From an uncultured Eubacteriales bacterium (GTDB lineage Bacteria; Bacillota; Clostridia; Christensenellales; Aristaeellaceae), in assembly GCA_900315585.1 (NCBI GenBank), contig OMZP01000003.1, forward strand, positions 1 to 64,000: a stretch of 64,000 nucleotides of DNA, given 5' to 3'. The notes beneath the pieces are model-generated. The model was not told the origin of the DNA. It worked only from the letters and a program-made list of their open reading frames with translations, and made no database searches. The position numbers and the translations under genes were made by a program. The number at the start of each line of letters is the position of its first letter. The stretch's first letter is position 1. This document shows, in pieces, positions 1-64,000 of the stretch.

Positions 1-103
1 CCTGATCACCCCCATCGCCTGCGAGGAAGGTCTGCGCTTCGCTATCCGTGAAGGCGGCCGCACCGTGGGTTCCGGCGTTGTCACCAAGATCATCGACGAC
101 TAA
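1..103 (+). CDS. tuf: Elongation factor Tu, 3' end only
   Basis: This is the last 33 codons of a gene whose start lies before the window; reading begins at base 2 and ends at TAA (101-103). The translated tail, with [18 protein letters not shown] followed by TKIIDD, is the very conserved C-terminal beta-barrel end of bacterial EF-Tu, the GTPase that delivers aminoacyl-tRNA to the ribosome. Domain III is the only part visible. A strong hairpin follows at 149-177. The identification rests on the well-known C-terminal signature, so the family call is firm, but whether this is the only tuf copy cannot be told. Confidence 0.95.
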
Positions 104-180
104 GCCGGTAGGACCGGCAGCCAACTGCTGCCGCGTACACTGACCATCCGCCCGCCCCGTAGATTATGGGGCGGGCGTCT
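104..180 (+). terminator. tuf terminator with GCCGGT hairpin and CTGCTGCCGC module
   Basis: Just after the tuf stop is a small hairpin (GCCGGT/ACCGGC) followed by CCAACTGCTGCCGC, a module found after several other genes here (see 21560-21822 and 9912-10025). Then comes a perfect 10-bp stem, CGCCCGCCCC (149-158) with GGGGCGGGCG (168-177), loop GTAGATTAT. The T-run behind it is weak, so it may act as a terminator or a 3'-end stabiliser. Confidence 0.7.
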
Positions 181-255
181 GTGTTGGATGGGATTCGAGT
201 TTTTGTTGATTAAATGTGCGCCCACTCACCAAGGAGTAGGCGTTTTTTCGTTCCC

Positions 256-555
256 AAAGCCTTCCCCTTTAGGGGCGTCGAGCGCCCGGAAAACAGTCCT
301 GTGGACTGTTTTCAGCGAGACGGGGACGGCAGTCCCGTGGAACGGTGGCCGAGCGCAGCGAGGTCGGAAGAGGTCGTTTCTCCTTGACGGACGCCATGAA
401 TGGCGTCCCTACGGGGTGTATCATCTCGCATCGACATCCGTAGGGACAGCATTCATGCTGTCCGTTGGGCGGGCGCCGCAACGGCGCCCCTACATTTTCG
501 GATGAGGTTGTCTCGAAGTATTTCCGGGCGTTGCAATCATCCCTGTAGGGGCGGC
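256..555. repeat. Cluster of interspersed palindromic repeats
   Basis: No gene is seen here. The stretch holds one copy of the GCCTTCCCCTTTAGGGG element (259 to about 385), including the hairpin AAAACAGTCC/GGACTGTTTT, then short palindromes: GGACGCCAT/ATGGCGTCC with tail CTACGG (about 391-415), GGACAGCAT/ATGCTGTCC (about 441-472) and GGGCGCC/GGCGCCC (about 473-500). The left half of a further palindrome, GGGGCGGCAT (548-557), is interrupted by the insertion sequence that follows. Small reading frames through these repeats carry no recognisable protein. Confidence 0.8.
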
Positions 556-561
556 ATATAT
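556..561. repeat. Target-site duplication, left copy (ATATAT)
   Basis: ATATAT directly abuts the TGT end of the insertion sequence and is repeated at 1969-1974. Joining the two flanks through one copy restores GGGGCGGCATATATGCCGCCC, so the element landed in the centre of a palindrome. Confidence 0.75.
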
Positions 562-1968
562 TGTCAAGAGCAACATGGTTTACAGATAGTGCAATGACAT
601 GGTTTACACCTCCGCGAAGCGGAGGAGGGCGCGAATGAGGTGGAGGGAGGCCGAAGGCCGACCGAAACCTCATTCGCGCGGCGCGCCGAAGGGGGATCAC
701 GTGTCCGTCCACCGCGGATCATTCTGGATGAGATACGCGCGTTTGAAGGTGAATACACGCTTCTCCACGTCGATCCTTCCGATCCTGAACTGGCGGAAGA
801 ACAGAGACACGCATCCAGGATGCTTCGAGGGGCGAACAGCGATCTCCTTGTCGCCGAAGGCTTCGCTCAGGAAATAACCCTGGCTGTTCCAGTTGAAATA
901 GCCGCTGGATTTGACCTTGCGAAGCTCGCAGCCCTCGGGATATTCCCACTCGGCGATGACGTCGGTATACGCCCGATCACTCCGGGTGTAGTGCTGCGCC
1001 GGGGTATCCAGCTTCAAGGCGTGATGAGGTCTTTCGTAGTTGTAGAATTGTCGGTTCCGTTCGAATTTTCGGTCGGAATCCTCAAAATCTTCCAGCTCAG
1101 TATACCTCAACAGTTCCCGGGTCAGCGTACCGTTGAAGCGTTCCTCCTTGCCCTGGGTCTGTGGATGCAGCGCGCGTCCGTGCATGGTCAGCACACCCAG
1201 CTCCATCAGCCACACCTCAAAGTGCGTAAAACCCGTGCTTTGCGAGGTTCCCCAGGGCGGTCCATTGTCGCACAGCAACGAAAATGGCAGTCCGTAGGTA
1301 TCGAAAAGCCCGATCATCACAGGCTTGATCTCCTCAAAGGTCTCCCCGTGCATGGCCTTGCAGCACAGATTGAAGCGGCTGTAATCGTCGATGATGTTGA
1401 GCGGATGGCAGTACAGCCCGTTCTTCATCTTCACCTTGCCCTTGTAATCCGCCTGCCACATCTGGTTCGCAAAGGTTTTCTCAAACCGCTTGTACGGCGT
1501 TGACGCCGCGCTGGCCTCGCGGGTGATTAAGCCATTGCGCTTCAGAATGTTGTTGCAGGTCTTCGCGCTGGGCAAGCCCTCGACGCCCTGATTTGTCAGG
1601 ATTCGGTGGATCTTCGTGGCTCCTATGGCTGGATGCGCCTTTCGGTATGCCACGATGATCTCTTCGATCTTTGGGTCAGTTTGTTGGATTCGATGGGGCC
1701 GACGACTCTGGTCATTTAGTGTTTCTCCCGCTTCATAGCGCTTGATCCACTTGTCTCCTGTCGGCCGACTGATCCCGTATTCCCGGCACAAAGCGCTCTT
1801 CGTCTTCTCACCTGACTGTGCGCGCCTGACGAACTCTTCTCGCATTTGGTTTACTCCCTTTGCTTCCCAAGGCATTCTCCGTCCCTCCGGCCTTTTTGCC
1901 TTGAGTTTATACTCTGGTTGTAAACCATGTGCTTGCACTATTTGTAAACTATGTTACTACTCTATACA
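562..1968 (-). mobile_element. IS481-family insertion sequence, apparently complete (1407 bp)
   Basis: The element is bounded by imperfect inverted ends that both start with TGT: the left begins TGTCAAGAG then CAACATGGTTTACA, and the right, read inward, begins TGTATAGAG then TAACATAGTTTACA. Both ends share ATAGTGCA and a second ATGGTTTACA further in. A 6-bp ATATAT duplication flanks it. One intact transposase gene on the minus strand fills it. TGT ends, a single DDE transposase and variable target duplications fit IS481. Intactness and clean duplication suggest a fairly recent insertion. Confidence 0.88.
697..1875 (-). CDS. IS481-family DDE transposase
   Basis: The 392-residue protein has an N-terminal helix-turn-helix (CREYGISRPTGDKWIKRY), a second helical DNA-binding segment, and an rve integrase core with the three acidic residues in WQADYKG, LLCDNGPPWG and GKEERFNGT. 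It would cut and join the ends of the surrounding element. I chose the ATG at 1875, giving MPWEAKGVNQ, the usual IS481 beginning, because GGAGGG lies seven bases upstream; a GTG at 1938 would extend it into the inverted end. No frameshift or missing catalytic residue is seen, so it should be functional. The family call is secure; activity is inferred. Confidence 0.93.
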   Translation of the reverse strand: MPWEAKGVNQMREEFVRRAQSGEKTKSALCREYGISRPTGDKWIKRYEAGETLNDQSRRPHRIQQTDPKIEEIIVAYRKAHPAIGATKIHRILTNQGVEGLPSAKTCNNILKRNGLITREASAASTPYKRFEKTFANQMWQADYKGKVKMKNGLYCHPLNIIDDYSRFNLCCKAMHGETFEEIKPVMIGLFDTYGLPFSLLCDNGPPWGTSQSTGFTHFEVWLMELGVLTMHGRALHPQTQGKEERFNGTLTRELLRYTELEDFEDSDRKFERNRQFYNYERPHHALKLDTPAQHYTRSDRAYTDVIAEWEYPEGCELRKVKSSGYFNWNSQGYFLSEAFGDKEIAVRPSKHPGCVSLFFRQFRIGRIDVEKRVFTFKRAYLIQNDPRWTDT

Positions 1969-1974
1969 ATATAT
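1969..1974. repeat. Target-site duplication, right copy (ATATAT)
   Basis: Second copy of the ATATAT that flanks the insertion sequence; see 556-561. It is followed at once by GCCGCCC, the right half of the interrupted palindrome, and then by a GGACGCYAT-type palindrome (about 1983-2009). Confidence 0.75.
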
Positions 1975-2046
1975 GCCGCCCGCGGACGCTATGAATGGCG
2001 TCCCTACGATAACCTCATACTTTACTCGCTGCTCCCCATCGGAAAA

Positions 2047-2134
2047 GGCGGCCTGCAACCCAAAACTTTTGAACGAGCGAGGCGGCGCGCGATGTGCGCG
2101 CCCGCGAAGTTCACTTGTTTTGGTGCAGGCCGCC
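2047..2134. repeat. 88-bp three-stem element, subfamily B (copy 1)
   Basis: Outer arms GGCGGCCTGCA/TGCAGGCCGCC enclose CCAAAAC/GTTTTGG, TGAAC/GTTCA and an apical GGCGCGC/GCGCGCC stem closed by GATGT. A second B copy is at 22854-22941, and subfamily A copies at 9500, 35241 and 43523 share the fold, the internal CGAGCG and GCGAAG segments and the GATGT loop but use different stem sequences. It lies upstream of the amylosucrase promoter. No coding capacity is evident. Confidence 0.8.
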
Positions 2135-2184
2135 AAAAATCTTCGTTCCCACCCCCCGTTCCAATTTGTCAACCCGCTTACCGG

Positions 2185-2213
2185 TTGCGGAAAAGCACAA
2201 CCTATGTTATGAT
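2185..2213 (+). promoter_or_regulatory. Promoter for the amylosucrase gene
   Basis: TTGCGG (2185-2190) and TATGAT (2208-2213) are separated by 17 bp and lie about 30 bp before the ATG at 2243. An overlapping TATAAC is present at 2213-2218. Confidence 0.55.
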
Positions 2214-2242
2214 ATAACCAACACTTTACAGGGGGATTGGAC

Positions 2243-4087
2243 ATGAGCAGAAAGGCATGGGACGAGGTTTTTGCGGCGCGGTTTGCCCGGCACGAGGACG
2301 AATTGAAGTGGCTGTACTGCGAGCTGTACGGCAACGACATGCAGGCCTACGAGTACTTCGTGGGCATGCTGTATCGGGCGTGGCAGGCGCGGCCGGAGGC
2401 GCTCCGGCGCATCGACCGCCAGCGGGAGGCCAACCCCGGCTGGTATCGGGAGCGGAACATCACGGGCATGCTGATGTATGTGAAGGCCTTTGCCGGGACG
2501 CTGAACGGCGTGCGGGAGAAGCTGGATTACATCGAGGACTGCGGCGTGAACTACCTGCACCTGATGCCGCTGCTGGAGAGCCCGGAGGGCCGCAGCGACG
2601 GCGGCTATGCCGTGTCCGACTTCCGAAAGGTCCAGCCGGAGCTGGGCACCATGGAGGACCTCTCCGCCCTGGCGGACGACTGCCACGAGCGGGGCATCGT
2701 GCTGTGCCTGGACTTCGTGATGAACCACACCAGCGAGGACCACGAGTGGGCGGTGAAGGCCCGGGCGGGGGATTGGGAGAGCCAGTGCCGCTACTTCTTC
2801 TATGACAACTGGGTGGTGCCCAACGAGTACGAGCGCACCGTGCCCCAGGTGTTCCCCACCACCGCGCCGGGGAATTTCAGCTGGTGCCCGGAGCTGAACA
2901 AGGTGGTGATGACCACCTTCTGGCCCTATCAGTGGGACCTGAACTACGCTAACCCCATGGTGTTCAACGACATGACGGACAACATGCTCTACCTGTGCAA
3001 CCGGGGCGTGGACGTGATCCGCCTGGACGCGGTGCCCTACATCTGGAAGGCCCTGGGCACCAACTGCCGGAACCTGCCGAAGGTGCACACCCTGGTGCGC
3101 ATGATGCGCATGGCCTGCGAGATCGTCTGCCCCGGCACACTGCTGCTGGGCGAGGTGGTCATGGCGCCGGACAAGGTGGTGCCCTATTTCGGCACGGTGC
3201 TCAAGCCCGAGTGCCACATGCTTTACAACGTCACCACCATGGCCTCCATCTGGCACACCGTGGCCACCCGGGACGCGCGCTTGTTGAAGCACCAGCTCTC
3301 CCAGGTGTTCGCCCTGCCGGGGCAGTACACCTTCCTCAACTACCTGCGCTGTCACGACGACATCGGCTGGGGCCTGGACTACGACTTCCTGGGCCAGTTC
3401 GGCCAGGGCGAGGTGCCCCACAAGAAGTACCTGAACGACTACCTGACGGGCAAGTGGGCCGGGAGCCCCGCCCGCGGCGAGCTCTACAACGACGACCCGC
3501 GCCTGGGCGACGCCCGCCTCTGCGGCACCACCGCCTCCCTCTGCGGCGTGCAGTCGGCGCTGGAGAGCGGGGACAGGGTGGCCCTGGACGCGGCGGTGCA
3601 GCTGGACGTGGCCCTGCACGCGCTGATGTTCACGCTCAGCGGCGTGCCCGTGCTCTACAGCGGCGACGAGATCGCCATGCTGAACGACGAGAGCTATCAC
3701 GACGACCCCATGAAGGCCGAGGACAGCCGTTACCTGCACCGGGGCGACATGGACTGGGCCGCCGCCGAAAAGCGCGGCGACGAAACCACGCCCCAGGGCC
3801 GGGTGTTCCAGGCCGTGAAGCGGCTGGAGGGCCTGCGCCGGGACCACGTGGCCTTCGATTCCGCCGCCGAGGTGCATCTGGTGCCGGGGCTGCCGGATTC
3901 CCTGCTGGGCATCGAGCGGGTGATCGGCGGCGAGCGATTGATCGCCGTGTTCAACTTCGCCGAGTTCGCCCAGGCCGCCCTGCCCGGGGACACCGCCCGC
4001 TACCGCGACCTCTGGATCGACAAGTCCGCTTCCGCCGAGACCATCACCGTCCCCGCGGGCGGCTTCCGGTGGCTTTTGCAGGAGTGA
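2243..4087 (+). CDS. Amylosucrase (GH13 subfamily 4-like)
   Basis: The 614-residue protein matches amylosucrase over its length: a helical N-terminal domain, then a GH13 (beta/alpha)8 barrel with SDGGYAVSDFRKVQPELGTM, DFVMNHTSEDHEWA and QWDLNYANPMVFNDM. By alignment the nucleophile is Asp262 (VIRLDAV), the acid/base Glu304 (LLGEVV) and the third carboxylate Asp372 (RCHDDIG). Amylosucrases transfer glucose from sucrose to an alpha-1,4-glucan and release fructose; related enzymes may mainly hydrolyse sucrose. No signal peptide is present, so it is cytoplasmic. I use ATG 2243, with AGGGGG upstream, rather than TTG 2237. It stands alone in a transcription unit. Confidence 0.88.
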   Translation: MSRKAWDEVFAARFARHEDELKWLYCELYGNDMQAYEYFVGMLYRAWQARPEALRRIDRQREANPGWYRERNITGMLMYVKAFAGTLNGVREKLDYIEDCGVNYLHLMPLLESPEGRSDGGYAVSDFRKVQPELGTMEDLSALADDCHERGIVLCLDFVMNHTSEDHEWAVKARAGDWESQCRYFFYDNWVVPNEYERTVPQVFPTTAPGNFSWCPELNKVVMTTFWPYQWDLNYANPMVFNDMTDNMLYLCNRGVDVIRLDAVPYIWKALGTNCRNLPKVHTLVRMMRMACEIVCPGTLLLGEVVMAPDKVVPYFGTVLKPECHMLYNVTTMASIWHTVATRDARLLKHQLSQVFALPGQYTFLNYLRCHDDIGWGLDYDFLGQFGQGEVPHKKYLNDYLTGKWAGSPARGELYNDDPRLGDARLCGTTASLCGVQSALESGDRVALDAAVQLDVALHALMFTLSGVPVLYSGDEIAMLNDESYHDDPMKAEDSRYLHRGDMDWAAAEKRGDETTPQGRVFQAVKRLEGLRRDHVAFDSAAEVHLVPGLPDSLLGIERVIGGERLIAVFNFAEFAQAALPGDTARYRDLWIDKSASAETITVPAGGFRWLLQE

Positions 4088-4300
4088 GGAGTGTGGAGAG
4101 TGGAGAGTGGAGTTAGGAATAGCGGCTGACGCACATCCCAAAGGCTTCCCCACCGCAGTGGGGAAGTCCCCGCGAAGCGGGGGATAGGGCACTCCCTGTT
4201 TGCCGACAGTCGTTCTATATGTTCCAAGGTGCCCCACCACCGCAAGCGGTCCCCCTCCCCATTGCGATGGGGAGGCAAGAGGAAGCGTTACCGTGCCTGT
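4084..4300. repeat. Heptamer arm plus GGCTTCCCC element
   Basis: The gap after the amylosucrase stop starts with a single arm of 7-bp units (GAGTGAG, GAGTGTG, GAGAGTG twice, GAGTTAG; about 4084-4126) without a matching second arm. It continues with an element built of hairpins: CTTCCCCACCGCAGTGGGGAAG (about 4142-4162), CCCCGCGAAGCGGGG (about 4168-4182) and CCTCCCCATTGCGATGGGGAGG (about 4254-4275). A related inverted copy is at about 22970-23030. The long reading frame passing through it upstream of 4318 has no ribosome site and looks like chance. Confidence 0.7.
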
Positions 4301-4317
4301 TTTTCAAGGAGCCCCAT

Positions 4318-5661
4318 ATGCGCAGATTGATTCCCATATTGTTGTTGTGCCTGCTGCTGACGGCCTGCGGGCAGGCAACCCCGACGCCGACCCCGGAACC
4401 CACGGCCGCGCCGACGCCGGAGGCGACCATCGAGCCCATTGCGGCGGAGACGGAGGCGGCAGGCATGTCCGGATTTGACTTTGGCGAGAGCGCGGCCCTT
4501 CCGGCGCTGTCCTCTTCCGAGGCCGCGGAGAAGGTGCGCTCGGACGGGGAGGCGGTGTACCTGTTCGCGACGAACGTGGGCAAGGGTGACGCGCTGGTTT
4601 TGCGCTGCGGCGACTGGATCGGCCTGATCGACACAGGCAAGACCTGGGCGCGGGGCCGGGTGGACCAGGCCCTGGCGGTGATGGGGTCGAGCTTCCGTGC
4701 CGAAGACAGCTATCGCCTGGATGCCGTGTTCCTCACCCACACCGACGACGACCACGTGGGCGGGCTCAAGTGGATGACCGTGCATGACGGGCGAATCCCC
4801 AACCGAGCGATCGAGGCGCTGTACGCCTCGGCGCTGTACACCGGCGTGAAGGAGGGCAAGCACCCGGCGGTGCAGGCCATGGGCGGCGCGCAGTGGCTCA
4901 AGCGGGGCGACGAGGTCCCGCTGGGCGACAGCGGCGCGGTGTTGAAGGTGCTGGCCCCGGCGTCGAAGTACACCGACAAGGACGACAACAACTCCCTGGT
5001 GATGATGCTGGAGTCGCCCCAGGGCAGGATCCTGCTCGCCGGGGACATGGAGCTGCCGGAGGAGGCGGAGCTGCTGAACCAGGGGGACGACCTGTCCTGC
5101 GCCGTGTTGAAGGTGCCCAACCACGGTGACGACGACACCACCAGCGCCCAATTCGCCAATGCCTGCGCCGCGCAGATCGCCGTGGTCTCCACCGACAGCC
5201 AGCAGAAGCCCGGCACGCCCGACCCCGGCGTGGTCAGCCGCCTGGAGGCGGCGGGCAGCCAGGTGGTGGTCACCGAGGACAGCGGCCTGGGCATCCTGGT
5301 GACGCTGAAAAACGGCGTCGCCACCGCCGAGGCCGTGGACTTCCCGTATCCCGCCGTCTCCGGCCTGTCCATCGCCCGGGTGGACGCCTCGGACGACACC
5401 ATCACCCTCCAAAACACCTCGGACAAGGCCATCGGCCTGCTGGGCATGTACCTCTACTCCGACAAGGGCAACGAGATGTACGTGTTCGCCGACGAGAGCC
5501 TCGACCCCGGCGCCACCCTCACCGTCGGCACCAACTCCACCGAGGGCGATTACGACCTCCTCTGGGACGACAAGAAGGTCATCAACAAGAAGAAAACCGA
5601 CACGATCTACCTCGACGACAACTGTGGCCGCCTGATCGACTGGATGGGGAACGGGAAATAG
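4318..5661 (+). CDS. ComEC-type metallo-beta-lactamase-fold lipoprotein with lamin-tail-like C-terminus
   Basis: The 447-residue precursor begins with a lipoprotein signal ending LLTAC (Cys17), followed by a Pro/Thr-rich linker (PTPTPEPTAAPTPE). Residues about 80-330 form a metallo-beta-lactamase fold of the ComEC/Rec2 type, with LFATNVGKGDALVL, LTHTDDDHVGG (His141, Asp145, His146), LLAGDMELPEE and KVPNHGDDD. ComEC normally has HHG where this has NHG. The last hundred residues resemble a lamin-tail domain. It is probably a surface-anchored hydrolase, perhaps a nuclease or phosphodiesterase; the substrate is unknown. ATG 4318 was chosen because it gives the signal peptide and has AAGGAG just upstream. 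No partner genes flank it. Confidence 0.78.
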   Translation: MRRLIPILLLCLLLTACGQATPTPTPEPTAAPTPEATIEPIAAETEAAGMSGFDFGESAALPALSSSEAAEKVRSDGEAVYLFATNVGKGDALVLRCGDWIGLIDTGKTWARGRVDQALAVMGSSFRAEDSYRLDAVFLTHTDDDHVGGLKWMTVHDGRIPNRAIEALYASALYTGVKEGKHPAVQAMGGAQWLKRGDEVPLGDSGAVLKVLAPASKYTDKDDNNSLVMMLESPQGRILLAGDMELPEEAELLNQGDDLSCAVLKVPNHGDDDTTSAQFANACAAQIAVVSTDSQQKPGTPDPGVVSRLEAAGSQVVVTEDSGLGILVTLKNGVATAEAVDFPYPAVSGLSIARVDASDDTITLQNTSDKAIGLLGMYLYSDKGNEMYVFADESLDPGATLTVGTNSTEGDYDLLWDDKKVINKKKTDTIYLDDNCGRLIDWMGNGK

Positions 5662-5753
5662 GGAATAGGCAATAGGGAATAGGCAATAGGAAATGCTGCT
5701 GCCGCGCGGCAGCCACAAATCCTATTGCCTATTGCCTTGTGCCTATTGCCTCA
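5661..5753. repeat. Inverted heptamer array (GGSAATA unit)
   Basis: The left arm (5661-5694) is four to five tandem 7-mers alternating GGGAATA and GGCAATA; the right arm (5719-5751) is TATTGCC repeated, with one TTGTGCC variant, and is complementary to the left. The centre is GCTGCTGCCGCGCGGCAGC, itself a hairpin. The stop codon of the preceding gene is the first base triplet touching the array. The same layout with another 7-mer occurs at nine more loci in the window. Confidence 0.85.
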
Positions 5754-5769
5754 AAAATGCCTTAATTCC

Positions 5770-5797
5770 GCCGCCTGTTGACAAGCAGGCGGCTTTT
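5770..5797 (+). terminator. Rho-independent terminator
   Basis: GCCGCCTG (5770-5777) pairs with CAGGCGGC (5786-5793) over an 8-base loop and is followed by TTTT. It ends the lipoprotein transcription unit. Confidence 0.8.
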
Positions 5798-5839
5798 GCG
5801 TTATCAAAATGCGACTTTTCCCCCAAGGGCGGCGGCTTG

Positions 5840-5848
5840 TGATATAAT
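5840..5848 (+). promoter_or_regulatory. Extended -10 promoter
   Basis: TGATATAAT gives a TATAAT (5843-5848) with a TG one base upstream, which is an extended -10. No convincing -35 is present. The next start codon is 52 bp downstream. Confidence 0.5.
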
Positions 5849-5899
5849 TAAAAAGGATTTCTGTAGGTATCCATACCACCACCGAAGGGGTGAAACGAT

Positions 5900-7426
5900 A
5901 TGGCATTGCTGCGCGTCGGCCTGAACACGGGCAAGAAGCGGGAGGAGCTGCTCCAGAGCTACGAGGGGGAGGAGCCCTACATGCCCGGCGGCTACGAGAC
6001 CCCCTATGACGGCGAGGAGCCGTACATGCCGGAGGGCTACGACGACGAGGGCTATGAGGACGATTACGGCACCGACGGGCCCTATGACGACGGGTATTAC
6101 GACGACGAAGGCTACGACGGCAGCCGCTATGACGACGACTACGGCTACGACGAGGCCTACGGCTACGACGGGGACGGCTACCCCGCGGAGGGCGAGGAGG
6201 GCTACGGCCCCGCGCCCTATTACGACGCGCCCGAATACGTGCCGGACTATCCGGAGAACGGCGTGGGCGACCTGCTGTACTATGTGGACGAGCACGAGTG
6301 GATCAACTGGGTGCTGCTGTTCCTGCTGCCCCCGCTGGGCATCTGGCTGCTGTGGCGGCGCAACCGCTACAGCCAGAACGCCAACATCCTGCTGACGCTG
6401 CTGTCGCTGCTGTGGCTGCTGGCGGTGCTGGTGCTGGTGTTCGTGCGCCCGTTCCGGCCCCAGACCGACACCACCATCACGCCCCAGCCCGTGGGCGCGG
6501 CGGCGCTGCCCACCGAGGTGCCCGTGGAGACGCCGGAGCCGGAGCCGGTGGAGGCCGTGGTGGTCACCGCCGAGGAGGTGGACGACGCCAACGCCGTGTT
6601 CATCGTGGCGGACAAGCCCTACTATCACCAGAGCGAGGTCTGCAACTTCATCGGCGGGGCGGAGACCAAGCGCATCGCCCGGAACACCGCCATCGAGCAG
6701 AGCCTGCTGGCCTGCCCCTACTGCCTGGCCAGCCAGTACAGCGACGGCCTGTGGGATCTGGTGTTCGTCAACGCCGAGATGGAGGACCGCAGCAACATGA
6801 CGGTCTACTGCTCGGCCTACAACACCTTCTTCCACACCGACGCCGACTGCTCCGACCTGGGCACCGACGGCCACGAGGTGGGATTGAAGGAGGCCCTGCT
6901 GATGGGCAAGACCGCCTGCGACAAGTGCTGCCCCAGCGCCGCCCGGGAGGTGTTCTGCACCGTGGACGGCACCTACTACCACGTGGACGAGTTCTGCTCC
7001 GGCATGCGCAACGCCAGCAAGGTCACCTACGCCGAGGCGCGGGTCACCGGCAAGAAGCGTTGCCCGGTGTGCATCGGCGGCACCGACGAGACCGAGGAGG
7101 CGGCGGCCGAGGCCGAGGCCCAGAGCGGCTACTACGTCTACGCCACGCCCAACGGCACCTACTATCACGTGAATTCCACCTGTTCCGGCATGAAGGACGC
7201 CCAGCAGGTGCTGCTGTCCACGATGCTCCAGCAGAAGCGGCCGGCCTGCCCGGTGTGCTGCCCCGACGCGGAGGCCACCGTGTTCGCCCAGTCCGGCAAC
7301 CCCTATTACCACTCATACGCCACCTGCTCCGGCATGACCAACGCCACCCAGGGCATTCTCGTGAACGCCCTCGCCGCGGGCTTGACCCGCTGTCCGGTGT
7401 GCTGGACGGAGGGAAACGGGACTTGA
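5900..7426 (+). CDS. Membrane protein with acidic Tyr/Gly-rich N-terminus and five HxxxxxC/CxxC repeats
   Basis: I do not recognise the whole 508-residue protein. Residues 20-115 are a low-complexity Asp/Glu/Tyr/Gly segment (EGYDDEGYEDDYG-like). Two hydrophobic helices follow (about 134-152 and 162-182) joined by WRRNRYS, so the acidic tail and the C-terminal part may face the same side. From about 240 come five repeats of about 50-60 residues, each with Y-Y/F-H-x5-C, often SGM, an amphipathic helix and CPxC or CDKC, starting near residues 241, 310, 359, 421 and 469. This resembles the YHxxxC...CxxC tail known from ComEC-like and nuclease proteins, probably a metal site. A consistent ribosome site and terminator show it is a real gene. 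Confidence 0.75.
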   Translation: MALLRVGLNTGKKREELLQSYEGEEPYMPGGYETPYDGEEPYMPEGYDDEGYEDDYGTDGPYDDGYYDDEGYDGSRYDDDYGYDEAYGYDGDGYPAEGEEGYGPAPYYDAPEYVPDYPENGVGDLLYYVDEHEWINWVLLFLLPPLGIWLLWRRNRYSQNANILLTLLSLLWLLAVLVLVFVRPFRPQTDTTITPQPVGAAALPTEVPVETPEPEPVEAVVVTAEEVDDANAVFIVADKPYYHQSEVCNFIGGAETKRIARNTAIEQSLLACPYCLASQYSDGLWDLVFVNAEMEDRSNMTVYCSAYNTFFHTDADCSDLGTDGHEVGLKEALLMGKTACDKCCPSAAREVFCTVDGTYYHVDEFCSGMRNASKVTYAEARVTGKKRCPVCIGGTDETEEAAAEAEAQSGYYVYATPNGTYYHVNSTCSGMKDAQQVLLSTMLQQKRPACPVCCPDAEATVFAQSGNPYYHSYATCSGMTNATQGILVNALAAGLTRCPVCWTEGNGT

Positions 7427-7470
7427 CGACGAAGGAAGCGGGCCGAAAGGCCCGCTTCCTTCGTCGTCAA
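7423..7470 (+). terminator. 22-bp perfect hairpin with GAAA tetraloop overlapping the stop codon
   Basis: Arms 7423-7444 and 7449-7470 are perfectly complementary over 22 bp, closed by GAAA. The TGA stop (7424-7426) is inside the left arm. There is no T-run, so it may stop exonucleases or act as a terminator in either direction. Confidence 0.7.
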
Positions 7471-7497
7471 TGCCAACTTTGCGATGGGAATTCCAAA

Positions 7498-7677
7498 AGC
7501 CTTCCCCTTTAGGGGCGTCGAGCGCCCGGAAAACAGTCCTGTGGACTGTTTTCAGCGAAACGGGGACGGCAGTCCCATGGAACGGTGGTTGAGCGCAGCG
7601 AAACCGGATGAGGTCGACCTTGTTCGCCATGTGCGGCACGTCGTCGACCCCGCAGGGACGCCATTCATGGCGTCCGC
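7498..7677. repeat. GCCTTCCCC element plus GGACGCCAT palindrome
   Basis: A copy of the GCCTTCCCCTTTAGGGG element with the AAAACAGTCC/GGACTGTTTT hairpin (about 7529-7551) is followed by CCTGCGGGACGCCAT-type palindrome near 7650-7677. It separates two converging genes. No gene is seen. Confidence 0.75.
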
Positions 7678-7697
7678 AAGTCCGCCGCGTTTCCCCT

Positions 7698-8744
7698 CTA
7701 CCAGGTCAGCACCTCGCACCCATCCTCGGTGATGGCCACCAAATCCTCCACGCGAACGCCGAACTTGCCGGGGAGGTAGATGCCGGGCTCCACGGAAAAG
7801 ATCATGCCGGGGGTCGCCACGACCTCGCTGACGGCGGACACGTCCGGGAATTCGTGTTCGTTGAGACCAATGCCGTGGCCGGTGCGGTGGTTGAAGTACG
7901 GGCCGTAGCCCGCGTCCTCGATGACCTTCCGGGCGGCGCGGTCGATGTCCTTCAGCTTCACACCGGGCTTGCAGGCGGCGATGCCCGCGCGGTTGGCGGC
8001 AGTGACCAGGTCGTGCACTTTTTTCTGCTCGCCTGAGACCGGGCCGAAGTGCACGGTGCGGGTCATGTCGCTGCAATACCGCTTCCAGATCAGGCCCACG
8101 TCCATGATGACGGTGTCGCCCATTTTCAGCCGGGTGCCGTCGCTGTCGTGATGGGGCTCCGCGCCGCTTGTGCCAAAGCAGATCAGCGGCGTGAACGCGG
8201 GGCCGGAAGCGCCCAGCTCCAGGGCAATTTGATTGTACAGCGCCTGGATCTCCTTCTCGGTGCAGCCCTCGTGCAGCGCCTCGCCGATGCGGCGGCACAC
8301 CTCCACGTTCATCTGGCTGCTCACGCGCATCAGGGCAAGCTCCTCCGCGTCCTTGATGAGCCGCGCGTCGTCCACCGGCTGGCTGCCCAGCACCGGGGTC
8401 ACGTCCTTCCGCGCCTGCATCAGGCGGATGGTGAAGTGGCTGGGCCAGGTCTTGTCGATGCCGATGGGCCCGGCGTCCACGTCCGCCGCCAGCAGCGCCA
8501 CGGGGTCGTCCGTGTCGTCGTAGAGGGCAAGCGGCACGTCCGTCTGCCCCTCCAGGGCGAACAGCCGGTTGCCGTACAGCGTCAGCCGCCCGTCCCCCTT
8601 CACCAGCAGCGCCAGCATCCGCTCAAAGGGCTCGCACCACACCCCGGTCAGGTAGAATACCGAGGCGGGGTTCGTGACGATGATCTGCTTGAGGCCGCAG
8701 GCGGACATATTTTGGGTGACCTTTATGATACGTTGCGTGTTCAT
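7698..8744 (-). CDS. M24-family Xaa-Pro aminopeptidase/dipeptidase
   Basis: The 348-residue protein has the two-domain layout of this family: a creatinase-like N-terminal domain (about 1-125) and a pita-bread M24 domain. The five metal ligands appear in VIMDVGL, CSDMTRTVHFG, RTGHGIGLNEHEFP, SVEPGIY and GVRVEDLV. Such enzymes use two Mn or Co ions to release the residue before proline from short peptides in the cytoplasm. Length is typical for Firmicute Xaa-Pro dipeptidases. ATG 8744 has GAAGGGA upstream. It is transcribed alone, toward the repeat cluster at 7498-7677. Exact specificity (aminopeptidase or prolidase) cannot be read from sequence. Confidence 0.88.
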   Translation of the reverse strand: MNTQRIIKVTQNMSACGLKQIIVTNPASVFYLTGVWCEPFERMLALLVKGDGRLTLYGNRLFALEGQTDVPLALYDDTDDPVALLAADVDAGPIGIDKTWPSHFTIRLMQARKDVTPVLGSQPVDDARLIKDAEELALMRVSSQMNVEVCRRIGEALHEGCTEKEIQALYNQIALELGASGPAFTPLICFGTSGAEPHHDSDGTRLKMGDTVIMDVGLIWKRYCSDMTRTVHFGPVSGEQKKVHDLVTAANRAGIAACKPGVKLKDIDRAARKVIEDAGYGPYFNHRTGHGIGLNEHEFPDVSAVSEVVATPGMIFSVEPGIYLPGKFGVRVEDLVAITEDGCEVLTW

Positions 8745-8768
8745 TTCAATATCCCTTCAAATATATAA

Positions 8769-8930
8769 GTGTGGAGAGTGGAGTGAGGAGTGAGGAGTTC
8801 AGGTAGAAATCCTTCGGATTTCTTTTTATCCAGGAGAAGCGAAACGCTTTGCTTCTGTTTGAATGAAAACAAATCCGCAAGGATTTGCACCACAATTCCT
8901 CACTCCTCATTCCTCATTCCTCACTCCTCC
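8769..8930. repeat. Inverted heptamer array (GTGAGGA unit) with inner hairpins
   Basis: Left arm (8769-8800): GTGTGGA, GAGTGGA, GTGAGGA twice. Right arm (8894-8930): TCCTCAC/TCCTCAT units. Between them are GAAATCCTTCGGATTTC, GAAGCGAAACGCTTTGCTTC and AAATCCGCAAGGATTT hairpins. The right arm runs into the next gene and supplies its last codons and stop. The core between the arms is shared with the copy at 33194-33488. Confidence 0.85.
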
Positions 8931-9376
8931 GCGCCATAGCGTTCCAGCTCGACGCCGCTCTCGTTCAGGATCTCCAGGGAGAACTCATCGGGGTAGCCCT
9001 CCTCGTACACCACCCGCCGGATGCCGCTGTTCACGATCATCTTTGCGCAGAGCACGCAGGGCTGGTGGGTGCAGTAGAGGGTCGCGCCGTCGATGCTGCT
9101 GCCCAGCCGCGCCGCCTGGATGATGGCGTTCTGCTCGGCGTGCACCGCGTAGCAGATCTCGTGGTGGGTGCCGGAGGCGATGCCCAGCTTCTCCCGCAGG
9201 CACTCGCCCCGCTCCACGCAGGTCTTGATGCCCGCCGGCGCGCCGTTGTAGCCCGTGGTCACGATGCGCTTGTTCTTTACGATCACCGCGCCGATCTTCC
9301 GGTTCGGCTTGTAACAGCTGGCCCACGAGGCGATCACCTTCGCCAGCTCCATAAACCGCGCGTCCCACTTGTCCAT
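8921..9376 (-). CDS. dCMP deaminase
   Basis: The 151-residue protein is a zinc-dependent deoxycytidylate deaminase. The zinc site is seen as HAEQNAI (His and the catalytic Glu) and PCVLCAK (two Cys); TTGYNGAPAG and the Cys/His-rich insert after it are typical of dCMP rather than free cytidine deaminases. It makes dUMP for thymidylate synthesis; the ComEB group in Firmicutes is close. ATG 9376 is used because upstream codons run through repeats and have no ribosome site. Its final codons and TGA lie in a heptamer repeat arm, so the C-terminus (GAEE) is repeat-derived. Confidence 0.92.
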   Translation of the reverse strand: MDKWDARFMELAKVIASWASCYKPNRKIGAVIVKNKRIVTTGYNGAPAGIKTCVERGECLREKLGIASGTHHEICYAVHAEQNAIIQAARLGSSIDGATLYCTHQPCVLCAKMIVNSGIRRVVYEEGYPDEFSLEILNESGVELERYGAEE

Positions 9377-9410
9377 GCGGATGCCCCCTTTGAGTGAGTT
9401 TGATGGTACT

Positions 9411-9439
9411 ATTATAGTATATCGGTGGGGGAAATGCAA
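9411..9439 (-). promoter_or_regulatory. Promoter for the dCMP deaminase gene
   Basis: Read on the minus strand: TTGCAT (9434-9439), 17 bp, TATAAT (9411-9416), about 35 bp before the ATG at 9376. Confidence 0.65.
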
Positions 9440-9499
9440 ATTGGATTTGGGCTGGGGTTTTGGCGGCCTGCGCGGGGAAGACCGGGAACGCCTATTTTT

Positions 9500-9586
9500 G
9501 GCGGCCTGCTTCGCTGTTTGGTGAAGCTTCGCGCTCAGCACATCGCGCTGAGCCGCTCGCTTCAAAGCACGACTCAGCAGGCCGCC
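9500..9586. repeat. 87-bp three-stem element, subfamily A (copy 1)
   Basis: Outer arms GGCGGCCTGCT/AGCAGGCCGCC, middle stem TGAAGC/GCTTCA and apical GCTCAGC/GCTGAGC around ACATCGC. It is followed by TTTT on the plus strand. Other A copies: 35241-35327 and 43523-43609. It lies upstream of the deaminase promoter. A partial GGCGGCCTGC also occurs just before it near 9462. Confidence 0.82.
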
Positions 9587-9633
9587 TTTTCCGTTGGGGA
9601 GCAGCGAGGGAGGGTTGCGGCTTTCGGCAATGC

Positions 9634-9845
9634 GGACAGCATGAATGCTGTCCCTGCGGATGTCGTTGCGGTATGGCGCAATTCCGTAGGGACGCCATTC
9701 ATGGCGTCCGGGAAAGGGGAACGACCTCATCCGACCTCGCTGCGCTCGGCCACCGTTCCATGGGACTGCCGTCCCCGTCTCGCTGAAAACAGTCCACAGG
9801 ACTGTTTTCCGGGCGCTCGACGCCCCTAAAGGGGAAGGCTTTGGA
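9634..9845. repeat. Palindromes and inverted GCCTTCCCC element
   Basis: GGACAGCAT/ATGCTGTCC with CCTGCGG tail (about 9634-9660), GGACGCCAT/ATGGCGTCC (about 9687-9712), then a minus-oriented GCCTTCCCC element to 9845 with the AAAACAGTCC/GGACTGTTTT hairpin. No gene is seen from 9440 to 10026. Confidence 0.75.
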
Positions 9846-9874
9846 AGCTGTGCGGGAGGCTGACCCGCAAAGGC

Positions 9875-10025
9875 AAACCCCATGCGCTGGAATCAGTGGC
9901 GCATGGGGTTTGGATCAGGCGTGCGGCAGCGAACGGGATGGAACATCCCATGTTCCACGCGGCAGCAAATGGGGTCGAGCGCCCTGCGCTCGCACGCGGC
10001 AGCAAATGGCCGCCGGCCCTGCCGG
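9875..10025 (-). terminator. 3'-end structure: GCGGCAGC modules and conserved-loop hairpin
   Basis: Downstream of the binding-protein gene, three units of GCGGCAGC plus a hairpin occur between 9930 and 10025. They are followed by a 12-bp stem AAACCCCATGCG (9875-9886) and CGCATGGGGTTT (9900-9911) with loop CTGGAATCAGTGG. The same 13-base loop tops a different stem at 13899-13933, also 3' of a minus-strand gene. It probably ends or protects the transcript. Confidence 0.6.
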
Positions 10026-10026
10026 C

Positions 10027-10848
10027 TTATTCGATGACGCCGCCCTCGACGACCAGGTTGTCGGGATCGACGGCGTCGCCGTAGACCTCCTTCAGGGTCG
10101 CCTCATAGTCGGCGTGGAAGAAGTTCTCGGCGGCCAGGGCCTCGATCTCCTCGTTGATATAGGCCAGGACGGTGTCGTTGCCCTTCTGCACGGCGGGGGC
10201 GATGGTGTCCAGGCTGCCGAGGCTCTCGATGCCCACGGTGAAGCCGGGGTTCTCGATGGCCCAGGCCAGCACCTCGGTGTTGTCGGTGGACAGGGCATCG
10301 CCGCGGCCGTCCAGCAGGGCGTTGAAGGTCTCGGTGTAGGTGTCGAACTTCAGCAGGTTCACGTCCGGCTCGTTGGCGGTGAACCAGGTCTCGGCGGTGG
10401 TGCCCTTGGAGACGATCAGGGTCTTGCCCCGCAGGCCTTCGATGTCGGTGATCAGCGCGGCGTCCGGGCTGACCACGCCCAGGGCTACCTTCATGTAGGG
10501 CAGGGCGAAGTCCACGACCTCGGCGCGCTCCGGGGTGACGGTGAAGTTGGCCAGGATGATGTCCACCTTGGCGCTGGTCAGGTATTCCACGCGGTTCGGC
10601 GCGTCCACGCTCACCAGCTCCAGCTCCACGCCCAGGTCCTCCGCCAGGCGGCGGGCGAAGTAGACATCGTAGCCCTGGTATTCGCCGGTCTCGTCCACAT
10701 AGCCGAAGGGCTTCTTGTCGCTGAACACGCCGATGGTCAGCGTGCCGCTCTCCTTGATCTCGTCCAGGGTGCGGGCCTTGGCGTCGGCAAAGGCCGCGGG
10801 AATCAGGGCAATGGCCAGAACCAGAATCAGCGCAAACAGTTTCTTCAT
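10027..10848 (-). CDS. Polar amino-acid ABC transporter substrate-binding protein (probably cyst(e)ine)
   Basis: The 273-residue protein has an N-terminal export signal (hydrophobic stretch, AFADA) and the family-3 solute-binding fold: TLTIGVFSDKKPFGYVDETG, GYDVYFARRLAEDLG, VDIILANFTVTPERAEVVDF and a TTAETWF hinge region. It would capture a polar amino acid outside the cell for the membrane parts encoded upstream on the same strand. FTVTPERA and the SDKKPFGYVD start resemble cystine/cysteine binders of the TcyA/PEB1 group. The Cys-rich leader ORF in front (10973-11044) independently points to cyst(e)ine. It has its own promoter, so it can be made in excess over the membrane subunits. Confidence 0.85.
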   Translation of the reverse strand: MKKLFALILVLAIALIPAAFADAKARTLDEIKESGTLTIGVFSDKKPFGYVDETGEYQGYDVYFARRLAEDLGVELELVSVDAPNRVEYLTSAKVDIILANFTVTPERAEVVDFALPYMKVALGVVSPDAALITDIEGLRGKTLIVSKGTTAETWFTANEPDVNLLKFDTYTETFNALLDGRGDALSTDNTEVLAWAIENPGFTVGIESLGSLDTIAPAVQKGNDTVLAYINEEIEALAAENFFHADYEATLKEVYGDAVDPDNLVVEGGVIE

Positions 10849-10890
10849 GATGATCTCTCCTTCTTATTTGGTCGTTTGGATTATATATAA

Positions 10891-10939
10891 ACAGGCGGAA
10901 CGGAATGAACGCTTGCGTCGTCCATTCCGCTCCGCCTGT
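10891..10939 (-). terminator. Attenuator-type hairpin before the binding-protein gene
   Basis: On the minus strand, ACAGGCGGA plus CGGAATG pair with CATTCCG plus TCCGCCTGT (one internal mismatch), followed by an A/T-rich TTTATATATAAT tract. It lies between the leader ORF and the binding-protein start, where a leader-controlled terminator would be. Confidence 0.6.
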
Positions 10940-10972
10940 ATATATCCTTGGCCGCGTCAGAGCACGGGAAGT

Positions 10973-11044
10973 TCACCGGCAGGGCATCGGGCGACGCTGA
11001 CGGCACATACAACACATGTTCTCAACGCGGAAGCTGCGCATCAT
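10973..11044 (-). CDS. Cys-rich leader peptide (23 codons) before the ABC binding protein
   Basis: The ORF MMRSFRVENMCCMCRQRRPM ending PCR starts at ATG 11044, behind AAGGAGGG (11052-11059) at ideal spacing, and about 45 bp after a perfect promoter. It has adjacent Cys codons TGT TGT (11009-11014), a third TGC at 11003-11005 and a fourth near its end. CCGCGT (11025-11030 complement) and ACGCGG (10952-10957 complement) can pair around the Cys codons, and a terminator-like hairpin follows at 10891-10939. This is the design of a translation-coupled attenuator that senses charged tRNA-Cys. The second leader (13469-13540) has the same length and layout. Function is inferred, not shown. Confidence 0.72.
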   Translation of the reverse strand: MMRSFRVENMCCMCRQRRPMPCR

Positions 11045-11089
11045 GTTGTCGCCCTCCTTTTTCCTAGTGGTTCGCTCAGTTATAGGTGC

Positions 11090-11118
11090 ATTATATGCGC
11101 CCGGGGGCGGGTTGTCAA
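11090..11118 (-). promoter_or_regulatory. Promoter for the leader and binding-protein unit
   Basis: Minus strand: TTGACA (11113-11118), 17 bp, TATAAT (11090-11095), a consensus sigma-A promoter. Its spacer (starting ACCCGCCCCC) resembles that of the promoter at 13566-13594. Confidence 0.88.
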
Positions 11119-11142
11119 GTGGGTAAACGACTTTTTAACAAA

Positions 11143-11892
11143 TCAGCGCACGGCGTCAAATTCAAAGGTATTCAGGAACTGCTGAGCGCGCTCGGTCTGG
11201 GGGTGGTGGAAGAACTGTTTCGGCGGGGCCTCCTCCAGCACCAGCCCGCCCTCCAGGAACAGCACCCGATCGGCCACGGCCTCGGCGAAGCGCATCTCGT
11301 GGGTGACGATCAGCATGGTCATGCCCTCGCGGGCCAGGTCCAGCACCACGTTCAAGACCTCCCGCACCATCTCCGGGTCCAGGGCGGCGGTGATCTCGTC
11401 CAGCAGCAAAAGCCGCGGGTGCATCAGCATCGCCCGCACCAGGGCCACGCGCTGCTTCTGGCCGCCGGAGAGCTGCCGGGGCAGGGACTTCGCCTTCTCC
11501 GCCAGGCCCACCCGGGCCAGCGCCTGCTCCGCCTCGGCCTCCACCTCCGGCTTCGGCCGCTTCAGCGCCTGCACCGGGCCCAGCGTCAGGTTGCCCAGCA
11601 CGTCCATGTGGGGGAACAGGTCGTAGCTCTGGAACACCATGCCCACCTGGCGGCGCACCTGCACCAGGTCCGCGCCGGTGTCGATGCGCTGCCCGTCCAG
11701 CAGGATCTCGCCGCCGTCCGGGCGCTCCAGGCCGTTGATGCACCGCAGCAGCGTGCTCTTGCCGCAGCCGCTGGGGCCCACCACCACGATGACCTCGCCC
11801 TCCTTCATGGCAAAGGATACGTCCTTCAACACGCCGTTGGCGTCGAAGTTTTTGCTGAGATGTCGGACCTCTAAGATTGGTTTATCACTCAT
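11143..11892 (-). CDS. Polar amino-acid ABC transporter ATP-binding protein
   Basis: The 249-residue ATPase shows Walker A GPSGCGKST, Q-loop FQSYDLFPH, signature LSGGQKQRVALVRAM, Walker B LLLLDEITAALDP and the switch His in VTHEMRFA. Length and motifs match the GlnQ/TcyC class that powers import of polar amino acids. It is the third gene of the minus-strand unit that begins with the two permeases. A heptamer array fills the 156 bp between the second permease and this gene, and a fresh promoter for the binding protein lies right after its stop. Family assignment is firm; the substrate follows from context only. Confidence 0.92.
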   Translation of the reverse strand: MSDKPILEVRHLSKNFDANGVLKDVSFAMKEGEVIVVVGPSGCGKSTLLRCINGLERPDGGEILLDGQRIDTGADLVQVRRQVGMVFQSYDLFPHMDVLGNLTLGPVQALKRPKPEVEAEAEQALARVGLAEKAKSLPRQLSGGQKQRVALVRAMLMHPRLLLLDEITAALDPEMVREVLNVVLDLAREGMTMLIVTHEMRFAEAVADRVLFLEGGLVLEEAPPKQFFHHPQTERAQQFLNTFEFDAVR

Positions 11893-11914
11893 TTGGAATC
11901 TCCTATCAGGTATT

Positions 11915-12039
11915 CAGGGAACAGGGAACAGGGCCCAGGGAACAGGAAATGCTGCTGCCGCGGTTTTTTATGGATGCCACTTGAACAGAAATTGCGGTAG
12001 CCACTATCCCTGTTCCCTATTCCCTGTTCCCTGTTCCCT
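11915..12039. repeat. Inverted heptamer array (CAGGGAA unit)
   Basis: Left arm (11915-11950): CAGGGAA repeated, one CAGGGCC variant. Right arm (12006-12039): TCCCTGT/TCCCTAT units. The left arm ends GGAAATGCTGCTGCCGCGG, the same core as the array at 5661-5753. It sits inside the ABC transporter operon. Confidence 0.85.
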
Positions 12040-12048
12040 CGAAATAAC

Positions 12049-12717
12049 TTATGCCCACCGCTTTTCCAGCCTTCCGGCCACCAGGGAGATCGGCCAGCAG
12101 GCGAGGAAGTAGAGGAAGAACACCACGGCGTAGATCCAGACCGCGGCCTGGGGGGCATCGTAGCGGGCGGCGTCGATGATCTGGCTGCCCACCTTCAGCA
12201 CCTCCACCACGCCGATCAGCATCACCAGCGAGGTGGTCTTGATCATGCGGGTGGCCAGGTTGATGGCCTGGGGCACCAGCCGCCTTGCCGCCTGGGGCAG
12301 CAGCACGAACCGCCAGCACTGGCCGCGGGTGAGGCCCAGGGCGGCGCTGCTCTCCCGCTGGTGGACGGGGATGGAGGTGATGGCGCCGCGCACCAGATCG
12401 CCCATCTCCCCCGCGCCCCAGAAGGTGAACACGGCCACCGCCGCCGTCTCGCCGGAGATCTGGATGTTGAAGGCCTTGGCTAGGCCGAAGTAGACCAGGA
12501 ACAGCAGCACCAGCTGGGGCACGATGCGCACCGTCTCCAGCCAGAGCCGGAAGAAGGCCCGCACGACGGGGTTTTTCAGTGTCATCAGCGCGCCGACGAT
12601 CAGCCCCAGGGCCACGGACAGCGCCACCGACAGCAGCGACAACTTCAGCGTCACGCCCAGGCCGCCCAGCAGCCGCGCCAGGTTATTGCCCTTGAACAGA
12701 ACCGCCAAATCCTGCAT
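12049..12717 (-). CDS. Polar amino-acid ABC transporter permease
   Basis: The 222-residue membrane protein belongs to the HisM/GlnP-type permeases: several hydrophobic helices and the cytoplasmic EAA loop, seen as ESSAALGLTRGQCWRFVLLP, that docks on the ATPase. It overlaps the preceding permease gene by 35 bp, indicating translational coupling and a heterodimeric channel. Start ATG 12717 follows directly from the overlap. No truncation is visible. Gene order permease-permease-ATPase-binding protein is common for such importers, although here the binding protein is separately controlled. Confidence 0.9.
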   Translation of the reverse strand: MQDLAVLFKGNNLARLLGGLGVTLKLSLLSVALSVALGLIVGALMTLKNPVVRAFFRLWLETVRIVPQLVLLFLVYFGLAKAFNIQISGETAAVAVFTFWGAGEMGDLVRGAITSIPVHQRESSAALGLTRGQCWRFVLLPQAARRLVPQAINLATRMIKTTSLVMLIGVVEVLKVGSQIIDAARYDAPQAAVWIYAVVFFLYFLACWPISLVAGRLEKRWA

Positions 12718-13357
12718 AGCGCAGCCTCCTTTCCCAGAGCGAGAACGCGATGGAGACGGGCAGCAGCAGCGTCAGGTAGGCCACCGTCAGCATCAGCAGC
12801 GCCTCGTCGGTCTTGTAGTACATGCCGATCAGATCCTTGGCCACGTACATCAGATCCGCCAGGGCTACGGCGCTGAACACGCTGGTCTCCTTGATCAGGA
12901 AGATGGCGTTGGCGCCGATGGCCGGGACGGCCGTGGCCAGCGCCTGGGGCAGGATCACGAACCGCATGTTTTGCAGGGGCGTCAGCCCGATGCACATGCC
13001 GGATTCCGTCTGGGCCCGGTCCACCGCCTCCAGGCCGCTGCGCAGCGCCTCGGCCATGTAGGCCCCGCCCAGGAAGGTGAGCCCCGTGATGGCGCAGGCC
13101 TCCGCGCTCAGCTTCACGCCCACCTTCGGCAGGCCGAAGTAGAGGAAGAACAGCTGCACCAGCAGCGGGGTGTTCCGCGCCAGCTCGATGTAGGCGGAAG
13201 CGATCTGCTTCAGCACCGGCACCCTGTACCAGCGCGCCAGGCAGCACAGCGCCCCCACCGCCAGCGACAGCAGTATGCCGATGGCGCCGATGCGCAGCGT
13301 CAGGCCCGCCGCCTTCACGTACATGGGCGTGAAACGCTGGATGAAGTCCATGTCCAT
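12683..13357 (-). CDS. Polar amino-acid ABC transporter permease (first gene of the unit)
   Basis: The 224-residue protein is a second HisM/GlnP-type permease. IELARNTPLLVQLFFLYFGLP is the typical second-helix signature, and TESGMCIGLTPLQNMRFVILP is the EAA loop. It would pair with the 12049-12717 product. ATG 13357 is used, behind GAAGGGA; an in-frame ATG six bases later is possible. A consensus promoter, a Cys-containing leader ORF and a terminator lie upstream (13415-13594), suggesting the whole operon is attenuated. The C-terminal 12 codons overlap the next gene in another frame. Confidence 0.9.
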   Translation of the reverse strand: MDMDFIQRFTPMYVKAAGLTLRIGAIGILLSLAVGALCCLARWYRVPVLKQIASAYIELARNTPLLVQLFFLYFGLPKVGVKLSAEACAITGLTFLGGAYMAEALRSGLEAVDRAQTESGMCIGLTPLQNMRFVILPQALATAVPAIGANAIFLIKETSVFSAVALADLMYVAKDLIGMYYKTDEALLMLTVAYLTLLLPVSIAFSLWERRLRYAGFGGSVQGQ

Positions 13358-13414
13358 GGGATCAGTCCCTTCGGTGGCTTGAATGCAAATGATGTCGAAA
13401 AACGGTTTCGCGTG

Positions 13415-13442
13415 AAAAAACAGCGGCCCGCCTGGGCCGCTG
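13415..13442 (-). terminator. Attenuator terminator before the permease operon
   Basis: Minus strand: CAGCGGCCC (13442-13434 side) pairs with GGGCCGCTG (13429-13421 side) over 9 bp with a 4-base loop, followed by TTTTTT. It lies between the leader stop and the first permease. The segment GCGGCCCGC inside the leader ORF is complementary to the descending arm GCGGGCCGC, an alternative pairing that would block it. Confidence 0.82.
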
Positions 13443-13468
13443 TTGCATGCTTCGTGGGTGGGGCGGCG

Positions 13469-13540
13469 TCAGGACACGGCAAAGCGGGCCGCGCGACAAC
13501 ACGCCGCCTTGTACAGGCGCGCTTCGGACCGGATCGCCAT
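13469..13540 (-). CDS. Cys-Cys leader peptide (23 codons) before the permease operon
   Basis: The ORF MAIRSEARLYKAACCRAARF ending AVS starts at ATG 13540 with GGGAGGTG seven bases upstream, about 25 bp after a perfect promoter. Adjacent TGT TGT codons (13496-13501) stand in the middle. GGCGGCGT just before them and ACGCCGCC just after the stop can form an 8-bp hairpin that encloses the Cys codons, and a 9-bp terminator with six T follows. It is as long as the leader at 10973-11044. I infer ribosome-mediated attenuation by cysteine supply; which structure wins at low cysteine cannot be decided by eye. Confidence 0.75.
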   Translation of the reverse strand: MAIRSEARLYKAACCRAARFAVS

Positions 13541-13565
13541 GCGAACACCTCCCTTTACGGTAGTT

Positions 13566-13594
13566 AGTATAGCGTGGGGGGCGGGTTTTGTCAA
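13566..13594 (-). promoter_or_regulatory. Promoter for the leader and permease operon
   Basis: Minus strand: TTGACA (13589-13594), 17 bp, TATACT (13566-13571). The start of transcription would lie only about 20 bp before the leader ATG. Confidence 0.88.
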
Positions 13595-13659
13595 TGACGC
13601 CAGCGTTAATTCAGCAGGGTGAAGCGGGAAAGGGGCGGGGGCGTCGTTTCCGCAGGGGA

Positions 13660-13897
13660 CGCGCGGCTGACCGTAGGGACAGCATTCATGCTGTCCGCAA
13701 AGCGAGCGCCCCGCGCTCAGCTGCGCCTGTTACGGCATAGGCGCGTGGCCGTACGGAAGGACCTCATCCGACCTCGCTCCGCTCGGCCACCTTCCCCATA
13801 GGGGAAGGCTTTTGGAGTTGCGGCAATCGCAGGGGGAGACAGCGAGCGCCTTCGCTCGGCGGACGCCATGAATGGCGTCCCTACGGCCGCACAACGA
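13660..13897. repeat. Palindromes and inverted CCTTCCCC element
   Basis: GGACAGCAT/ATGCTGTCC with the CCGTAGG flank (about 13671-13699), a short CTTCCCCATAGGGGAAG element (about 13752-13815) and GGACGCCAT/ATGGCGTCC with CTACGG (about 13859-13886). No gene is seen between 13595 and 14011. Confidence 0.75.
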
Positions 13898-13898
13898 A

Positions 13899-14010
13899 GA
13901 AATCCCGCGCTGGAATCAGTGGCGCGGGATTTCGTGAACAGAAATGCGGCAGCAAGAGGGGTTGAGCGCCCCGCGCTCAGGCGGCAGCAAGAGGGGTTGA
14001 GCGCCCCGCG
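13899..14010 (-). terminator. 3'-end structure: two GAGCGC hairpins and conserved-loop hairpin
   Basis: After the NlpC/P60 gene, two identical units of GCGGCAGCAAGAGGGGT plus TGAGCGC/GCGCTCA hairpin (about 13952-14010) are followed by GAAATCCCGCG (13899-13909) and CGCGGGATTTC (13923-13933) with the loop CTGGAATCAGTGG seen at 9887-9899. Confidence 0.6.
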
Positions 14011-14011
14011 C

Positions 14012-16282
14012 TCAGTTCAGCACCCTCCGGCCCCAGGAGAAGCTGCGGTAGTAGTAGTCCGAGCCGCTCTTGGTGGAGATTTCGCTGATGACCACCTTCT
14101 TGGAGCTGCCGGTGGAGGCGTGGATGAAGTAGCCGTTGCCCAGGTAGATGCCGGTGTGGTCCACCAGGTCGTCCCTGCCGTCCTCCACGGTGTTGAAGCA
14201 CACGATGTCGCCGCGCCGCAGGTCGCCCAGGGCGATCTGCGCGTAGGTCTTGTCGTAGCCCTGGCTGTGGGAGGTGTCCTTCAGCTTGATGCCGATGTGC
14301 TGGAAGGACCAGTATACCAGGCCGGAGCAGTCAAATCCCGGCGGGTTCTGGTAGTTGGCGTTGCTGGTGGACCAGTAGCCGCTGCCGTACACGTAGGGCT
14401 TGCCCAGCTGGCTCTGGGCGCAGAAGATCACATACTCCAGCTTCTCGGCGTTGTTGGCGTTGTCGCCGATGGCGCTGGTGGTGGAGGTGATGGAGCTGTA
14501 CTCGTTGGTGGGCAGGCTCACGTCGGCGTTGGAGGGTTTGGAGCTCACGGTCAGCTTGGCCGTGGCGGTCTTGTTGTTGAAGGTGGTCACGGTGATGGTG
14601 ACGGCACCCGACTGGAGGGCGGTGACCACGCCATTGCCGTCCACGGTGGCCACGGAGGGATCGCTGGACACGATGGTGTAGGAGCCGCCGGTCTTCTTGG
14701 GGAAGACCACCTTGAACTGGCCGGTCTCGCCCACGTACAGCGTGCCGCTGGCGGGGGAGAGGCTGACCTTGCCGGGGGCCTTCACCACGGTGATCCGGCA
14801 GTCGGCCTTGAGGCCGGTGACGGTGGTGGCGGAGATGACGCAGCTGCCCCGCTTCTTGGGGGTGACGACGCCGTTCGCGTCCACGGTGGCGATCTTCTTG
14901 TTGCTGGTGGTCCACTCCAGGGCGGAGGCGACTTCCGTCTCGCCCGCCGGCAGCGCCAGGTTGGCCACCGGGACGAAGGCCTCGCCCACGGCCAGGGTGG
15001 CGGCCTCCGGGCTCAGGCTGATGGCGGTGGGCGCGGCGGCGACGGTCACGGTGATATAGGTGGACTTGCCGTTGTAGGTGGTGGCGGTGACAATGGCGGA
15101 GCCCTTGCGCACGCCGGTGACCTCGCCGGTGGCGGGGTTCAGGGTGATGCACCCGGCGTCGGCGGAGGCGGGGCTGATGCCGAAGACCACGGAGGCCTCC
15201 GCCCGCTTCTTCTTCGTGGCGAAGGTGACCGTCGGCTCCAGCTTCCGGGTCTGGCCCAGGGCTACGGCGGTGGTGGCCGTGGAGAAGGCGATGCCGGTGG
15301 GCGCGGCCAGGACCGTCACCTTGCACTTGCCGCCCTTGCCGTTGTAGGCCTTGATCATGATGTTGGCCTTGCCGGGGCCAACGGTGGTGACGAAGCCGTT
15401 CTGGTCCACGACGGCCACGTTGGGGTTGCTGGTGGACCAGGTGAAGCTGTTGGAGGCAAAGCCCGCGGGCATGGAGAAGGTCAGCTGGGCGGTCATGCCC
15501 TCCGCGCCCAGGGTGAGCTTGGAGGCGCTGATGTTCAGCTTCTTCGGGCCCTTCAGCACGGTGACCGCGCAGGCTACCTCCGCGCCGCCCTCGATCCTCG
15601 CGTAGACGACGGCGTTGCCCTTCTTCACGCCGGTGACGACGCCGTTGGCGTCCACCCGCACGTACTTCTCGTTGTCGCTGCGCCAGGCCACGGCGGGCAG
15701 GGTGCTGCCGTCGGGCACGGCGATGGCCGCCAGGGCGACGCTCTCCTTCACGCCCACGGTGAGAGCCTCGGCGCTCAGGCGGATGCCGGTGGCCGCGGCG
15801 GCCACCTCCGCGCTGGCATCGGCCACGGTGCCGTCGGCGTCGATCAATACGGGCTCGGCGGGCTGCTCGACAGGCGCGGGCTGCTCAACCGGAGAGGGCT
15901 CCACGGGAGCGGGTTCTGCGACAGGCGCAGGTTCCTCGGCGGGCGCGGGCTCCTCGGCGGGGGCAGGCTCCTCGGCGGGGGCGGGCTCCTCGGCGGGGGC
16001 GGGCTCCTCGACGGGAGCGGGCTCCTCGGCGGGAGCGGGCTCCTCCACGGGAGCGGGCTCCTCCACGGGAGCGGGCTCCTCTACGGGAGCGGGCTCCTCT
16101 ACCGGCGCGGGCTCGTCCGAAACGTAGGCTTCGCCCTCCACGGTCAGGCCTTCCACGCCGGTCGTCTCCGCGAGGCTCACCTCCACCTCCGCCGGGGCTT
16201 CGATGACTTCCTCCGCCCAGGCGGGCAGGGAGCAGGCGGCCAGCAGGGCCAGGGTCAGTATCAGACACAAAAACCGTTTCAT
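14012..16282 (-). CDS. Secreted multi-domain wall protein: Big_2 repeats and C-terminal NlpC/P60 endopeptidase
   Basis: The 756-residue precursor starts with a signal peptide (LLAACSLPAWA). Residues about 48-135 are EEPAPVEEPAP-type repeats, a likely wall-spanning spacer. Several bacterial Ig-like (Big_2) domains of about 80 residues follow, each with W-S/T...N/P-x-V-A-x-V-D-x-N-G-x-V-T. The last 110 residues are an NlpC/P60 cysteine peptidase: FDCSGLVYWSFQHIG (Cys652), DHTGIYLGNG and FIHAST give the Cys-His-His site. It should cleave peptidoglycan stem peptides outside the cell. The ATG at 16282 has AGGAGG upstream and yields the signal. A long antisense frame opposite is only a codon shadow. 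Confidence 0.9.
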   Translation of the reverse strand: MKRFLCLILTLALLAACSLPAWAEEVIEAPAEVEVSLAETTGVEGLTVEGEAYVSDEPAPVEEPAPVEEPAPVEEPAPVEEPAPAEEPAPVEEPAPAEEPAPAEEPAPAEEPAPAEEPAPVAEPAPVEPSPVEQPAPVEQPAEPVLIDADGTVADASAEVAAAATGIRLSAEALTVGVKESVALAAIAVPDGSTLPAVAWRSDNEKYVRVDANGVVTGVKKGNAVVYARIEGGAEVACAVTVLKGPKKLNISASKLTLGAEGMTAQLTFSMPAGFASNSFTWSTSNPNVAVVDQNGFVTTVGPGKANIMIKAYNGKGGKCKVTVLAAPTGIAFSTATTAVALGQTRKLEPTVTFATKKKRAEASVVFGISPASADAGCITLNPATGEVTGVRKGSAIVTATTYNGKSTYITVTVAAAPTAISLSPEAATLAVGEAFVPVANLALPAGETEVASALEWTTSNKKIATVDANGVVTPKKRGSCVISATTVTGLKADCRITVVKAPGKVSLSPASGTLYVGETGQFKVVFPKKTGGSYTIVSSDPSVATVDGNGVVTALQSGAVTITVTTFNNKTATAKLTVSSKPSNADVSLPTNEYSSITSTTSAIGDNANNAEKLEYVIFCAQSQLGKPYVYGSGYWSTSNANYQNPPGFDCSGLVYWSFQHIGIKLKDTSHSQGYDKTYAQIALGDLRRGDIVCFNTVEDGRDDLVDHTGIYLGNGYFIHASTGSSKKVVISEISTKSGSDYYYRSFSWGRRVLN

Positions 16283-16353
16283 CGCGCAGTTCCTCCTACA
16301 TATAATAGAAAGCATTCGCAGACCATAATCGCATATTTCATCCATTTTGATAT

Positions 16354-16383
16354 ATTTTACCACACCGTGGCAAGATTTGTCAA
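16354..16383 (-). promoter_or_regulatory. Promoter for the NlpC/P60 wall protein
   Basis: Minus strand: TTGACA (16378-16383), 18 bp, TAAAAT (16354-16359), leaving a leader of about 65 nt before ATG 16282. Confidence 0.65.
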
Positions 16384-16627
16384 CGTTCTGTAATATTTGG
16401 AGGGGGCAAAACCGTGGCGAAGCCGTGGTTTTTGGGTGGAGATTGGGGAAAGCCCGCCGGGGCCGGGACGCGGGAGTATAAATATGCCTGTCCGCAGGCC
16501 GCGGCTTCTGCATTTTTTGCGGGATGAAAAGTGCAAAAAAGTGGCAAATCTGTCCGTGGGAGACGGAATCATGTGGCGGGGCCGCAGAGCGCGAACGCCG
16601 TTGTTGCAAAAATATCGCAATTTGGGG
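16384..16627. other. Divergent intergenic region without a gene
   Basis: Between the divergent promoters I see no gene, no member of the repeat families and no clear operator. The stretch contains CAAAACCGTGGCGAAGCCGTGGTTTT, an imperfect inverted repeat, and several A/T-rich tracts that could bind regulators. Confidence 0.4.
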
Positions 16628-16656
16628 TTGAAATTAACGCATAAAATAGGTATAAT
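16628..16656 (+). promoter_or_regulatory. Promoter for the Liv importer
   Basis: TTGAAA (16628-16633), 17 bp, TATAAT (16651-16656), 30 bp before the first gene's ATG; AAGGAGG precedes the ATG. Confidence 0.8.
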
Positions 16657-16686
16657 GGGCCTATCCCAATAAGGAGGTTTACCCCG

Positions 16687-17835
16687 ATGAAGAAAGTTTT
16701 TGCGATCGTTTTGGCAATGATGCTGGTCCTCTCCGCGGCGGCCATGGCCGAGTCCGTGAAGATCGGCGTGTTTGAGCCGGCTTCCGGCGACAGCGGCGCG
16801 GGCGGCAAGCAGGAAATGCTGGGCATGCAGTACGCCAACAAGGAGACCCCCACGGTTGAGATCGGCGGCGAGACCTACGATGTCGAGCTGATCTACGCCG
16901 ACAACGGCTCCGACACCACCAAGGCGCCCTCCGCGGCGAACACCCTGGTGGACGCGGGCGTTTCCGTGGTGCTGGGCAGCTACGGCTCCGGCGTCTCCAT
17001 CGCCGGCAGCGACATCTTCAAGAACGCCAACATCCCCGCCATCGGCGTCACCTGCACCAACCCGCAGGTCACCGCGGGCAACAGCCACTACTTCCGCGTG
17101 TGCTTCCTGGATCCCTTCCAGGGCACCGTCCTGGCCAACTACGCCTCCAAGGAGCTGGGCGCCACCGTCGCCTACACCCTGGGCGAGCTGGGCAACGACT
17201 ATGACCAGGGCCTGTGCACCTACTTCAAGCAGGCGTTCGAGGGCCTGGGCGGCACCGTCATGCACGAGGACTTCCCCACCGGCACGGCGGACTTCAACTC
17301 CTACCTGACCAATGCCGCCGGCATCGGCGCGCAGGTGTTCTTCTGCCCCGTGTCCATCGCCTACTCCACCCAGATCGTGCAGCAGGCTGCCAGCCAGAAC
17401 GTGGCGTTCCCGATCCTGGGCTCCGACACCCTGGACAGCAACGTGGTGGCCAACGCCGCCAAGGGCACCAATGTGCAGGTCATCATCACCACCTTCTATC
17501 AGGAAGGCGCCGCGCCCGAGTTCGACGAGGGCTTCAAGGCCTGGCTGGCCGAGGATTCTGAGGCCATGACCAACAACGGCGGCAACGACATGATCTCCGC
17601 CGTGTCCGCCATGGGCTATGACGCCTACTACACCGCCCTGGAGGCCCTGAAGGCCGCCGGCACCACCGATTCCAAGGCCGTCATGGACACCCTGCCCTCC
17701 GTCACCTACGACGGCGTGTCCGGCCACATCGAGTTTGACGAGACCGGCGACGCGATCCGCAACGCCGCGTTCATCAAGAAGATCAACAACGAGACCGGCG
17801 ACTGGGAGTTCGTCGCCGAGCAGACGGTTGACTGA
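16687..17835 (+). CDS. livK: Branched-chain amino-acid ABC transporter substrate-binding protein
   Basis: The 382-residue protein has a Sec signal (MKKVFAIVLAMMLVLSAAAM then AES) and the periplasmic-binding type I fold of the LivJ/LivK family: VKIGVFEPASGDSGAGGKQE, ANTLVDAGVSVVLGSYGSG and FEGLGGTVMHEDFPTGTADF. It binds a branched-chain or related amino acid outside the membrane. It is followed by two permeases and two ATPases of the matching type, so the five-gene system is complete. A hairpin after the gene (17851-17877) probably lowers read-through, giving more binding protein than membrane parts. Ligand identity is not certain. Confidence 0.92.
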   Translation: MKKVFAIVLAMMLVLSAAAMAESVKIGVFEPASGDSGAGGKQEMLGMQYANKETPTVEIGGETYDVELIYADNGSDTTKAPSAANTLVDAGVSVVLGSYGSGVSIAGSDIFKNANIPAIGVTCTNPQVTAGNSHYFRVCFLDPFQGTVLANYASKELGATVAYTLGELGNDYDQGLCTYFKQAFEGLGGTVMHEDFPTGTADFNSYLTNAAGIGAQVFFCPVSIAYSTQIVQQAASQNVAFPILGSDTLDSNVVANAAKGTNVQVIITTFYQEGAAPEFDEGFKAWLAEDSEAMTNNGGNDMISAVSAMGYDAYYTALEALKAAGTTDSKAVMDTLPSVTYDGVSGHIEFDETGDAIRNAAFIKKINNETGDWEFVAEQTVD

Positions 17836-17850
17836 TTGACCGAGCCATAT

Positions 17851-17877
17851 GCGGCGAGGGCTGCGTGCCCTCGCCGC
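17851..17877 (+). terminator. Hairpin after livK
   Basis: GCGGCGAGGGC (17851-17861) pairs perfectly with GCCCTCGCCGC (17867-17877); TTT follows two bases later. Probably a partial terminator within the Liv operon. A TATAAT at 17885-17890 could start new transcripts for the downstream genes. Confidence 0.7.
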
Positions 17878-17897
17878 GTTTCGGTATAATATGAGAT

Positions 17898-17987
17898 GAG
17901 TTAGGAGTTAGGAGTTAGGAGTGAGGAGTATGGATCTGCTTGCAGGACTTTTATACTCCTAACTCCTAACTCATCACTCATCACTCA
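17898..17987. repeat. Inverted heptamer array (GAGTTAG unit)
   Basis: Left arm: GAGTTAG three times then GAGTGAG (17898-17930); right arm: CTAACTC twice and ATCACTC twice (17953-17987). It lies between livK and livH. Confidence 0.85.
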
Positions 17988-18005
17988 AAAAAGGAGCGTT
18001 CCTCC

Positions 18006-18929
18006 ATGTGGAATACCATCTTTCCCTACCTGCTGACGGGCATATCGGTGGGCGGGCAGTATGCGCTGATCGCCATCGGCTACACGATGGTCTACGGCAT
18101 CCTGCGCCTCATCAACTTCGCCCACGGCGACGTGTTCATGGTGGCGGGCATCGTGATGGTGTACATGGCCGCCAGCGGCATGCCGCTGTGGCTGTGCATC
18201 CCCCTGGTGCTGATCGTGACGGCGCTGGTGGGCTTCTTGATCGAGCGCATCGCCTACAAGCCCCTGCGCAACGCGCCCCGCATGAGCGCCATGATCTCGG
18301 CCATCGGCGTGAGCTACACGCTGCAAAACCTGGTGCTCTACATCACCGGCGGCCTGAACCAGCTCTATCCCACGATCCCCTGGATCTCCGATTCCGTGAC
18401 GATCTTCGGCGCGACCACCAAGATGGTCACCGTCGTCACCCCGGTGCTGACGATATTGCTGGTGGTGGCCCTGGTGGCGCTGATCAACCACACCAAGATC
18501 GGCATGGCCATGCGGGCCGTGTCCCGGGACTTTGAGACCAGCCAGCTGATGGGCATCAAGATCAATTCGGTCATCTCCATCACCTTCGTGATCGGCACCT
18601 TCCTGGCGGGCGTGGCCTCCGTCCTCTATTTCACCAACTACACCACCGTCATCCAGACCTCCGGCGCCATGCCGGGCCTGAAGGCCTTCGTGGCGGCGGT
18701 GTTCGGCGGCATCGGCTCCATCCCCGGCGCGGTGGTGGGCGCGTTCATCATCGGCATTGCGGAGAACATCATCAAGGGCCTGGACATCATACTGTTCAAG
18801 CTGGGCGTGATCGCCGCGCCCATCGGCCTGGCCACCTTCTCCGACGCCTTCACATTCGCGCTGCTGATCGTCATACTGGCCGTCAAGCCCACGGGCCTGT
18901 TCGGCGAGAAGACTACGGACAAGGTGTGA
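18006..18929 (+). CDS. livH: Branched-chain amino-acid ABC transporter permease LivH
   Basis: The 307-residue membrane protein is LivH-like: GGQYALIAIGYTMVYGILRL and INFAHGDVFM at the N-terminus are diagnostic, many hydrophobic helices follow, and GAVVGAFIIGIAENIIKG lies near the C-terminus. It forms the membrane channel with LivM. ATG 18006 is preceded by AAAGGAG. The next start is within about ten bases of its stop, so the two are co-translated. No defects are seen. Confidence 0.93.
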   Translation: MWNTIFPYLLTGISVGGQYALIAIGYTMVYGILRLINFAHGDVFMVAGIVMVYMAASGMPLWLCIPLVLIVTALVGFLIERIAYKPLRNAPRMSAMISAIGVSYTLQNLVLYITGGLNQLYPTIPWISDSVTIFGATTKMVTVVTPVLTILLVVALVALINHTKIGMAMRAVSRDFETSQLMGIKINSVISITFVIGTFLAGVASVLYFTNYTTVIQTSGAMPGLKAFVAAVFGGIGSIPGAVVGAFIIGIAENIIKGLDIILFKLGVIAAPIGLATFSDAFTFALLIVILAVKPTGLFGEKTTDKV

Positions 18930-18939
18930 GGTGAGCGGC

Positions 18940-20067
18940 ATGAACAACAGTCTGAACAAGAAAAAGGCGGATTCCGCCACGATCATCTCGGCGGTCATCG
19001 TGCTGCTGATCTATGTGGCCGTGTTCGTCGCGGAGCAGTTCATCGCTCCCACCTCCATGCTGTTCACAGTGCTGAAAAAGGGTGCGACCTACGCGCTGGT
19101 GGCGGTGTCCATGAACCTGCTGAACGGCTTCACCGGCATCTTTAGCCTGGGCCAGGCCGGTTTCATGCTGATCGGCGCCTACACCTACGGCGTGTTCACG
19201 ATCCCGGTGGCGGAGCGGCTGAACGTGTATCAGTATTACAACGGCGGCCTGGTGCAGTTCGTGCTGCCCTGGTTCGTGGCCATGCTGCTGGCGGGCCTGG
19301 TGGCGGCGTTCTTCGCCTTCCTCATCGGCATGCCGGTGCTGCGGCTGAAGAGCGACTACCTGGCCATCGCCTCCCTGGGCTTCGCGGAGATCATCCGCGC
19401 CGTGATGCAGTGGGACAAGCTGGGCCCGATCACCAACGGCTCCAACATGCTGCGCCTGTTCCCGGCCTTCAATGACTTCAACATCAAGAACGCCGACGGC
19501 CAGGTGGTGGTGTACCTGTCCACGCTGATCCCGATGCTGATCGCGGGCCTGTGCATCGGCGTGATCATCCTGCTGATCAACTCCACCTTCGGCCGGGCGC
19601 TGAAGGCCATCCGCGACGACGAGATCGCCGCCGAGGCCATGGGCATCCGCCTGGCGAGCCACAAGCGGCTGGCGTTCTGCATCTCCTCGTTCTTCGCGGG
19701 CGTGGGCGGCGCGATGCTGGCCATGTACCAGACCACGGTGCAGGCCAAGGGCTTCACCACGGCCATGACCTACGAGATTTTGCTGATCGTGGTCATCGGC
19801 GGCATCGGCTCCGTGACGGGCAGCTGCCTGTCCAGCTTCCTGTTCGTGGCGGCCAGCGAGTGGTGGCTCAGGTTCCTGGATCAGAAGCAGATGATCGGCG
19901 ACTTCGAGGTGCCGCTGCTGCGCAACGGCTTCCGCCTGGTGGTATTCTCCATCATCATCATGATCGTGGTGCTGTTCTTCCGCAAGGGCATCATGGGCAC
20001 GAAGGAGCTGCCGGATTTGATAAGGGGCATCGGGAAAAAGAATAAGAAGGGGGCGACGGCGAAATGA
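18940..20067 (+). CDS. livM: Branched-chain amino-acid ABC transporter permease LivM
   Basis: The 375-residue permease shows the LivM pattern: SMNLLNGFTGIFSLGQAGFM, LRLKSDYLAIASLGFAEIIR and RDDEIAAEAMGIRLASHKRL, with multiple membrane helices between. It pairs with LivH. I use ATG 18940, which has GAGGTG nine bases upstream; a GTG at 18931 would add three residues. Its TGA overlaps the ATG of the next gene (ATGA), a sign of tight coupling. Confidence 0.92.
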   Translation: MNNSLNKKKADSATIISAVIVLLIYVAVFVAEQFIAPTSMLFTVLKKGATYALVAVSMNLLNGFTGIFSLGQAGFMLIGAYTYGVFTIPVAERLNVYQYYNGGLVQFVLPWFVAMLLAGLVAAFFAFLIGMPVLRLKSDYLAIASLGFAEIIRAVMQWDKLGPITNGSNMLRLFPAFNDFNIKNADGQVVVYLSTLIPMLIAGLCIGVIILLINSTFGRALKAIRDDEIAAEAMGIRLASHKRLAFCISSFFAGVGGAMLAMYQTTVQAKGFTTAMTYEILLIVVIGGIGSVTGSCLSSFLFVAASEWWLRFLDQKQMIGDFEVPLLRNGFRLVVFSIIIMIVVLFFRKGIMGTKELPDLIRGIGKKNKKGATAK

Positions 20068-20843
20068 GTGAAAATGTGCTTCATATCGAGCATTTGACCA
20101 TGCGCTTCGGCGGCGTCGTCGCCGTGAACGACCTGTCCATGGACATCAACCAGGGCGAGATCGTGGCCCTGATCGGCCCCAACGGCGCGGGCAAGACCAC
20201 CGCCTTCAACATGGTGACCGGCGTGTACCAGCCCACCGAGGGCAGGATCTCCCTCTTGGGCAGGGACATCACCGGCAAGCGCCCGGACGAGATCACGAAG
20301 CTGGGCGTGGCCCGCACGTTCCAGAACATCCGGCTGTTTTCCAGCATGACGGTGTTTGACAACGTGCTGACGGCCCACCATCTGCGCCGCACCAGCAACT
20401 TCCTGACGGCCACCTTCCGGCTGAACATGGCCGAGGAGAAGAAGATGCGCGCCGAGACGGAGCGGCTGCTCCGTGAAGTGGGCCTGTGGGAGCTGAGGGA
20501 CGAGCAAGCCACCAGCCTGCCCTACGGCAAGCAGAGGCTGCTGGAGATCGCCCGCGCCCTGGCCACGGAGCCGCAGCTGCTGCTCCTGGACGAGCCCGCC
20601 GCGGGCATGAACCCCCAGGAGACCGAGGAGCTGGGCGAGTTCATCAAGGAGATCAAGGACAAGTTCCACCTGACGGTATTTTTGATTGAGCACCACATGA
20701 ACCTGGTCATGGGCATCTCCGACCGCATCTACGTCATCGACTTCGGCAAGCAGATCGCCGAGGGCACGCCCGCCCAGGTGCAGGACGATCCGGCGGTCAT
20801 CGCGGCCTATCTGGGCGTGGATGAAGAGGAGGGTGTACAATGA
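20064..20843 (+). CDS. livG: Branched-chain amino-acid ABC transporter ATP-binding protein LivG
   Basis: The 259-residue ATPase has Walker A GPNGAGKTT, the LivG-type segment GVARTFQNIRLFSSMTVFDN, signature LPYGKQRLLEIARAL, Walker B LLLLDEPAAGMNP and switch His in IEHHMNLVM. LivG usually has LPYGxQRRLEIARAL, so the motif is normal for the group. The gene starts inside the livM stop and ends in ATGA with livF. It energises import together with LivF. Confidence 0.94.
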   Translation: MSENVLHIEHLTMRFGGVVAVNDLSMDINQGEIVALIGPNGAGKTTAFNMVTGVYQPTEGRISLLGRDITGKRPDEITKLGVARTFQNIRLFSSMTVFDNVLTAHHLRRTSNFLTATFRLNMAEEKKMRAETERLLREVGLWELRDEQATSLPYGKQRLLEIARALATEPQLLLLDEPAAGMNPQETEELGEFIKEIKDKFHLTVFLIEHHMNLVMGISDRIYVIDFGKQIAEGTPAQVQDDPAVIAAYLGVDEEEGVQ

Positions 20844-21559
20844 GCATGCTGAAGGTGAAGGACCTGAAGGTCAACTACGGCGGCATCGAGGCCCTGAAGG
20901 GCATCTCCTTCGACGTGGAGCAGGGCCAGATCGTCACGCTGATCGGCGCCAACGGCGCGGGCAAGAGCACCACGCTCCGGGCCATCAGCGGCCTGGTGAA
21001 GACCGCCTCCGGCGCGATCAACTTCCTGGGCAGGGACATCATCCCCTTCAACGCCCAGCAGGTGGTGGCCGAGGGCATCGCCCTGGTGCCGGAGGGACGG
21101 CGGGTGTTCGACAACCTGACCGTGAAGGAAAACCTCAAGATCGGGGCGTACCTGCGTTCTGACAAGGAGGAGATCGAGGCCGGCATCGAGGACATCTACC
21201 AGCGGTTCCCCCGCTTGAAGGAGCGCGAGTGGCAGCTGGCGGGCACCCTGTCCGGCGGCGAGCAGCAGATGCTGGCCGTGGGCCGCGCCATGATGGCCAG
21301 GCCGAAGCTGTTGATGATGGACGAGCCCAGCCTGGGCCTGGCGCCGCTGGTGGTGAAGGACATCTTCTCCATCATCCGCGATTTGAAGAGCGAGGGCATC
21401 ACCATCCTCTTGATCGAGCAGAACGCCAACGCGGCCCTGCGCTGCGCGGACCAGGCCTACGTGCTGGAGACCGGGCGGATCACCATGTCCGGCACCGGCG
21501 AGGCCCTGCTGGCGGACCAGAGGGTCAGGGATGCGTACCTCGGTTCTACGGCCCGGTAA
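20840..21559 (+). CDS. livF: Branched-chain amino-acid ABC transporter ATP-binding protein LivF
   Basis: The 239-residue ATPase carries Walker A GANGAGKST, the LivF mark ALVPEGRRVFDNLTVKENL, signature LSGGEQQMLAVGRAM, Walker B LLMMDEPSLGLAP and IEQNANAAL as switch region. It is the last gene of the Liv operon, overlapping livG by four bases. A chain of hairpin modules follows the stop. The family is unambiguous. Confidence 0.94.
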   Translation: MSMLKVKDLKVNYGGIEALKGISFDVEQGQIVTLIGANGAGKSTTLRAISGLVKTASGAINFLGRDIIPFNAQQVVAEGIALVPEGRRVFDNLTVKENLKIGAYLRSDKEEIEAGIEDIYQRFPRLKEREWQLAGTLSGGEQQMLAVGRAMMARPKLLMMDEPSLGLAPLVVKDIFSIIRDLKSEGITILLIEQNANAALRCADQAYVLETGRITMSGTGEALLADQRVRDAYLGSTAR

Positions 21560-21822
21560 AACCGGGAGTTTATCGCTGCCGCGCGGACCCGCGACGCCGG
21601 GTCGGCTGTCCCGGCAGGGCCGGGAGCCAACTGCTGCCGCGCGAATCTGCGACGCCGGGTCGGCCGTCGAATGGCCTCCCGGCTCCGTTCGGCGGATTTT
21701 GAAGGGGACACCAAAGCCTTCCCCTTTAGGGGAAGGTGGCAGCACCGCAGGTGCTGACGGATGAGGTCGTCGCCCGTCCCGGCAGGGCCGGGAGCAACAC
21801 CAATGAAAGTTGAGGGACCCCC
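21560..21822. repeat. Tandem CTGCTGCCGC modules and CCTTCCCC element
   Basis: Directly after livF are repeated modules of a hairpin followed by CTGCCGCGCG: CCGGGAGTTTATCGCTGCCGC (about 21563), TCCCGGCAGGGCCGGGA then CCAACTGCTGCCGC (about 21609-21640), each with a GACGCCGGGTCGG partner. A short GCCTTCCCCTTTAGGGG element (about 21715-21765) and a lone TCCCGGCAGGGCCGGGA hairpin (about 21777-21793) precede thrH. No gene is seen. Confidence 0.7.
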
Positions 21823-22431
21823 ATGAGTGAACTGAACATCGTCTGCCTGGATCTGGAAGGGGTGCTGGTGCCGGAGATCTGGATCGCCTTCTCCGAAGCC
21901 AGCGGCATCCCGGAGCTGCGGCGCACCACCCGGGACGAGCCGGATTACGACAAGCTGATGCGCTGGCGGCTGGGCATCCTGAAGGAGCACGGCTTGAAGC
22001 TCCAGGACATCCAGCGCACCATCGGCACCATCGACCCGCTGCCCGGCGCGCGGGCATTCCTGGACGCGCTGCGCGAGCGCACCCAGGCGGTGATCCTCTC
22101 CGACACCTTCACCCAGTTCGCCAAGCCCCTGATGGAAAAGCTGGGCTGGCCGATGCTGATGTGCAACGCCCTGGAGGTGGCCCCGGACGGGGAGATCACC
22201 GGGTACAAGATCCGCACGGCCCAGTCCAAGCTGACCACCGTGAAGGCGCTGCAGTCCGTGGGCTTTGACACCATCGCCTGCGGCGACAGCTACAACGACC
22301 TGGGCATGATCCGCGCCAGCAAGGCCGGATTCCTGTTCCGCTCCACCGAGAAGATCATCGCCGACAACCCCGATTTGCAGGCCTTTGAGGCGTTCGACGA
22401 CTTGAAGGAAGCGATCTTCGCGGCGCTGTAG
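21823..22431 (+). CDS. thrH: ThrH-type phosphoserine phosphatase / homoserine phosphotransferase
   Basis: The 202-residue protein is a HAD-superfamily enzyme very like Pseudomonas ThrH: VCLDLEGVLVPEIWIAFSE holds the nucleophile Asp region (DLEG in place of DFDG), followed by VILSDTFTQF and CGDSYNDLGMI. The replacement of the usual second Asp by Glu is a ThrH hallmark. ThrH removes phosphate from phosphoserine and can pass it to homoserine, linking serine and threonine synthesis. It is cytoplasmic. Start ATG 21823 follows GAGGGACC. It stands alone between repeat clusters. Confidence 0.9.
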   Translation: MSELNIVCLDLEGVLVPEIWIAFSEASGIPELRRTTRDEPDYDKLMRWRLGILKEHGLKLQDIQRTIGTIDPLPGARAFLDALRERTQAVILSDTFTQFAKPLMEKLGWPMLMCNALEVAPDGEITGYKIRTAQSKLTTVKALQSVGFDTIACGDSYNDLGMIRASKAGFLFRSTEKIIADNPDLQAFEAFDDLKEAIFAAL

Positions 22432-22853
22432 GGAAGGGGAAAGAGAAAGATAAAGATCCTTCGCACGGCGCGGTTTTCAATCCCTTGGATTGAAAATCCG
22501 CGGTCCGGCCCACAGGCCGGACTTGGAAACCCTCCGGGTTTCCAACCTTCCGTTCAGGATGATAGCGTATCAAAAACCTGTCATCCTGAGCGGAGCGAAG
22601 GATCTTTTCCTTTGGCGGACGCCATGAATGGCGCCCCTACGGGAGACTCCCCGCAATGACATAACGTTTATACTTGTGGTTAGGGAACCAGATTGCCACG
22701 TCGGTCAAGGCTTCGCCTCGACCTCCTCGCAATGACGTATCATGAAGCCGAATCCATACAACGTCATTGCGAGGAGGACGATGCAATCGTCCGACGTGGC
22801 AATCTGGTTCCCCAACAGGAATGATTCCTCACTCGCTGGTCCCCAACGGAAAA
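22432..22853. repeat. Complex repeat block with 22-bp perfect inverted repeat
   Basis: No gene is seen. In order: three adjacent hairpins (TTTTCAAT/ATTGAAAA, GTCCGGCC/GGCCGGAC, GGAAACCC/GGGTTTCC; about 22475-22545), a TCATCCTGAGCGGAGCGAAG repeat (about 22580), a GGACGCCAT/ATGGCGCCC palindrome with CTACGG (about 22618-22642), and a 22-bp perfect inverted repeat (22683-22704 with 22791-22812) around the widespread CGTCATTGCGAGGAG sequence in both orientations. CATTGCGAGGAG and CATTCTGAGCGGAGCG repeats are known from many unrelated genomes. Confidence 0.75.
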
Positions 22854-22941
22854 GGCGGCCTGCAACCCAAAACTTTTGAACGAGCGAGGCGGCGTGCGAT
22901 GTGCGCGCCCGCGAAGTTCACTTGTTTTGGCGCAGGCCGCC
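22854..22941. repeat. 88-bp three-stem element, subfamily B (copy 2)
   Basis: Nearly identical to 2047-2134; differences include GGTGCAGG versus GGCGCAGG on the right arm and GGCGCG versus GGCGTG near the apex. It lies between the converging thrH and cardiolipin synthase genes. Confidence 0.82.
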
Positions 22942-23094
22942 CAAAAATGGTGTTCCCCGGGGGAAGGGGTGCCCTATCGGCGCTAACGCGCCACTTCCCC
23001 ACTGCGGTGGGGAAGCTTTTGGGTGGTGCGGACGCCATGAATGGCGTCCCTGCGGGGAATTGACATCCCCTGCAGGGAATGAATGCTATGGGCA
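22942..23094. repeat. GGCTTCCCC-type element and palindrome
   Basis: An inverted relative of the element at 4138-4195 (CTTCCCCACTGCGGTGGGGAAG, about 23001-23022, with GGCGCTAACGCGCC beside it), then GGACGCCAT/ATGGCGTCC with CCTGCGG (about 23030-23056). Confidence 0.65.
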
Positions 23095-24705
23095 TCACAT
23101 CACCGGCGCGAAGACCTTGAGCAGCCAGCCGGCGAGGCGGTAGGACAGCTTGATGTCCTTGAGGTCCTCTATGTGGATTTCCTGGCTCTGGGCGATGGTC
23201 GCCTGGAAGTCCCTCTCCACGTCCAGCACGGCGGGCATGTCCCGCAGGTAGGCCGCGCACTCAAAGTGCAGGTACAGGCTGCGGTAGTCCAGGTTGATGG
23301 TGCCCACCACGGCCTTGCAGTCGTCGGAGACGAAGGTCTTGGCGTGGACGAAGCCGGGGGTGTATTCGTAGATGCGCACGCCCGCCTCCAGCAGCTCCGC
23401 GTAGTGGGTCTTGGCCAGGGCGAAGGCGTACTTCTTGTCGGGGATGTGGGGCAGCAGGATGGACACCTCCACGCCCCGCTTGGCGGCGAAGGTGATGGCG
23501 GTGGACATCTCGCTGTCCAGGATCAGGTAGGGGGTCATGATGTGCACGTAGTGCTGGGCCCGGTTCAGGATGTCGATGTACACCATCTCGCCCACCCGCT
23601 CGTTGTCCAGGGGGCTGTCGCCGTAGGGCAGCACCCAGCCGGGGCGCTTCACGGCGGGCACGGGGGCGTCCAGGTAGCGGGCGAAGGCGTCCCCGGCCTC
23701 GTCCACGTTCCACATCTGGAGGAACATCAGCGTGAAGGAGCGCACGGCCTCGCCCTCCAGGCGGATGGACACGTCCTTCCAGTGGCCGAAGCGGGAGCCG
23801 ATGTTGATGTACTCGTCCGCCAGGTTCACCCCGCCGGTGTAGGCCACCCTTCCGTCGATGACCAGAATTTTCCGGTGATCCCGGTTGTTGTAGTGGGTGG
23901 AGATCATGGGCCGGATGGGGGCGAACATCTTGCAGGGGATGCCCAGCTTTTTCAGCATTTCCGGATACCGATAGGGCAGGCGGAAGATGGCGCAGGTGCC
24001 GTCGTACATCACGCGCACCTCCACGCCCTCCTTCAGCTTGTCCTCCAAAATCTTCAGCACCCGGCCCCACATGGTGCCCTCGTCGATGATGAAGAACTCC
24101 AGGAAGATGAAGTCCCTGGCCCGCTTCAAATCCTCCAGCATGGCCTCCAGGGATTCCTCGCCGCTGGAGAGATACTTCACGTCCGTGTTGCCGTAGACGG
24201 GGTAGCGGCCGTGCTGCCAGGCGTAACGGGTCAGCCCCGCCAGCTCCGGCGCGGCCTCGAGCATCGCCTCCGGCTGGGGCGGTTCCTCGGGCAGGAACGC
24301 CGCGGTCTCCTCCATCAGCGCGCTCAGCCGCCGGTGCAGCACCCGATGGCCCACCTCCAGCTCCACAAAAAAGTACAGCGCCACCCCCAGGGCCGGGGCC
24401 AGCACCATCAGCAGAATCCAGGTGATCTTCGTGGTGGGCTCGGATCGCTTGTTCACCAGATGCAGGATCAGCCCGCCGTACAGCACCAGCACGAAGGCAT
24501 AGTAGTACGGCAGCCATGCGCGCAGCGAGCTGAACAGCAGCGCCAGCAGCGTGATTTGCGCCACCAGCGTCAGAACCACCAGCATCGTGCGGCCGAAGAT
24601 CACGTTCAATATGCCGCGCTTGCTCTTTTGCAGGAGCAGATGGCGCTCGTCGGATTCCTGAGCACTGCGGGCGCGGATTTTTTCCTTCTCATTCTCTGGT
24701 TGCAT
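23095..24705 (-). CDS. cls: Cardiolipin synthase (phospholipase D family)
   Basis: The 536-residue protein has two N-terminal membrane helices plus a third near residue 90 (KITWILLMVLAPALGVALYF, the PLDc_N segment), then two HKD catalytic motifs: DHRKILVIDGRVAYTGGVN and VHAKTFVSDDCKAVVGTIN. Enzymes of this kind join two phosphatidylglycerols into cardiolipin at the membrane. LSSGEESLEAML and FIFLEFFIIDEG are characteristic. The 30-40 residue basic N-terminus before the first helix is slightly longer than usual. ATG 24705 has AGGAA upstream. It is monocistronic. Confidence 0.92.
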   Translation of the reverse strand: MQPENEKEKIRARSAQESDERHLLLQKSKRGILNVIFGRTMLVVLTLVAQITLLALLFSSLRAWLPYYYAFVLVLYGGLILHLVNKRSEPTTKITWILLMVLAPALGVALYFFVELEVGHRVLHRRLSALMEETAAFLPEEPPQPEAMLEAAPELAGLTRYAWQHGRYPVYGNTDVKYLSSGEESLEAMLEDLKRARDFIFLEFFIIDEGTMWGRVLKILEDKLKEGVEVRVMYDGTCAIFRLPYRYPEMLKKLGIPCKMFAPIRPMISTHYNNRDHRKILVIDGRVAYTGGVNLADEYINIGSRFGHWKDVSIRLEGEAVRSFTLMFLQMWNVDEAGDAFARYLDAPVPAVKRPGWVLPYGDSPLDNERVGEMVYIDILNRAQHYVHIMTPYLILDSEMSTAITFAAKRGVEVSILLPHIPDKKYAFALAKTHYAELLEAGVRIYEYTPGFVHAKTFVSDDCKAVVGTINLDYRSLYLHFECAAYLRDMPAVLDVERDFQATIAQSQEIHIEDLKDIKLSYRLAGWLLKVFAPVM

Positions 24706-24763
24706 TGTCGTTCCTGAATGTTATTGCATAATGGTCGGGGACCGTTGACCGTTTTCGATTGGC

Positions 24764-24979
24764 CTTCCCCTATGGGGAAGGTGGATTTCGGTGAAATTGC
24801 TTGCAATTTTGCCGAAAGACGGATGAGGTCTCTGCGGACGGGCAGAGCGCCTGCATCGCGGCAGAGGCGCGAAGCGGAGTGCCAGGGGACCTCATCCGCC
24901 CCTTCGGGGCACCTTCCCCATAGGGGAAGGCTATGAATCCGGCATTTCCTAATCCCTAATCCCTGCTCCCTAATCCCTC
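24764..24979. repeat. CCTTCCCC element (about 170 bp) and single heptamer arm
   Basis: The element has inverted ends CCTTCCCCTATGGGGAAGG at both sides (about 24764 and 24912), with GATGAGGTC/GACCTCATC inside. Next to it is one arm of 7-mers, CTAATCC repeated with a CTGCTCC variant (24944-24979), that runs up to the stop codon of the MarR gene. No opposing arm is seen. Confidence 0.75.
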
Positions 24980-25417
24980 TCACGCCAAATTGCCGAGCAA
25001 CTTGTACAGGATGCTGTACAGCTGTCCGGCGTCGTCGGGGGAGAGGCAGAGGCATTGGCCCACCTGGGCGGGGATGTCCGCCGCCCGGGCCTTCAGGGCG
25101 CGGCCGGCGTCGGTGATGGCCACGCAGAGGTTGCGCTCGTCCTCATGGGAGCGGCTGCGGGTGACCAGCCCCTTCTCCTCCAGCTTCTTGATGACCGGCG
25201 TCAGCGTGCCGGAATCCAGGTGCAGCCGTTCGCCGATGGCCTTGCTGGTGGTCTCGCCCGCCTCCCAGAGCACCATCATCGTGACGTACTGGGTGTAGGT
25301 CAGGTCGATGGCGTCCAGGAAGGGCTTGTAACGCTTCATCACCTCGCGGGCGCAGGCGTAGAGGGGAAAGCACAGCTGGTTGTCCAGCAGCAGCGGGTCG
25401 CGGTTGGGCGCGTCCAC
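24980..25417 (-). CDS. MarR/OhrR-family transcriptional regulator
   Basis: The 145-residue protein contains a winged helix (TYTQYVTMMVLWEAGE, SKAIGERLHLDSGTLTPVIK then KLEEKGLV). LLLDNQLCFPLYACAREV is the OhrR-type N-terminus with the redox-sensing Cys position (QLCF). It is likely a peroxide- or thiol-responsive repressor. No ATG gives the full domain; I chose GTG 25417, two bases after the flavodoxin stop, with GGGAG ten bases upstream. It closes a three-gene minus-strand operon with TSCPD and flavodoxin genes. A palindrome over the operon promoter (26145-26155) could be its operator. Confidence 0.85.
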   Translation of the reverse strand: MDAPNRDPLLLDNQLCFPLYACAREVMKRYKPFLDAIDLTYTQYVTMMVLWEAGETTSKAIGERLHLDSGTLTPVIKKLEEKGLVTRSRSHEDERNLCVAITDAGRALKARAADIPAQVGQCLCLSPDDAGQLYSILYKLLGNLA

Positions 25418-25419
25418 GG

Positions 25420-25842
25420 TCAGGTCACTCCCAGAATCTTGATCTGCTTCTTCGCGAAGTCCGCCGCGTCGGCGCAATCCTGGTCGTTGGGGCGGTTCTT
25501 GTTGAAGAACAGCCACTGGCCCTTGCACTGGAAGAACATCTCGGCGGTCTTCACAGCCTGGGCCGCCGCGGCGGACTTGATGGCCGGGAAGGTGCTCTTT
25601 CCGGTGCAGGCGCTGCCGAACACCACGATCTTGCCGATGTTCCGGGCGTTGTCCGCGATGAACTTCGTGACCGCCGGGTCGGGCTTGCCGCCGTAAACGC
25701 TGGCACCCAGGAACACCACGTCGGCGTACTTCTCCAGGGGCTGATCCACCGTCTTGCACTCGGCGTCCACGGCCTTGGCGATGGCCTCGGCCAGCTTTTT
25801 GGTGCCGCCATTCTTGCTGTAATAGCGCACGTCAATTCTCAT
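25420..25842 (-). CDS. Flavodoxin-like protein
   Basis: The 140-residue protein has a flavodoxin fold: RYYSKNGGTKKLAEAIAKAV is the phosphate-binding N-terminal loop, VVFLGASVYGGKPDP the second FMN loop and IVVFGSACTGKSTFP the third. It is short and resembles flavodoxin domains that work with oxidative-stress or NAD(P)H reductases. GGGAG precedes ATG 25842. Being in an operon with an OhrR-like regulator suggests a redox role; partner proteins are not visible. Confidence 0.85.
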   Translation of the reverse strand: MRIDVRYYSKNGGTKKLAEAIAKAVDAECKTVDQPLEKYADVVFLGASVYGGKPDPAVTKFIADNARNIGKIVVFGSACTGKSTFPAIKSAAAAQAVKTAEMFFQCKGQWLFFNKNRPNDQDCADAADFAKKQIKILGVT

Positions 25843-25847
25843 GGTTG

Positions 25848-26111
25848 TTATGCTCCCTTCTTTTCTTGTTCATAGGCCCTGCGCACCACTCGCGCCAGCT
25901 GATCGGCGCAGGAGGTGGGCCTTTGGCCGCACAGGTTGCCCAGCAGGTATTCCTCGATCTTCTCCACGGTCCAGCCGTTCACCAGCTTGGAGATGGCCTT
26001 CAGGTTGCCGTTGCAGCCGCCTTCAAACTGAATGTTGGTGACCACGTCGCCGTCCAGGTCAAAGCGGATGAGCCGGGAGCAGGTCATCTGGGTGGGCATG
26101 TCGTGATGCAT
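25848..26111 (-). CDS. TSCPD-domain protein (TIGR03905-like)
   Basis: The 87-residue protein matches the small TSCPD family: CSRLIRFDLDGDVVTNIQFE, GGCNGNLKAISKLVNGW and CGQRPTSCADQLARVV. Three conserved Cys suggest a metal or redox site; related domains occur at the end of vitamin-B12-dependent ribonucleotide reductases. Function is unknown. ATG 26111 follows GGAGG by nine bases; the longer frame upstream crosses the promoter. It is the first gene of the operon with flavodoxin and MarR genes. Confidence 0.82.
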   Translation of the reverse strand: MHHDMPTQMTCSRLIRFDLDGDVVTNIQFEGGCNGNLKAISKLVNGWTVEKIEEYLLGNLCGQRPTSCADQLARVVRRAYEQEKKGA

Positions 26112-26144
26112 ATGGATTCGCCTCCACGAGAAAAAATTAATTGT

Positions 26145-26182
26145 ATCAAATTGATTGTAGAACCCGCAGCCCCGTTTGTCAA
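26145..26182 (-). promoter_or_regulatory. Promoter and candidate MarR operator
   Basis: Minus strand: TTGACA (26177-26182), 17 bp, TACAAT (26154-26159). The palindrome ATCAAATTGAT (26145-26155) overlaps the end of the -10, and A/T-rich palindromes of this kind are typical OhrR/MarR sites. A second TACAAT is at 26140-26145. Confidence 0.65.
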
Positions 26183-26215
26183 TAGGAGGAAAGGTTAGGA
26201 GTAGGTTAAGCGCAG

Positions 26216-26366
26216 GCCTTCCCCTTTGGGGAAGGTGGCATTTGCGAAGCAAATGACGGATGAGGTCGATTTTCGTAGTATCGATGGGAGTGCGTATTCG
26301 ACCTCATCCGCCTCGCTAACGGCGCCCAAGGCACCGGCTCGGCACCTTCCCCAGAGGGGAAGGCTT
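26216..26366. repeat. CCTTCCCC element (about 150 bp)
   Basis: Ends GCCTTCCCCTTTGGGGAAGG and CCTTCCCCAGAGGGGAAGGC enclose CATTTGCGAAGCAAATG and GATGAGGTCGA/TCGACCTCATC-type arms. It lies in the 260-bp gap between greA and the TSCPD operon promoter; no gene is seen. Confidence 0.78.
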
Positions 26367-26372
26367 ATTGAC

Positions 26373-26876
26373 CTAATAGCTGCTGATGGGCAGGGTGTCG
26401 TCGTCCTGGCCCTTGGTGACGGAGAGGATTCGGACATAGTACTGAATGTCGTCGTTCACCTTCACCAGCGCCCGATCGCCCACCCGGCGGCCCATCACGG
26501 CGCGGCCCAGGGGGCTCTCCTTGCTGATGATGCCGTTCACGGCGTCCTCCCGCAGGGTGGTCATCAGGGTGATGGTCTCCCGCTCGCCGTCCTCCTCGTA
26601 TTCGATCTCCACCTTGTCAAACAGCCCCGCCACGCCCTCGCGGGTGTCGGACTGGATCACCTTGGCGGTGGCGATCATGCGCCGCAGGTAGCGCAGGCGG
26701 CTGTCGCAGCGGCGCAGCTCCTGCTTGGCGGCCTTGTATTCATAGTTTTCGCTGAGATCGCCGAAGCCGCGGGCGGTCTGCAGATCCTCGATGCACTTCG
26801 GGCGCACCACCCGCATGCGGTAGTCGATTTCCTCCTGCATCTTGCGAATATCGACCTCGGTCAGTTCGTTGTACAT
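26373..26876 (-). CDS. greA: GreA/GreB-family transcription elongation factor
   Basis: The 167-residue protein has the N-terminal coiled-coil hairpin with GFGDLSENYEYKAAKQELRR, the signature whose acidic tip enters the RNA polymerase channel, and a C-terminal FKBP-like domain (ISKESPLGRAVMGRRVGDR). It stimulates cleavage of RNA in arrested polymerase. Length is normal. It lies seven bases after the iron-sulfur flavoprotein gene and is probably co-transcribed from 27532-27560. A second GreA elsewhere in the genome cannot be excluded. Confidence 0.92.
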   Translation of the reverse strand: MYNELTEVDIRKMQEEIDYRMRVVRPKCIEDLQTARGFGDLSENYEYKAAKQELRRCDSRLRYLRRMIATAKVIQSDTREGVAGLFDKVEIEYEEDGERETITLMTTLREDAVNGIISKESPLGRAVMGRRVGDRALVKVNDDIQYYVRILSVTKGQDDDTLPISSY

Positions 26877-26883
26877 TCTTGCA

Positions 26884-27501
26884 TCACCTGATAAAATTCG
26901 TCATCGGTCCCTTTTCCACTTCCGGCAGGCCATACCGCTCCCTGCCCAGGGCGATGCTCTTCATCAGGAAGGCCATGTTCCGGGCCAGGGTGCGCAGGGT
27001 GCGCAGGCCCTCCTCGTCCTGTTCGGCCTCGCCGGGGGCCATGCCGTGGAGGCTGTTCCAGTAGCGGCTGGAGGCCACGGGCATGCCGGAGATGGTGAAG
27101 TACTTGTTCAGCCGGTCGAAGGTGGCGGAAGCGCCGCCCCGGCGGCACACCACCGCCGCCGCGCCCACCTTCATGGTCTTGTCGAAGGAGGTGGAGTAGA
27201 ACAGGCGATCCAGGAACGCGGTGACGGTGGCGTTGGGGCCGGCGTAGTACACCGGGCTGCCCACCACCAGGCCGTCCGCCGCCTTCAGCTTCGCCGCGGC
27301 CTCGTTCACCCCATCGTCGAACACGCACTGGCCCTTCTTCGCGCAGCCGTTGCAGGCCACGCAGCCGCGGATGGCCTGGTTGCCCACGTGGAGCGTCTCG
27401 GTCTCGATGCCCTGGGCGTGGAACACGGCCTCCATCTCCCTGAGGCCCAGGGCCGTGTTGCCGTTCGGCCTGGGGCTGCCGTTGATCAGCAATACCTTCA
27501 T
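26884..27501 (-). CDS. Iron-sulfur flavoprotein / NADPH-dependent FMN reductase family
   Basis: The 205-residue protein begins MKVLLINGSPRPNGNTALG, the FMN phosphate loop of flavodoxin-like reductases. RGCVACNGCAKKGQCVFDD holds a compact C-x2-C-x2-C-x5-C motif, as in archaeal and clostridial iron-sulfur flavoproteins, so a 4Fe-4S cluster next to FMN is likely. VVGSPVYYAGPNATVTAFLD is the second flavin loop. Such proteins take part in electron transfer or oxygen detoxification. ATG 27501 with GGAGGAG upstream is clear. It forms an operon with greA. Confidence 0.87.
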   Translation of the reverse strand: MKVLLINGSPRPNGNTALGLREMEAVFHAQGIETETLHVGNQAIRGCVACNGCAKKGQCVFDDGVNEAAAKLKAADGLVVGSPVYYAGPNATVTAFLDRLFYSTSFDKTMKVGAAAVVCRRGGASATFDRLNKYFTISGMPVASSRYWNSLHGMAPGEAEQDEEGLRTLRTLARNMAFLMKSIALGRERYGLPEVEKGPMTNFIR

Positions 27502-27531
27502 GAAAACTCCTCCAACCTTTATATTTTCTAT

Positions 27532-27560
27532 ATTATACACCGGCGGCAATCGCCCGTCAA
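27532..27560 (-). promoter_or_regulatory. Promoter for the iron-sulfur flavoprotein-greA operon
   Basis: Minus strand: TTGACG (27555-27560), 17 bp, TATAAT (27532-27537), about 30 bp before ATG 27501. Its -35 is four bases from the divergent -35 at 27565. Confidence 0.82.
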
Positions 27561-27564
27561 ACGA

Positions 27565-27593
27565 TTGAAGGATATTCCCGAACGTGGTACAAT
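27565..27593 (+). promoter_or_regulatory. Promoter for the TtcA-like gene
   Basis: TTGAAG (27565-27570), 17 bp, TACAAT (27588-27593), 32 bp before ATG 27625. It is back-to-back with the minus-strand promoter at 27532-27560. Confidence 0.78.
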
Positions 27594-27624
27594 AGCACCG
27601 AGAAAAGACCCGGAGGAACGAGCC

Positions 27625-28479
27625 ATGAGCCGAGAATTGACGCCCTGCCAGCTGATCGAGCGCAGCATCCAGAAGAAGTATCGCAAGGAGCTCTGGACTC
27701 CCTTCGTCGCCGCCGTGAAGCGATATGAGCTGATTCAGGCCGGGGACCGCATCGCCGTGTGCGTGTCCGGGGGGAAGGACTCCATGCTGCTGGCGAAGCT
27801 GATGCAGCTACTCCAGCGGCACAGCGACGTGCCCTTCGGGCTGGAATTCCTGGTGATGGATCCGGGCTACGCCCCGGCGAACCGCCGCCAGATCGAGATG
27901 AACGCACAGAAGCTGGGCATTCCGGTGACGATCTTCGAGACGGACATCTTCGACGTGACCGTCTCCGTGGAGAAAAACCCCTGCTACCTCTGCGCCCGGA
28001 TGCGCCGGGGCCACCTCTACAGCCATGCCCGGGAGCTGGGCTGCAACAAAATCGCCCTGGGGCACCACTTCAACGACGTGATCGAGACCACCGTGATGGG
28101 CATGTTCTGGGGGGCGCAGCTGCAGGGCATGATGCCGAAGGTGCGCTCGAAGAACTTCGAGGGCATGGAGCTGATCCGGCCCCTGTACTGTGTCCACGAG
28201 GAGGACATCCTGGCCTGGAAGCGATACAACGGACTGGAGTTCTTGCAGTGCGCCTGCCGGTTCACCGAGGCCGTGCACGCCAGCGGCGACGGCGTGGGCG
28301 AATCCAAGCGGCAGGAGGTCAAGCAGCTTTTACGGACCCTGCGCCGGGACAACCCCGACATCGAAAAGAGCGTGTTCAACGCCATCCACGCCGTCTGCCT
28401 CGACACCTTCCCCGCCTGGAAGAGCAGGGGGGAGGAGCATACGTTTTTGGAGGAGTACGGGAGCGGGAATGAGAAATGA
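27625..28479 (+). CDS. TtcA-like tRNA 2-thiolation ATPase
   Basis: The 284-residue protein has the PP-loop SGGKDSMLLAKLMQ, followed by PCYLCARMRRG (CxxC) and QCACRF; in TtcA three Cys hold a 4Fe-4S cluster. LGHHFNDVIETTVMGMFWGAQL matches TtcA/TilS-type enzymes. TtcA places sulfur on tRNA cytidine 32; Firmicute homologues are less well studied, so the target base is uncertain. I use ATG 27625 behind GGAGG; the frame is open far upstream, but those codons lie in the opposite gene. The C-terminal tail is encoded partly in a heptamer repeat arm. Confidence 0.86.
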   Translation: MSRELTPCQLIERSIQKKYRKELWTPFVAAVKRYELIQAGDRIAVCVSGGKDSMLLAKLMQLLQRHSDVPFGLEFLVMDPGYAPANRRQIEMNAQKLGIPVTIFETDIFDVTVSVEKNPCYLCARMRRGHLYSHARELGCNKIALGHHFNDVIETTVMGMFWGAQLQGMMPKVRSKNFEGMELIRPLYCVHEEDILAWKRYNGLEFLQCACRFTEAVHASGDGVGESKRQEVKQLLRTLRRDNPDIEKSVFNAIHAVCLDTFPAWKSRGEEHTFLEEYGSGNEK

Positions 28480-28558
28480 AAAATGAAGAATGAAAAATGA
28501 AGAATGGGGAATGGAGAATGGGCAAATCCCTTCGGGATTTGCCCATTCTCCTCATTCG
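28465..28558. repeat. Heptamer array (AGAATGA unit) with 15-bp hairpin
   Basis: A long left arm of eight to nine 7-mers (GAAATGA, AAAATGA, AGAATGA, AGAATGG; 28465-28530) ends in GAATGGGCAAATCCC (28516-28530), which pairs over 15 bp with GGGATTTGCCCATTC (28534-28548). The right arm is only two units and runs into the ogt 3' end. It lies between convergent genes and covers both stop codons, so it likely serves as a two-way terminator. Confidence 0.82.
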
Positions 28559-29025
28559 CTTCCCTCCAGCGCCAGCAGCGCCCGCTTCTTGTCGAGGCCT
28601 GCGGCGTAGCCGGTGAGGCGGCCGCCCGCGCCCAGTACCCGGTGGCAGGGCACGATCAGGGACACGGGGTTTTTGCCCACCGCGCCGCCCACGGCCCGGG
28701 CGGAGGAGGACAGTCTTGCGGCCAGCTCGCCGTAGGTGACGGTTTGTCCGCGGGGGATTTCAAGCAGCGCCGCCCAGACCCGCTCCTGGAAGGGCGTGCC
28801 GCGGAGGGCGAGGGGCGGGGTGAAGTCCGGCATTTCCCCGGCAAAGTAGGCGTCCAGCCAGCGCGCGGCCTCGCGGAACACCGCGAGGTCCTTTGCCTCC
28901 CGCTTCTCCTCCAGTCCGCGGGCGAAGTGCTTCTGACCGTCGAACCACAGGCCGGTGAGGGCTTCGCCGTCGCTGGCCAGGGTAATGCCGCCCAGGGGGG
29001 AGGCGTAGGGGTGGATGTAAGCCAT
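28552..29025 (-). CDS. ogt: Methylated-DNA-[protein]-cysteine S-methyltransferase
   Basis: The 157-residue protein has the active-site motif VPCHRVLG, preceded by GTPFQERVWAALLEIPRGQT and YGELAARL (DNA-binding helix). It removes O6-methylguanine by irreversible transfer to Cys. The N-terminal domain is short, as in Ogt. It starts one base after the upstream HAD gene stop, so both are one operon. Its last codons (LEGSE) abut a heptamer array. Confidence 0.93.
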   Translation of the reverse strand: MAYIHPYASPLGGITLASDGEALTGLWFDGQKHFARGLEEKREAKDLAVFREAARWLDAYFAGEMPDFTPPLALRGTPFQERVWAALLEIPRGQTVTYGELAARLSSSARAVGGAVGKNPVSLIVPCHRVLGAGGRLTGYAAGLDKKRALLALEGSE

Positions 29026-29026
29026 G

Positions 29027-29797
29027 TCAGTCCTCCATGCTGTCCCTGAGCGCGTCCACGATGGTGTCCACCACCTTGGTGGCGCGCTTCTGGCAGATCT
29101 CCGGGGCGTAGGGGAAGGTGTAGGACACGTCGGAGGCGTCCAGCAGCGGCAGGTCGTTGATGGAATCGCCGATGCCGTAGAGGGTGAAGTCCCCCAGGGT
29201 GTCCCGCATGTGGTCCCGCAGGGCCTGCACGCCCTTGCCCTTGCTGCAGCCCTTGGGGGCGATGTCGATCTCGACGACGTTCTGGAAGGCCTCCACCTGG
29301 TCGCCGAAGCGCGCGTTGATGGCGGCGGACAGCCGTGCCGCGTCCTCCAGGCTCTCGGTGTGCACGCTCACCTGGTGGATGAGCCCCTTGGGCGCGTCGT
29401 CCACGCCGGTGATGACGTAGTACTTGCCGGGGTAGTCCATCGGCACGAACACGCAGATGTCCCCCTCCACGTCCAACGTCAGCCGGTAGCCCTTCGGGTT
29501 CAGCTCCTTCACCAGCGCGTCCGCCACGGCCCGGTCCACGCCCCGCTTCAGGATGGGGTTCATGTCGCCGTCCACGATGTTCGCGCCGCTGGAGGTGATG
29601 TAGAAGTCCGGCTTCACCAGGCCGGTGATGAAGGGGGTCAGCCCGCCCACCTGGCGGCCCGTGCACAGGCCGAACAGGTGGCCCGCGGCCTGATACTCGT
29701 GGATCATGTCCACGTTTGCCCGGGGCAGCTTGTCCTCCGCCTTGTAGAAGTACAGCGTGCCGTCAAAGTCGCTGGCAAAGACTTTCTTTTTGCGCAT
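29027..29797 (-). CDS. HAD-superfamily Cof-type sugar-phosphate phosphatase
   Basis: The 256-residue protein has KVFASDFDGTLYF (motif I with nucleophile Asp), GLCTGRQVGGL (motif II Thr region), KGCSKGKGVQAL (Lys) and IGDSINDLPLLDAS (motif IV), with a C2-type cap in between. This is the Cof/YidA group of small phosphatases; substrates vary and cannot be predicted. ATG 29797 follows GGAGGT. It is the first gene of a two-gene operon with ogt. The long overlapping frame on this strand is a shadow. Confidence 0.88.
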   Translation of the reverse strand: MRKKKVFASDFDGTLYFYKAEDKLPRANVDMIHEYQAAGHLFGLCTGRQVGGLTPFITGLVKPDFYITSSGANIVDGDMNPILKRGVDRAVADALVKELNPKGYRLTLDVEGDICVFVPMDYPGKYYVITGVDDAPKGLIHQVSVHTESLEDAARLSAAINARFGDQVEAFQNVVEIDIAPKGCSKGKGVQALRDHMRDTLGDFTLYGIGDSINDLPLLDASDVSYTFPYAPEICQKRATKVVDTIVDALRDSMED

Positions 29798-29826
29798 GGT
29801 ATACCTCCGATTGTGAGCTTATAAAA

Positions 29827-29938
29827 CAGAGTTCAGAGTGGAGAGTTTAGAGTTGAGATAGAGTTAGCCGGAAAGGCGCCTCGTCGTTCTCAGGCCATTC
29901 AATCTAAACTCTAAACTCTGAACTCTCAACTCTTATAG
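29827..29938. repeat. Inverted heptamer array (AGAGTTT-like unit)
   Basis: Left arm: CAGAGTT, CAGAGTG, GAGAGTT, TAGAGTT (29827-29867); right arm: CTAAACT twice, CTGAACT, CTCAACT (29901-29938), complementary. The right arm reaches the stop codon of the GH32 gene. Confidence 0.85.
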
Positions 29939-31405
29939 TACAAATTCGTCCGTCACGGCCTTTTTCAGCGTCCAGCCTGTCACGGTCACGCCGGCGCTGG
30001 CGGCGTAGTGGTGCTCGTCGGCAGTGGGATAGGTGTGGGTGGTGAAGGTGGCCTCGCCGTCGTTCAGGAACAGCTCGGTGGAGCTGCGGTCGATGAAGGC
30101 GCGCAGCGTGCGAAGGGGCGCGTCCAGCGGGATCTCCAGCACCTCGCCCACCTGCTGGTTGAAGCGGTTGGCCATGCCCCGGCGGTCCACGGTGCAGACC
30201 CGGCGGGCCGCGTCATAGCTCAGCTTCATGCCGCCGGTGCCGTCCTCACGGGTGAACAGGGAGACTTCAAAATCGCCGTCTGGCGCGGTGATGGCCAGCT
30301 CGCAGGCGTCGGGCAGGGTGCCGTCCGGGGCGAGGGCCTTGTCCCTGAGCGATTCCAGCGCCGGGATGGGCGTCTGGACGAGCTTTCCGTCCTTCACCCG
30401 CAGCTCCCGGGGCAGGGACAGGCTGCCCTCCCAGTCCGCGTCCTCGTCGGCGGTGGGGTAGTGGTTGTCCGGCAGGCCGATCCAGGCGATCAGGATGGCC
30501 CGGTCCGGGTCGTAGGCGGCGGGCTCGATGGCAGCCCCCTGGGCGGCATAGAAGTCGAAGCCGTAGTCCAGGTGGCGGTAGGGGCCGTCGGGGGTGAAGG
30601 TCAGGGTGTCGTAGTCCATATGGCCGATGAGGTACACGTTGTGGTTGGTGCTCTCGCCCCGGCCGGGGAGCTTCGTGTACTGGGGGGAGAAGATGAGCAC
30701 GTCCCTGCCGGAGATGTTCACGATGTAGGGGCACTCCCACATGCCGCCGAAGGCCTCGTAGCCGGGCACCTTCAATTCCCCGGCGAAGGTCCAGCCGGAG
30801 AGGGGCTCCTTCGACTCATACACCAGCACGCAGCCCCGCCTGTCCAGCGTCTGCGCGCCCAGCAGGATGTAGAACTTCTGCTTCTGTTCGTTCCACACCA
30901 CCTTCGGGTCCCGCTGGTGCTCGCTGTGGTCGTCCCGGGGGCCGAACAGCGGCGCGTCCAGCTTCTTCGGGCGGTTGTCCTCGCCCAGCACGGCGGCGCA
31001 GGTGTAGGGGGTGCGGGTCCAGTCCTCGTCCCGGTGGTTGCCGGTGTAGAAGAAGATCAGGTCCTCCCCCCGGGTGATGGCGCTGCCGGAGTGGGCGCCG
31101 CGGTTGTCGTAATCCCGATCCGCCGCCAGGCCGATGCCGGCGTTGGTCCAGTGCACCAGGTCCGGACTGGTCACATGATACCAGTACTTCAACCCGTGCA
31201 CCGCACCCCAGGGACACCACTGGTAGCACAGGTGCCAGGTGCCCTTGTGCAGCGCGAAGCCGTTGGGGTCGCTTGACAGCCCGGTGATGGGCTGCACGTG
31301 CCAGGCCTGCCGGTAGGGAGAGGCCTGGGTCCGTTCGTAGAGGTCCCGGATGTCCTCCGGCCCCTTGAGCACGCGATACCGCTCCTCGCGGGTCCATTCC
31401 TTCAT
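29933..31405 (-). CDS. Sucrose-6-phosphate hydrolase / beta-fructofuranosidase (GH32)
   Basis: The 490-residue protein has a five-bladed propeller with LSSDPNGFAL (nucleophile Asp46, normally NDPNG), HQRDPKVVWN (RDP motif) and MWECPYIVNI (acid/base Glu), followed by a beta-sandwich with ELFLNDGEATFTT. No signal peptide is present, so it acts in the cytoplasm on sucrose, sucrose-6-phosphate or fructans. The change of N to S before the nucleophile is noteworthy but tolerated in some members. ATG 31405 is chosen because upstream codons lack a ribosome site. No sucrose PTS is seen here; the amylosucrase gene is 27 kb away. Confidence 0.9.
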   Translation of the reverse strand: MKEWTREERYRVLKGPEDIRDLYERTQASPYRQAWHVQPITGLSSDPNGFALHKGTWHLCYQWCPWGAVHGLKYWYHVTSPDLVHWTNAGIGLAADRDYDNRGAHSGSAITRGEDLIFFYTGNHRDEDWTRTPYTCAAVLGEDNRPKKLDAPLFGPRDDHSEHQRDPKVVWNEQKQKFYILLGAQTLDRRGCVLVYESKEPLSGWTFAGELKVPGYEAFGGMWECPYIVNISGRDVLIFSPQYTKLPGRGESTNHNVYLIGHMDYDTLTFTPDGPYRHLDYGFDFYAAQGAAIEPAAYDPDRAILIAWIGLPDNHYPTADEDADWEGSLSLPRELRVKDGKLVQTPIPALESLRDKALAPDGTLPDACELAITAPDGDFEVSLFTREDGTGGMKLSYDAARRVCTVDRRGMANRFNQQVGEVLEIPLDAPLRTLRAFIDRSSTELFLNDGEATFTTHTYPTADEHHYAASAGVTVTGWTLKKAVTDEFVL

Positions 31406-31459
31406 GTTCGTCCGCCCCTTTCGTTGGTTTTCTGTTGTTACTATCATAACATGAAATGC

Positions 31460-31795
31460 GGGATTAGGGAAGAGGGATTAGGGATTAGGAATAGTGGCTG
31501 CCGCGGTTGAGGGCCTTCCCCTTTGGGGAAGGTGGCATTTGCGGAGCGCGCGGAGCAAATGACGGAGGAGGTCCTTTGCGCAAGGTTTCGCGCATGAATT
31601 GCGGGAGTGGCGCGCGGTGGAATGTGAGGAGACCTCAGCCGACCTCCCTTCATTCGGCCTCCGGGGCTTACCAAACGCGCGCGCCCAATGCTGACGCATC
31701 GGGTCCCATCGCGCACGAACGGGCCCGTTCTCGCTAAAACAGTCCGCCGGACTGTTTTCCGGGCTCTCGAACCCTTTCCCAGAGGAGAAGGCTGA
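31460..31795. repeat. Heptamer arm and large CCTTCCCC element
   Basis: A single arm (GGGATTA, GGGAAGA, GGGATTA twice; 31460-31495) ends in GGCTGCCGCGG, the core of other arrays, but its partner arm is missing and a large element (about 31511-31795) begins instead. That element has GCCTTCCCCTTTGGGGAAGG at one end, a CATTTGC/GCAAATG hairpin and, near the other end, AAAACAGTCC/GGACTGTTTT (about 31737-31760). It occupies the gap between divergent genes; no gene is seen. Confidence 0.75.
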
Positions 31796-31835
31796 TTTGC
31801 CCCATGCCCGTATTCCCGCATCCTGTTTCCGCCTC

Positions 31836-31864
31836 TTGACATCTCCCCCGTCATAAACTATATT
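31836..31864 (+). promoter_or_regulatory. Promoter for the sulfhydrylase gene
   Basis: TTGACA (31836-31841), 17 bp, TATATT (31859-31864), 35 bp before ATG 31900. The leader is too short for a riboswitch. Confidence 0.82.
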
Positions 31865-31899
31865 TATACCATCCACACCACCCAAAGGAGGCAATCACC

Positions 31900-33183
31900 A
31901 TGCGAAAGAACGGCCTGGGCACGCGGTGCGTGCAGGGGGGGTACACCCCGAAGAACGGCGAGCCGCGCCAGCTCCCCATCATCCAGTCTACCACCTTCAA
32001 GTACGATACCAGCGAGGACATGGGAAAGCTGTTTGACCTGGAGGCCAGCGGCTACTTCTACACCCGCCTGCAGAACCCCACCAACGACAGGGTGGCGGCG
32101 AAGATCGCGGAATTGGAGGGCGGCACCGCCGCCATGCTGACCAGCTCCGGCCAGGCGGCGAACTTCTTCGCCCTGTTCAATGTCTGTTCCTGCGGGGACC
32201 ACATCGTCTCCTCCTCCACCATCTACGGCGGCACCTTCAACCTGATCGCCGTGACCATGGCAAAGATGGGCATCGAGGTGACCTTCGTGTCCCCGAACTG
32301 CACCGACGAGGAGCTGGACGCGGCGTTTAAGCCCAACACGAAGGCCGTGTTCGGCGAGACCATCGCCAACCCGGCGCTGACGGTGCTGGACATCGAGCAG
32401 TTTGCCCGGGCGGCCCACGCCCACGGTGTGCCGCTGATCATCGACAACACCTTCGCCACCCCGGTGAACTGCCGGCCCTTCGAGTGGGGCGCGGACATCG
32501 TCACCCACTCCACCACCAAGTACATGGACGGCCACGGCGTGGGCGTGGGCGGCGCCATCGTGGACAGCGGCAACTTCGACTGGATGGCCCACGCGGACAA
32601 GTTCCCCGGGCTGTGCACCCCCGACGAGAGCTATCACGGCATCACCTACGCCGAGAAGTTTGGAAACGGCGGCGCCTTCATCACCAAGTGCACCGCCCAG
32701 CTGATGCGGGACTTCGGCTCCATCCAGTCCCCCCAGAACGCCTTCTACCTGAACATGGGCCTGGAGAGCCTGCACGTGCGCATGAAGCGGCACTGCGAAA
32801 ACGGCCTGGCCGTGGCGTCGTTCCTGGAGAAGCAGGAGAAGGTGGCCTCCGTCAGCTACTGCGACCTGCCGGACAGCCCCTACCACGACCGGGCGGTGAA
32901 GTACCTGCCGAACGGCTCCTGCGGCGTGGTGAGCTTTGAGCTCAAGGGCGGCAGGGAGGCCGCCAGCCGGTTCATGAAGGCGCTGCGCCTGGCCGCCATC
33001 GAGACCCACGTGGCCGACGCCCGCACCTGCTGTTTGAACCCCGCCAGCAGCACCCACCGCCAGATGACCGACGAGCAGCTGAAGGCCGCCGGGGTGCCCG
33101 CGGGCCTCATCCGCATCTCCTGCGGCCTGGAGGACGCCGAGGATTTGATCGCCGACATCGCCCAGGCGCTGGAGGAAGCCTGA
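31900..33183 (+). CDS. O-acetylhomoserine sulfhydrylase-type PLP enzyme
   Basis: The 427-residue protein belongs to the Cys/Met metabolism PLP family: YFYTRLQNPTNDRVAAKIAE, SSGQAANFFALFNVCSCGD, DNTFATPVNCRPFEWGADIV and the PLP-binding Lys in HSTTKYMDGHG. Long insertions after the Lys (FPGLCTPDESYHGITYAE) are typical of O-acetylhomoserine aminocarboxypropyltransferases, which make homocysteine or methionine from O-acetylhomoserine and sulfide or methanethiol. Other family members cannot be fully excluded. AAGGAGG precedes ATG 31900. It fits with the presumed cyst(e)ine importer at 10-13.5 kb. Confidence 0.88.
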   Translation: MRKNGLGTRCVQGGYTPKNGEPRQLPIIQSTTFKYDTSEDMGKLFDLEASGYFYTRLQNPTNDRVAAKIAELEGGTAAMLTSSGQAANFFALFNVCSCGDHIVSSSTIYGGTFNLIAVTMAKMGIEVTFVSPNCTDEELDAAFKPNTKAVFGETIANPALTVLDIEQFARAAHAHGVPLIIDNTFATPVNCRPFEWGADIVTHSTTKYMDGHGVGVGGAIVDSGNFDWMAHADKFPGLCTPDESYHGITYAEKFGNGGAFITKCTAQLMRDFGSIQSPQNAFYLNMGLESLHVRMKRHCENGLAVASFLEKQEKVASVSYCDLPDSPYHDRAVKYLPNGSCGVVSFELKGGREAASRFMKALRLAAIETHVADARTCCLNPASSTHRQMTDEQLKAAGVPAGLIRISCGLEDAEDLIADIAQALEEA

Positions 33184-33193
33184 CGCCTTGCTT

Positions 33194-33488
33194 GAATGAG
33201 GAGTGAGGAGTGAGGAATGAGGAGTTCAGGAGGAAATCCTTGCGGATTTCTCCGATTTGATGGGACCCGGATTGCCACGTCGGGCTAAAGCCCTCCTCGC
33301 AATGACGTAGTACAAACGGAAAGCTGCGTTTCTATAGGAATGCTTCGAGCCATTCACGAACAACGTCATTGCGAGGAGCGAAGCGACGTGGCAATCCGGT
33401 CCTCTATGAATGAAACAAATCCCGAAGGGATTTGCACATCAATTCCTCATTCCTCACTCCTCATTCCTCATTAATTTCTCATTCCTCA
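33194..33488. repeat. Nested repeat: heptamer array around a CATTGCGAGGAG inverted repeat
   Basis: Left arm (33194-33228): GAATGAG/GAGTGAG units. Right arm (33432-33488): CTCATTC/CTCACTC units, partly duplicated. Inside are the same GAAATCC/GGATTTC and AAATCCC/GGGATTT hairpins as at 8769-8930, but here a 140-bp inverted repeat (GGATTGCCACGTCGG with its complement, around CGTCATTGCGAGGAG) sits in the middle. No gene is seen. Confidence 0.82.
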
Positions 33489-33508
33489 TTTGTATCCAGG
33501 AGCAAACA

Positions 33509-34279
33509 ATGAACGAACCGTTGATCCGTCCCATCCCCCAGCAGCGGGTGATCGGGAAGCTGGACGAATACATGTCCCGGCGGGACTACGCCGGGGCGGA
33601 GCGCCACCTGCTGTACTGGCAGGAGGAGGCCCGGGCGGGGAACGACCTGCGGGGGCTTTTGATGGTGCGCAACGAATTGGTGGGCCACTACCGAAAGACC
33701 GCCCAGCGGGAGAAGGCCATGGCCGCGGCGGAGGGGGCGCTTTCCCTGATCGACGCGCTGGACTTCGGCGGCACCCTCAGCGCCGGGACCACCTATGTGA
33801 ACGCGGCCACGATGATGAACGCCTTCGGCGAGAATGAGCGGGCCATGGCGCTGTTTGAGCGGGCGCGGGGGATCTACGAATCCGCCGCCGCCACGAGACC
33901 GGAGCTTCTGGGCGGGCTCTACAACAACATGGCGCTGACCTGCGCGGCCCTGGGCCGGTACGACGAGGCCGACGCCCTCTACGACCGCGCCATGGACGCG
34001 ATGGCCCGGGCTCCCCACGGGGCGCTGGAGCAGGCCATCACCTGCCTGAACCGGGCGAACCTGGTGGAGGCGCGGGACGGCCTGGAGGCGGGGGAGCGGG
34101 CGATCAACGCCCTGGTGGAGCGGGCCGCGGAGCTTCTGCACCGGGACGGCCTGGACCACGACGGCTACTACGCCTTCGTGTGCGAGAAGTGCGCGCCCAC
34201 CTTCGACTACTACGGCTTCTTCGCCGAGGCCGCGGCCCTTCGGGAGGAGGCGGAGCGGATCTATGCGGCGGGGAATTGA
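33509..34279 (+). CDS. Tetratricopeptide-repeat protein
   Basis: The 256-residue protein is all-helical with TPR-like motifs, e.g. GGLYNNMALTCAALGRYDEA followed by DALYDRAM, and two less clear units before it. No enzyme motif or signal peptide is present. The start ATG 33509 follows AGGAG; the frame upstream is repeat sequence. Its last 17 bases overlap the next gene, a DUF4037 protein, with which TPR proteins are often paired or fused in Firmicutes. It probably works as a partner or scaffold; the role is unknown. Confidence 0.8.
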   Translation: MNEPLIRPIPQQRVIGKLDEYMSRRDYAGAERHLLYWQEEARAGNDLRGLLMVRNELVGHYRKTAQREKAMAAAEGALSLIDALDFGGTLSAGTTYVNAATMMNAFGENERAMALFERARGIYESAAATRPELLGGLYNNMALTCAALGRYDEADALYDRAMDAMARAPHGALEQAITCLNRANLVEARDGLEAGERAINALVERAAELLHRDGLDHDGYYAFVCEKCAPTFDYYGFFAEAAALREEAERIYAAGN

Positions 34280-35207
34280 CCTGGCCCGGGCCTACTGGGA
34301 GGCCTACGGCCTGCCGATGCTGCGGGAGCGGTTCCCGGAGCTGACGGATCGGGTGGCGGCGGGGCTGTTCGGCAGCGGCTCGGAGTGCTTCGGCTACGAC
34401 GACGCCCTCTCCCGGGACCACGACTTCGAGCCGGGGTTCATGCTGCTCTTGCCGGGGGAGGACGCGGTGGACCGCCGCACGGCCTTCCTGCTGGAGCGGG
34501 CCTACGCCAAACTGCCGAAGGCGTTCATGGGCCTGGAGCGCGGCGGGCTCGCCCCGGTGGGCGGGCCGCGCCATGGCGTGCTCCGAACCGCGGAGGTCTT
34601 CACGGAGAAAGTGGGGTCGCCGGATGGCGTGCTGACCGTGGGTCAGTGGCTGCAAATCCCGGAATACGCCCTGGCCGAGGCCGTGAACGGCGCGATCTTC
34701 TTCGACGGCAGCGGCGAGGTGACGGCGATTCGCGAAAGGCTCGCCCGCTACCCGGAGGACATCAGAAGGAAGAAGCTGGCGGGGCAGCTGCTCTTGATGG
34801 GCCAGGCGGGGCAGTACAACTATCCCCGGTGTCTGGGCCACGGCGAAGGGGGCGCGGCCCAGCTGGCGGCCATCGAGTTCGCCCGCGCCGCCATGGCGGC
34901 GGTGTTCCTGCTCAACGGCGTCTACCAGCCCTATTACAAGTGGGCGTTCCGCGCCATGCGGGCGCTGCCGAAGCTGAATTTGCTGGCGGAGCTGGCGGAA
35001 TTCCTGATCACCACCGACAACGACGGAGACCTCGCCGAAGAGAAGCGGCGGGTGATCGAGGACATGGCCCGGGACGTGATCGAAGAGCTGCGCGCCCAGG
35101 GCCTCACCCGGGCTGACGGCGGCGACCTGGAGAAGCACGCCTATTCCGTCAACGATGCCATCGGGGACGGGGAGATCCGGAATCTGCATATCCTGGCTGC
35201 GGTGTAG
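34263..35207 (+). CDS. DUF4037 nucleotidyltransferase-like protein
   Basis: The 314-residue protein contains GLFGSGSECFGYDDALSRDH followed by DFEPGF, which resembles the GS...D.D motif of nucleotidyltransferase folds and is the mark of DUF4037. LVGQWLQIPEYALAEAVNGA-like text and PRCLGHGEGGAAQLAAIEFA are further conserved parts. Its substrate is unknown; it could modify a small molecule, tRNA or protein. Start ATG 34263 lies inside the TPR gene, so the two are translationally coupled. No regulatory element specific to it is visible. Confidence 0.82.
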   Translation: MRRGIDLARAYWEAYGLPMLRERFPELTDRVAAGLFGSGSECFGYDDALSRDHDFEPGFMLLLPGEDAVDRRTAFLLERAYAKLPKAFMGLERGGLAPVGGPRHGVLRTAEVFTEKVGSPDGVLTVGQWLQIPEYALAEAVNGAIFFDGSGEVTAIRERLARYPEDIRRKKLAGQLLLMGQAGQYNYPRCLGHGEGGAAQLAAIEFARAAMAAVFLLNGVYQPYYKWAFRAMRALPKLNLLAELAEFLITTDNDGDLAEEKRRVIEDMARDVIEELRAQGLTRADGGDLEKHAYSVNDAIGDGEIRNLHILAAV

Positions 35208-35240
35208 AGGGAGATTTGTTTTTTTGGGAACGGGTTTTTT

Positions 35241-35327
35241 GGCGGCCTGCTTCGCTGTTTGGTGAAGCTTCGCGCTCAGCACATCGCGCTGAGCAGCTTG
35301 CTTCAAAGCACGACTCAGCAGGCCGCC
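35241..35327. repeat. 87-bp three-stem element, subfamily A (copy 2)
   Basis: Same as 9500-9586 except for changes such as GAGCAGCTTGC for GAGCCGCTCGC near the apex. Flanked by TTTTTT before and TTTT after; lies downstream of DUF4037. Confidence 0.82.
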
Positions 35328-35373
35328 TTTTCCGCTGGGAAGCAGCGAGGAAGGTATGCGGCTTTCGGCAATG

Positions 35374-35560
35374 CGGACAGCATGAATGCTGTCCCTACGA
35401 AGGTCGATGAGGGATGATACACCCCGTAGGGACGCCATTCATGGCGTCCGTGAATGCAGGGGCGCAGGGGCGGACTATCCGTCGTTGCGCCGCCTTTTTT
35501 ATGTGCATTGTGCAATGCCGCGCGGCAGCGATTGGCCCCGGCCCCGCCGGGTTGAAGAAC
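35374..35560. repeat. Two CCTACG palindromes and a GCGGCAGC module
   Basis: GGACAGCAT/ATGCTGTCC with CCTACG (about 35374-35400), GGACGCCAT/ATGGCGTCC with CCGTAGG (about 35423-35450), and GCGGCAGCGATTGGCCCCGG/CCCCGCCGGG (about 35521-35550). The rest of the 450-bp gap before the next gene shows no gene; a weak TTATCAT -10 is near 35594. Confidence 0.72.
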
Positions 35561-35660
35561 TTCAAATCCTTCAAGTTTCGTTTAAGGAAATCCTGTTATC
35601 ATGGCATCGTCGACAGGGAAGAACCTTCCAAAACAAATCAACGAAACGGAGGATAACACC

Positions 35661-36785
35661 ATGAAGAAGTTTATTGCGATCATAATGACCCTCGCCGTGA
35701 TGGCGACCGCAACCGTGCTGCCCGCGCTGGCCGAGGAGGCCGCCGCCCAGCCGCAGCAGACCTTCGAGCAGCAGCCCACCGAGGGGAACGTCCCCAGCGA
35801 GGGGAACGTCCCCAGCGAGGGCAGCGCCCCCGAAGCCCCGACCGAGAAGCCCGATCAGAAGCCGAACGACATGCCCGACCAGAAGCCAGACAGTGCGCCC
35901 ACCGAGGGCAACGTCCCCACCGAGGGCAGCGCGCCCGCCGAGGACTCCAACACCAACGACGACAACGCCCCCGCTGAAAATCAGCAGCCCTCCCAGGGCC
36001 AGATGCCCTCTCAGGGCCAGCAGCCCGCTTCGGGCCAGCAGCCCGCCCAGGGCATGGTGCCCGGACGCGGCCAGATGCCGAACCAGGGCAGGATGCCCAG
36101 CCAGGGCCAGATGCCCAACCAGAACGGTCAGATGAACGGCAAGGGCCAGATGGGCCAGCTCCCGAACCAGAACGGCCAGAATGACTGTCAGCCCGCCCAG
36201 GGCCAGCAGCCCTCTCAGGGTCAGCAGCCCTCTCAGGGTCAGATGCCTTCCCGGGGTCAGCAGCCCAGCCAGGGCATGGTGCCCTCCCAGGGCCAGCAGA
36301 AGCAGGCCGGCAAGGGCCTGAATGGCAATCGCGGCCAGATGAACGGCAAGGGTCAGCAGGGCCAGGTGCCGAACCAGAACGGCAGGGGCCAGCAGGGCCA
36401 GCGCCCGATGAACGGCCTGGGCATGCGGGACATGTTCAACAAGGGCCGCCTGGACTTTGACGCGCTGGTGAAGGACGGCGTGATCACCCAGGAGACCTGT
36501 GACAGCATCAAGACCTACCTGCAGGAGCACGCCCCGGCGCAGCCGGAAGCCCCCGCCGAGGGCAGCGTGCCCACCGAGGGCAACGTGCCCACCGAGGGCA
36601 ACGTGCCCACCGAGGGCAGCGAGCCCACCGAGGGTGAAGCGCCTGCTGAGGGCGAGGCTCCCGCCGAGGGCGAGGCTCCCGCGGAAATCGAGGTGCCCGA
36701 CCTGCTGAACGACCTGCTGAGCAGCGACGTGATCACCCAGGCCGAGTACGAGGCCATCACCGCCTGGCAGAACGGCGCGGAGTGA
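35661..36785 (+). CDS. Secreted Gln/Pro/Gly/Met-rich repeat protein
   Basis: I do not recognise a family. The 374-residue precursor has a signal peptide ([20 protein letters not shown] then PALA). Residues about 35-75 and 300-345 hold repeats of (P)[19 protein letters not shown]; the middle third is built of [24 protein letters not shown]-like repeats. Two short similar segments, [20 protein letters not shown] and [19 protein letters not shown], flank the second Glu-rich region and look like a duplicated helical motif known from small Firmicute secreted proteins. It is probably disordered and surface-associated. The ATG at 35661 follows GGAGG. A tannase-like secreted protein is encoded next. 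Confidence 0.75.
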
Positions 36786-36796
36786 TTCCCAAGGAC

Positions 36797-36826
36797 GGAG
36801 GAGGCAGCCGCCTCCTCCTTGATTTT
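36797..36826 (+). terminator. Rho-independent terminator
   Basis: GGAGGAGGC (36797-36805) pairs with GCCTCCTCC (36810-36818), loop AGCC, followed by TTGATTTT. Confidence 0.82.
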
Positions 36827-36848
36827 AGACAGTTAACAATGATATAAT
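36819..36848 (+). promoter_or_regulatory. Promoter for the tannase-like gene
   Basis: TTGATT (36819-36824), 18 bp, TATAAT (36843-36848); the -35 lies in the T-tract of the preceding terminator. GAGGAGGG precedes ATG 36879. Confidence 0.65.
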
Positions 36849-36878
36849 GAGTAAAAATCCATCGAGGAGGGAACGACC

Positions 36879-39080
36879 ATGAAAAAGGGGTTTGCGCTGC
36901 TGATGGCGCTGGCGCTGGCGATCGGCTGCTGCGGCGGGTTTGCCGGGGCGGAGGGCGCGGAGGCGTCGGACAAGGCGGCGATCGAAGCCGCCCTGGACCT
37001 GAGCAACATGGACCAGGAGTGGACCTACAGCGCCGAGGCGGACGCCTGGACGCTGGGCATCGTGACGGCGGTGACGAACCCCGTCATTCCCGACGAGGAG
37101 GGCGTGTCCGTGTGCGTGCCCGGGGCCTATGTCCTGGGCATCGACACCGACGGCGACGACGAGGCGGACGTGACCGCCGCGGAAGCCTCCGGCGCGGTGG
37201 CTGGCAGCCTGGTGATCGACGACGAGGCCGAGATCACCAGCGAGAACGGCCAGGTGTACACTGCGGCCACGGCTCCGGTGATCCTGAACACCGGCGCGGC
37301 GGGCTACGGCAATGCCACGAACACCCTCGCGTCCTCCGCCTATGCCGCCCAGGGCTACATCAACGTGGCCTGCGGCAACCGGGGCAAGCAGGATGCCTAC
37401 ACCGACGAGACCGGCGACACCGTCTACACCGGCGACGCGCCCAGCTGCCTCGTGGACCAGAAGGCGGCGGCCCGCTTCGTGAAGTACAACATCCTGCTGG
37501 GCAACCTCCCCGGCAGCGTGGACTACTGGGTGTCCACCGGCGGCAGCGGCGGCGGGGCCCACGCGGTGATGTTCGCGGCCACCAGCAACCATCCCGACTT
37601 CTACGACTACCAGATCGAGGTCGGCGCGGTGGGCGTGTACCGAAACGAGGACGGCAGCTATGCCACCACCGTCACCATCGACGGCCAGGAGGTGGAGCTG
37701 TCCGACGGGGCCTGGGGCTGCGTGGCCTACAGCGCCATCACGCCGCTGTACGAGGCGGACATGGCCCTGGCCTTCGAGTACACCCTGAACGAAGATTTCA
37801 GCTACAACACCGATTTCCAGAAGGCCCTGGCCGGGGCGCTGTCGGAGCTCTACATGACCTACATCAACGACCAGGAGCTGACCGCGGACGAGGCCGAGGT
37901 GGGCTTCGACCTGGACGGCGACGGCGCGCTGAACAGCACCGTGGCGCTGACCATCGAGTACGACCCGGAGCAGTATGCCGACACCAACGGCTACGGCGGC
38001 AGCTACCTGGACCTGTACCGGGCGGAGCTGACCGAGAATCTGCAATGGTACGTGGACAACCTGGCCTATGCCGAGGGCTGGACCTGGTTTGACGCGGACG
38101 GCAACGCCCTGTCGGACGAGGCGGTGGCGGCCATGACCGACCTGGACCGGGCCGCGGCCTTCATCGAGGGCCGCTACGCCAAGGGCTCCACGGGCCGCGG
38201 CGGCTTCGGTGGCGGCATGGGCGGCGGCATGGGCCCCAGCGGCATGAACGGCAAGGCGGACTTTGGCGGCAAGCCCGATTTTGAAGGCGGCGAGAAGCCG
38301 GACTTTGAAAATGGCGAGGGCTTCCCCGGCGGCATGGGCGGCCCCTCCGAAACCGGCGACGAGATGGCCGTGGGCACCCCCGACGCGGGCACCACCCAGG
38401 CGGCGGGCAGCGGTGTGGATTCCCAAAACTACGCCACCTTTGAGGAATTGCTGGCGGCCTACCAGGCCGACCTGGACGCGCTGGAGATGGGCGACCGCTA
38501 CGGCAACAACCCGGTGGACCTGTACAACCCGCTGGACTACATCGGCGACACCAACACCGAGGACCCCGAGTGGCTGCGCATTGTCTGCGGCGCGGTGGAG
38601 GGCGACATCGCCATGTTCAACTCCCTGAATTTGCAGCTGGCGGCCCTGAGCGCCGGCATCGACGCCACCATCGAGTGGCAGTGGGACGGCGGCCATGTGC
38701 CCGGTGAGGTGCTGGGCGAGAGCCTGGCGCTGTGGGTGGACCGGATGTACGGCGAGTATGCCGACGACGGCGTGGCCGTGGAGAAGGCCGAGGCCATCCC
38801 CCAGGCGGAAAACGGCGACGCCGAGAGCCCCACCGGCACGGACCTGTCCGACTGGGTGACCCTCTCGGAGGACGGCAGCGTGTCCTTCGCCTTCGCGGAC
38901 GGCATGGCCTACCGCACCGGCGGGGCCAGCAAGGCCGTGCCCGGCTTCGACGTGATCGACTACGGCCAGGAGGACTACGTGTTCGGCGACGAGACCACCG
39001 ACGCCCGCCACTGGAGCGAATACGTGCTCCAGGCTCTGGAGGACAACGAGGAGACGCTGGCCGGGCTGTTCAACCAGTAA
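36879..39080 (+). CDS. Secreted alpha/beta-hydrolase, subtype-B tannase-like, with Gly/Met-rich insertion
   Basis: The 733-residue precursor has a signal peptide ending near AGAEG. GYINVACGNRGKQDAYTDET, CLVDQKAAARFVKYNILLGN and STGGSGGGAHAVMFAATSNH resemble bacterial subtype-B tannases and feruloyl-esterase-like hydrolases; the Ser in GGSGGG would be the nucleophile, and the late WQWDGGHVPGEVLGESLALW provides the likely His. Between about residues 425 and 490 lies a low-complexity insert (GRGGFGGGMGGGMGPSGMNG, KPDFEGGEKPDFENGEG) not expected in the fold. A probable role is cleaving plant phenolic or gallate esters outside the cell. The substrate is unproven. Confidence 0.72.
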   Translation: MKKGFALLMALALAIGCCGGFAGAEGAEASDKAAIEAALDLSNMDQEWTYSAEADAWTLGIVTAVTNPVIPDEEGVSVCVPGAYVLGIDTDGDDEADVTAAEASGAVAGSLVIDDEAEITSENGQVYTAATAPVILNTGAAGYGNATNTLASSAYAAQGYINVACGNRGKQDAYTDETGDTVYTGDAPSCLVDQKAAARFVKYNILLGNLPGSVDYWVSTGGSGGGAHAVMFAATSNHPDFYDYQIEVGAVGVYRNEDGSYATTVTIDGQEVELSDGAWGCVAYSAITPLYEADMALAFEYTLNEDFSYNTDFQKALAGALSELYMTYINDQELTADEAEVGFDLDGDGALNSTVALTIEYDPEQYADTNGYGGSYLDLYRAELTENLQWYVDNLAYAEGWTWFDADGNALSDEAVAAMTDLDRAAAFIEGRYAKGSTGRGGFGGGMGGGMGPSGMNGKADFGGKPDFEGGEKPDFENGEGFPGGMGGPSETGDEMAVGTPDAGTTQAAGSGVDSQNYATFEELLAAYQADLDALEMGDRYGNNPVDLYNPLDYIGDTNTEDPEWLRIVCGAVEGDIAMFNSLNLQLAALSAGIDATIEWQWDGGHVPGEVLGESLALWVDRMYGEYADDGVAVEKAEAIPQAENGDAESPTGTDLSDWVTLSEDGSVSFAFADGMAYRTGGASKAVPGFDVIDYGQEDYVFGDETTDARHWSEYVLQALEDNEETLAGLFNQ

Positions 39081-39093
39081 GGATGCTCTGTTT

Positions 39094-39124
39094 CCCTGCC
39101 TCCCCTGTGCAAAGGGAGGCAGGG
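39094..39124 (+). terminator. Rho-independent terminator
   Basis: CCCTGCCTCCC (39094-39104) pairs with GGGAGGCAGGG (39114-39124), followed by ATTGATTTTGG. Confidence 0.8.
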
Positions 39125-39186
39125 ATTGATTTTGGCATTTTCTCACAATACCGCAACAGGAGATGAGAATAAATCAAGATTCTGCG

Positions 39187-39215
39187 TTGCCAAGCCGCGC
39201 AAAACCCGATATAAT
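39187..39215 (+). promoter_or_regulatory. Promoter for the GH120 gene
   Basis: TTGCCA (39187-39192), 17 bp, TATAAT (39210-39215), about 40 bp before ATG 39256. Confidence 0.78.
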
Positions 39216-39255
39216 AAGTTCAGAAGGTTGAAAAAACCGCAAAGGAGCAGTGAAC

Positions 39256-41241
39256 ATGATCTATTACGTGAACGCGAAGGCGGGCCGGGACGGCAACGGC
39301 TCGAAGCAGATGCCCTTCAAGCGCATCAATGACGCGGCGAAGGTGGCCGTGGCGGGGGACGAGATCGTCGTCGCGCCCGGCATCTATCGGGAGAGCGTGC
39401 ATCCGGTGAACCCCGGCCGGGAGGACGCGCGGATCGTCTATCGCTCGGAGGAGCCCCTGGGCGCGGTGATCACCGGCGCGGAGGAACTGACCGGCTGGAC
39501 GCGGCACGAGGGCAGCGTGTGGGTGAACCGGGTCAACAACGGCCTGTTCGGCAGCTACAACCCCTACACCACCCAGGTGCGCGGCGACTGGTATTTCGCC
39601 CCGGAGATCCGCCACACCGGCGCGGTGTTCCTCAACGATCAGATGATGTATGAGACCACGAGCCTTGAGGAGTGCGCGGCGGCCCAGCCCGATCCCTGCG
39701 CCTTCGACAAGGAGCTGTCCACCTGGAAGTGGTACACCGAGCAGGACGGCGACGAGACCGTGCTCTACGCCAACTTCAAGGACCTGGACCCCAACGAGCA
39801 GAAGGTGGAGATCCTGGCCCGGCGCAACTGCTTCATGCCCGAGGAAAACGGCATCGACTACATCACCGTCTCCGGCTTCGACATCAACAAGGCCGCCACC
39901 ACCTGGGCGCCGCCCGCCGCCTACCAGGACGGCATGATCGGTCCCCACTGGTCCAAGGGCTGGATCATCGAGGACTGCGAGATCTGGGGCAGCAAGTGCT
40001 GCGGCATTTCCCTGGGCAAGTACTGCGACCCCGAGAACGACATGTATTTCTTCCACAAGCAGGTGAAGAGCCCCACCCAGATGGAGCGCGACGCCGTGTG
40101 CCGCGGCCAGTATCACGGGTGGCTCAAGGAGAAGGTGGGCGGTCACATCGTGCGCCGCTGCCACGTGCACCACTGCGAGCAGACCGGCATCGTGGGCCGC
40201 ATGGGCGGCGTGTTCTCCACCATCGAGGACTGCCACATCCACCACGTCTGCAACAGCCAGCAGCTGGGCGGCGCGGAGACCGCCGGCATCAAGCTGCATG
40301 CCGCCATCGACGTGACCATCCGCCGCAACCACATCCACAACTGCATCATGGGCGTGTGGCTGGACTGGGAGGCCCAGGGCGCGCGGGTGAGCCAGAACCT
40401 GTTCCACGACAACCAGCGGCCCGACGGCACGCCCCAGGCCAAGGGCGCGATGTTCAACTGCGACGTGTTCATCGAGGTGGGCCACGGCCCGACGCTGATC
40501 GACAACAACGTGATGCTGTCGAAGGAATCCGCGGTGCTGCCCAGCGAGGGCGTGGCCTGCGTGCACAACCTGATGTGCGGCGGCTTCGGCCTGATCAACA
40601 GCGGCGTGGACAGCGTGGTGAACGGCCAGCGGGAGCCCCGCTACACCCCCTACCACATCCGGCATCGCACCGAGGTGGCCGGCTTCATGACCATCCTCCA
40701 CGGCGACGACCGCATCTACAACAACCTGTTCGTGCAGAAGTGGCCCGTCACCGACGCGACCATTCCGCCCCAGGCGCCGGACAACCAGATCGTGGGCACC
40801 GCGCCCTTTGACATCTTCCCCAGCTACGAGGAGTGGATCTCCCACTTCGACTTCACCAAAGAGCCGGACATGGGCGCCCTGGGCACCTATCACTTCGGCC
40901 ACCTGCCGGTGTGGGTGAAGGGCAACGCCTACTTCAACGGCGCGTCCGTCAGCAAGCACGAGCGGCACGGCGTGTCCCCCGAGGGCGAGGCGAAGGTGGA
41001 ACTGGCCGAAAAGGATGGAAAGGTGGTCCTGGAGACCAACCTCTACGACCTGCTGGGCGACTTCTCCGACGGCATCATCACCAGCGACATCCTGGGCTGC
41101 GCCTTCGAGCCGGAGCAGCGATTCGAGAACCCCGACGGCACCGAGATCATCTTCAACCGGGACTACCTGGGCGAGCATCGCGGTGCGCGGGCCATCCCCG
41201 GACCCTTCGCCGAGGGCAAGAGGGAGATCGTGGTGTACTGA
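39256..41241 (+). CDS. Beta-xylosidase of glycoside hydrolase family 120
   Basis: The 661-residue protein matches GH120 (Thermoanaerobacterium XylC type): YYVNAKAGRDGNGSKQMPFK, GIDYITVSGFDINKAATTWA, IGPHWSKGWIIEDCEIWGSK and GIKLHAAIDVTIRRNHIHN. It is a right-handed beta-helix. By comparison with XylC the nucleophile is Asp370 (WLDWEAQG) and the acid/base Glu407 (VFIEVGHGP); here 37 residues separate them instead of 23, owing to an extra loop (RPDGTPQAKGAMFN). No signal peptide, so it works inside the cell on xylo-oligosaccharides. AAAGGAG precedes ATG 39256; GTG 39250 is less likely. Monocistronic. Confidence 0.9.
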   Translation: MIYYVNAKAGRDGNGSKQMPFKRINDAAKVAVAGDEIVVAPGIYRESVHPVNPGREDARIVYRSEEPLGAVITGAEELTGWTRHEGSVWVNRVNNGLFGSYNPYTTQVRGDWYFAPEIRHTGAVFLNDQMMYETTSLEECAAAQPDPCAFDKELSTWKWYTEQDGDETVLYANFKDLDPNEQKVEILARRNCFMPEENGIDYITVSGFDINKAATTWAPPAAYQDGMIGPHWSKGWIIEDCEIWGSKCCGISLGKYCDPENDMYFFHKQVKSPTQMERDAVCRGQYHGWLKEKVGGHIVRRCHVHHCEQTGIVGRMGGVFSTIEDCHIHHVCNSQQLGGAETAGIKLHAAIDVTIRRNHIHNCIMGVWLDWEAQGARVSQNLFHDNQRPDGTPQAKGAMFNCDVFIEVGHGPTLIDNNVMLSKESAVLPSEGVACVHNLMCGGFGLINSGVDSVVNGQREPRYTPYHIRHRTEVAGFMTILHGDDRIYNNLFVQKWPVTDATIPPQAPDNQIVGTAPFDIFPSYEEWISHFDFTKEPDMGALGTYHFGHLPVWVKGNAYFNGASVSKHERHGVSPEGEAKVELAEKDGKVVLETNLYDLLGDFSDGIITSDILGCAFEPEQRFENPDGTEIIFNRDYLGEHRGARAIPGPFAEGKREIVVY

Positions 41242-41249
41242 TTGAACAG

Positions 41250-41610
41250 AAAGCCTTCCCATTTAGGGGCATCGAGCGCCCGGAAAACAGTCCAGTGGAC
41301 TGTTTTCAGCGAGATGGGGCCGGCAGGCCCGTGGGAAGGTGCCCCCAAAGGGGGCGGATGAGGTGTTTGTCATCCCCCAACTTTCCGTGAAGAACCACAA
41401 AAAAAGCCTTCCCCTGAAGGCAATGTCATTCAGATAAGGCTTCACGGCGACAACCCCTCAGTCTGCTTCGCAGACAGCTCCCCTTACACAGGGGAGCCTT
41501 TCTTTTGTACCCAAAGCCTCCCTTGTGTAAAGGGAGGTGGGCCGCGAAGCGGGCCGGAGGGATTGTCGTTGCTTTTCTAAAGGATATTGCCTCTGAAGAG
41601 GAAGGCTTTT
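41250..41610. repeat. GCCTTCCC element and paired CTCCCTTGTGTAAAG elements
   Basis: A GCCTTCCCATTTAGGGGC element (about 41250-41363) with AAAACAGTCC/GGACTGTTTT is followed by two oppositely oriented copies of another element: ACAACCCCTCAGTCTGCTTC ... CTCCCCTTACACAGGGGAG (about 41449-41498) and CCTCCCTTGTGTAAAGGGAGG ... GGAGGGATTGTC (about 41517-41570). Elements of the second type are common in Oscillospiraceae-like genomes. No gene is seen in the 378-bp gap. Confidence 0.75.
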
Positions 41611-41619
41611 CTCCATCCG

Positions 41620-43422
41620 TTATTCCCTGGCCGCGCCCTGGGAGCGCAGCCAGATCATCAGCACCGTCACGTCCCCGGGGTTGATGCCGGGGATGCGGCT
41701 GGCCTGGCCCAGGGAGGCGGGGCGCTGGGCGTCCAGCTTCTGCCGGGCCTCGATGCGCAGGCCGGAGAGGTTCAGGTAGTCCGCGTCCGGGGGCAGGGGG
41801 GTGTCCTCCATGGCCAGGAAACGCTGGCGGTCGGCGGTCTGGCGCTGGAGGTAGCCCTCGTAGCGAATTTCGATCTCCAGCTGCTCCTTCACCTCCGGCG
41901 GATAGTCCGGAAGGTCGGGATGGCCCGAGCGCAGGTCGTCGTAGGCGATGTCCGGATGCCGCAGCTTTTCCGTCAGCTTCATCTTGTCCAGCAGCGCCCG
42001 CCCTTCTTCGGCGAGGCGCTTTTTTTCAAGCATTTTTTGGTAGCGTTCCTCACTGACCAGCCCCGCTTCCCGGCCCTTTTCGGTGAGGCGCAGATCGGCG
42101 TTGTCCTGGCGGAGCAGCAGCCGGTATTCGGCGCGGCTGGTCATCATGCGGTAGGGCTCGTCCACGCCCTTGGTGACCAGGTCGTCCACCAGCACGCCCA
42201 GGTAGGCGTCGGCGCGGGTGAGCAGCATGGGCGCTCGGCCCTGGACCCACAGCGCCGCGTTGACGCCGGCGTAGAGGCCCTGGGCGGCGGCCTCCTCGTA
42301 GCCGGAGGTGCCGTTGATCTGGCCCGCGCAGTAGAGACCCTCGACGTGCCGGGCCGCGAAGGCGCTGGTCAGCTGGGTGGGGTCGATGCAGTCGTATTCG
42401 ATGGCGTAGGCCAGGCGCAGCAGCCGGGCGTTTTCAAGCCCCGGGATGGAGGCGTAGATCTCCCGCTGCACGTCCTCCGGCATGGAGGTGCTCATGCCCT
42501 GGGCGTACCACTCCACGGTGTCCAGGCCTTCCGGCTCCATGAAGATGGGATGGCGGTCCTTGTCCTTGAAGCGCACCACCTTGTCCTCGATGGACGGGCA
42601 GTAGCGTGCGCCGGTGCCATGGATAGCGCCGGAATACATGGGCGCGCGGTGCAGGTTGTTCAGGATGATTTCGTGGGTCCTGGGCGTGGTGTAGGTCAGG
42701 TAGCACAGCGCCCGGTTTTTGAGGGGGGCCGGGTCCGTCATGAAGGAAAAGGGCACCACGGGCACGTCCCCCTCCTGGGGGGTCATTTGGGAGAAGTCGA
42801 TGGTGCGCCCGTCCAGCCGCGCCGGGGTGCCGGTCTTGAAGCGGCGGATGGAGAAGCCCAGGTCGATCAGGTTCTGGGTGAGGGCGTTGGCGGCCATCAG
42901 GCCCTGGGGCCCGCCGTTCCAGCTGCATTTGCCGATGATGATGCGGCTGTTCAGGTACACCCCGCAGCAGAGGATCACGGCCTTGCAGGCGACGGCGCCG
43001 CCGGTGGTGGTCTCGATGCCGGTGACGCGGCCGCCCTCCACCACGATCCGGCGCACCTCCGCCTGGCGCAGCACCAGGTTTTCGCATTCGTCCACGGCGC
43101 GGCGCATCCGCCGCTGATAGGCCCTCTTGTCGGCCTGGGCCCGCAGGGAGTGCACCGCCGGGCCCTTGCGGGTGTTCAGCATCCGGGACTGGATAAACAC
43201 GTCGTCGATGGCCCTTCCCATCTCCCCGCCCAGGGCGTCCAGCTCCCGCACCAGGTGGCCCTTGGCCGTGCCGCCGATGGACGGGTTGCAGGGCATCATG
43301 GCCAGCGCGTCCAGGTTCAACGTGGTCAGCAGGGTCTTCAGGCCCATGCGCGCGCAGGCCAGCGCCGCCTCGCACCCCGCGTGGCCCGCGCCCACCACCA
43401 CCGCGTCGAAGGTATCGTGCAT
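41620..43422 (-). CDS. mnmG: tRNA uridine-5-carboxymethylaminomethyl modification enzyme MnmG (GidA)
   Basis: The 600-residue protein begins with the FAD-binding [20 protein letters not shown], then [36 protein letters not shown] and [18 protein letters not shown], all hallmark MnmG blocks; the C-terminal helical domain ends [16 protein letters not shown]. With MnmE it modifies U34 of several tRNAs, needing FAD and folate. mnmE, usually nearby in Firmicutes, is not in this window. I use ATG 43422 (MHDTFD); TTG at 43425 is one codon upstream. Length is slightly below the usual 620-630. Confidence 0.95.
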
Positions 43423-43459
43423 CAATGGTCGTCACCTCTTGTCGTGGGTTCCGGTGAAT

Positions 43460-43488
43460 ATTATACATGAATCCGGGGGAGGTGGCAA
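43460..43488 (-). promoter_or_regulatory. Promoter for mnmG
   Basis: Minus strand: TTGCCA (43483-43488), 17 bp, TATAAT (43460-43465), about 38 bp before ATG 43422. Confidence 0.75.
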
Positions 43489-43522
43489 GCGGGGGAGGGG
43501 TTGCCGGGGACCGCATATTTTT

Positions 43523-43609
43523 GGCGGCCTGCTTCGCTGTTTGGTGAAGCTTCGCGCTCAGCACATCGCGCTGAGCCGCTCGCTTCAAAGCACGACTCAG
43601 CAGGCCGCC
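43523..43609. repeat. 87-bp three-stem element, subfamily A (copy 3)
   Basis: Identical in architecture and nearly in sequence to 9500-9586; lies just upstream of the mnmG promoter. Like copy 1, it is preceded by ATTTTT. Confidence 0.82.
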
Positions 43610-43659
43610 CTTTCCGATGGGGAGCGGCGAGGGAGGAATGCCGATTCACGGTTGCGGTC

Positions 43660-43950
43660 ATCCCCGTAGGGACGCCATTCATGGCGTCCGCAGGGGCGCT
43701 GTTGCGGTGCCTGCCCTTGGGGGAACGACCTCTTCCGCCCCTGATGGGGCACCTTCCCCTAAAGGGGAAGGCTATGCTGCCGCACGGTATCCGTAGGGAT
43801 GCCATTCATGGCGTCCGAAAATGGGAACGACCTCATCCGTCACGGCTTCGCCGCGCCACCGTTCCACGGGACTTGCCGTCCCCGTCTCGCTGAAAACAGT
43901 TCACAGAACTGTTTTCCGGGCGCTCGACGCCCCTAAAGGGGAAGGCTATG
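43660..43950. repeat. Palindromes and inverted GCCTTCCCC element with covarying hairpin
   Basis: GGACGCCAT palindromes with CCGTAGG flanks (about 43664-43692 and 43790-43818), a CCTTCCCCTAAAGGGGAAGG hairpin (about 43751-43770), and an inverted element to 43950. The latter has AAAACAGTTC/GAACTGTTTT instead of AAAACAGTCC/GGACTGTTTT, a paired change that keeps the stem. No gene is seen from 43489 to 43975. Confidence 0.76.
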
Positions 43951-43975
43951 CTGCCGCCCCAAACCCCGTTCCCAC

Positions 43976-44001
43976 AAAAAACCGCCCCGCGGAGCGGGGC
44001 G
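43976..44001 (-). terminator. Rho-independent terminator
   Basis: Minus strand: CGCCCCGC (44001-43994) pairs with GCGGGGCG (43990-43983) around TCC, followed by GGTTTTTTG. It ends the Big_2 protein gene. Confidence 0.85.
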
Positions 44002-44025
44002 ATTCGATCTCAAATCCTCATGGCG

Positions 44026-45339
44026 TCACGGCGTGACGACGACCTTGACGGTGGCCTTCTTGCCGTTGGCGGTGCGCACGGTGACCTTCGTTGTGCCGAC
44101 GGTGACGCCGGTGACCACGCCATTGGCGTCCACGGCGGCGATACCGGGCTTCTTGCAGGTCCAGGTCAGGGTGGTCCGGGCGGTAGCGGGGGCGAGGACC
44201 GCGGTGAGGGGCAGCGTGGCGCCCACCTTAACGGTGACGGTGCTGCCCTGGGCGAAGCTGACGCCGGTGGCCTTGTAGGGGTCGACGACCTTCACCTTCA
44301 CGGTGGCCTTCTTCCGGTTGGCGGTGCGCACGGTGATTTTCGCGGTGCCCTCGGCCACGGGGGTGACCAGGCCGTTGGCGTCCACGGTGGCGACCCGGGT
44401 CTTGCTGCTGGTCCAGGTCAGGGTGGTCCGGGCGGTGTCCGGGGAGAGGATCGCCGCCAGGGGCAGGGTCTGGCCCATCAGCAGCGTCACCACGCCGCTC
44501 TGGTTCAGGGCGATGCCCACGGGCTTGTAGGGGTCCACCACCTTGATGGTGATGGTGGCCTTCTTCTTGTTGGCGGTGCGCACGGTGATCTTGGCCTTGC
44601 CCTCGGAAACGGGGGTGACCAGGCCGGTGGCGCTCACGGTGGCCACCTTGGGCTTGTTGCTGGTCCAGGTCAGCGTGGTCCGGGCGGTGATGGGGTTCAG
44701 CTGGGCGACCAGCTGCAGGGTCTGGCCCATGCTCAGCGTGGCTTTCTTGCCCTGGGCGATGCTCACGCCCTTGGCCTTGTAGGGGTCCACCACCTTGACG
44801 GTGAGGGTGGCCTTCTTCTTGTTGGTGCAGGTGACGGTGATCTTGGCCTTGCCCTCGGCGATGGCGGTGACCAGGCCGGTGGCGGTGACGGTGGCCACCT
44901 TGGCCTTGTTGGTCTTGTAGCCGCTGACGACCCAGCCCTGGCTGGAGGCGAAGACGGGCTGCAGCTGCCGCTGTTCGCCCACGTTCATGGTGATGGTGCC
45001 GTTGTTCTTCACCTTGGAAAGCACCTGGTCCGCGATCACATAGCCGCAGATGTCGCACCGGTTGTTCACCAGGGTGTGGGGCTCGACGGTGGTGGTGGAT
45101 TCGCCGGGCACGCCGGAGAACCGCTCGCCGCAGGCGGTGCACTCCCAGTAGATCATGGTGTCCACGGTCTTGCGGTGGCCGAAGGCCGCCTCGGAGGTGT
45201 ACACCGGCGGCTGGGTGACGGTCACCTGCTTCTTATTGGTATGGGCGCACTCGGCGGTGGCCGCGACGCCGCCCGCCAGCAGCGCCGCGATCATCAGCGC
45301 GCACAGCAGGGTACGGATGGTTCTGTTCATGGATGTCAT
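44026..45339 (-). CDS. Secreted protein with four Big_2 Ig-like domains
   Basis: The 437-residue precursor has a signal peptide (LLCALMIAALLAGGVAATA). A Cys-containing N-terminal part (YWECTACGERF and NNRCDICGYVI, two CxxC pairs, likely a metal site) is followed by four Big_2 domains of about 80 residues, each ending KAKITVRTANKKKATI-like then KVVDPYKA. The repeats are very similar, so recent duplication is likely. Such proteins are usually cell-surface adhesins or extracellular matrix parts. Start ATG 45339 lies five bases after GGAGG. No anchor motif is evident. Confidence 0.85.
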   Translation of the reverse strand: MTSMNRTIRTLLCALMIAALLAGGVAATAECAHTNKKQVTVTQPPVYTSEAAFGHRKTVDTMIYWECTACGERFSGVPGESTTTVEPHTLVNNRCDICGYVIADQVLSKVKNNGTITMNVGEQRQLQPVFASSQGWVVSGYKTNKAKVATVTATGLVTAIAEGKAKITVTCTNKKKATLTVKVVDPYKAKGVSIAQGKKATLSMGQTLQLVAQLNPITARTTLTWTSNKPKVATVSATGLVTPVSEGKAKITVRTANKKKATITIKVVDPYKPVGIALNQSGVVTLLMGQTLPLAAILSPDTARTTLTWTSSKTRVATVDANGLVTPVAEGTAKITVRTANRKKATVKVKVVDPYKATGVSFAQGSTVTVKVGATLPLTAVLAPATARTTLTWTCKKPGIAAVDANGVVTGVTVGTTKVTVRTANGKKATVKVVVTP

Positions 45340-45366
45340 CCTCCATTGTCATTTGGAATCGTTACA

Positions 45367-45394
45367 ATTATACACCCACGGAAGGATTTGTCAA
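45367..45394 (-). promoter_or_regulatory. Promoter for the Big_2 protein
   Basis: Minus strand: TTGACA (45389-45394), 16 bp, TATAAT (45367-45372). Confidence 0.75.
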
Positions 45395-45470
45395 TGTGAA
45401 AATGGGGCATGCGCGCAAAACGCCTCCGTTTTGACACGGCTTGGACAAACACGAAATAACATGCCGTGCG

Positions 45471-45499
45471 TTGACAGGGGCGGGGGCTGGTGCTATAAT
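45471..45499 (+). promoter_or_regulatory. Promoter for the alanyl-tRNA synthetase gene
   Basis: TTGACA (45471-45476), 17 bp, TATAAT (45494-45499), preceded by TGC (extended -10). The leader is about 23 nt, too short for a T-box. Confidence 0.88.
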
Positions 45500-45528
45500 C
45501 ATCTGCGATATTGGAGGTAGAGAAGCCT

Positions 45529-47484
45529 ATGAACATAAAGTCCGCCAACGAGCTGCGCAGCCTGTTCCTGCGCTTTTTTGAGGAGAAGGGCCACGCCCGC
45601 ATCCCCAGCGCCTCGGTCATTCCCGAGAACGACCCCACCGTGCTGTTCACCACCGCCGGCATGCACCCGCTGGTGCCCTACCTGATGGGCGAGAAGCACC
45701 CGATGGGCACCCGGCTCACCGACGTGCAGAAGTGCATCCGCACCGGCGACATCGACGACGTGGGCGATCCCAGCCACCTCACCTTCTTCGAGATGCTGGG
45801 CAACTGGAGCCTGGGCGACTATTTCAAGAAGGAAATGATCCCCTGGAGCTGGGAGTTCCTGACCAGCAAGGACTGGCTGGGCCTGGACCCCGACAAGCTG
45901 GCCTTCACCGTGTTTGAGGGCGACAAGGACTGCCCCCGGGACGAGGAGGCCGCCAACCTGTGGCGCGAGCAGGGCGTGAAGGACGACCACCTGTTCTACC
46001 TGCCCAAGAAGCACAACTGGTGGGGCCCCGCCGGCATCACCGGCCCCTGCGGCCCGGACACCGAGATGTTCATCATCCGCGACCAGCCCCCGTGCGGCCC
46101 GGACTGCTCTCCCGCCTGCTCCTGCGGACGGTACCTGGAGATCTGGAACGACGTGTTCATGCAGTATGAGAAGCAGGTCGACGGCACGTTCATCCCGCTG
46201 AAGCAGAAGAACGTGGACACCGGCATGGGCCTGGAGCGCACCTACTGCGTGCTGATGGGCGCGAACACCGTGTATGAGACCGAGATCTTCGCCGGCATCA
46301 TCGGGAAGATCGAGGAGCTGAGCGGCAGGAAGTACGGCGAGAGCGAGGAGATCACCCGCGCCATCCGCATCATCTCCGACCACATGCGCACCGCCACCTT
46401 CATCATCGGCGACGACCGCGGCGTGACCCCGTCCAACGTGGACCAGGGCTACGTGCTGCGCCGCCTGATCCGCCGGGCCGTGCGCCACGGCATGAAGCTG
46501 GGCATGGAGGCCGGCTTCACCTGCGAGATCGCGAAGGTCATCATCGACCAGTATAAGGAAGTGTATCCGGAGCTGGAGCGCAACGGCGCGCACGTGCTGG
46601 AGCAGCTGAAGCTGGAGGAGGAACGCTTCCAGAGGACGCTGAAAAAGGGCCAGGCCGAGTTCGAGAAGGTCTTCGGCAACCTGCAGCGCAAAAAGGACGC
46701 CTTCACCGCCCTCAAGGCCAACAAGGCCGATCCGGACGCCGTGGCCGCGGCGCTGCGCGTGCTGCCGCCCAGCCCGGAGAACAAGCCCGTCATCGAGCAG
46801 GTGAAGGACGGAAGCATTTCCGACGCCACCATCGACGACCTGCTGGCCTCCTGCCAGAAGCTGGACGGCCGCAGCGCCTTCAAGCTCTACGACACCTACG
46901 GCTTCCCGGTGGAGATCACCTGCGAGATGGCCGCGGAAAAGGGCATCGAGGTGGACGTGGACGGCTTCAACGAGCGGTTCAAGAAGCACCAGGAGGCCAG
47001 CCACGCCGGGGCCGAGCAGCGTTTCAAGGGCGGCCTGCAGGACCACAGCGAGCAGACCACCAAGCTGCACACCGCCACCCACCTGCTCCACGCCGCGCTG
47101 CGCAAGGTGCTGGGCCCCGAGGTGGCCCAGAAGGGCTCCAACATCACCCCGGAGCGCCTGCGCTTCGACTTCTCCTTCGGCCGCAAGATGACCGACGAGG
47201 AAAAGCAAGAGGTGGAGCGCCTGGTGAACGAGTACATCCAGGCCGCCGCGCCCATCACCTGCGAGGAGATGACCGTGGCCGAGGCCAAGGCCCAGGGCGC
47301 CATCGGCCTGTTCGAGAGCAAGTACGGCGAGCGCGTGAAGGTCTACACCATGGGCCCGTTCTCCAAGGAGATCTGCGGCGGTCCCCACGCCTCCAACACC
47401 GGCGACCTCAAGTCCTTCAAGATCAAGAAGGAGGAGGCCTCCTCCGCCGGCGTGCGCCGCATCAAGGCCGTCATCGGGGAATAA
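45529..47484 (+). CDS. alaS: Alanyl-tRNA synthetase, short form lacking the C-terminal domain
   Basis: The 651-residue protein has the class II core (LFLRFFEEKGHARIPSASVI, TTAGMHPLVPYL, WWGPAGITGPCGPDTEM, DTGMGLERTYCVL), the tRNA-recognition helical part, and the editing domain with HTATHLLHAALR and CGGPHASNTGDL. It ends right after the editing domain; the usual oligomerisation/DHHA1 (C-Ala) part of about 200 residues is missing, with a terminator directly behind. DCSPACSCGRYLEIWNDVF adds a Cys-rich insert. Short forms exist in other lineages, so it may be the sole or a second enzyme. ATG 45529 follows GGAGG. Confidence 0.9.
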   Translation: MNIKSANELRSLFLRFFEEKGHARIPSASVIPENDPTVLFTTAGMHPLVPYLMGEKHPMGTRLTDVQKCIRTGDIDDVGDPSHLTFFEMLGNWSLGDYFKKEMIPWSWEFLTSKDWLGLDPDKLAFTVFEGDKDCPRDEEAANLWREQGVKDDHLFYLPKKHNWWGPAGITGPCGPDTEMFIIRDQPPCGPDCSPACSCGRYLEIWNDVFMQYEKQVDGTFIPLKQKNVDTGMGLERTYCVLMGANTVYETEIFAGIIGKIEELSGRKYGESEEITRAIRIISDHMRTATFIIGDDRGVTPSNVDQGYVLRRLIRRAVRHGMKLGMEAGFTCEIAKVIIDQYKEVYPELERNGAHVLEQLKLEEERFQRTLKKGQAEFEKVFGNLQRKKDAFTALKANKADPDAVAAALRVLPPSPENKPVIEQVKDGSISDATIDDLLASCQKLDGRSAFKLYDTYGFPVEITCEMAAEKGIEVDVDGFNERFKKHQEASHAGAEQRFKGGLQDHSEQTTKLHTATHLLHAALRKVLGPEVAQKGSNITPERLRFDFSFGRKMTDEEKQEVERLVNEYIQAAAPITCEEMTVAEAKAQGAIGLFESKYGERVKVYTMGPFSKEICGGPHASNTGDLKSFKIKKEEASSAGVRRIKAVIGE

Positions 47485-47503
47485 AAGAGAATATGGAATA
47501 TAA

Positions 47504-47534
47504 CGCGCCCCCGCCGAATGGCGGGGGCGCGGGT
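47504..47534 (+). terminator. Rho-independent terminator
   Basis: CGCGCCCCCGCC (47504-47515) pairs perfectly with GGCGGGGGCGCG (47520-47531), loop GAAT, followed by GGTTTG. It separates the convergent alaS and DUF4160 genes. Confidence 0.85.
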
Positions 47535-47539
47535 TTGTG

Positions 47540-47818
47540 TCAGCAGAAGTAGCGGAGCTCGCCGAAGTATTCCATCCATTTTTCGCGGATTTCGTCGGCG
47601 TTGGCCTCAATGACGCGGATCAGCTTTCTGAGGTCGGCGGCGGGGATTTCCGAGCGTCGCGAGGCCAGCATGGCCTTGCCGGACTGGGTCAGCCACACCT
47701 TGGTGGCGTTGGCCTTTGGCACGCCCTCCGCGATGTGGACGTGGACCGGCTCCAGCGGGCGGCCTTCGTCCAGCCAGAAGTAGATGACGTAGGGGCCGAT
47801 CTTAATAACCTGCGGCAT
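47540..47818 (-). CDS. DUF4160-domain protein
   Basis: The 92-residue protein shows YVIYFWLDEGRPLEPVHVHI and ANATKVWLTQ, the core of DUF4160, a small family often found in two-gene cassettes that resemble toxin-antitoxin or phage-related pairs. The rest is a helix with IREKWMEYFGE. ATG 47818 follows GGGAGGGGGGC. It overlaps the upstream gene by 17 bp, so they are made together. Function unknown. Confidence 0.8.
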   Translation of the reverse strand: MPQVIKIGPYVIYFWLDEGRPLEPVHVHIAEGVPKANATKVWLTQSGKAMLASRRSEIPAADLRKLIRVIEANADEIREKWMEYFGELRYFC

Positions 47819-48071
47819 TGGCGAAGCCCCCCTCCCGGGCAAACTCCATGATCAGGTGGGCGTTGTTGCGCAGGATCTTTTCCAGGCGCTGAATATCCGC
47901 GTCGGTGAAACCCTCGATTTTCTCCCAGCGGTAGTCCGGCAGCCAGCAGGCGGCGCTTCGGAAGCCGCCCTCCACGGGCTGCTCAAAGTAGACCTTCACC
48001 GTGCCGTCCGGCTTCATTTCGGAATGGGCGATGCCCGTCTCGTCGGAGAGGGTCAGGTAGCCGTACATCAT
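47802..48071 (-). CDS. Small hypothetical protein paired with DUF4160
   Basis: I do not recognise a named family. The 89-residue protein starts MMYGYLTLSDETGIAHSEMK and has AACWLPDYRWEKIEGFTDAD and IQRLEKILRNNAHLIMEFA, a beta-rich half followed by a helix. AAGGAGG precedes ATG 48071. The 17-bp overlap with the DUF4160 gene indicates a two-gene operon. DUF4160 partners are commonly DUF2442 proteins, which this does not clearly match; it may hold the same position. Confidence 0.7.
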   Translation of the reverse strand: MMYGYLTLSDETGIAHSEMKPDGTVKVYFEQPVEGGFRSAACWLPDYRWEKIEGFTDADIQRLEKILRNNAHLIMEFAREGGFANAAGY

Positions 48072-48134
48072 GGTATCGCCTCCTTCTGCCTCTATTATAG
48101 CCCGCGGAACGGGAATAATCAACCACAAAAGTCG

Positions 48135-48256
48135 GGGCTGTCTCCAAACGATGTCCAGCGCCGATTCCAACCGTAGGGACGCCATTCATGGCGTCCGCGG
48201 GCGGCAAGAATGCCGCCCCTACGGCGGAAAAGCGATGCGATGTTTTGAGACAGCCT
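48135..48256. mobile_element. MITE-like element with GGGCTGTCTC ends
   Basis: About 122 bp bounded by imperfect inverted ends, GGGCTGTCTCCAAAC on the left and GAGGCTGTCTCAAAAC read inward from the right. GGCTGTCTCAAA ends are typical of several IS families, so this may be a non-autonomous derivative. Inside are two adjacent palindromes, GGACGCCAT/ATGGCGTCC and GGGCGGCA/TGCCGCCC with CCTACGG. No coding sequence. Confidence 0.6.
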
Positions 48257-48277
48257 CCTGTCGTATCTCAATGAGGA

Positions 48278-48790
48278 TCAGTTGGAAAACAAGCCGGATT
48301 TCCTGTCGGGAACATACTTCATACGAAGGCCGATGTAATTGGCACCGTAGTATTCCTTTGTCCATAAGGATTGGCCGTCTTTAAGAGTAATCAATTTATG
48401 AATCCCGTATTCATCATAGAAGATTTCTTCATAATTATCGCTGCTATACTTGTTATACTCGTCTCCCCAGTGGATGGCACATAAAGTGGTGAAACAACAA
48501 TGGTAGTCATAGTCATCTATCTTTTCTTTCAATTCCTGACTGAACTCTATATCCTCTTCTTCAACCCAAAACTCATAAATACCGGCAGGAATGTCTTGCC
48601 CTACAACCAGTATATCGCTCGAGTACATATACCCAAGTTGAGAATTGGAATCATAGATCATTTGAACAATACTGATAAGTTCATCTTCCGTATAGTTATC
48701 GACATTGAAATTGACTTCCGACGACGCTGCTCCTGTCAATGCCATAATCAGCAGTCCACAGATAATCACAACCCAGATTCTTCCGCGCAT
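48278..48790 (-). CDS. AT-rich secreted hypothetical protein
   Basis: I do not recognise a family. The 170-residue precursor has a signal (VVIICGLLIMALTGAASSEV). The mature part is acidic and rich in Tyr/Asp/Asn: LVVGQDIPAGIYEFWVEEED, a DIPAGxY pattern that recurs in small clostridial surface proteins, then DYDYHCCFTTLCAIHWGDEY. Its DNA is far richer in A/T than its neighbours, and codon use (ATA, TTA, AAT) differs, so recent transfer is likely. No strong ribosome site is visible before ATG 48790. The MITE-like element adjoins its 3' end. Confidence 0.7.
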   Translation of the reverse strand: MRGRIWVVIICGLLIMALTGAASSEVNFNVDNYTEDELISIVQMIYDSNSQLGYMYSSDILVVGQDIPAGIYEFWVEEEDIEFSQELKEKIDDYDYHCCFTTLCAIHWGDEYNKYSSDNYEEIFYDEYGIHKLITLKDGQSLWTKEYYGANYIGLRMKYVPDRKSGLFSN

Positions 48791-48861
48791 AAAGCAAGCC
48801 TAATATTTGTTTGTCGCCAACCAAGACCTGTTGTTAAAATGAGGAAGAGGGAGGGATTGCG

Positions 48862-49191
48862 ATGCTGCCGAACGTAAAGCTGCTGCGCCGCGAGGCTGGG
48901 ATCAGTCAACAAGCGTTGGCAGATGTTTTGGGGATCAGCCAGCAATCCATCAACCATTATGAGAATCATGATATTCAACCGGATATTCAAACCCTGATGC
49001 AGATGGCAGACTATTTCAACACCTCCGTGGATTACATCATCGGCCACACCGACATCAAGGACCCCTTCGACAACACCGAAGCCTATCACCTGAACGGCGC
49101 CGAGGGTGACCTGATCGCCAAATACCGCGCTCTGTCTCCAAAGGAGAGGGCGTGCGTTCAGCAGGTGGTGGAGACGCTGCTTGATAAATAG
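48862..49191 (+). CDS. XRE-family helix-turn-helix regulator
   Basis: The 109-residue protein has an N-terminal Cro/CI-type domain (LLRREAGISQQALADVLGIS then QQSINHYENHDIQPDIQTL) and the common linker VDYIIGHTDIKDPF; the C-terminal helix is LSPKERACVQQVVETLLD. It would bind DNA as a dimer and could regulate the divergent AT-rich gene. GGGAGGG precedes ATG 48862. Its A/T content is intermediate and it may have come with the neighbouring gene. Target genes are unknown. Confidence 0.85.
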   Translation: MLPNVKLLRREAGISQQALADVLGISQQSINHYENHDIQPDIQTLMQMADYFNTSVDYIIGHTDIKDPFDNTEAYHLNGAEGDLIAKYRALSPKERACVQQVVETLLDK

Positions 49192-49211
49192 CATACAGCA
49201 AACAAGCGATT

Positions 49212-49292
49212 CGTACAGATTCTTCGCTCCGCTCAGAATGACAACGACACGGCATGAATGTCATTCTGAGCGGAGCGAAGAATCTGTGCATT
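49212..49292. repeat. Inverted pair of TTCTGAGCGGAGCGAAGAATC repeats
   Basis: AGATTCTTCGCTCCGCTCAG (about 49216) and CTGAGCGGAGCGAAGAATCT (about 49265) form an inverted repeat of about 25 bp per arm around GACAACGACACGGCATGAATG. This sequence is dispersed in many unrelated bacteria. A related single copy is near 22580. Confidence 0.8.
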
Positions 49293-49315
49293 TGTTTTGG
49301 TGCGACGTTGCTTTA

Positions 49316-49344
49316 TTGACGCAAAGGGCAATTCCAATTATAAT
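49316..49344 (+). promoter_or_regulatory. Promoter for the glycerol-1-phosphate dehydrogenase gene
   Basis: TTGACG (49316-49321), 17 bp, TATAAT (49339-49344), 34 bp before ATG 49379. Confidence 0.82.
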
Positions 49345-49378
49345 AAATCCAGTATATAAACAACAAGGAGGCACGACC

Positions 49379-50758
49379 ATGCCCAACTTTGGCAACATGA
49401 CCCTTTCCGAGCTGATCCGGCCGGAGGGACACAAGTGCGCCTGCGGACGGACGCACGTCTGCGCGATGAAGTACCTGAACATCGGCCGGGGGATCGTCGA
49501 GGAGACTCCGAAGATGATCGCGGCGATGGGGAAGAGCAAGCCCTTCGTGGTCTGCGACGACAACACCTATGCCGTGGCGGGAAAGCGGGTGGACGGGATC
49601 CTGACCGCCGCGGGGGTGGAACACCAGCTCTACGTCATCCCCCTGCACGACCCGGCGGCCGGGCGCATCGCCCCGGCGGAGTGGGAGACGGGCAGCCTGA
49701 TCATGCACTACGACCCCTCCTGCGACATGATCCTGGCCGTGGGCAGCGGCGTGGTGAACGACCTGTGCAAGGTGGCGGCCCACGCGGTGGGCGTGCCCAG
49801 CGCGGTGGTGGGCACGGCGCCCAGCATGGACGGCTACGCCTCCAACTGCGGCTCCATGGAGGTCAACCACGTGAAGGTGTCGCTCTACGGCGCGGTGCCC
49901 CAGGGCATCCTGCTGGACACCGAGATCCTCTCCCGGGCCCCCATGCGGATGCTCTGGGCGGGGCTGGGGGACATGGTGGCGAAGTACGTGGCGGTGTGCG
50001 AGTGGCGCATCTCGAACCTGGTCACCGGCGAGTACTACTGCCCGGAGGTGGCGGAGCTGATGCGCTCGGCCCTGCGCAGGCTGATGGCCGCGGCGGACCG
50101 GATTTCCAGCCGCGACCCGGAGGCCATCGGCTCCATCGCCGAGGGCCTGGTGCTGGCGGGCATCGGCATGGCCTACGCGGAGATCTCCCGGCCCGCGTCG
50201 GGGCTGGAGCACTACTTCAGCCACATGTGGGAGATGATGGCCCTGGAGCGGGGCGTTCCCTATGACCTGCACGGCATCCAGGTGGGCGTGGGCACGCTGC
50301 TGACGATGAAGATATATAGGAAGTTTGTCGCCGACGGCACAAAGCCCGACCGGGCCAAGGCCGAGGCCCACATGAAGAACTTCGACCCGGCGGCCTGGGA
50401 GGCGCGGGTGAAGCGGGTGTTCGGCAAGACTGCCGGGCAGATTTTGGAGATCGAGGCCAGGACCCACAAGAACGATCCGGAGAAGCACGCCAGGCGGCTT
50501 GCCAACATCATCGCCCACTGGGACGAGATCGAGGCCATTATCCGCGAGGAGCTGCCGGACTACGACGCGCTGTACAAGGTCATGGCCGCCACCGGGATGC
50601 CCCTCACCCCCGCGGACATCGGCATCCCCGTGCAGGACGCGGTGGATGCCTTCGTCTGCGCCCGGGACGTGCGGGACAAGTACCTCACCGCCTCGCTGCT
50701 GTGGGACATGGGCCTGACGGAGGAATACGCGGCATTCGTGCGGGAGATCAACGAATGA
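49379..50758 (+). CDS. sn-Glycerol-1-phosphate dehydrogenase (AraM/EgsA-like)
   Basis: The 459-residue protein belongs to the iron-containing alcohol dehydrogenase/glycerol-1-phosphate dehydrogenase group: LAVGSGVVNDLCKVAAHAVG (NAD-binding), VVGTAPSMDGYASNCGSME and SGLEHYFSHMWEM, which holds metal-binding His. Bacterial AraM reduces dihydroxyacetone phosphate to glycerol-1-phosphate, used in B. subtilis for archaeal-type ether lipids with PcrB. N-terminal CACGRTHVC is a Cys/His-rich start seen in this branch. AAGGAGG precedes ATG 49379. A lipid partner gene is not in the window. Confidence 0.87.
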   Translation: MPNFGNMTLSELIRPEGHKCACGRTHVCAMKYLNIGRGIVEETPKMIAAMGKSKPFVVCDDNTYAVAGKRVDGILTAAGVEHQLYVIPLHDPAAGRIAPAEWETGSLIMHYDPSCDMILAVGSGVVNDLCKVAAHAVGVPSAVVGTAPSMDGYASNCGSMEVNHVKVSLYGAVPQGILLDTEILSRAPMRMLWAGLGDMVAKYVAVCEWRISNLVTGEYYCPEVAELMRSALRRLMAAADRISSRDPEAIGSIAEGLVLAGIGMAYAEISRPASGLEHYFSHMWEMMALERGVPYDLHGIQVGVGTLLTMKIYRKFVADGTKPDRAKAEAHMKNFDPAAWEARVKRVFGKTAGQILEIEARTHKNDPEKHARRLANIIAHWDEIEAIIREELPDYDALYKVMAATGMPLTPADIGIPVQDAVDAFVCARDVRDKYLTASLLWDMGLTEEYAAFVREINE

Positions 50759-50763
50759 CGGGA

Positions 50764-50803
50764 CAAACGAAAACGGACAGCGTTCGCTGTCCGTTTTCGT
50801 TTG
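50764..50803. terminator. Two-way terminator between converging genes
   Basis: An 18-bp perfect stem (50764-50781 with 50786-50803, loop GTTC) with runs of A and T near the base (AAACGAAAACGGACAGC and complement). It lies between the stops of the dehydrogenase and pyrophosphatase genes. Confidence 0.85.
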
Positions 50804-50810
50804 AAGGAAA

Positions 50811-52427
50811 TCATCCCCAGAACACCGACAGGGACGGTATGACCTGCTTCTTCCTCGACAGGATGCCGGGGAGGAAGGCGCGGTTCCCATCCGGGCGGAC
50901 GTTGAAGGCCTGGGCGACCACGTCCGGCTGGCCCAGGAACAGCAGGTGGGTGCCCTCCTGGAGCATGTCGGTGATCATGAACAGCAGCATGTCCAGGTGG
51001 TTCTCCTCCCGGCGCTTTTCCATGGCGGCGAGGAACTCCTCCGCCCGCTTCAGCACCCGCGCCGAATCCAGCGTCACCACCTGGCCCACCCCCAGGGTGT
51101 GGCCGGAGAGCATGAACTCCTTGTAGTCCTGGAACAGGATGTCCTCGGCGGACTTGTCGTCGCTGGTGGAGGCGGAGAAGATCAGCTGGCCCAGGGCCTC
51201 GATGCTTTCGTGGGCGATGGAGGCCATGCGGTCGGCAATGGTGCGGTCCCTGGCGGTGCAGGTGGGGCTCTTGAACATCAGCGTGTCCGAGATGATGGCG
51301 CAGGTCAGAAGGCCCGCCATCCGGGTGGTGGGCATCAGCCCCCGCTCCATGAACATGCTGGCGATGATGGTGGCGGTGGAGCCCACGGGCTCGTTGCGCA
51401 TGTAGATGGGGCTGCCGGTCTGCACGTCGGCCAGGCGGTGGTGGTCGATGATCTCCAGGATCTCGGCCTGCTCCAGCCCCGGCACGGACTGGCTCAGCTC
51501 GTTGTGGTCCACCAGCACCACCCGCTTGCGGCGGGGCTTCAAAAGGTGGATGCGGCTCAGCGCGCCCACCACTTTGTTGTTCTCGTCCACCACGGGGAAG
51601 GAGCGGTGCTTGTTGTCCTGAGCCATCTGGCGCACATCGTCCACGTAGTCCGTCAGGCGGGCCGGGCACAGGTTGGTGGTGCGGCACACGCGGCTCACCG
51701 GCAGGGCCTGGAAGATCATCCGGGCGGCGCGGTAGGGCTCGTGGGGGGTGGAGATCACAAGGCTCGTGCCCTTCGCCTGGCGGATCGCCTCCGGCACCGA
51801 CGCCTGGCACACCACCACGCAGGCCACCCCGGCCTCGAGCGCCTGGGCAATCACCTCCGGCTGGTGGCCGCAGATGAGAATGGTCTCGGGCGTCAGCTGG
51901 ATGGCCTCCTCGCCGCCGGTGGGCAGGGCGATGGTCACCCGGCCGCTGACGGAGTTGGTGGGCGTCTCCCGATCCTGCACGATGGAGCCCTCCAGGGCGC
52001 TGACCAGGTTGAACACGGGCACGTCCTCGATCTCCGGGTGGAGCACCGAGCGCATGTCGTGGGCGGCGATGGTGTTGGTGGAGAGCATGCCAAAGAGCGT
52101 GCCGTCGTCCTCCACCACCGGCAGGGCCACGGTGTTCTCCTCCCGGTGCAGAAGCTGCCAGGCCCGGTCCACCGTCACGGCCTTGTTCAAAGCCGGCGGG
52201 GTGTCGAAGCTCAGGTCGCTCACCTGGGTCTTCAAATCGTGGATCAGCACCGGCGGCTCGAAGCCGTAGCGGTCCAGCACCAGCTGGGTCTCGTCGCTGA
52301 TGCGGCCCAGGCGCGCCGCCACGTAGTCCCGATCGCCCAGGGCGTTGCGCAGCTGGGCGTAGGCCATGGCGGAGACGATGGAATCGGTGTCGGGGTTGCG
52401 ATGACCGGTGACGTAGATGGGGTCCAT
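50811..52427 (-). CDS. Family II inorganic pyrophosphatase with CBS and DRTGG regulatory domains
   Basis: The 538-residue protein has an N-terminal DHH domain beginning YVTGHRNPDTDSIVSAMAY, an inserted block of CBS domains (NTVALPVVEDDGTLFGMLS and HRSFPVVDENNKVVGALSR) around a DRTGG domain, then VVLVDHNELSQSV and EIIDHHRLADVQTGS, and the C-terminal DHHA2 domain. This is the Mn/Co-dependent pyrophosphatase of Clostridia whose CBS/DRTGG part binds adenine nucleotides. It hydrolyses pyrophosphate in the cytoplasm. AGGAGG precedes ATG 52427. An extended -10 (TGCTATACT) lies near 52460. Confidence 0.92.
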   Translation of the reverse strand: MDPIYVTGHRNPDTDSIVSAMAYAQLRNALGDRDYVAARLGRISDETQLVLDRYGFEPPVLIHDLKTQVSDLSFDTPPALNKAVTVDRAWQLLHREENTVALPVVEDDGTLFGMLSTNTIAAHDMRSVLHPEIEDVPVFNLVSALEGSIVQDRETPTNSVSGRVTIALPTGGEEAIQLTPETILICGHQPEVIAQALEAGVACVVVCQASVPEAIRQAKGTSLVISTPHEPYRAARMIFQALPVSRVCRTTNLCPARLTDYVDDVRQMAQDNKHRSFPVVDENNKVVGALSRIHLLKPRRKRVVLVDHNELSQSVPGLEQAEILEIIDHHRLADVQTGSPIYMRNEPVGSTATIIASMFMERGLMPTTRMAGLLTCAIISDTLMFKSPTCTARDRTIADRMASIAHESIEALGQLIFSASTSDDKSAEDILFQDYKEFMLSGHTLGVGQVVTLDSARVLKRAEEFLAAMEKRREENHLDMLLFMITDMLQEGTHLLFLGQPDVVAQAFNVRPDGNRAFLPGILSRKKQVIPSLSVFWG

Positions 52428-52582
52428 GGGGCCACCTCCTTCTGTATGGATACAGTATAGCACATTTTCGGGGAGGATGGGAGACGGTTCCGGGAAAAAA
52501 GCTCAGATGCGTTTTCCTGTTAAAGTGGTAAACCGCGACAAAAAAATGCTAAATAAAAGTCAAGAAAATGCGGAGATTTGGC

Positions 52583-52611
52583 TAGACATTTTGCACCGGT
52601 TGTGCTATAAT
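52583..52611 (+). promoter_or_regulatory. Promoter of the multiple-sugar importer
   Basis: TAGACA (52583-52588), 17 bp, TATAAT (52606-52611) with TGC before it. The leader of about 145 nt to ATG 52764 contains AATTGTGC/GCAACAATT arms (about 52650 and 52698) and an AGCCCTGCGGGGCT hairpin (about 52718-52731); no known riboswitch is recognised. Confidence 0.75.
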
Positions 52612-52763
52612 CAATAATGTCGGTTGATAAGTGCATTGCGTATCATGATAATTGTGCAGTTTGCCCAATCGTTCGGCGGAATGTAACCCCATCGGCCGCA
52701 ACAATTCAAAGATGCTTAGCCCTGCGGGGCTGGCACAATACAGTCAAAGGAGTGTACCCAAGT

Positions 52764-53813
52764 ATGAAGAAGATTCTTGCTATGCTGCTCGTTGCGATGC
52801 TCGCTCTGAGCTGCGTCGCCGCTCTGGCTGAAGGCGAACTGGTCGGCGTTTCCATGCCCACCAAGGACCTGCAGCGTTGGAACCAGGATGGCGCCTACAT
52901 GGAAGAGAAGCTGAAGGAAGCCGGCTATGAGGTCGAGCTGCAGTTCGCCTCCAACGACGTTCCCACCCAGCTGAACCAGATTGAGACCATGATCGACAAC
53001 GGCTGCCAGGTCGTCGTCATCGCCGCCATCGAAGGCTCCTCCCTGGGCACCGCCCTGGATAAGGCCGCCGAGAAGGGCGTCAAGGTGATCGCCTATGACC
53101 GCCTGCTGATGGACAACGGCAACGTTGACTACTATGCCACCTTCGACAACTACAAGGTCGGCACCGTGCAGGGCACCTATGTGAAGGACGCTCTGGACCT
53201 GGACAACGCGGAAGGCCCGTTCGTGATGGAAATCACCGCCGGCGACCCCGGTGACAACAACGCCCGTTACTTCTATCAGGGCGCCATGGACGTGCTGAAG
53301 CCCTTCATCGACGACGGCAAGATCGTCGTGACCTCCGGCCAGGTCGAGTTCGACCAGGTTGCCACCCCCACCTGGAAGACCGACGTCGCCCAGAAGCGCG
53401 CCGAGGATATCCTCACCGCGAACTATGCCAACGGCGAAGAGATCGACGCCTGGCTGTGCTCCAATGACTCCACCGCGCTGGGCGTGACCAACGCTCTGGA
53501 AGCCAACTACGGCGGCGAGAACTGGCCCATCATCACCGGTCAGGACTGCGACATCGCCAACACCAAGAACATGATCGCCGGCAAGCAGAGCATGTCCGTG
53601 TTCAAGGACACCCGCACCCTGGCGGCTCAGGTTGTCAAGATGGTCGGCCAGATTCTGTCCGGCGAAGAGGTGGACGTGAACGACACCGAGACCTATGACA
53701 ACAACGTGAAGGTCGTTCCCTCCTTCCTGTGCGATCCCGTGTTCGCGGATGCCAACAACTACAAGGAGATCCTGATCGACTCCGGCTACTACACCGAGGA
53801 CGATCTGAAGTAA
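52764..53813 (+). CDS. Multiple-monosaccharide ABC transporter substrate-binding protein (ChvE-like)
   Basis: The 349-residue precursor has a signal peptide (MKKILAMLLVAMLALSCVAA then LAEG). The mature part is a type I sugar-binding fold: VGVSMPTKDLQRWNQDGAYM, NGCQVVVIAAIEGSSLGTAL and VKVIAYDRLLMDNGNVDYY, and GGENWPIITGQDCDIANTKN, all as in ChvE/MmsE/XylF proteins. These bind arabinose, galactose, glucose, xylose or related sugars. It is first in a four-gene importer; a hairpin after the gene allows higher output of this subunit. Codons are strongly biased, suggesting high expression. ATG 52764 follows AAAGGAG. Confidence 0.9.
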   Translation: MKKILAMLLVAMLALSCVAALAEGELVGVSMPTKDLQRWNQDGAYMEEKLKEAGYEVELQFASNDVPTQLNQIETMIDNGCQVVVIAAIEGSSLGTALDKAAEKGVKVIAYDRLLMDNGNVDYYATFDNYKVGTVQGTYVKDALDLDNAEGPFVMEITAGDPGDNNARYFYQGAMDVLKPFIDDGKIVVTSGQVEFDQVATPTWKTDVAQKRAEDILTANYANGEEIDAWLCSNDSTALGVTNALEANYGGENWPIITGQDCDIANTKNMIAGKQSMSVFKDTRTLAAQVVKMVGQILSGEEVDVNDTETYDNNVKVVPSFLCDPVFADANNYKEILIDSGYYTEDDLK

Positions 53814-53833
53814 TCTGAACGGTTGACTTACTG

Positions 53834-53867
53834 TGATGCAGGCGGGCCTGTCCCGCCTGCATCATTT
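53834..53867 (+). terminator. Intercistronic hairpin in the sugar importer operon
   Basis: TGATGCAGGCGGG (53834-53846) pairs with CCCGCCTGCATCA (53852-53864), loop CCTGT, followed by TTT. It probably stops or protects most transcripts after the binding-protein gene. Confidence 0.75.
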
Positions 53868-53914
53868 AAGGTATTGGCGGGCGCGAGCGGCCGCCAGGAG
53901 TTGGAGGAAGAGCC

Positions 53915-55459
53915 ATGGCAAAGATATTGCTGGAAATGAAGAACATTACCAAGACCTTCCCCGGCGTCAAGGCCTTGGACAATGTCAACCTCCAGGTGGA
54001 AGAGGGGGAGATCCACGCGCTGGTGGGCGAAAACGGCGCGGGCAAGTCCACGCTGATGAACGTGCTCAGCGGCATCTATCCCTACGGCACCTACGAGGGC
54101 GACATCGTCTACAACGGGCAGGTCTGCAAGTTCTCGAACATCAAGGATTCCGAAAAGCTGGGCATCGTTATCATCCACCAGGAGCTGGCCCTGGTTCCGG
54201 AAATGACCATCGGCGAGAACATGTTTCTGGGCAACGAACGCGGGCATAAATTCGCCATCGACTGGAACACCACCTACGCCGAGGCGGACAAGTATTTAAA
54301 GATGGTGAACCTGGAGGAGAGCAGCAAGGTGCAGGTCAAGACCATCGGCACCGGCAAGCAGCAGCTGGTGGAAATCGCCAAGGCTCTGGCCAAGCATGCG
54401 AAGCTGCTGATCCTGGACGAGCCCACCTCGTCCCTGAACGAAGAGGATTCCCGCGCACTGCTGGACCTGATGCTGGGCTTCAAGAAGCAGGGTATGACCA
54501 TGATCATCATATCCCACAAGCTCAACGAGGTCGCCTATGTGGCGGACAAGATAACCGTCATCCGCGATGGCACGACCATCGAGACCATCGACAACCGCGG
54601 CCCGGAGCCCGTGTCCGAGGAGCGCATCATCAAGGGCATGGTCGGCCGCGAGATGACCAACCGCTTCCCCCCGCGGGAGGGCGTGAAGATCGGCGACGTG
54701 ATGATGGAGGTGGACCACTGGACGGTGCACCATCCGCTGTACCCGGAGCGCAAGGTGGTGGACGACGTGTCCATGTACGTGCGCAAGGGCGAGGTCGTGG
54801 GAATCTACGGCCTGATGGGCGCGGGCCGCACGGAGCTGGCCATGAGCATCTTCGGCCAGAGCTATGGCGTGAACTTCTCCGGCGAGCTGAAGATCGACGG
54901 CAAGACCGTGAAGATGAAGAAGAGCGTCACCGACGCCATCAAGCACAAGATCGCCTACGTCACCGAAGACAGAAAGGGCAACGGCCTGATCCTCTCACAG
55001 TCCATCAAGGTGAACACCTCCCTGGCCAACCTGGGAAGCCTGGCCAAGGGCGGCGTCATCGACCAGGACAAGGAATACGCCGTGGCCGAGGAATACCGGG
55101 ACAAGCTGAAAACCAAGACCCCCACCGTGGAGCAGCTGGTGGGCAACCTCTCCGGCGGCAACCAGCAGAAGGTGCTGCTGGCCAAGTGGATGTTCGCCGA
55201 GCCGGACATCATGCTGCTGGACGAGCCCACCCGCGGCATCGACGTGGGCGCCAAGTACGAGATCTACTGCATCATCAACGATCTGGCGGCGGCGGGCAAG
55301 TCTGTGGTCATGATCTCCTCGGAGCTGCCTGAGGTGCTGGGCATGAGCGACCGCATCTACATCATGAACGAGGGCAAGATGGTGGGCGAAATGAAGGCGG
55401 AGGACGCCACCCAGGAGAGCATTATGGCGCTGATCCTCCAGTCGGGAAGGGGTGCATGA
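53915..55459 (+). CDS. mmsA: Multiple-monosaccharide ABC transporter ATP-binding protein (MmsA/GguA-like)
   Basis: The 514-residue protein is a tandem ATPase of the sugar type. The first half has [29 protein letters not shown], a degenerate signature ([18 protein letters not shown]) and [15 protein letters not shown]; the second has [10 protein letters not shown] (degenerate Walker A), [27 protein letters not shown] and [13 protein letters not shown]. This matches GguA/MmsA/XylG. It drives import through the two permeases that follow. GGAGGAAGAG precedes ATG 53915; its stop overlaps the next start (ATGA). Confidence 0.93.
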
Positions 55460-56649
55460 CGGTGAATGAAAGCAGAATGAGCGTTGGCGCTTTTTTCCGG
55501 AAGTATACCATGGTGATCGCGCTGGTGGTCGTGGTCGTGTTTTTCGCCATTGCCACCGGCGGCGGCTCGCTGAAGCCCGGAAGCATCAACAACCTGATCT
55601 CCCAGAACGGCTATGTGTTCGTGCTGGCGGCCGGTATGCTGCTGTGTATCCTGACCGGCGGCAACATCGACCTGTCCGTGGGCTCGGTGGTCTGCTTCGC
55701 GGCCTCCATCGGCTGCGTGATGATGGACCGGGGCGCCAACATGTGGCTGGCGGTGCTGGCCATGCTGGGCATCGGCCTGGCCATCGGCGCGTTCCAGGGC
55801 TTCTGGATCGCCAAGATCCACGTGCCGGCCTTTATTGCGACATTGTCCGGCATGTATGCCTTCCGCGGCCTGTCCAACGTGGTGCTGCAGGGCTATCGCG
55901 TTGACATCAGCAACGAGCAGTTCCTGTTCCTCTTCGGCGGCGGCAGGGATTGCTACATCCCGGACTACATCCGCCAATGGATGGGCACGGAGGGCAAGCC
56001 CAATCTGACCTGCCTGGCCGTGGGCATCCTTGCGACGGTGATCTACATCCTGATGACCCTGAGGAAGATCCACGTCCAGAAGAAGCTGAACATCCACCAG
56101 TCCATCCTGGGCCAGTGTCTGACGACGGGTGCGATCTCCGCGGTGGTGCTGTTCATCACCTGGCAGATGGCCAGCTTCCGGGGCATTCCCACCGTGCTGA
56201 TCTGGGTCGGCCTGGTGCTGGGCGTCTATCAGTACATCACCACCAAGACAGCCATTGGCCGCCACCTGTACGCGGTGGGCGGCAACGAGAAGGCCACGGC
56301 GCTGTCCGGCGTCAAGACCCGGAACGTCTACTGGTTCGCCTATGCCAGCATCGGCCTGATGGCTGGCCTGGCGGGCATCCTGACGGCGGCCCGCGCCAAG
56401 GGCATCGACCCCACCTACGGCGAGGGCTACGAGATGGACGCTATCGCTTCCTGCTTCATCGGCGGCGCTTCCGCCTACGGCGGCACCGGCAAGGTGTCCG
56501 GCATGGTCATCGGCGCCGTGCTGATGGGCGTCATCAACCAAGGCATGAACATGGTGGGCGTCGACTCCAACCTGCAGCGCGTGGTCAAGGGCCTGGTGCT
56601 GCTGCTGGCAGTCGTGTTCGACGTGGTGTCCAAGCGCCAGAAGCGATAG
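55456..56649 (+). CDS. Multiple-monosaccharide ABC permease (MmsB/GguB-like), copy 1
   Basis: The 397-residue membrane protein shows [40 protein letters not shown] and [20 protein letters not shown] then [20 protein letters not shown], the RbsC/MmsB permease pattern, with about ten hydrophobic helices. It starts in the stop of the ATPase gene. The next gene encodes a clear paralogue (about the same length), whereas the usual system has one permease. A heterodimeric channel is likely. Confidence 0.92.
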
Positions 56650-56668
56650 GAAAGGAGGATGGCAAACA

Positions 56669-57868
56669 ATGGAGAATAAAGTGGTGAATCAATCCAATAT
56701 CCGCAAGTCGGATCCGGTTGCCATGCTGAAGAAGAATGCCATGCTCATCATCCTGGTGCTGGTGTATCTCTTTTTCACGATCATGACCAAGGGCCGCATG
56801 TTCCGGCCGAACAGCTTTGCCTCACTGATCAACCAGAACGCTTACGTGTACATCCTCGGCTGCGGCATGCTGATGTGCATGCTGACCGGCGGCAACATCG
56901 ACCTGTCCTGCGGCGCCTTCGTCTGCCTGCTCGGTTCGCTGGGCGGCATGATGATGGTGGTGTGGAAGTGGGGCACCGGCCTGTCCCTGCTGGCGATGCT
57001 GCTCATCGGCGTCATCTATGGCTGCGGGCTGGGCGCGCTGATCGCCTATGTCATGGTTCCGCCGTGGATCGCGACGCTGGCCGGCTACCTGGCCTTCCGC
57101 GGCCTGGGCACGTCCATACTGGGCGTTTCCTCCACGAATTCCATTTCGTTCAAGGACAGCCCGGATTTCCTGAACATCTTCTCCGGCACGCTGTTCAAGA
57201 CGCCCGAGGGGCAGCTGAACTGGCCTTGCATGATCGTGGGCATCGTGGCGGCGGCGCTGGTGGTGCTGATGATCTTCAACTCCCGCGCCACCCGCCTGAG
57301 GAAGGGTTACGAGGTGGACACCCTGGGCATGGACGCGGCCAAGTGCGCTATCGGAGCGGCCACCATCCTGCTGGTGATGTACAAGCTGGCCCTGTCGGGC
57401 GGCATTCCCACCGTGCTGGTCTGGGTGGCGGCGGTCGTGCTGCTGTACGCCTTCATCACCAGCAAGACCACCATCGGCCGCCACTTCTATGTGGTGGGCG
57501 GCAACATCGAAGCGGCGCGCCTTTCCGGCGTGAACACCAAGCGGATCATGTTCCTGGCCTACCTGAACATGGCGATTCTGACCTCCATCTCGGCCATGAC
57601 CGTCATCGCCCGCTTCACCGCGGCGAACGCGGACGCCGGCAAGAACTTTGAGATGGACGCCATCTCCGCCTGCGTGGTGGGCGGCGTCTCCGCCAGCGGC
57701 GGCGCGGGCACCGTGCTGGGCATGGTGATCGGCGCCACGCTGATCGGCGTCATCAACCTGGGCATGTTCCAGATCAACCTGGACGCGAACTATCAGCGCG
57801 TGGTCAAGGGCTTCGTGCTGCTGGCTGCCGTGGTGTTCGACATCCTCACCAAGAAGCGGGAGAGCTGA
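56669..57868 (+). CDS. Multiple-monosaccharide ABC permease (MmsB/GguB-like), copy 2
   Basis: The 399-residue protein is a second permease of the same family: [40 protein letters not shown] and NFEMDAISACVVGGVSASGG then AGTVLGMVIGATLIGVINL. It is related to copy 1 throughout but clearly diverged, so the duplication is old. AAAGGAGG precedes ATG 56669, 19 bp after copy 1. A strong terminator follows, closing the operon. Whether both permeases are needed is unknown. Confidence 0.92.
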   Translation: MENKVVNQSNIRKSDPVAMLKKNAMLIILVLVYLFFTIMTKGRMFRPNSFASLINQNAYVYILGCGMLMCMLTGGNIDLSCGAFVCLLGSLGGMMMVVWKWGTGLSLLAMLLIGVIYGCGLGALIAYVMVPPWIATLAGYLAFRGLGTSILGVSSTNSISFKDSPDFLNIFSGTLFKTPEGQLNWPCMIVGIVAAALVVLMIFNSRATRLRKGYEVDTLGMDAAKCAIGAATILLVMYKLALSGGIPTVLVWVAAVVLLYAFITSKTTIGRHFYVVGGNIEAARLSGVNTKRIMFLAYLNMAILTSISAMTVIARFTAANADAGKNFEMDAISACVVGGVSASGGAGTVLGMVIGATLIGVINLGMFQINLDANYQRVVKGFVLLAAVVFDILTKKRES

Positions 57869-57887
57869 TTTCCCGGTTTTTCCGCCC

Positions 57888-57927
57888 CGCCTCCCCGCGC
57901 TGAAAAGCGCGGGGAGGCGTTTTTTTT
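57888..57927 (+). terminator. Rho-independent terminator of the sugar importer operon
   Basis: CGCCTCCCCGCGCT (57888-57901) pairs perfectly with AGCGCGGGGAGGCG (57906-57919) around GAAA, followed by eight T. Confidence 0.95.
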
Positions 57928-58303
57928 GCCCAAATCCGCACTTTGAACGGGAGGCCGTCCAGCCCCGGGGAGCAGGAAGACGCCTGGGTAAATAAATTGT
58001 TACAAAAATTTGACAAAAGAGGATGTAACCGGGTATGTAACCAGGATGTGCTATTATGGAAGCGTAAAAGTAGGGGTAATGGGTGGCGGAGAAGTTGAGG
58101 GACAAAAAACTTTTCACAGCTGACCAAAAAATGCAACACATTATTATAGTAGTGTGGTAACTGCATAAATTGTCCCCGAAAAGACGAAGAAACCGTACAA
58201 AAGGTTGATTTTCCCGGATGTGGGGAAAGAGGTTAAATCTTCGTTAGGCCGACAGAAGAGTGAGTCACAATTTCGTAATAATTCGGATGGAAGGGTTGCA
58301 TCG
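57928..58303 (+). promoter_or_regulatory. Long regulatory gap before the signal-peptidase cluster
   Basis: No gene and none of the interspersed repeats is seen in these 376 bp, which is unusual here; it is also A/T-rich. TTGACA is at about 58009, ATGTAACC occurs twice 12 bp apart (58023-58030 and 58035-58042), TGCTATTAT (about 58049) is an extended -10, and ATTATTATAGT lies near 58142. More than one promoter and a regulator site are plausible. Confidence 0.45.
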
Positions 58304-58786
58304 ATGACGGATAAAGAGCTTCGCAAGCTCAGAAGAGACGATCTGCTGCAGATTCTGATCAACCAGCAGAAGCAGATCGACGAGCTGACCGACGCGCTGG
58401 CCAAGGCTCAGGCGTCGCTGGAACAGCGGCGGATCGCCATCAGCCAGTCCGGTTCGCTGGCCGAGGCCGCGCTGCGGCTCAACGGCGTGTTCGAGTCGGC
58501 CCAGGCCGCCGCGGACCAGTATCTGAGCGAGGCGCACACCAAGTCCGAGGAGATGTACGCCCAGGGCAAGGCGGAGATCGAGCGCGCCCGCCGGGTGTCC
58601 GAGGACGTGACCACCGCCGCCCGCGCCGAGGCGGACCGCATCCTGCGGGAGGCCCGGGCCGAGGCGGACCGGCTGCTGGTGGAAGCGGGCGGACGGCCCG
58701 TCCAGCCCCCGGAGCCGGTGGTTGAGGAACCCAAGCCCGAGGAAAGCAAGCGCCGCGGCCTCTTTGGGAGGAACAGGAAGGCATGA
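58304..58786 (+). CDS. Coiled-coil protein upstream of a signal peptidase
   Basis: I do not recognise a named family. The 160-residue protein starts MTDKELRKLRRDDLLQILIN, followed by a long heptad-rich coiled coil (QQKQIDELTDALAKAQASLE) and NGVFESAQAAADQYLSEAHT, an arrangement seen in DivIVA-like and similar scaffold proteins. The Ala/Glu/Arg-rich helix goes on to about residue 125, then a Pro/Glu linker and a basic end (KRRGLFGRNRK). No membrane helix. ATG 58304 follows GGAAGGG by eight bases. Its stop overlaps the signal peptidase start (ATGA), so the products probably act together. Confidence 0.78.
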   Translation: MTDKELRKLRRDDLLQILINQQKQIDELTDALAKAQASLEQRRIAISQSGSLAEAALRLNGVFESAQAAADQYLSEAHTKSEEMYAQGKAEIERARRVSEDVTTAARAEADRILREARAEADRLLVEAGGRPVQPPEPVVEEPKPEESKRRGLFGRNRKA

Positions 58787-59370
58787 AGCATCATCTTATC
58801 GACGTGCCGACGGTCACCGTCGATCAGCTGGAGAAGGAGCTTCGGCGGGAGCGCCACCGGCGCAGCTACCGCAGCACCCTGCTGAGCACGGTCAGCGCGC
58901 TGATCATCGTCGCGGCCATCGCGGTGCTGGTGTCCATGCTGGCGCTGCCGGTGCTGCAGGTGGTGGGCGAATCCATGACCCCCTCGCTGTGCCAGGGCGA
59001 GATCGTGGTGGCCCCGAAGGGCACCGCGTTCCAGAAGGGCGACGTGATCGCCTTCTACTACAACAACAAGATCCTGGTCAAGCGGGTGATCGCCAACGCG
59101 GGCGAGTGGGTGAACATCGACGAGGACGGCAACGTTTTCATCAACGACGTACCCCTGGACGAACCCTACCTGACGGAAAAGGCCCTGGGAGACTGCAACA
59201 TCACGCTGCCCTACCAGGTGCCGGACGGCAAGATCTTCGTGATGGGCGACCATCGCGCCACCTCCTCCGACAGCCGCAATACCGCGGTGGGCTGCGTGGC
59301 CCAGGAGCAGGTGGTGGGGCGCGTGGTTCTGCGGGTCTGGCCGCTGAACCGCATCAGCTTCATCAAATGA
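58783..59370 (+). CDS. Type I signal peptidase
   Basis: The 195-residue protein has an N-terminal cytoplasmic tail (KELRRERHRRSYRST), one membrane helix (about 36-58) and the S26 catalytic core: VVGESMTPSLCQGE with Ser64, NKILVKRVIANAG with Lys100, and VMGDHRATSSDSRNTAVGCV. It cleaves signal peptides on the outer face. The Ser-Lys dyad makes it a bacterial-type rather than SipW-type enzyme. It stands between a coiled-coil gene and a giant surface protein gene, so it may be devoted to that substrate. Coupled to the gene before it by ATGA. Confidence 0.92.
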   Translation: MKHHLIDVPTVTVDQLEKELRRERHRRSYRSTLLSTVSALIIVAAIAVLVSMLALPVLQVVGESMTPSLCQGEIVVAPKGTAFQKGDVIAFYYNNKILVKRVIANAGEWVNIDEDGNVFINDVPLDEPYLTEKALGDCNITLPYQVPDGKIFVMGDHRATSSDSRNTAVGCVAQEQVVGRVVLRVWPLNRISFIK

Positions 59371-59427
59371 CCCAGACGGCATAGTATTCAATAACGGACC
59401 TTCGACCATGTGAGCGAGGAATCAGCC

Positions 59428-62400
59428 ATGAAAAAGGTTGGACATACTCAGGCGGAGAGCATGCTGAAGAGCAAGAAACTGCATAGATACCTCCGACGGG
59501 CGGTGGCGCTGCTGTCGGTGGTCGTCATGCTCTTTACCATCAACACGCTGAAGAAGAGAGCCAATACGCTGGAGCGCATCCCCATGTGTGGCATGGAGGA
59601 GCACCTGCACGACGAGTCCTGCTTTAACGAGCTGGGCGAATTGATCTGCCTCCTTCCGGAGCACCAGCACACCGACGCCTGCTTCCAGCAGGCTCCGGTG
59701 CACGAGGAGTCGGCGGAGGAATTCGCCGAGGAGATGGAGGTGGACCTGTCGACGGAGGACGAATCCGAGGTCGAATCCCAGGAGGCGCTGCCCGTCGAAG
59801 AGCTGCCCGTCGAGGAGGAGCCCGGATTTGAGCTTTCGCAGCCCGCGCTGCTCAGCGACATCCTCCAGGCGATGAACCTGCCCGTGGCCCTGAACGACGT
59901 GATCGATGTGGGCCAGGTGGTGAACACCGAAGCCGACGCCGGCCTGGTGAGCGTGGAGCGCCAGGAGAACGGCGACGCGCTGGTGTCCGCCAACGCTGCC
60001 TTTGACGCGGCCGAGCTGGCCATCATCACCGAGACCGACATCCTCACCGTGAAGCTGGTGGCCGGCGCCGCCGCTGCCGAGCCCGTGGCGGAGGAGCCCG
60101 TGGTCGAGGAGCCCGCCGAGGAGATCCCCGCGGAAACCGTCGAAGAAACCGTCGAGGCGACCGCCGAGGACGGCATTGTGGAGGAAATCGCGCCCGTCGC
60201 CGAGGAACCGACCGAAGTCGCCGAAATTGAAACCGAAAATATCGAGGAACAGACTGAAGTCGAAAATATCGAGACCGTGACGGAGGCCGTCGAGGTCCAG
60301 CTGGGCGGCGAAGAGGACGCCATCGAGCCCGCGGAGGCGCAGGCCGACCTCGAAGCCGAGCCGGAGGCCGTCGAGACTGCAGAAACCGAGCCCGAGGTTG
60401 TCGAGACCGTCGAGACCGCCGAAACCGAACCCGAGGTTGTCGAGACCGTCGAGACCGCGGAAACCGAGCCCGAGGTTGTCGAGACCGTCGAGACCGCAGA
60501 AACCGAACCCGAGGTCGTCGAGACCGTTGAAGAAACTGAAACCGAACCCGAGGAGACCGTCGAGGCCGAAACGGAAGATGAATATGTAGAAACCGTGGAG
60601 ACTGAGCCTGAAACCGAGGCGCAGTCTGAGACCGTTGAGCCCACCGAGGCCGAGCCCGAGCCCGAGACCACCGAAACTGAGCCTGAGGAAGAAACCGAGG
60701 CCGAGCCTGAGGAGGAGACCAAGGCAGAAACCGAGGAAGAGACCGAGGCAGAAGCCGAGGAGGAGACCGAAGCCGAGACCAAGGAAGAAACCGAGGAGGG
60801 AACCGAGGAGGAGACCAAGGCAGAAGCCGAGGAGGAGACCGAGGAAGAAACCAAGGAAGAAGCCGAGGAGGAGACCGAGGAGGAGACCGAGGAAGAAACC
60901 GAGGAGGAAGCCGAGGAGGGAACCGAGGAGGAGACCGCCGCTGAGCCGGAGACCGTGGAGCAGAGCGCCAACGCCAGCATCAGCGTGGACCTGTCCAGCG
61001 TGGACCTGATGCAGGCCGCCACCGTGGAGGGCGACACCGTCACCCTGGCCGTGTCCGACCTGCTGAACGCCGAGGACGACGCCGTGAACCTGGAGGGCGA
61101 CCTGCACGTGGAGGCGGAGGAGTTCGCCGCCGCGGCCACCGTCACCGACAGCGACGTGGAGGTCCAGGACGGCGTGATCACCCTGACCGCCGAGGCCCTG
61201 GAGAGCGGCACCGTGTCCCTGGAGCTGCAAACCGAGACCACCGAGGACGACGTGACCACCGTCACCACCCAGACCGTGGACATCACCCTGACCGGCTACA
61301 CCGGCCGCACCAATGACGCCATCGCCAGCGACGAGGGCGTGGAAATCGTGCCGCTGGGCGACAACACCCTGCCCAACGACGCCTATGCCACCATCGCCGA
61401 GGCCGACGAGGTGCCGGAGCACATCGAGATCGCGCCCGTCACCGAGACCACCGCCGAGGCGGCCAAGGCCTTCGACATCGCCGTGGTCAACGACAACCAG
61501 GACAAGATTGCCCAGACCGGCGAGGTGGAGGTCACCGTCACCCCCGAAAACCTGAACGTGTATTCCGAGGTGCCCGAGGGGGCCACCGCGGATTCCGAGA
61601 GCCTGAAGCTGGAGCTCTACCACGTGCACGACGACGGCACCGTGGAGCTCGTGCCCGACGCCTCCTTCGAGACCGACGAAGAGGGCAACGTGACAAGCTT
61701 CACCTTCACCACCGAGAGCTTCTCCACCTATGTGGTCAAGTACACCGTGGACTTCACCTACGTGGACGTGGACGGCAACGAGCACTTCTGGCAGTTCCCC
61801 GGCAGCGGCAGCTACAGCCTGAGAGAGGTCCTCTCCCAGCTGGGCATCGAGGGCGAGACCATCACCTCCGCCGAGCTCAAGCTCGTCGAAGCGGTGGACG
61901 AGACCAGCGACGACGCCCTGTACCTCACCCAGGACGGGGAGCCCCTGGAGTATTACATCAACAGCGACACCGCCTTCGACGATACCTACACCCTCACCGT
62001 CACCCTGGACAACACGCAGTATGTCGTGACGGTGACGGATGATATATATGTATATGTTAACAAATTTGTCATCAATTTCCAGAAGGAAGACGGCACCCCG
62101 GACGAAGCACCGGACCTGGGTGATGGAACGCCCTATCTTGTTGTGCAGGAAGGGTACAGTAAAGATAATATTAATAAGGTATATTCCCTCGCCTCGATGA
62201 CCGGGTCAACATGGGAAGTTGGGCAAAGTGCTTCTGGTCCATACATCCAGGCATATCTGATAGACTGGAAGGGCAGCAACCCGCTGGGCTCTCAAGATGT
62301 AAGAGATAAGTGGGATTACGATCCTGACAATGTACTGGTAAAGCAGGATAATATTGCGGGATATTCCTTTACATCCAGTATTGATGGAGACGTGCTGACC

Positions 62401-64000
62401 ATTACCGCGAAGAAGCAGCCCACCTATACTGTGGAGATCAAGCTGGTTCGCGAAAGCGCGGGCGCGCTCGACCTTTCCGGCTTCCAGTATGAGTATGGCG
62501 TGTTCGCGTCTGTTACGGGACCGGATAACAACGGCGCGGAAAAGACCTGGGCCAGCTATCAGAGTGTGTCTCCGATGAGCGCAAGCACGGTGGTTCGTTT
62601 TTCCAACTTCAGAGCTAACAGCAACAATCCCCAGAATAAGTCTGCGGCCGACGGTCTGCCGGTAACTGTGGCTTTCGGGAAGGGTATCAGTGCCGAGGGG
62701 AACAACGGTACGTTGCAAACGAGCAACAACAGCGTAATCATCAACGACGGCGATGTAGTAAATGGGTACAAGTTCAAAGTAACGACTGATACAAACAAGA
62801 CGACCTACACGGGTACGTGGGTGGAGCCCTACACCTATACTGTGCAGGTGAAGAATGCGAACGGCGGAGATGCCAGCTACGTTACTGATAATAATAGCTG
62901 GTATGTATTTGCCGAAGTGACCCGCAATGACGGCGTGTACTGCTATGCCGCGCCCCTGACCACAGGCGCGAGCCAGAAGATCGCAAAATTCTACCGTGCG
63001 CAGGATTGCAATAATGATAATGTGGGAGGCGCGCTGACCACTGTAGCGGAATCGGATGAGTTTGTCACCTTCTCGATCCTGCGTCCCAAGGGTGATGTGG
63101 GTGATTATCCCTGGGCATATTTCTGCAAGACTACAGATAATGTCAACACCCGTGCCCTGAACGGGTCGACGGTGGCCAACCGGTATACGCTGGATGTGGA
63201 CGGCAACGTGCTGACCCTGCGGGAAGCCGCCACGCCGACAATTACCGTGGCGGAGAGCGCGGGTGAGACAATCGACCTGCCGCGGACCGATGGCAATTAC
63301 TATGTGGTGGGCGAGATGGCCTATCGCAACGGCACCATCGACATGATCAGCTATTCTGTGGAGCCTTATAGCGTCGCCAAGGAGGCGTACGATGCTCGCT
63401 TTGATCAGGTCTACGGTCGGGACAGGAACGCGACCGGTGCTTCGTATAGTAGCAGATCCAATGAGGGCGAGCAGTTCCTGACCGGAACCCGGTCCTATGA
63501 GCCCTATCTGGTTTTCGTGCCGAACAGCGTAACCACCAGTACGTCAGAAGCGGAAATTGCAAATGCACTGCTTGCGGGAAGCTGCGAGGTCATCAGCAAT
63601 CATGACGTTCTGGGCAAGTATCGCGTGACCACCACCGGCGGCTCTCTGGAAAGCCCGAATACCGAGATCACGCTCACCGGCCTGCCGGGCATCGCCGTCA
63701 CCGCGCATGTGGCGGATGAGAACGGCCCGAAGAATTTTGACGACAGCAAGCACTACTATGTCCTGGCCGAAATGGCCAAGGACGGCGGGACGGGTTACGC
63801 CTATGTGGAGCTGCCTCTCACGGCGGAGAGCGCAACCGCGACGGCCTCCGGAACGCTGCAGAACTTCGTGGATGAGCTCGGCGTCACCCATTTCTGCGCT
63901 GCGGAGGACTCCGTGAGCTTCTATATGGTGGAGTCTGAGTCGGCGCTGAGCGACCTTAATGCGGTTCTTAACGCGACGCGGTATGGCGAAGGCCAGCTGA
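59428..64000 (+). CDS. Giant acidic surface protein, 5' part (runs off the window)
   Basis: At least 1524 codons are open with no stop by base 64000. The N-terminus (KSKKLHRYLRRAVALLSVVV then MLFTIN) is a signal-anchor-like stretch. Next are CGMEEHLHDESCF and CLLPEHQHTDACF, the C-x4-HxHxxxC motif of large gut Firmicute surface proteins. Residues about 220-520 are Glu/Thr/Val-rich, with four exact-length 13-residue repeats (60373-60528) and a long EEETEAEAEEETE tract. Later parts look like beta-rich repeats, e.g. YVVGEMAYRNG and YYVLAEMAKDGG, and WYVFAEVTRNDG. It is likely an adhesin or wall-bound fibre. From about 62040 the DNA becomes less GC-rich. GAGGA precedes ATG 59428. Confidence 0.85.
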   Translation, partial: MKKVGHTQAESMLKSKKLHRYLRRAVALLSVVVMLFTINTLKKRANTLERIPMCGMEEHLHDESCFNELGELICLLPEHQHTDACFQQAPVHEESAEEFAEEMEVDLSTEDESEVESQEALPVEELPVEEEPGFELSQPALLSDILQAMNLPVALNDVIDVGQVVNTEADAGLVSVERQENGDALVSANAAFDAAELAIITETDILTVKLVAGAAAAEPVAEEPVVEEPAEEIPAETVEETVEATAEDGIVEEIAPVAEEPTEVAEIETENIEEQTEVENIETVTEAVEVQLGGEEDAIEPAEAQADLEAEPEAVETAETEPEVVETVETAETEPEVVETVETAETEPEVVETVETAETEPEVVETVEETETEPEETVEAETEDEYVETVETEPETEAQSETVEPTEAEPEPETTETEPEEETEAEPEEETKAETEEETEAEAEEETEAETKEETEEGTEEETKAEAEEETEEETKEEAEEETEEETEEETEEEAEEGTEEETAAEPETVEQSANASISVDLSSVDLMQAATVEGDTVTLAVSDLLNAEDDAVNLEGDLHVEAEEFAAAATVTDSDVEVQDGVITLTAEALESGTVSLELQTETTEDDVTTVTTQTVDITLTGYTGRTNDAIASDEGVEIVPLGDNTLPNDAYATIAEADEVPEHIEIAPVTETTAEAAKAFDIAVVNDNQDKIAQTGEVEVTVTPENLNVYSEVPEGATADSESLKLELYHVHDDGTVELVPDASFETDEEGNVTSFTFTTESFSTYVVKYTVDFTYVDVDGNEHFWQFPGSGSYSLREVLSQLGIEGETITSAELKLVEAVDETSDDALYLTQDGEPLEYYINSDTAFDDTYTLTVTLDNTQYVVTVTDDIYVYVNKFVINFQKEDGTPDEAPDLGDGTPYLVVQEGYSKDNINKVYSLASMTGSTWEVGQSASGPYIQAYLIDWKGSNPLGSQDVRDKWDYDPDNVLVKQDNIAGYSFTSSIDGDVLTITAKKQPTYTVEIKLVRESAGALDLSGFQYEYGVFASVTGPDNNGAEKTWASYQSVSPMSASTVVRFSNFRANSNNPQNKSAADGLPVTVAFGKGISAEGNNGTLQTSNNSVIINDGDVVNGYKFKVTTDTNKTTYTGTWVEPYTYTVQVKNANGGDASYVTDNNSWYVFAEVTRNDGVYCYAAPLTTGASQKIAKFYRAQDCNNDNVGGALTTVAESDEFVTFSILRPKGDVGDYPWAYFCKTTDNVNTRALNGSTVANRYTLDVDGNVLTLREAATPTITVAESAGETIDLPRTDGNYYVVGEMAYRNGTIDMISYSVEPYSVAKEAYDARFDQVYGRDRNATGASYSSRSNEGEQFLTGTRSYEPYLVFVPNSVTTSTSEAEIANALLAGSCEVISNHDVLGKYRVTTTGGSLESPNTEITLTGLPGIAVTAHVADENGPKNFDDSKHYYVLAEMAKDGGTGYAYVELPLTAESATATASGTLQNFVDELGVTHFCAAEDSVSFYMVESESALSDLNAVLNATRYGEGQL
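60373..60528 (+). repeat. Four tandem 39-bp units inside the surface protein gene
   Basis: Units start at 60373, 60412, 60451 and 60490; each encodes ETAETEPEVVETV with only silent or near-silent changes. A degenerate fifth follows. They lengthen the acidic stalk and could vary in number by slippage. Confidence 0.85.

Follow-up and report, generated by a model that had tools for sequence, protein, structure and literature searches.

T-box riboswitches and repressors are the usual explanation for amino-acid control in Firmicutes. Leader peptides were stressed as unusual in this phylum in a 2010 survey, according to which the histidine leaders of bacilli, located before hisS/hisZ, were the only ones known outside the Proteobacteria and Actinobacteria (PMC2965389). 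For cysteine, the Cys-codon leader uORFC-8-2 lies before cysS in Rhodobacterales, and ribosome-mediated attenuation by Cys-tRNA has been proposed for it (PMC8632094); that case concerns Alphaproteobacteria, a single gene (encoding cysteinyl-tRNA synthetase) and one leader. As the earlier note on this DNA had mentioned, Cys leaders are also known in Actinobacteria, where they precede cys genes and are without conserved terminators (PMC1262725), and mycobacterial cysteine leaders act by translational attenuation (PMC13236596).

The locus described here lies in the window, by which we mean the whole 64,000-nucleotide stretch of DNA analysed, from an uncultured rumen bacterium of the class Clostridia. 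It resembles the uORFC-8-2 motif in its short ORF, its two tandem Cys codons within the first stem and its intrinsic terminator, but differs from it in belonging to Clostridia, in preceding an importer operon, in having two leaders, each served by a promoter of its own, and in the other sulfur genes involved; the downstream gene is a permease or a binding protein, not the cysS of Rhodobacterales. With the mycobacterial and actinobacterial leaders it shares Cys-run ORFs preceding cysteine genes, whereas the ribosome site and terminator set it apart. Canestrari in 2020, as cited in PMC13236596, reportedly described mycobacterial polycysteine uORFs, said in the title to be leaderless, that is, without a 5' UTR or ribosome site; here 25 nt lie between the -10 element of promoter 1 and the ATG of leader 1 and include the ribosome site GGGAGG. 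The His leader of bacilli differs in its amino acid, and the classical trp and his attenuators share with our locus a control-codon run, predicted mutually exclusive 1:2, 2:3 and 3:4 pairings and a terminator.

There is a likeness to T-boxes as well, which sense tRNA and control termination in Firmicutes. Neither a T-box (RF00230) nor any other Rfam element reached its gathering score in the window or in 13 further loci. Outside the window, the same genome contains 13 T-box matches (L149-L161; five over the cut-off), mostly before aminoacyl-tRNA synthetase genes as read from the proteins, so the lineage is not without tRNA-sensing alternatives; the locus would be a case of cysteine control by leader peptide in Clostridia that use T-boxes too. 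The mechanism is known, and its clostridial occurrence and twin arrangement appear to be undescribed: in agreement with the earlier note, our search of the literature outside subscription journals found neither a clostridial Cys leader nor a twin arrangement.

Two leaders in one importer operon

The operon is read from the minus strand in the order leader 1, two ABC permeases, ATPase and family-3 binding protein (Table 1). Much of what the earlier note had seen in leader 1 was borne out, namely a 23-codon ORF with a ribosome site and a promoter about 25 bp upstream, adjacent TGT TGT codons, and a hairpin option enclosing them, formed by GCGGCGU and ACGCCGC (13469..13463). The terminator and its six T are likewise present, with a stem of 11 bp, not the 9 bp given there, and a folding energy of -21.9 kcal/mol; its ascending arm is segment 3 and its descending arm segment 4. 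ACGCCGC has two alternative partners, the GCGGCGU before the Cys codons and the terminator's ascending arm, and the predicted antiterminator joins (CCUG)AcGCCGC at the end of the ORF with GCGGCcCAGG of the ascending arm and loop. Because the segment that closes the Cys-codon hairpin doubles as the antiterminator strand, the predicted pairings have the classical 1:2 / 2:3 / 3:4 layout. A different antiterminator, GCGGCCCGC paired with the descending arm, had been put forward in the earlier note; this sequence is not kept in relatives, and we replaced it with the conserved ORF-end segment paired with the ascending arm.

Table 1. Features of the probable cysteine-transporter operon and its two leaders in the window
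Feature	Position	Strand	Details and basis
Promoter 1	13566..13594	-	TTGACA 13594..13589, 17-nt spacer, TATACT 13571..13566; aligned and kept in relatives
Leader 1 ribosome-binding site GGGAGG	13548..13553	-	Sequence; conserved
Leader ORF 1	13469..13540	-	MAIRSEARLYKAACCRAARFAVS and stop; 23 codons; ATG 13540; tandem Cys codons TGT TGT 13501..13496
Leader 1 segment 1 (GCGGCGU)	13501..13507	-	Predicted partner of segment 2 if ribosome-free; duplex -14.5 kcal/mol
Leader 1 segment 2 / antiterminator strand	13463..13473	-	CCUGACGCCGC; predicted pairing with the ascending arm of the terminator, -15.1 kcal/mol
Intrinsic terminator 1	13415..13444	-	11-bp stem AACAGCGGCCC/GGGCCGCTGTT, loop AGGC, then T6; kept in relatives
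ABC permease 1, polar amino acid, 3-TM HEQRo type	12683..13357	-	NCBIfam TIGR01726, Pfam PF00528
ABC permease 2	12049..12717	-	Domain matches
ABC ATPase, GlnQ/TcyN-like	11143..11892	-	Domain matches
Promoter 2	11090..11118	-	TTGACA 11118..11113, 17-nt spacer, TATAAT 11095..11090; hexamers invariant in 16 aligned sequences
Leader ORF 2	10973..11044	-	MMRSFRVENMCCMCRQRRPMPCR and stop; tandem Cys codons 11014..11009
Terminator-like hairpin 2	10885..10945	-	-43 kcal/mol; weak U-tract TTTATATAT after
Substrate-binding protein, related to L-cysteine receptors 1xt8 and 2yjp	10027..10848	-	Homology

The second leader, another Cys-Cys ORF that the earlier note does not mention, was discovered by a pattern scan of the window's own genome. 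It runs from TTGACA-N17-TATAAT through AAAGGAGGG, the ORF MMRSFRVENMCCMCRQRRPMPCR with its stop and a long hairpin to the binding-protein gene, and its predicted antiterminator starts about 18 nt past the first base of the leading Cys codon. The U-tract behind the hairpin is T5-T6 in one subgroup of the genus and only TTTATATAT in the window's subgroup, where termination may for this reason be weaker.

We propose, with a probability of roughly 0.87, that the two leaders belong to ribosome-mediated (trp-type) attenuators of transcription which together adjust one L-cysteine ABC importer, and that both most likely sense cysteinyl-tRNA. When cysteinyl-tRNA is plentiful, the ribosome would pass the Cys codons to the leader stop and cover the antiterminator strand, allowing the terminator to form. 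When it is scarce, we infer that the ribosome translating the leader would stall on the Cys codons, covering segment 1 and leaving the antiterminator strand available for pairing with the terminator's ascending arm, so that RNA polymerase would read through. Leader 1 would gate the whole operon, and leader 2, with its own promoter, would gate the binding protein separately, probably because the latter is needed in excess. Such a natural attenuator pair within one operon would offer a test case for how a cell sets binding-protein excess.

A repeat of about 25-30 bp (around GTAGGGACAGCATTCATGCTGTCC) also occurs in the region; it has 18 copies in the genome, those in the window lying at 13668..13700, 438, 9631 and 35372.

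Conservation within the genus and in distant loci

Alignment of the regions upstream of the operon in relatives, which the earlier note had suggested as a check, drew on a permease search in which close orthologues turned up in 16 genomes, counting the window's own. In 14 of these, promoter, ribosome site, ATG, TGT TGY and terminator are kept and the peptide drifts. A model of the leader built on sequence alone (R1) matched 16 genus genomes (E <= 1e-17), of which two were absent from the permease set; with these two and a further operon from the named collection (L079, in which leader 2 lies where it does in G042), the operon-bearing genomes number 19, and leader 1 is present with promoter, start, Cys-Cys codons and terminator in 16. 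The model gave one strong copy per genome and so no leader-1 family elsewhere. Relatives that keep the operon and lack the ORF, which the earlier note had held would count against its reading, do exist (3/19), but in each of them another gene now sits directly before the permease, which accounts for the absence: a MetY gene in G021, and in G022 and G042 a gene ending 42 nt upstream. Two of the three still have leader 2, and the contig of the third is without the binding-protein gene. Leader 2 itself was matched in all 18 genus genomes in which that stretch is assembled (E <= 1e-23), including two without leader 1 (L074 and L079); in the named set it was found in 17 near relatives, L085 and L088 being more remote cases.

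This pattern bears on whether the ORFs might instead encode functional small Cys-rich peptides, such as metal or thiol binders, with hairpins that merely end the transcripts. The tail of leader 2 (CCMCRQRRPMPCR) is well conserved, as such a role would predict, but changes within it preserve pairing with the terminator arm. Leader 1 peptides (MAFATEMRVNTAACCCAARFAMS, MAVRRTYVEYAYDCCRMAGFAMPVRR and MLKHIARWGACCRGRG are examples) differ in length and sequence apart from the CC, and the CGCCG downstream of the Cys codons does not vary among 14 genus leaders, even in L017 and L022, where the ORF has already ended, which points to selection on the RNA. Together with the shared Cys runs of otherwise dissimilar distant leaders and the position of the arrangement before sulfur genes (both below), these observations make a peptide function very unlikely in our judgement, and attenuation remains the reading that we prefer.

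To look beyond the genus, 80 named loci were collected, and codon runs were counted in the 65 from L084 on (L084 and L091 belong to the genus), a leader being a uORF with a ribosome site and a Cys run at most 350 nt from the permease and dinucleotide shuffles serving as control. CC leaders precede the permease in 13 of the 65 loci (shuffle mean 0.75, maximum 3) and CCC leaders in eight (mean 0.05, maximum 1); for other amino acids in the same loci, pairs never exceeded seven and triples never exceeded one. About three quarters of the distant loci scanned had no Cys-Cys leader. Cys-run leaders before the permease were found at 12 loci outside the genus, as in MTFRSNRNMNTCCCCCCCMACHRASLMCVEFHPGR (Lachnospiraceae, L144), MHMTAYRMIHNTCSNACCCCCEKSSASLCCAHCLL (Solobacterium, L104) and MSAMTMHGNCCCTCCVRFLPPVSLSLQ (Duodenibacillus, L133).

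The Cys runs are the sole common feature of the distant peptides, and the first Cys pair falls anywhere from codon 5 to codon 30. This is hard to reconcile with stalling in response to some other signal (nascent-chain arrest, an antibiotic, copper or oxidative stress) in place of low cysteinyl-tRNA. The Arg-rich and Cys-rich tails behind the Cys pair could be read in that sense, and uORFs that sense translation inhibitors are known (PMC12121999), but the regulated genes import or make cysteine, and we consider a signal other than cysteinyl-tRNA very improbable.

Alternative pairings and ribosome position

RNAalifold applied to a MAFFT alignment gave a poor consensus, the terminator arms being misaligned between subgroups. 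In a ribosome-position scan, the RNA downstream of the ribosome was folded codon by codon up to the terminator loop, and sequestration of the ascending arm was measured. For leader 1 an early ribosome gave a genus mean of 5.9 kcal/mol, one at the Cys codons 8.6 and one at the end 4.3 (5.0, 6.8 and 4.0 in the window); for the distant leaders the values in this order were 8.7, 9.9 and 3.1 kcal/mol. The arm is more sequestered with the ribosome at the Cys codons than at the ORF end in 15/16 genus copies of leader 1, 17/18 of leader 2 and 11/12 distant leaders; in leader 2 the maximum coincides with a ribosome on or beside the Cys codons in 16 of 18 cases, against 2.8 expected (mean z 2.5). Taken by itself, leader 1 of the window has an antiterminator no stronger than in dinucleotide shuffles (z -0.7), so its support is comparative; four distant leaders do stand out from their shuffles (z 3.1 to 4.2).

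Antiterminator and terminator strands from the same leader form better pairings than swapped strands do among the 12 distant leaders (p=0.0004), in leader 2 (p=0.0096) and in leader 1 within the genus (p=0.016). These p-values come from rank tests and overstate independence, the genus members being mutually related; nearly all of these members are metagenome assemblies. At identical offsets, TA/CG, GC/AT and CG/TA alternatives occur in the antiterminator helix of leader 2, in pairs taken from predicted folds and thus biased towards pairing. Co-variation in these predicted helices supports the antiterminator, and with the conservation it upholds the earlier note's central proposal of a Cys leader and attenuator on an amino-acid permease operon.

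The same pairings weigh against translational attenuation, in which a stalled ribosome would free the ribosome site of the downstream gene without preventing termination. Mycobacterial cysteine genes are described in these terms (PMC13236596), but here a stem-plus-T-tract terminator lies behind nearly every leader examined (a strict search missed those of L091 and L100, both of which are visible by eye), and the antiterminator is predicted to pair with the terminator's ascending arm; we rate this mode as less probable still than the two alternatives above. The features expected of trp-type attenuation can be read from the aligned DNA: both leaders have a short ORF with a ribosome site downstream of a promoter, the control-codon run is kept while the peptide varies, and an intrinsic terminator precedes the structural gene, with a weak U-tract at terminator 2 in the window. 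By computation, the availability of the antiterminator depends on ribosome position at the control codons, the window's leader 1 alone not being significant, and the regulated genes handle the same amino acid, as receptor homology and neighbouring sulfur genes indicate.

In L081, L082, L085 and L088, an extra mini-ORF with a ribosome site lies between the leader 2 terminator and the binding-protein gene, and that of L088 again contains Cys-Cys (MPRRMPYHDFNRCCAGRRIAYSPIDG).

Substrate and sulfur-gene context

The closest solved relatives of the operon's binding protein are 1xt8 (E 8e-83), which we take to be CjaA/Cj0982 of Campylobacter, and 2yjp (E 2e-79); the E value of the next one is 5e-34, and that of 2yln, the cystine receptor of the gonococcus, 6e-15. 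CjaA binds cysteine (PMC4178425), and 2yjp is the L-cysteine receptor NGO2014 (PMC7170509). Cysteine as the substrate, which the earlier note had drawn from the leader, is therefore independently supported, since the closest solved relatives are L-cysteine receptors. Cys leaders may in this way give substrates for unassigned importers straight from DNA.

Operon neighbours in relatives include a PatB C-S lyase, a cystathionine lyase or MetY. In the family's other genera, reached through model matches, candidate Cys leaders lie upstream of the orthologous binding protein (L221, L222), a MetQ-like protein (L226), MetN (L224) and MetY (L227). Elsewhere in the class, where a scan for runs of four Cys codons was dominated by Leu/Ala frames and a few in-frame cases were taken further, MKYMCCCCMSITRAMDNCCLNMIRCN lies upstream of cystathionine lyase and CysK (L192) and MIMPFHTQIMCCCC... 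upstream of nitrogenase-like genes (L196). We lean towards the view that a sulfur regulon of Clostridia is controlled by leader attenuators with Cys codons, sometimes together with Met codons, which lie upstream of importers, MetY, cystathionine lyase-CysK, MetN/MetQ and a nitrogenase-like cluster, and that the doubled version sets membrane complex and binding protein separately.

At L196 (231-3228), a CCCC leader and a terminator-like stem precede NifE/NifD-like and BchB-like genes, a possible nitrogenase-like sulfur-salvage reductase. Met and Cys codons are mixed in the leaders before MetN (L224:1574, plus strand, MTCMMMRMSM...) and MetQ (L226:1534, minus strand, MPMEMCMRRMCMLCC...), which perhaps sense both amino acids. 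In L112 (8181-9848), a single protein combining a family-3 amino-acid binding domain with a MetQ/NlpA domain is encoded downstream of the cysteine permease genes, with MetN and MetI behind it; several Lachnospiraceae loci have proteins of about 550 aa in the same position.
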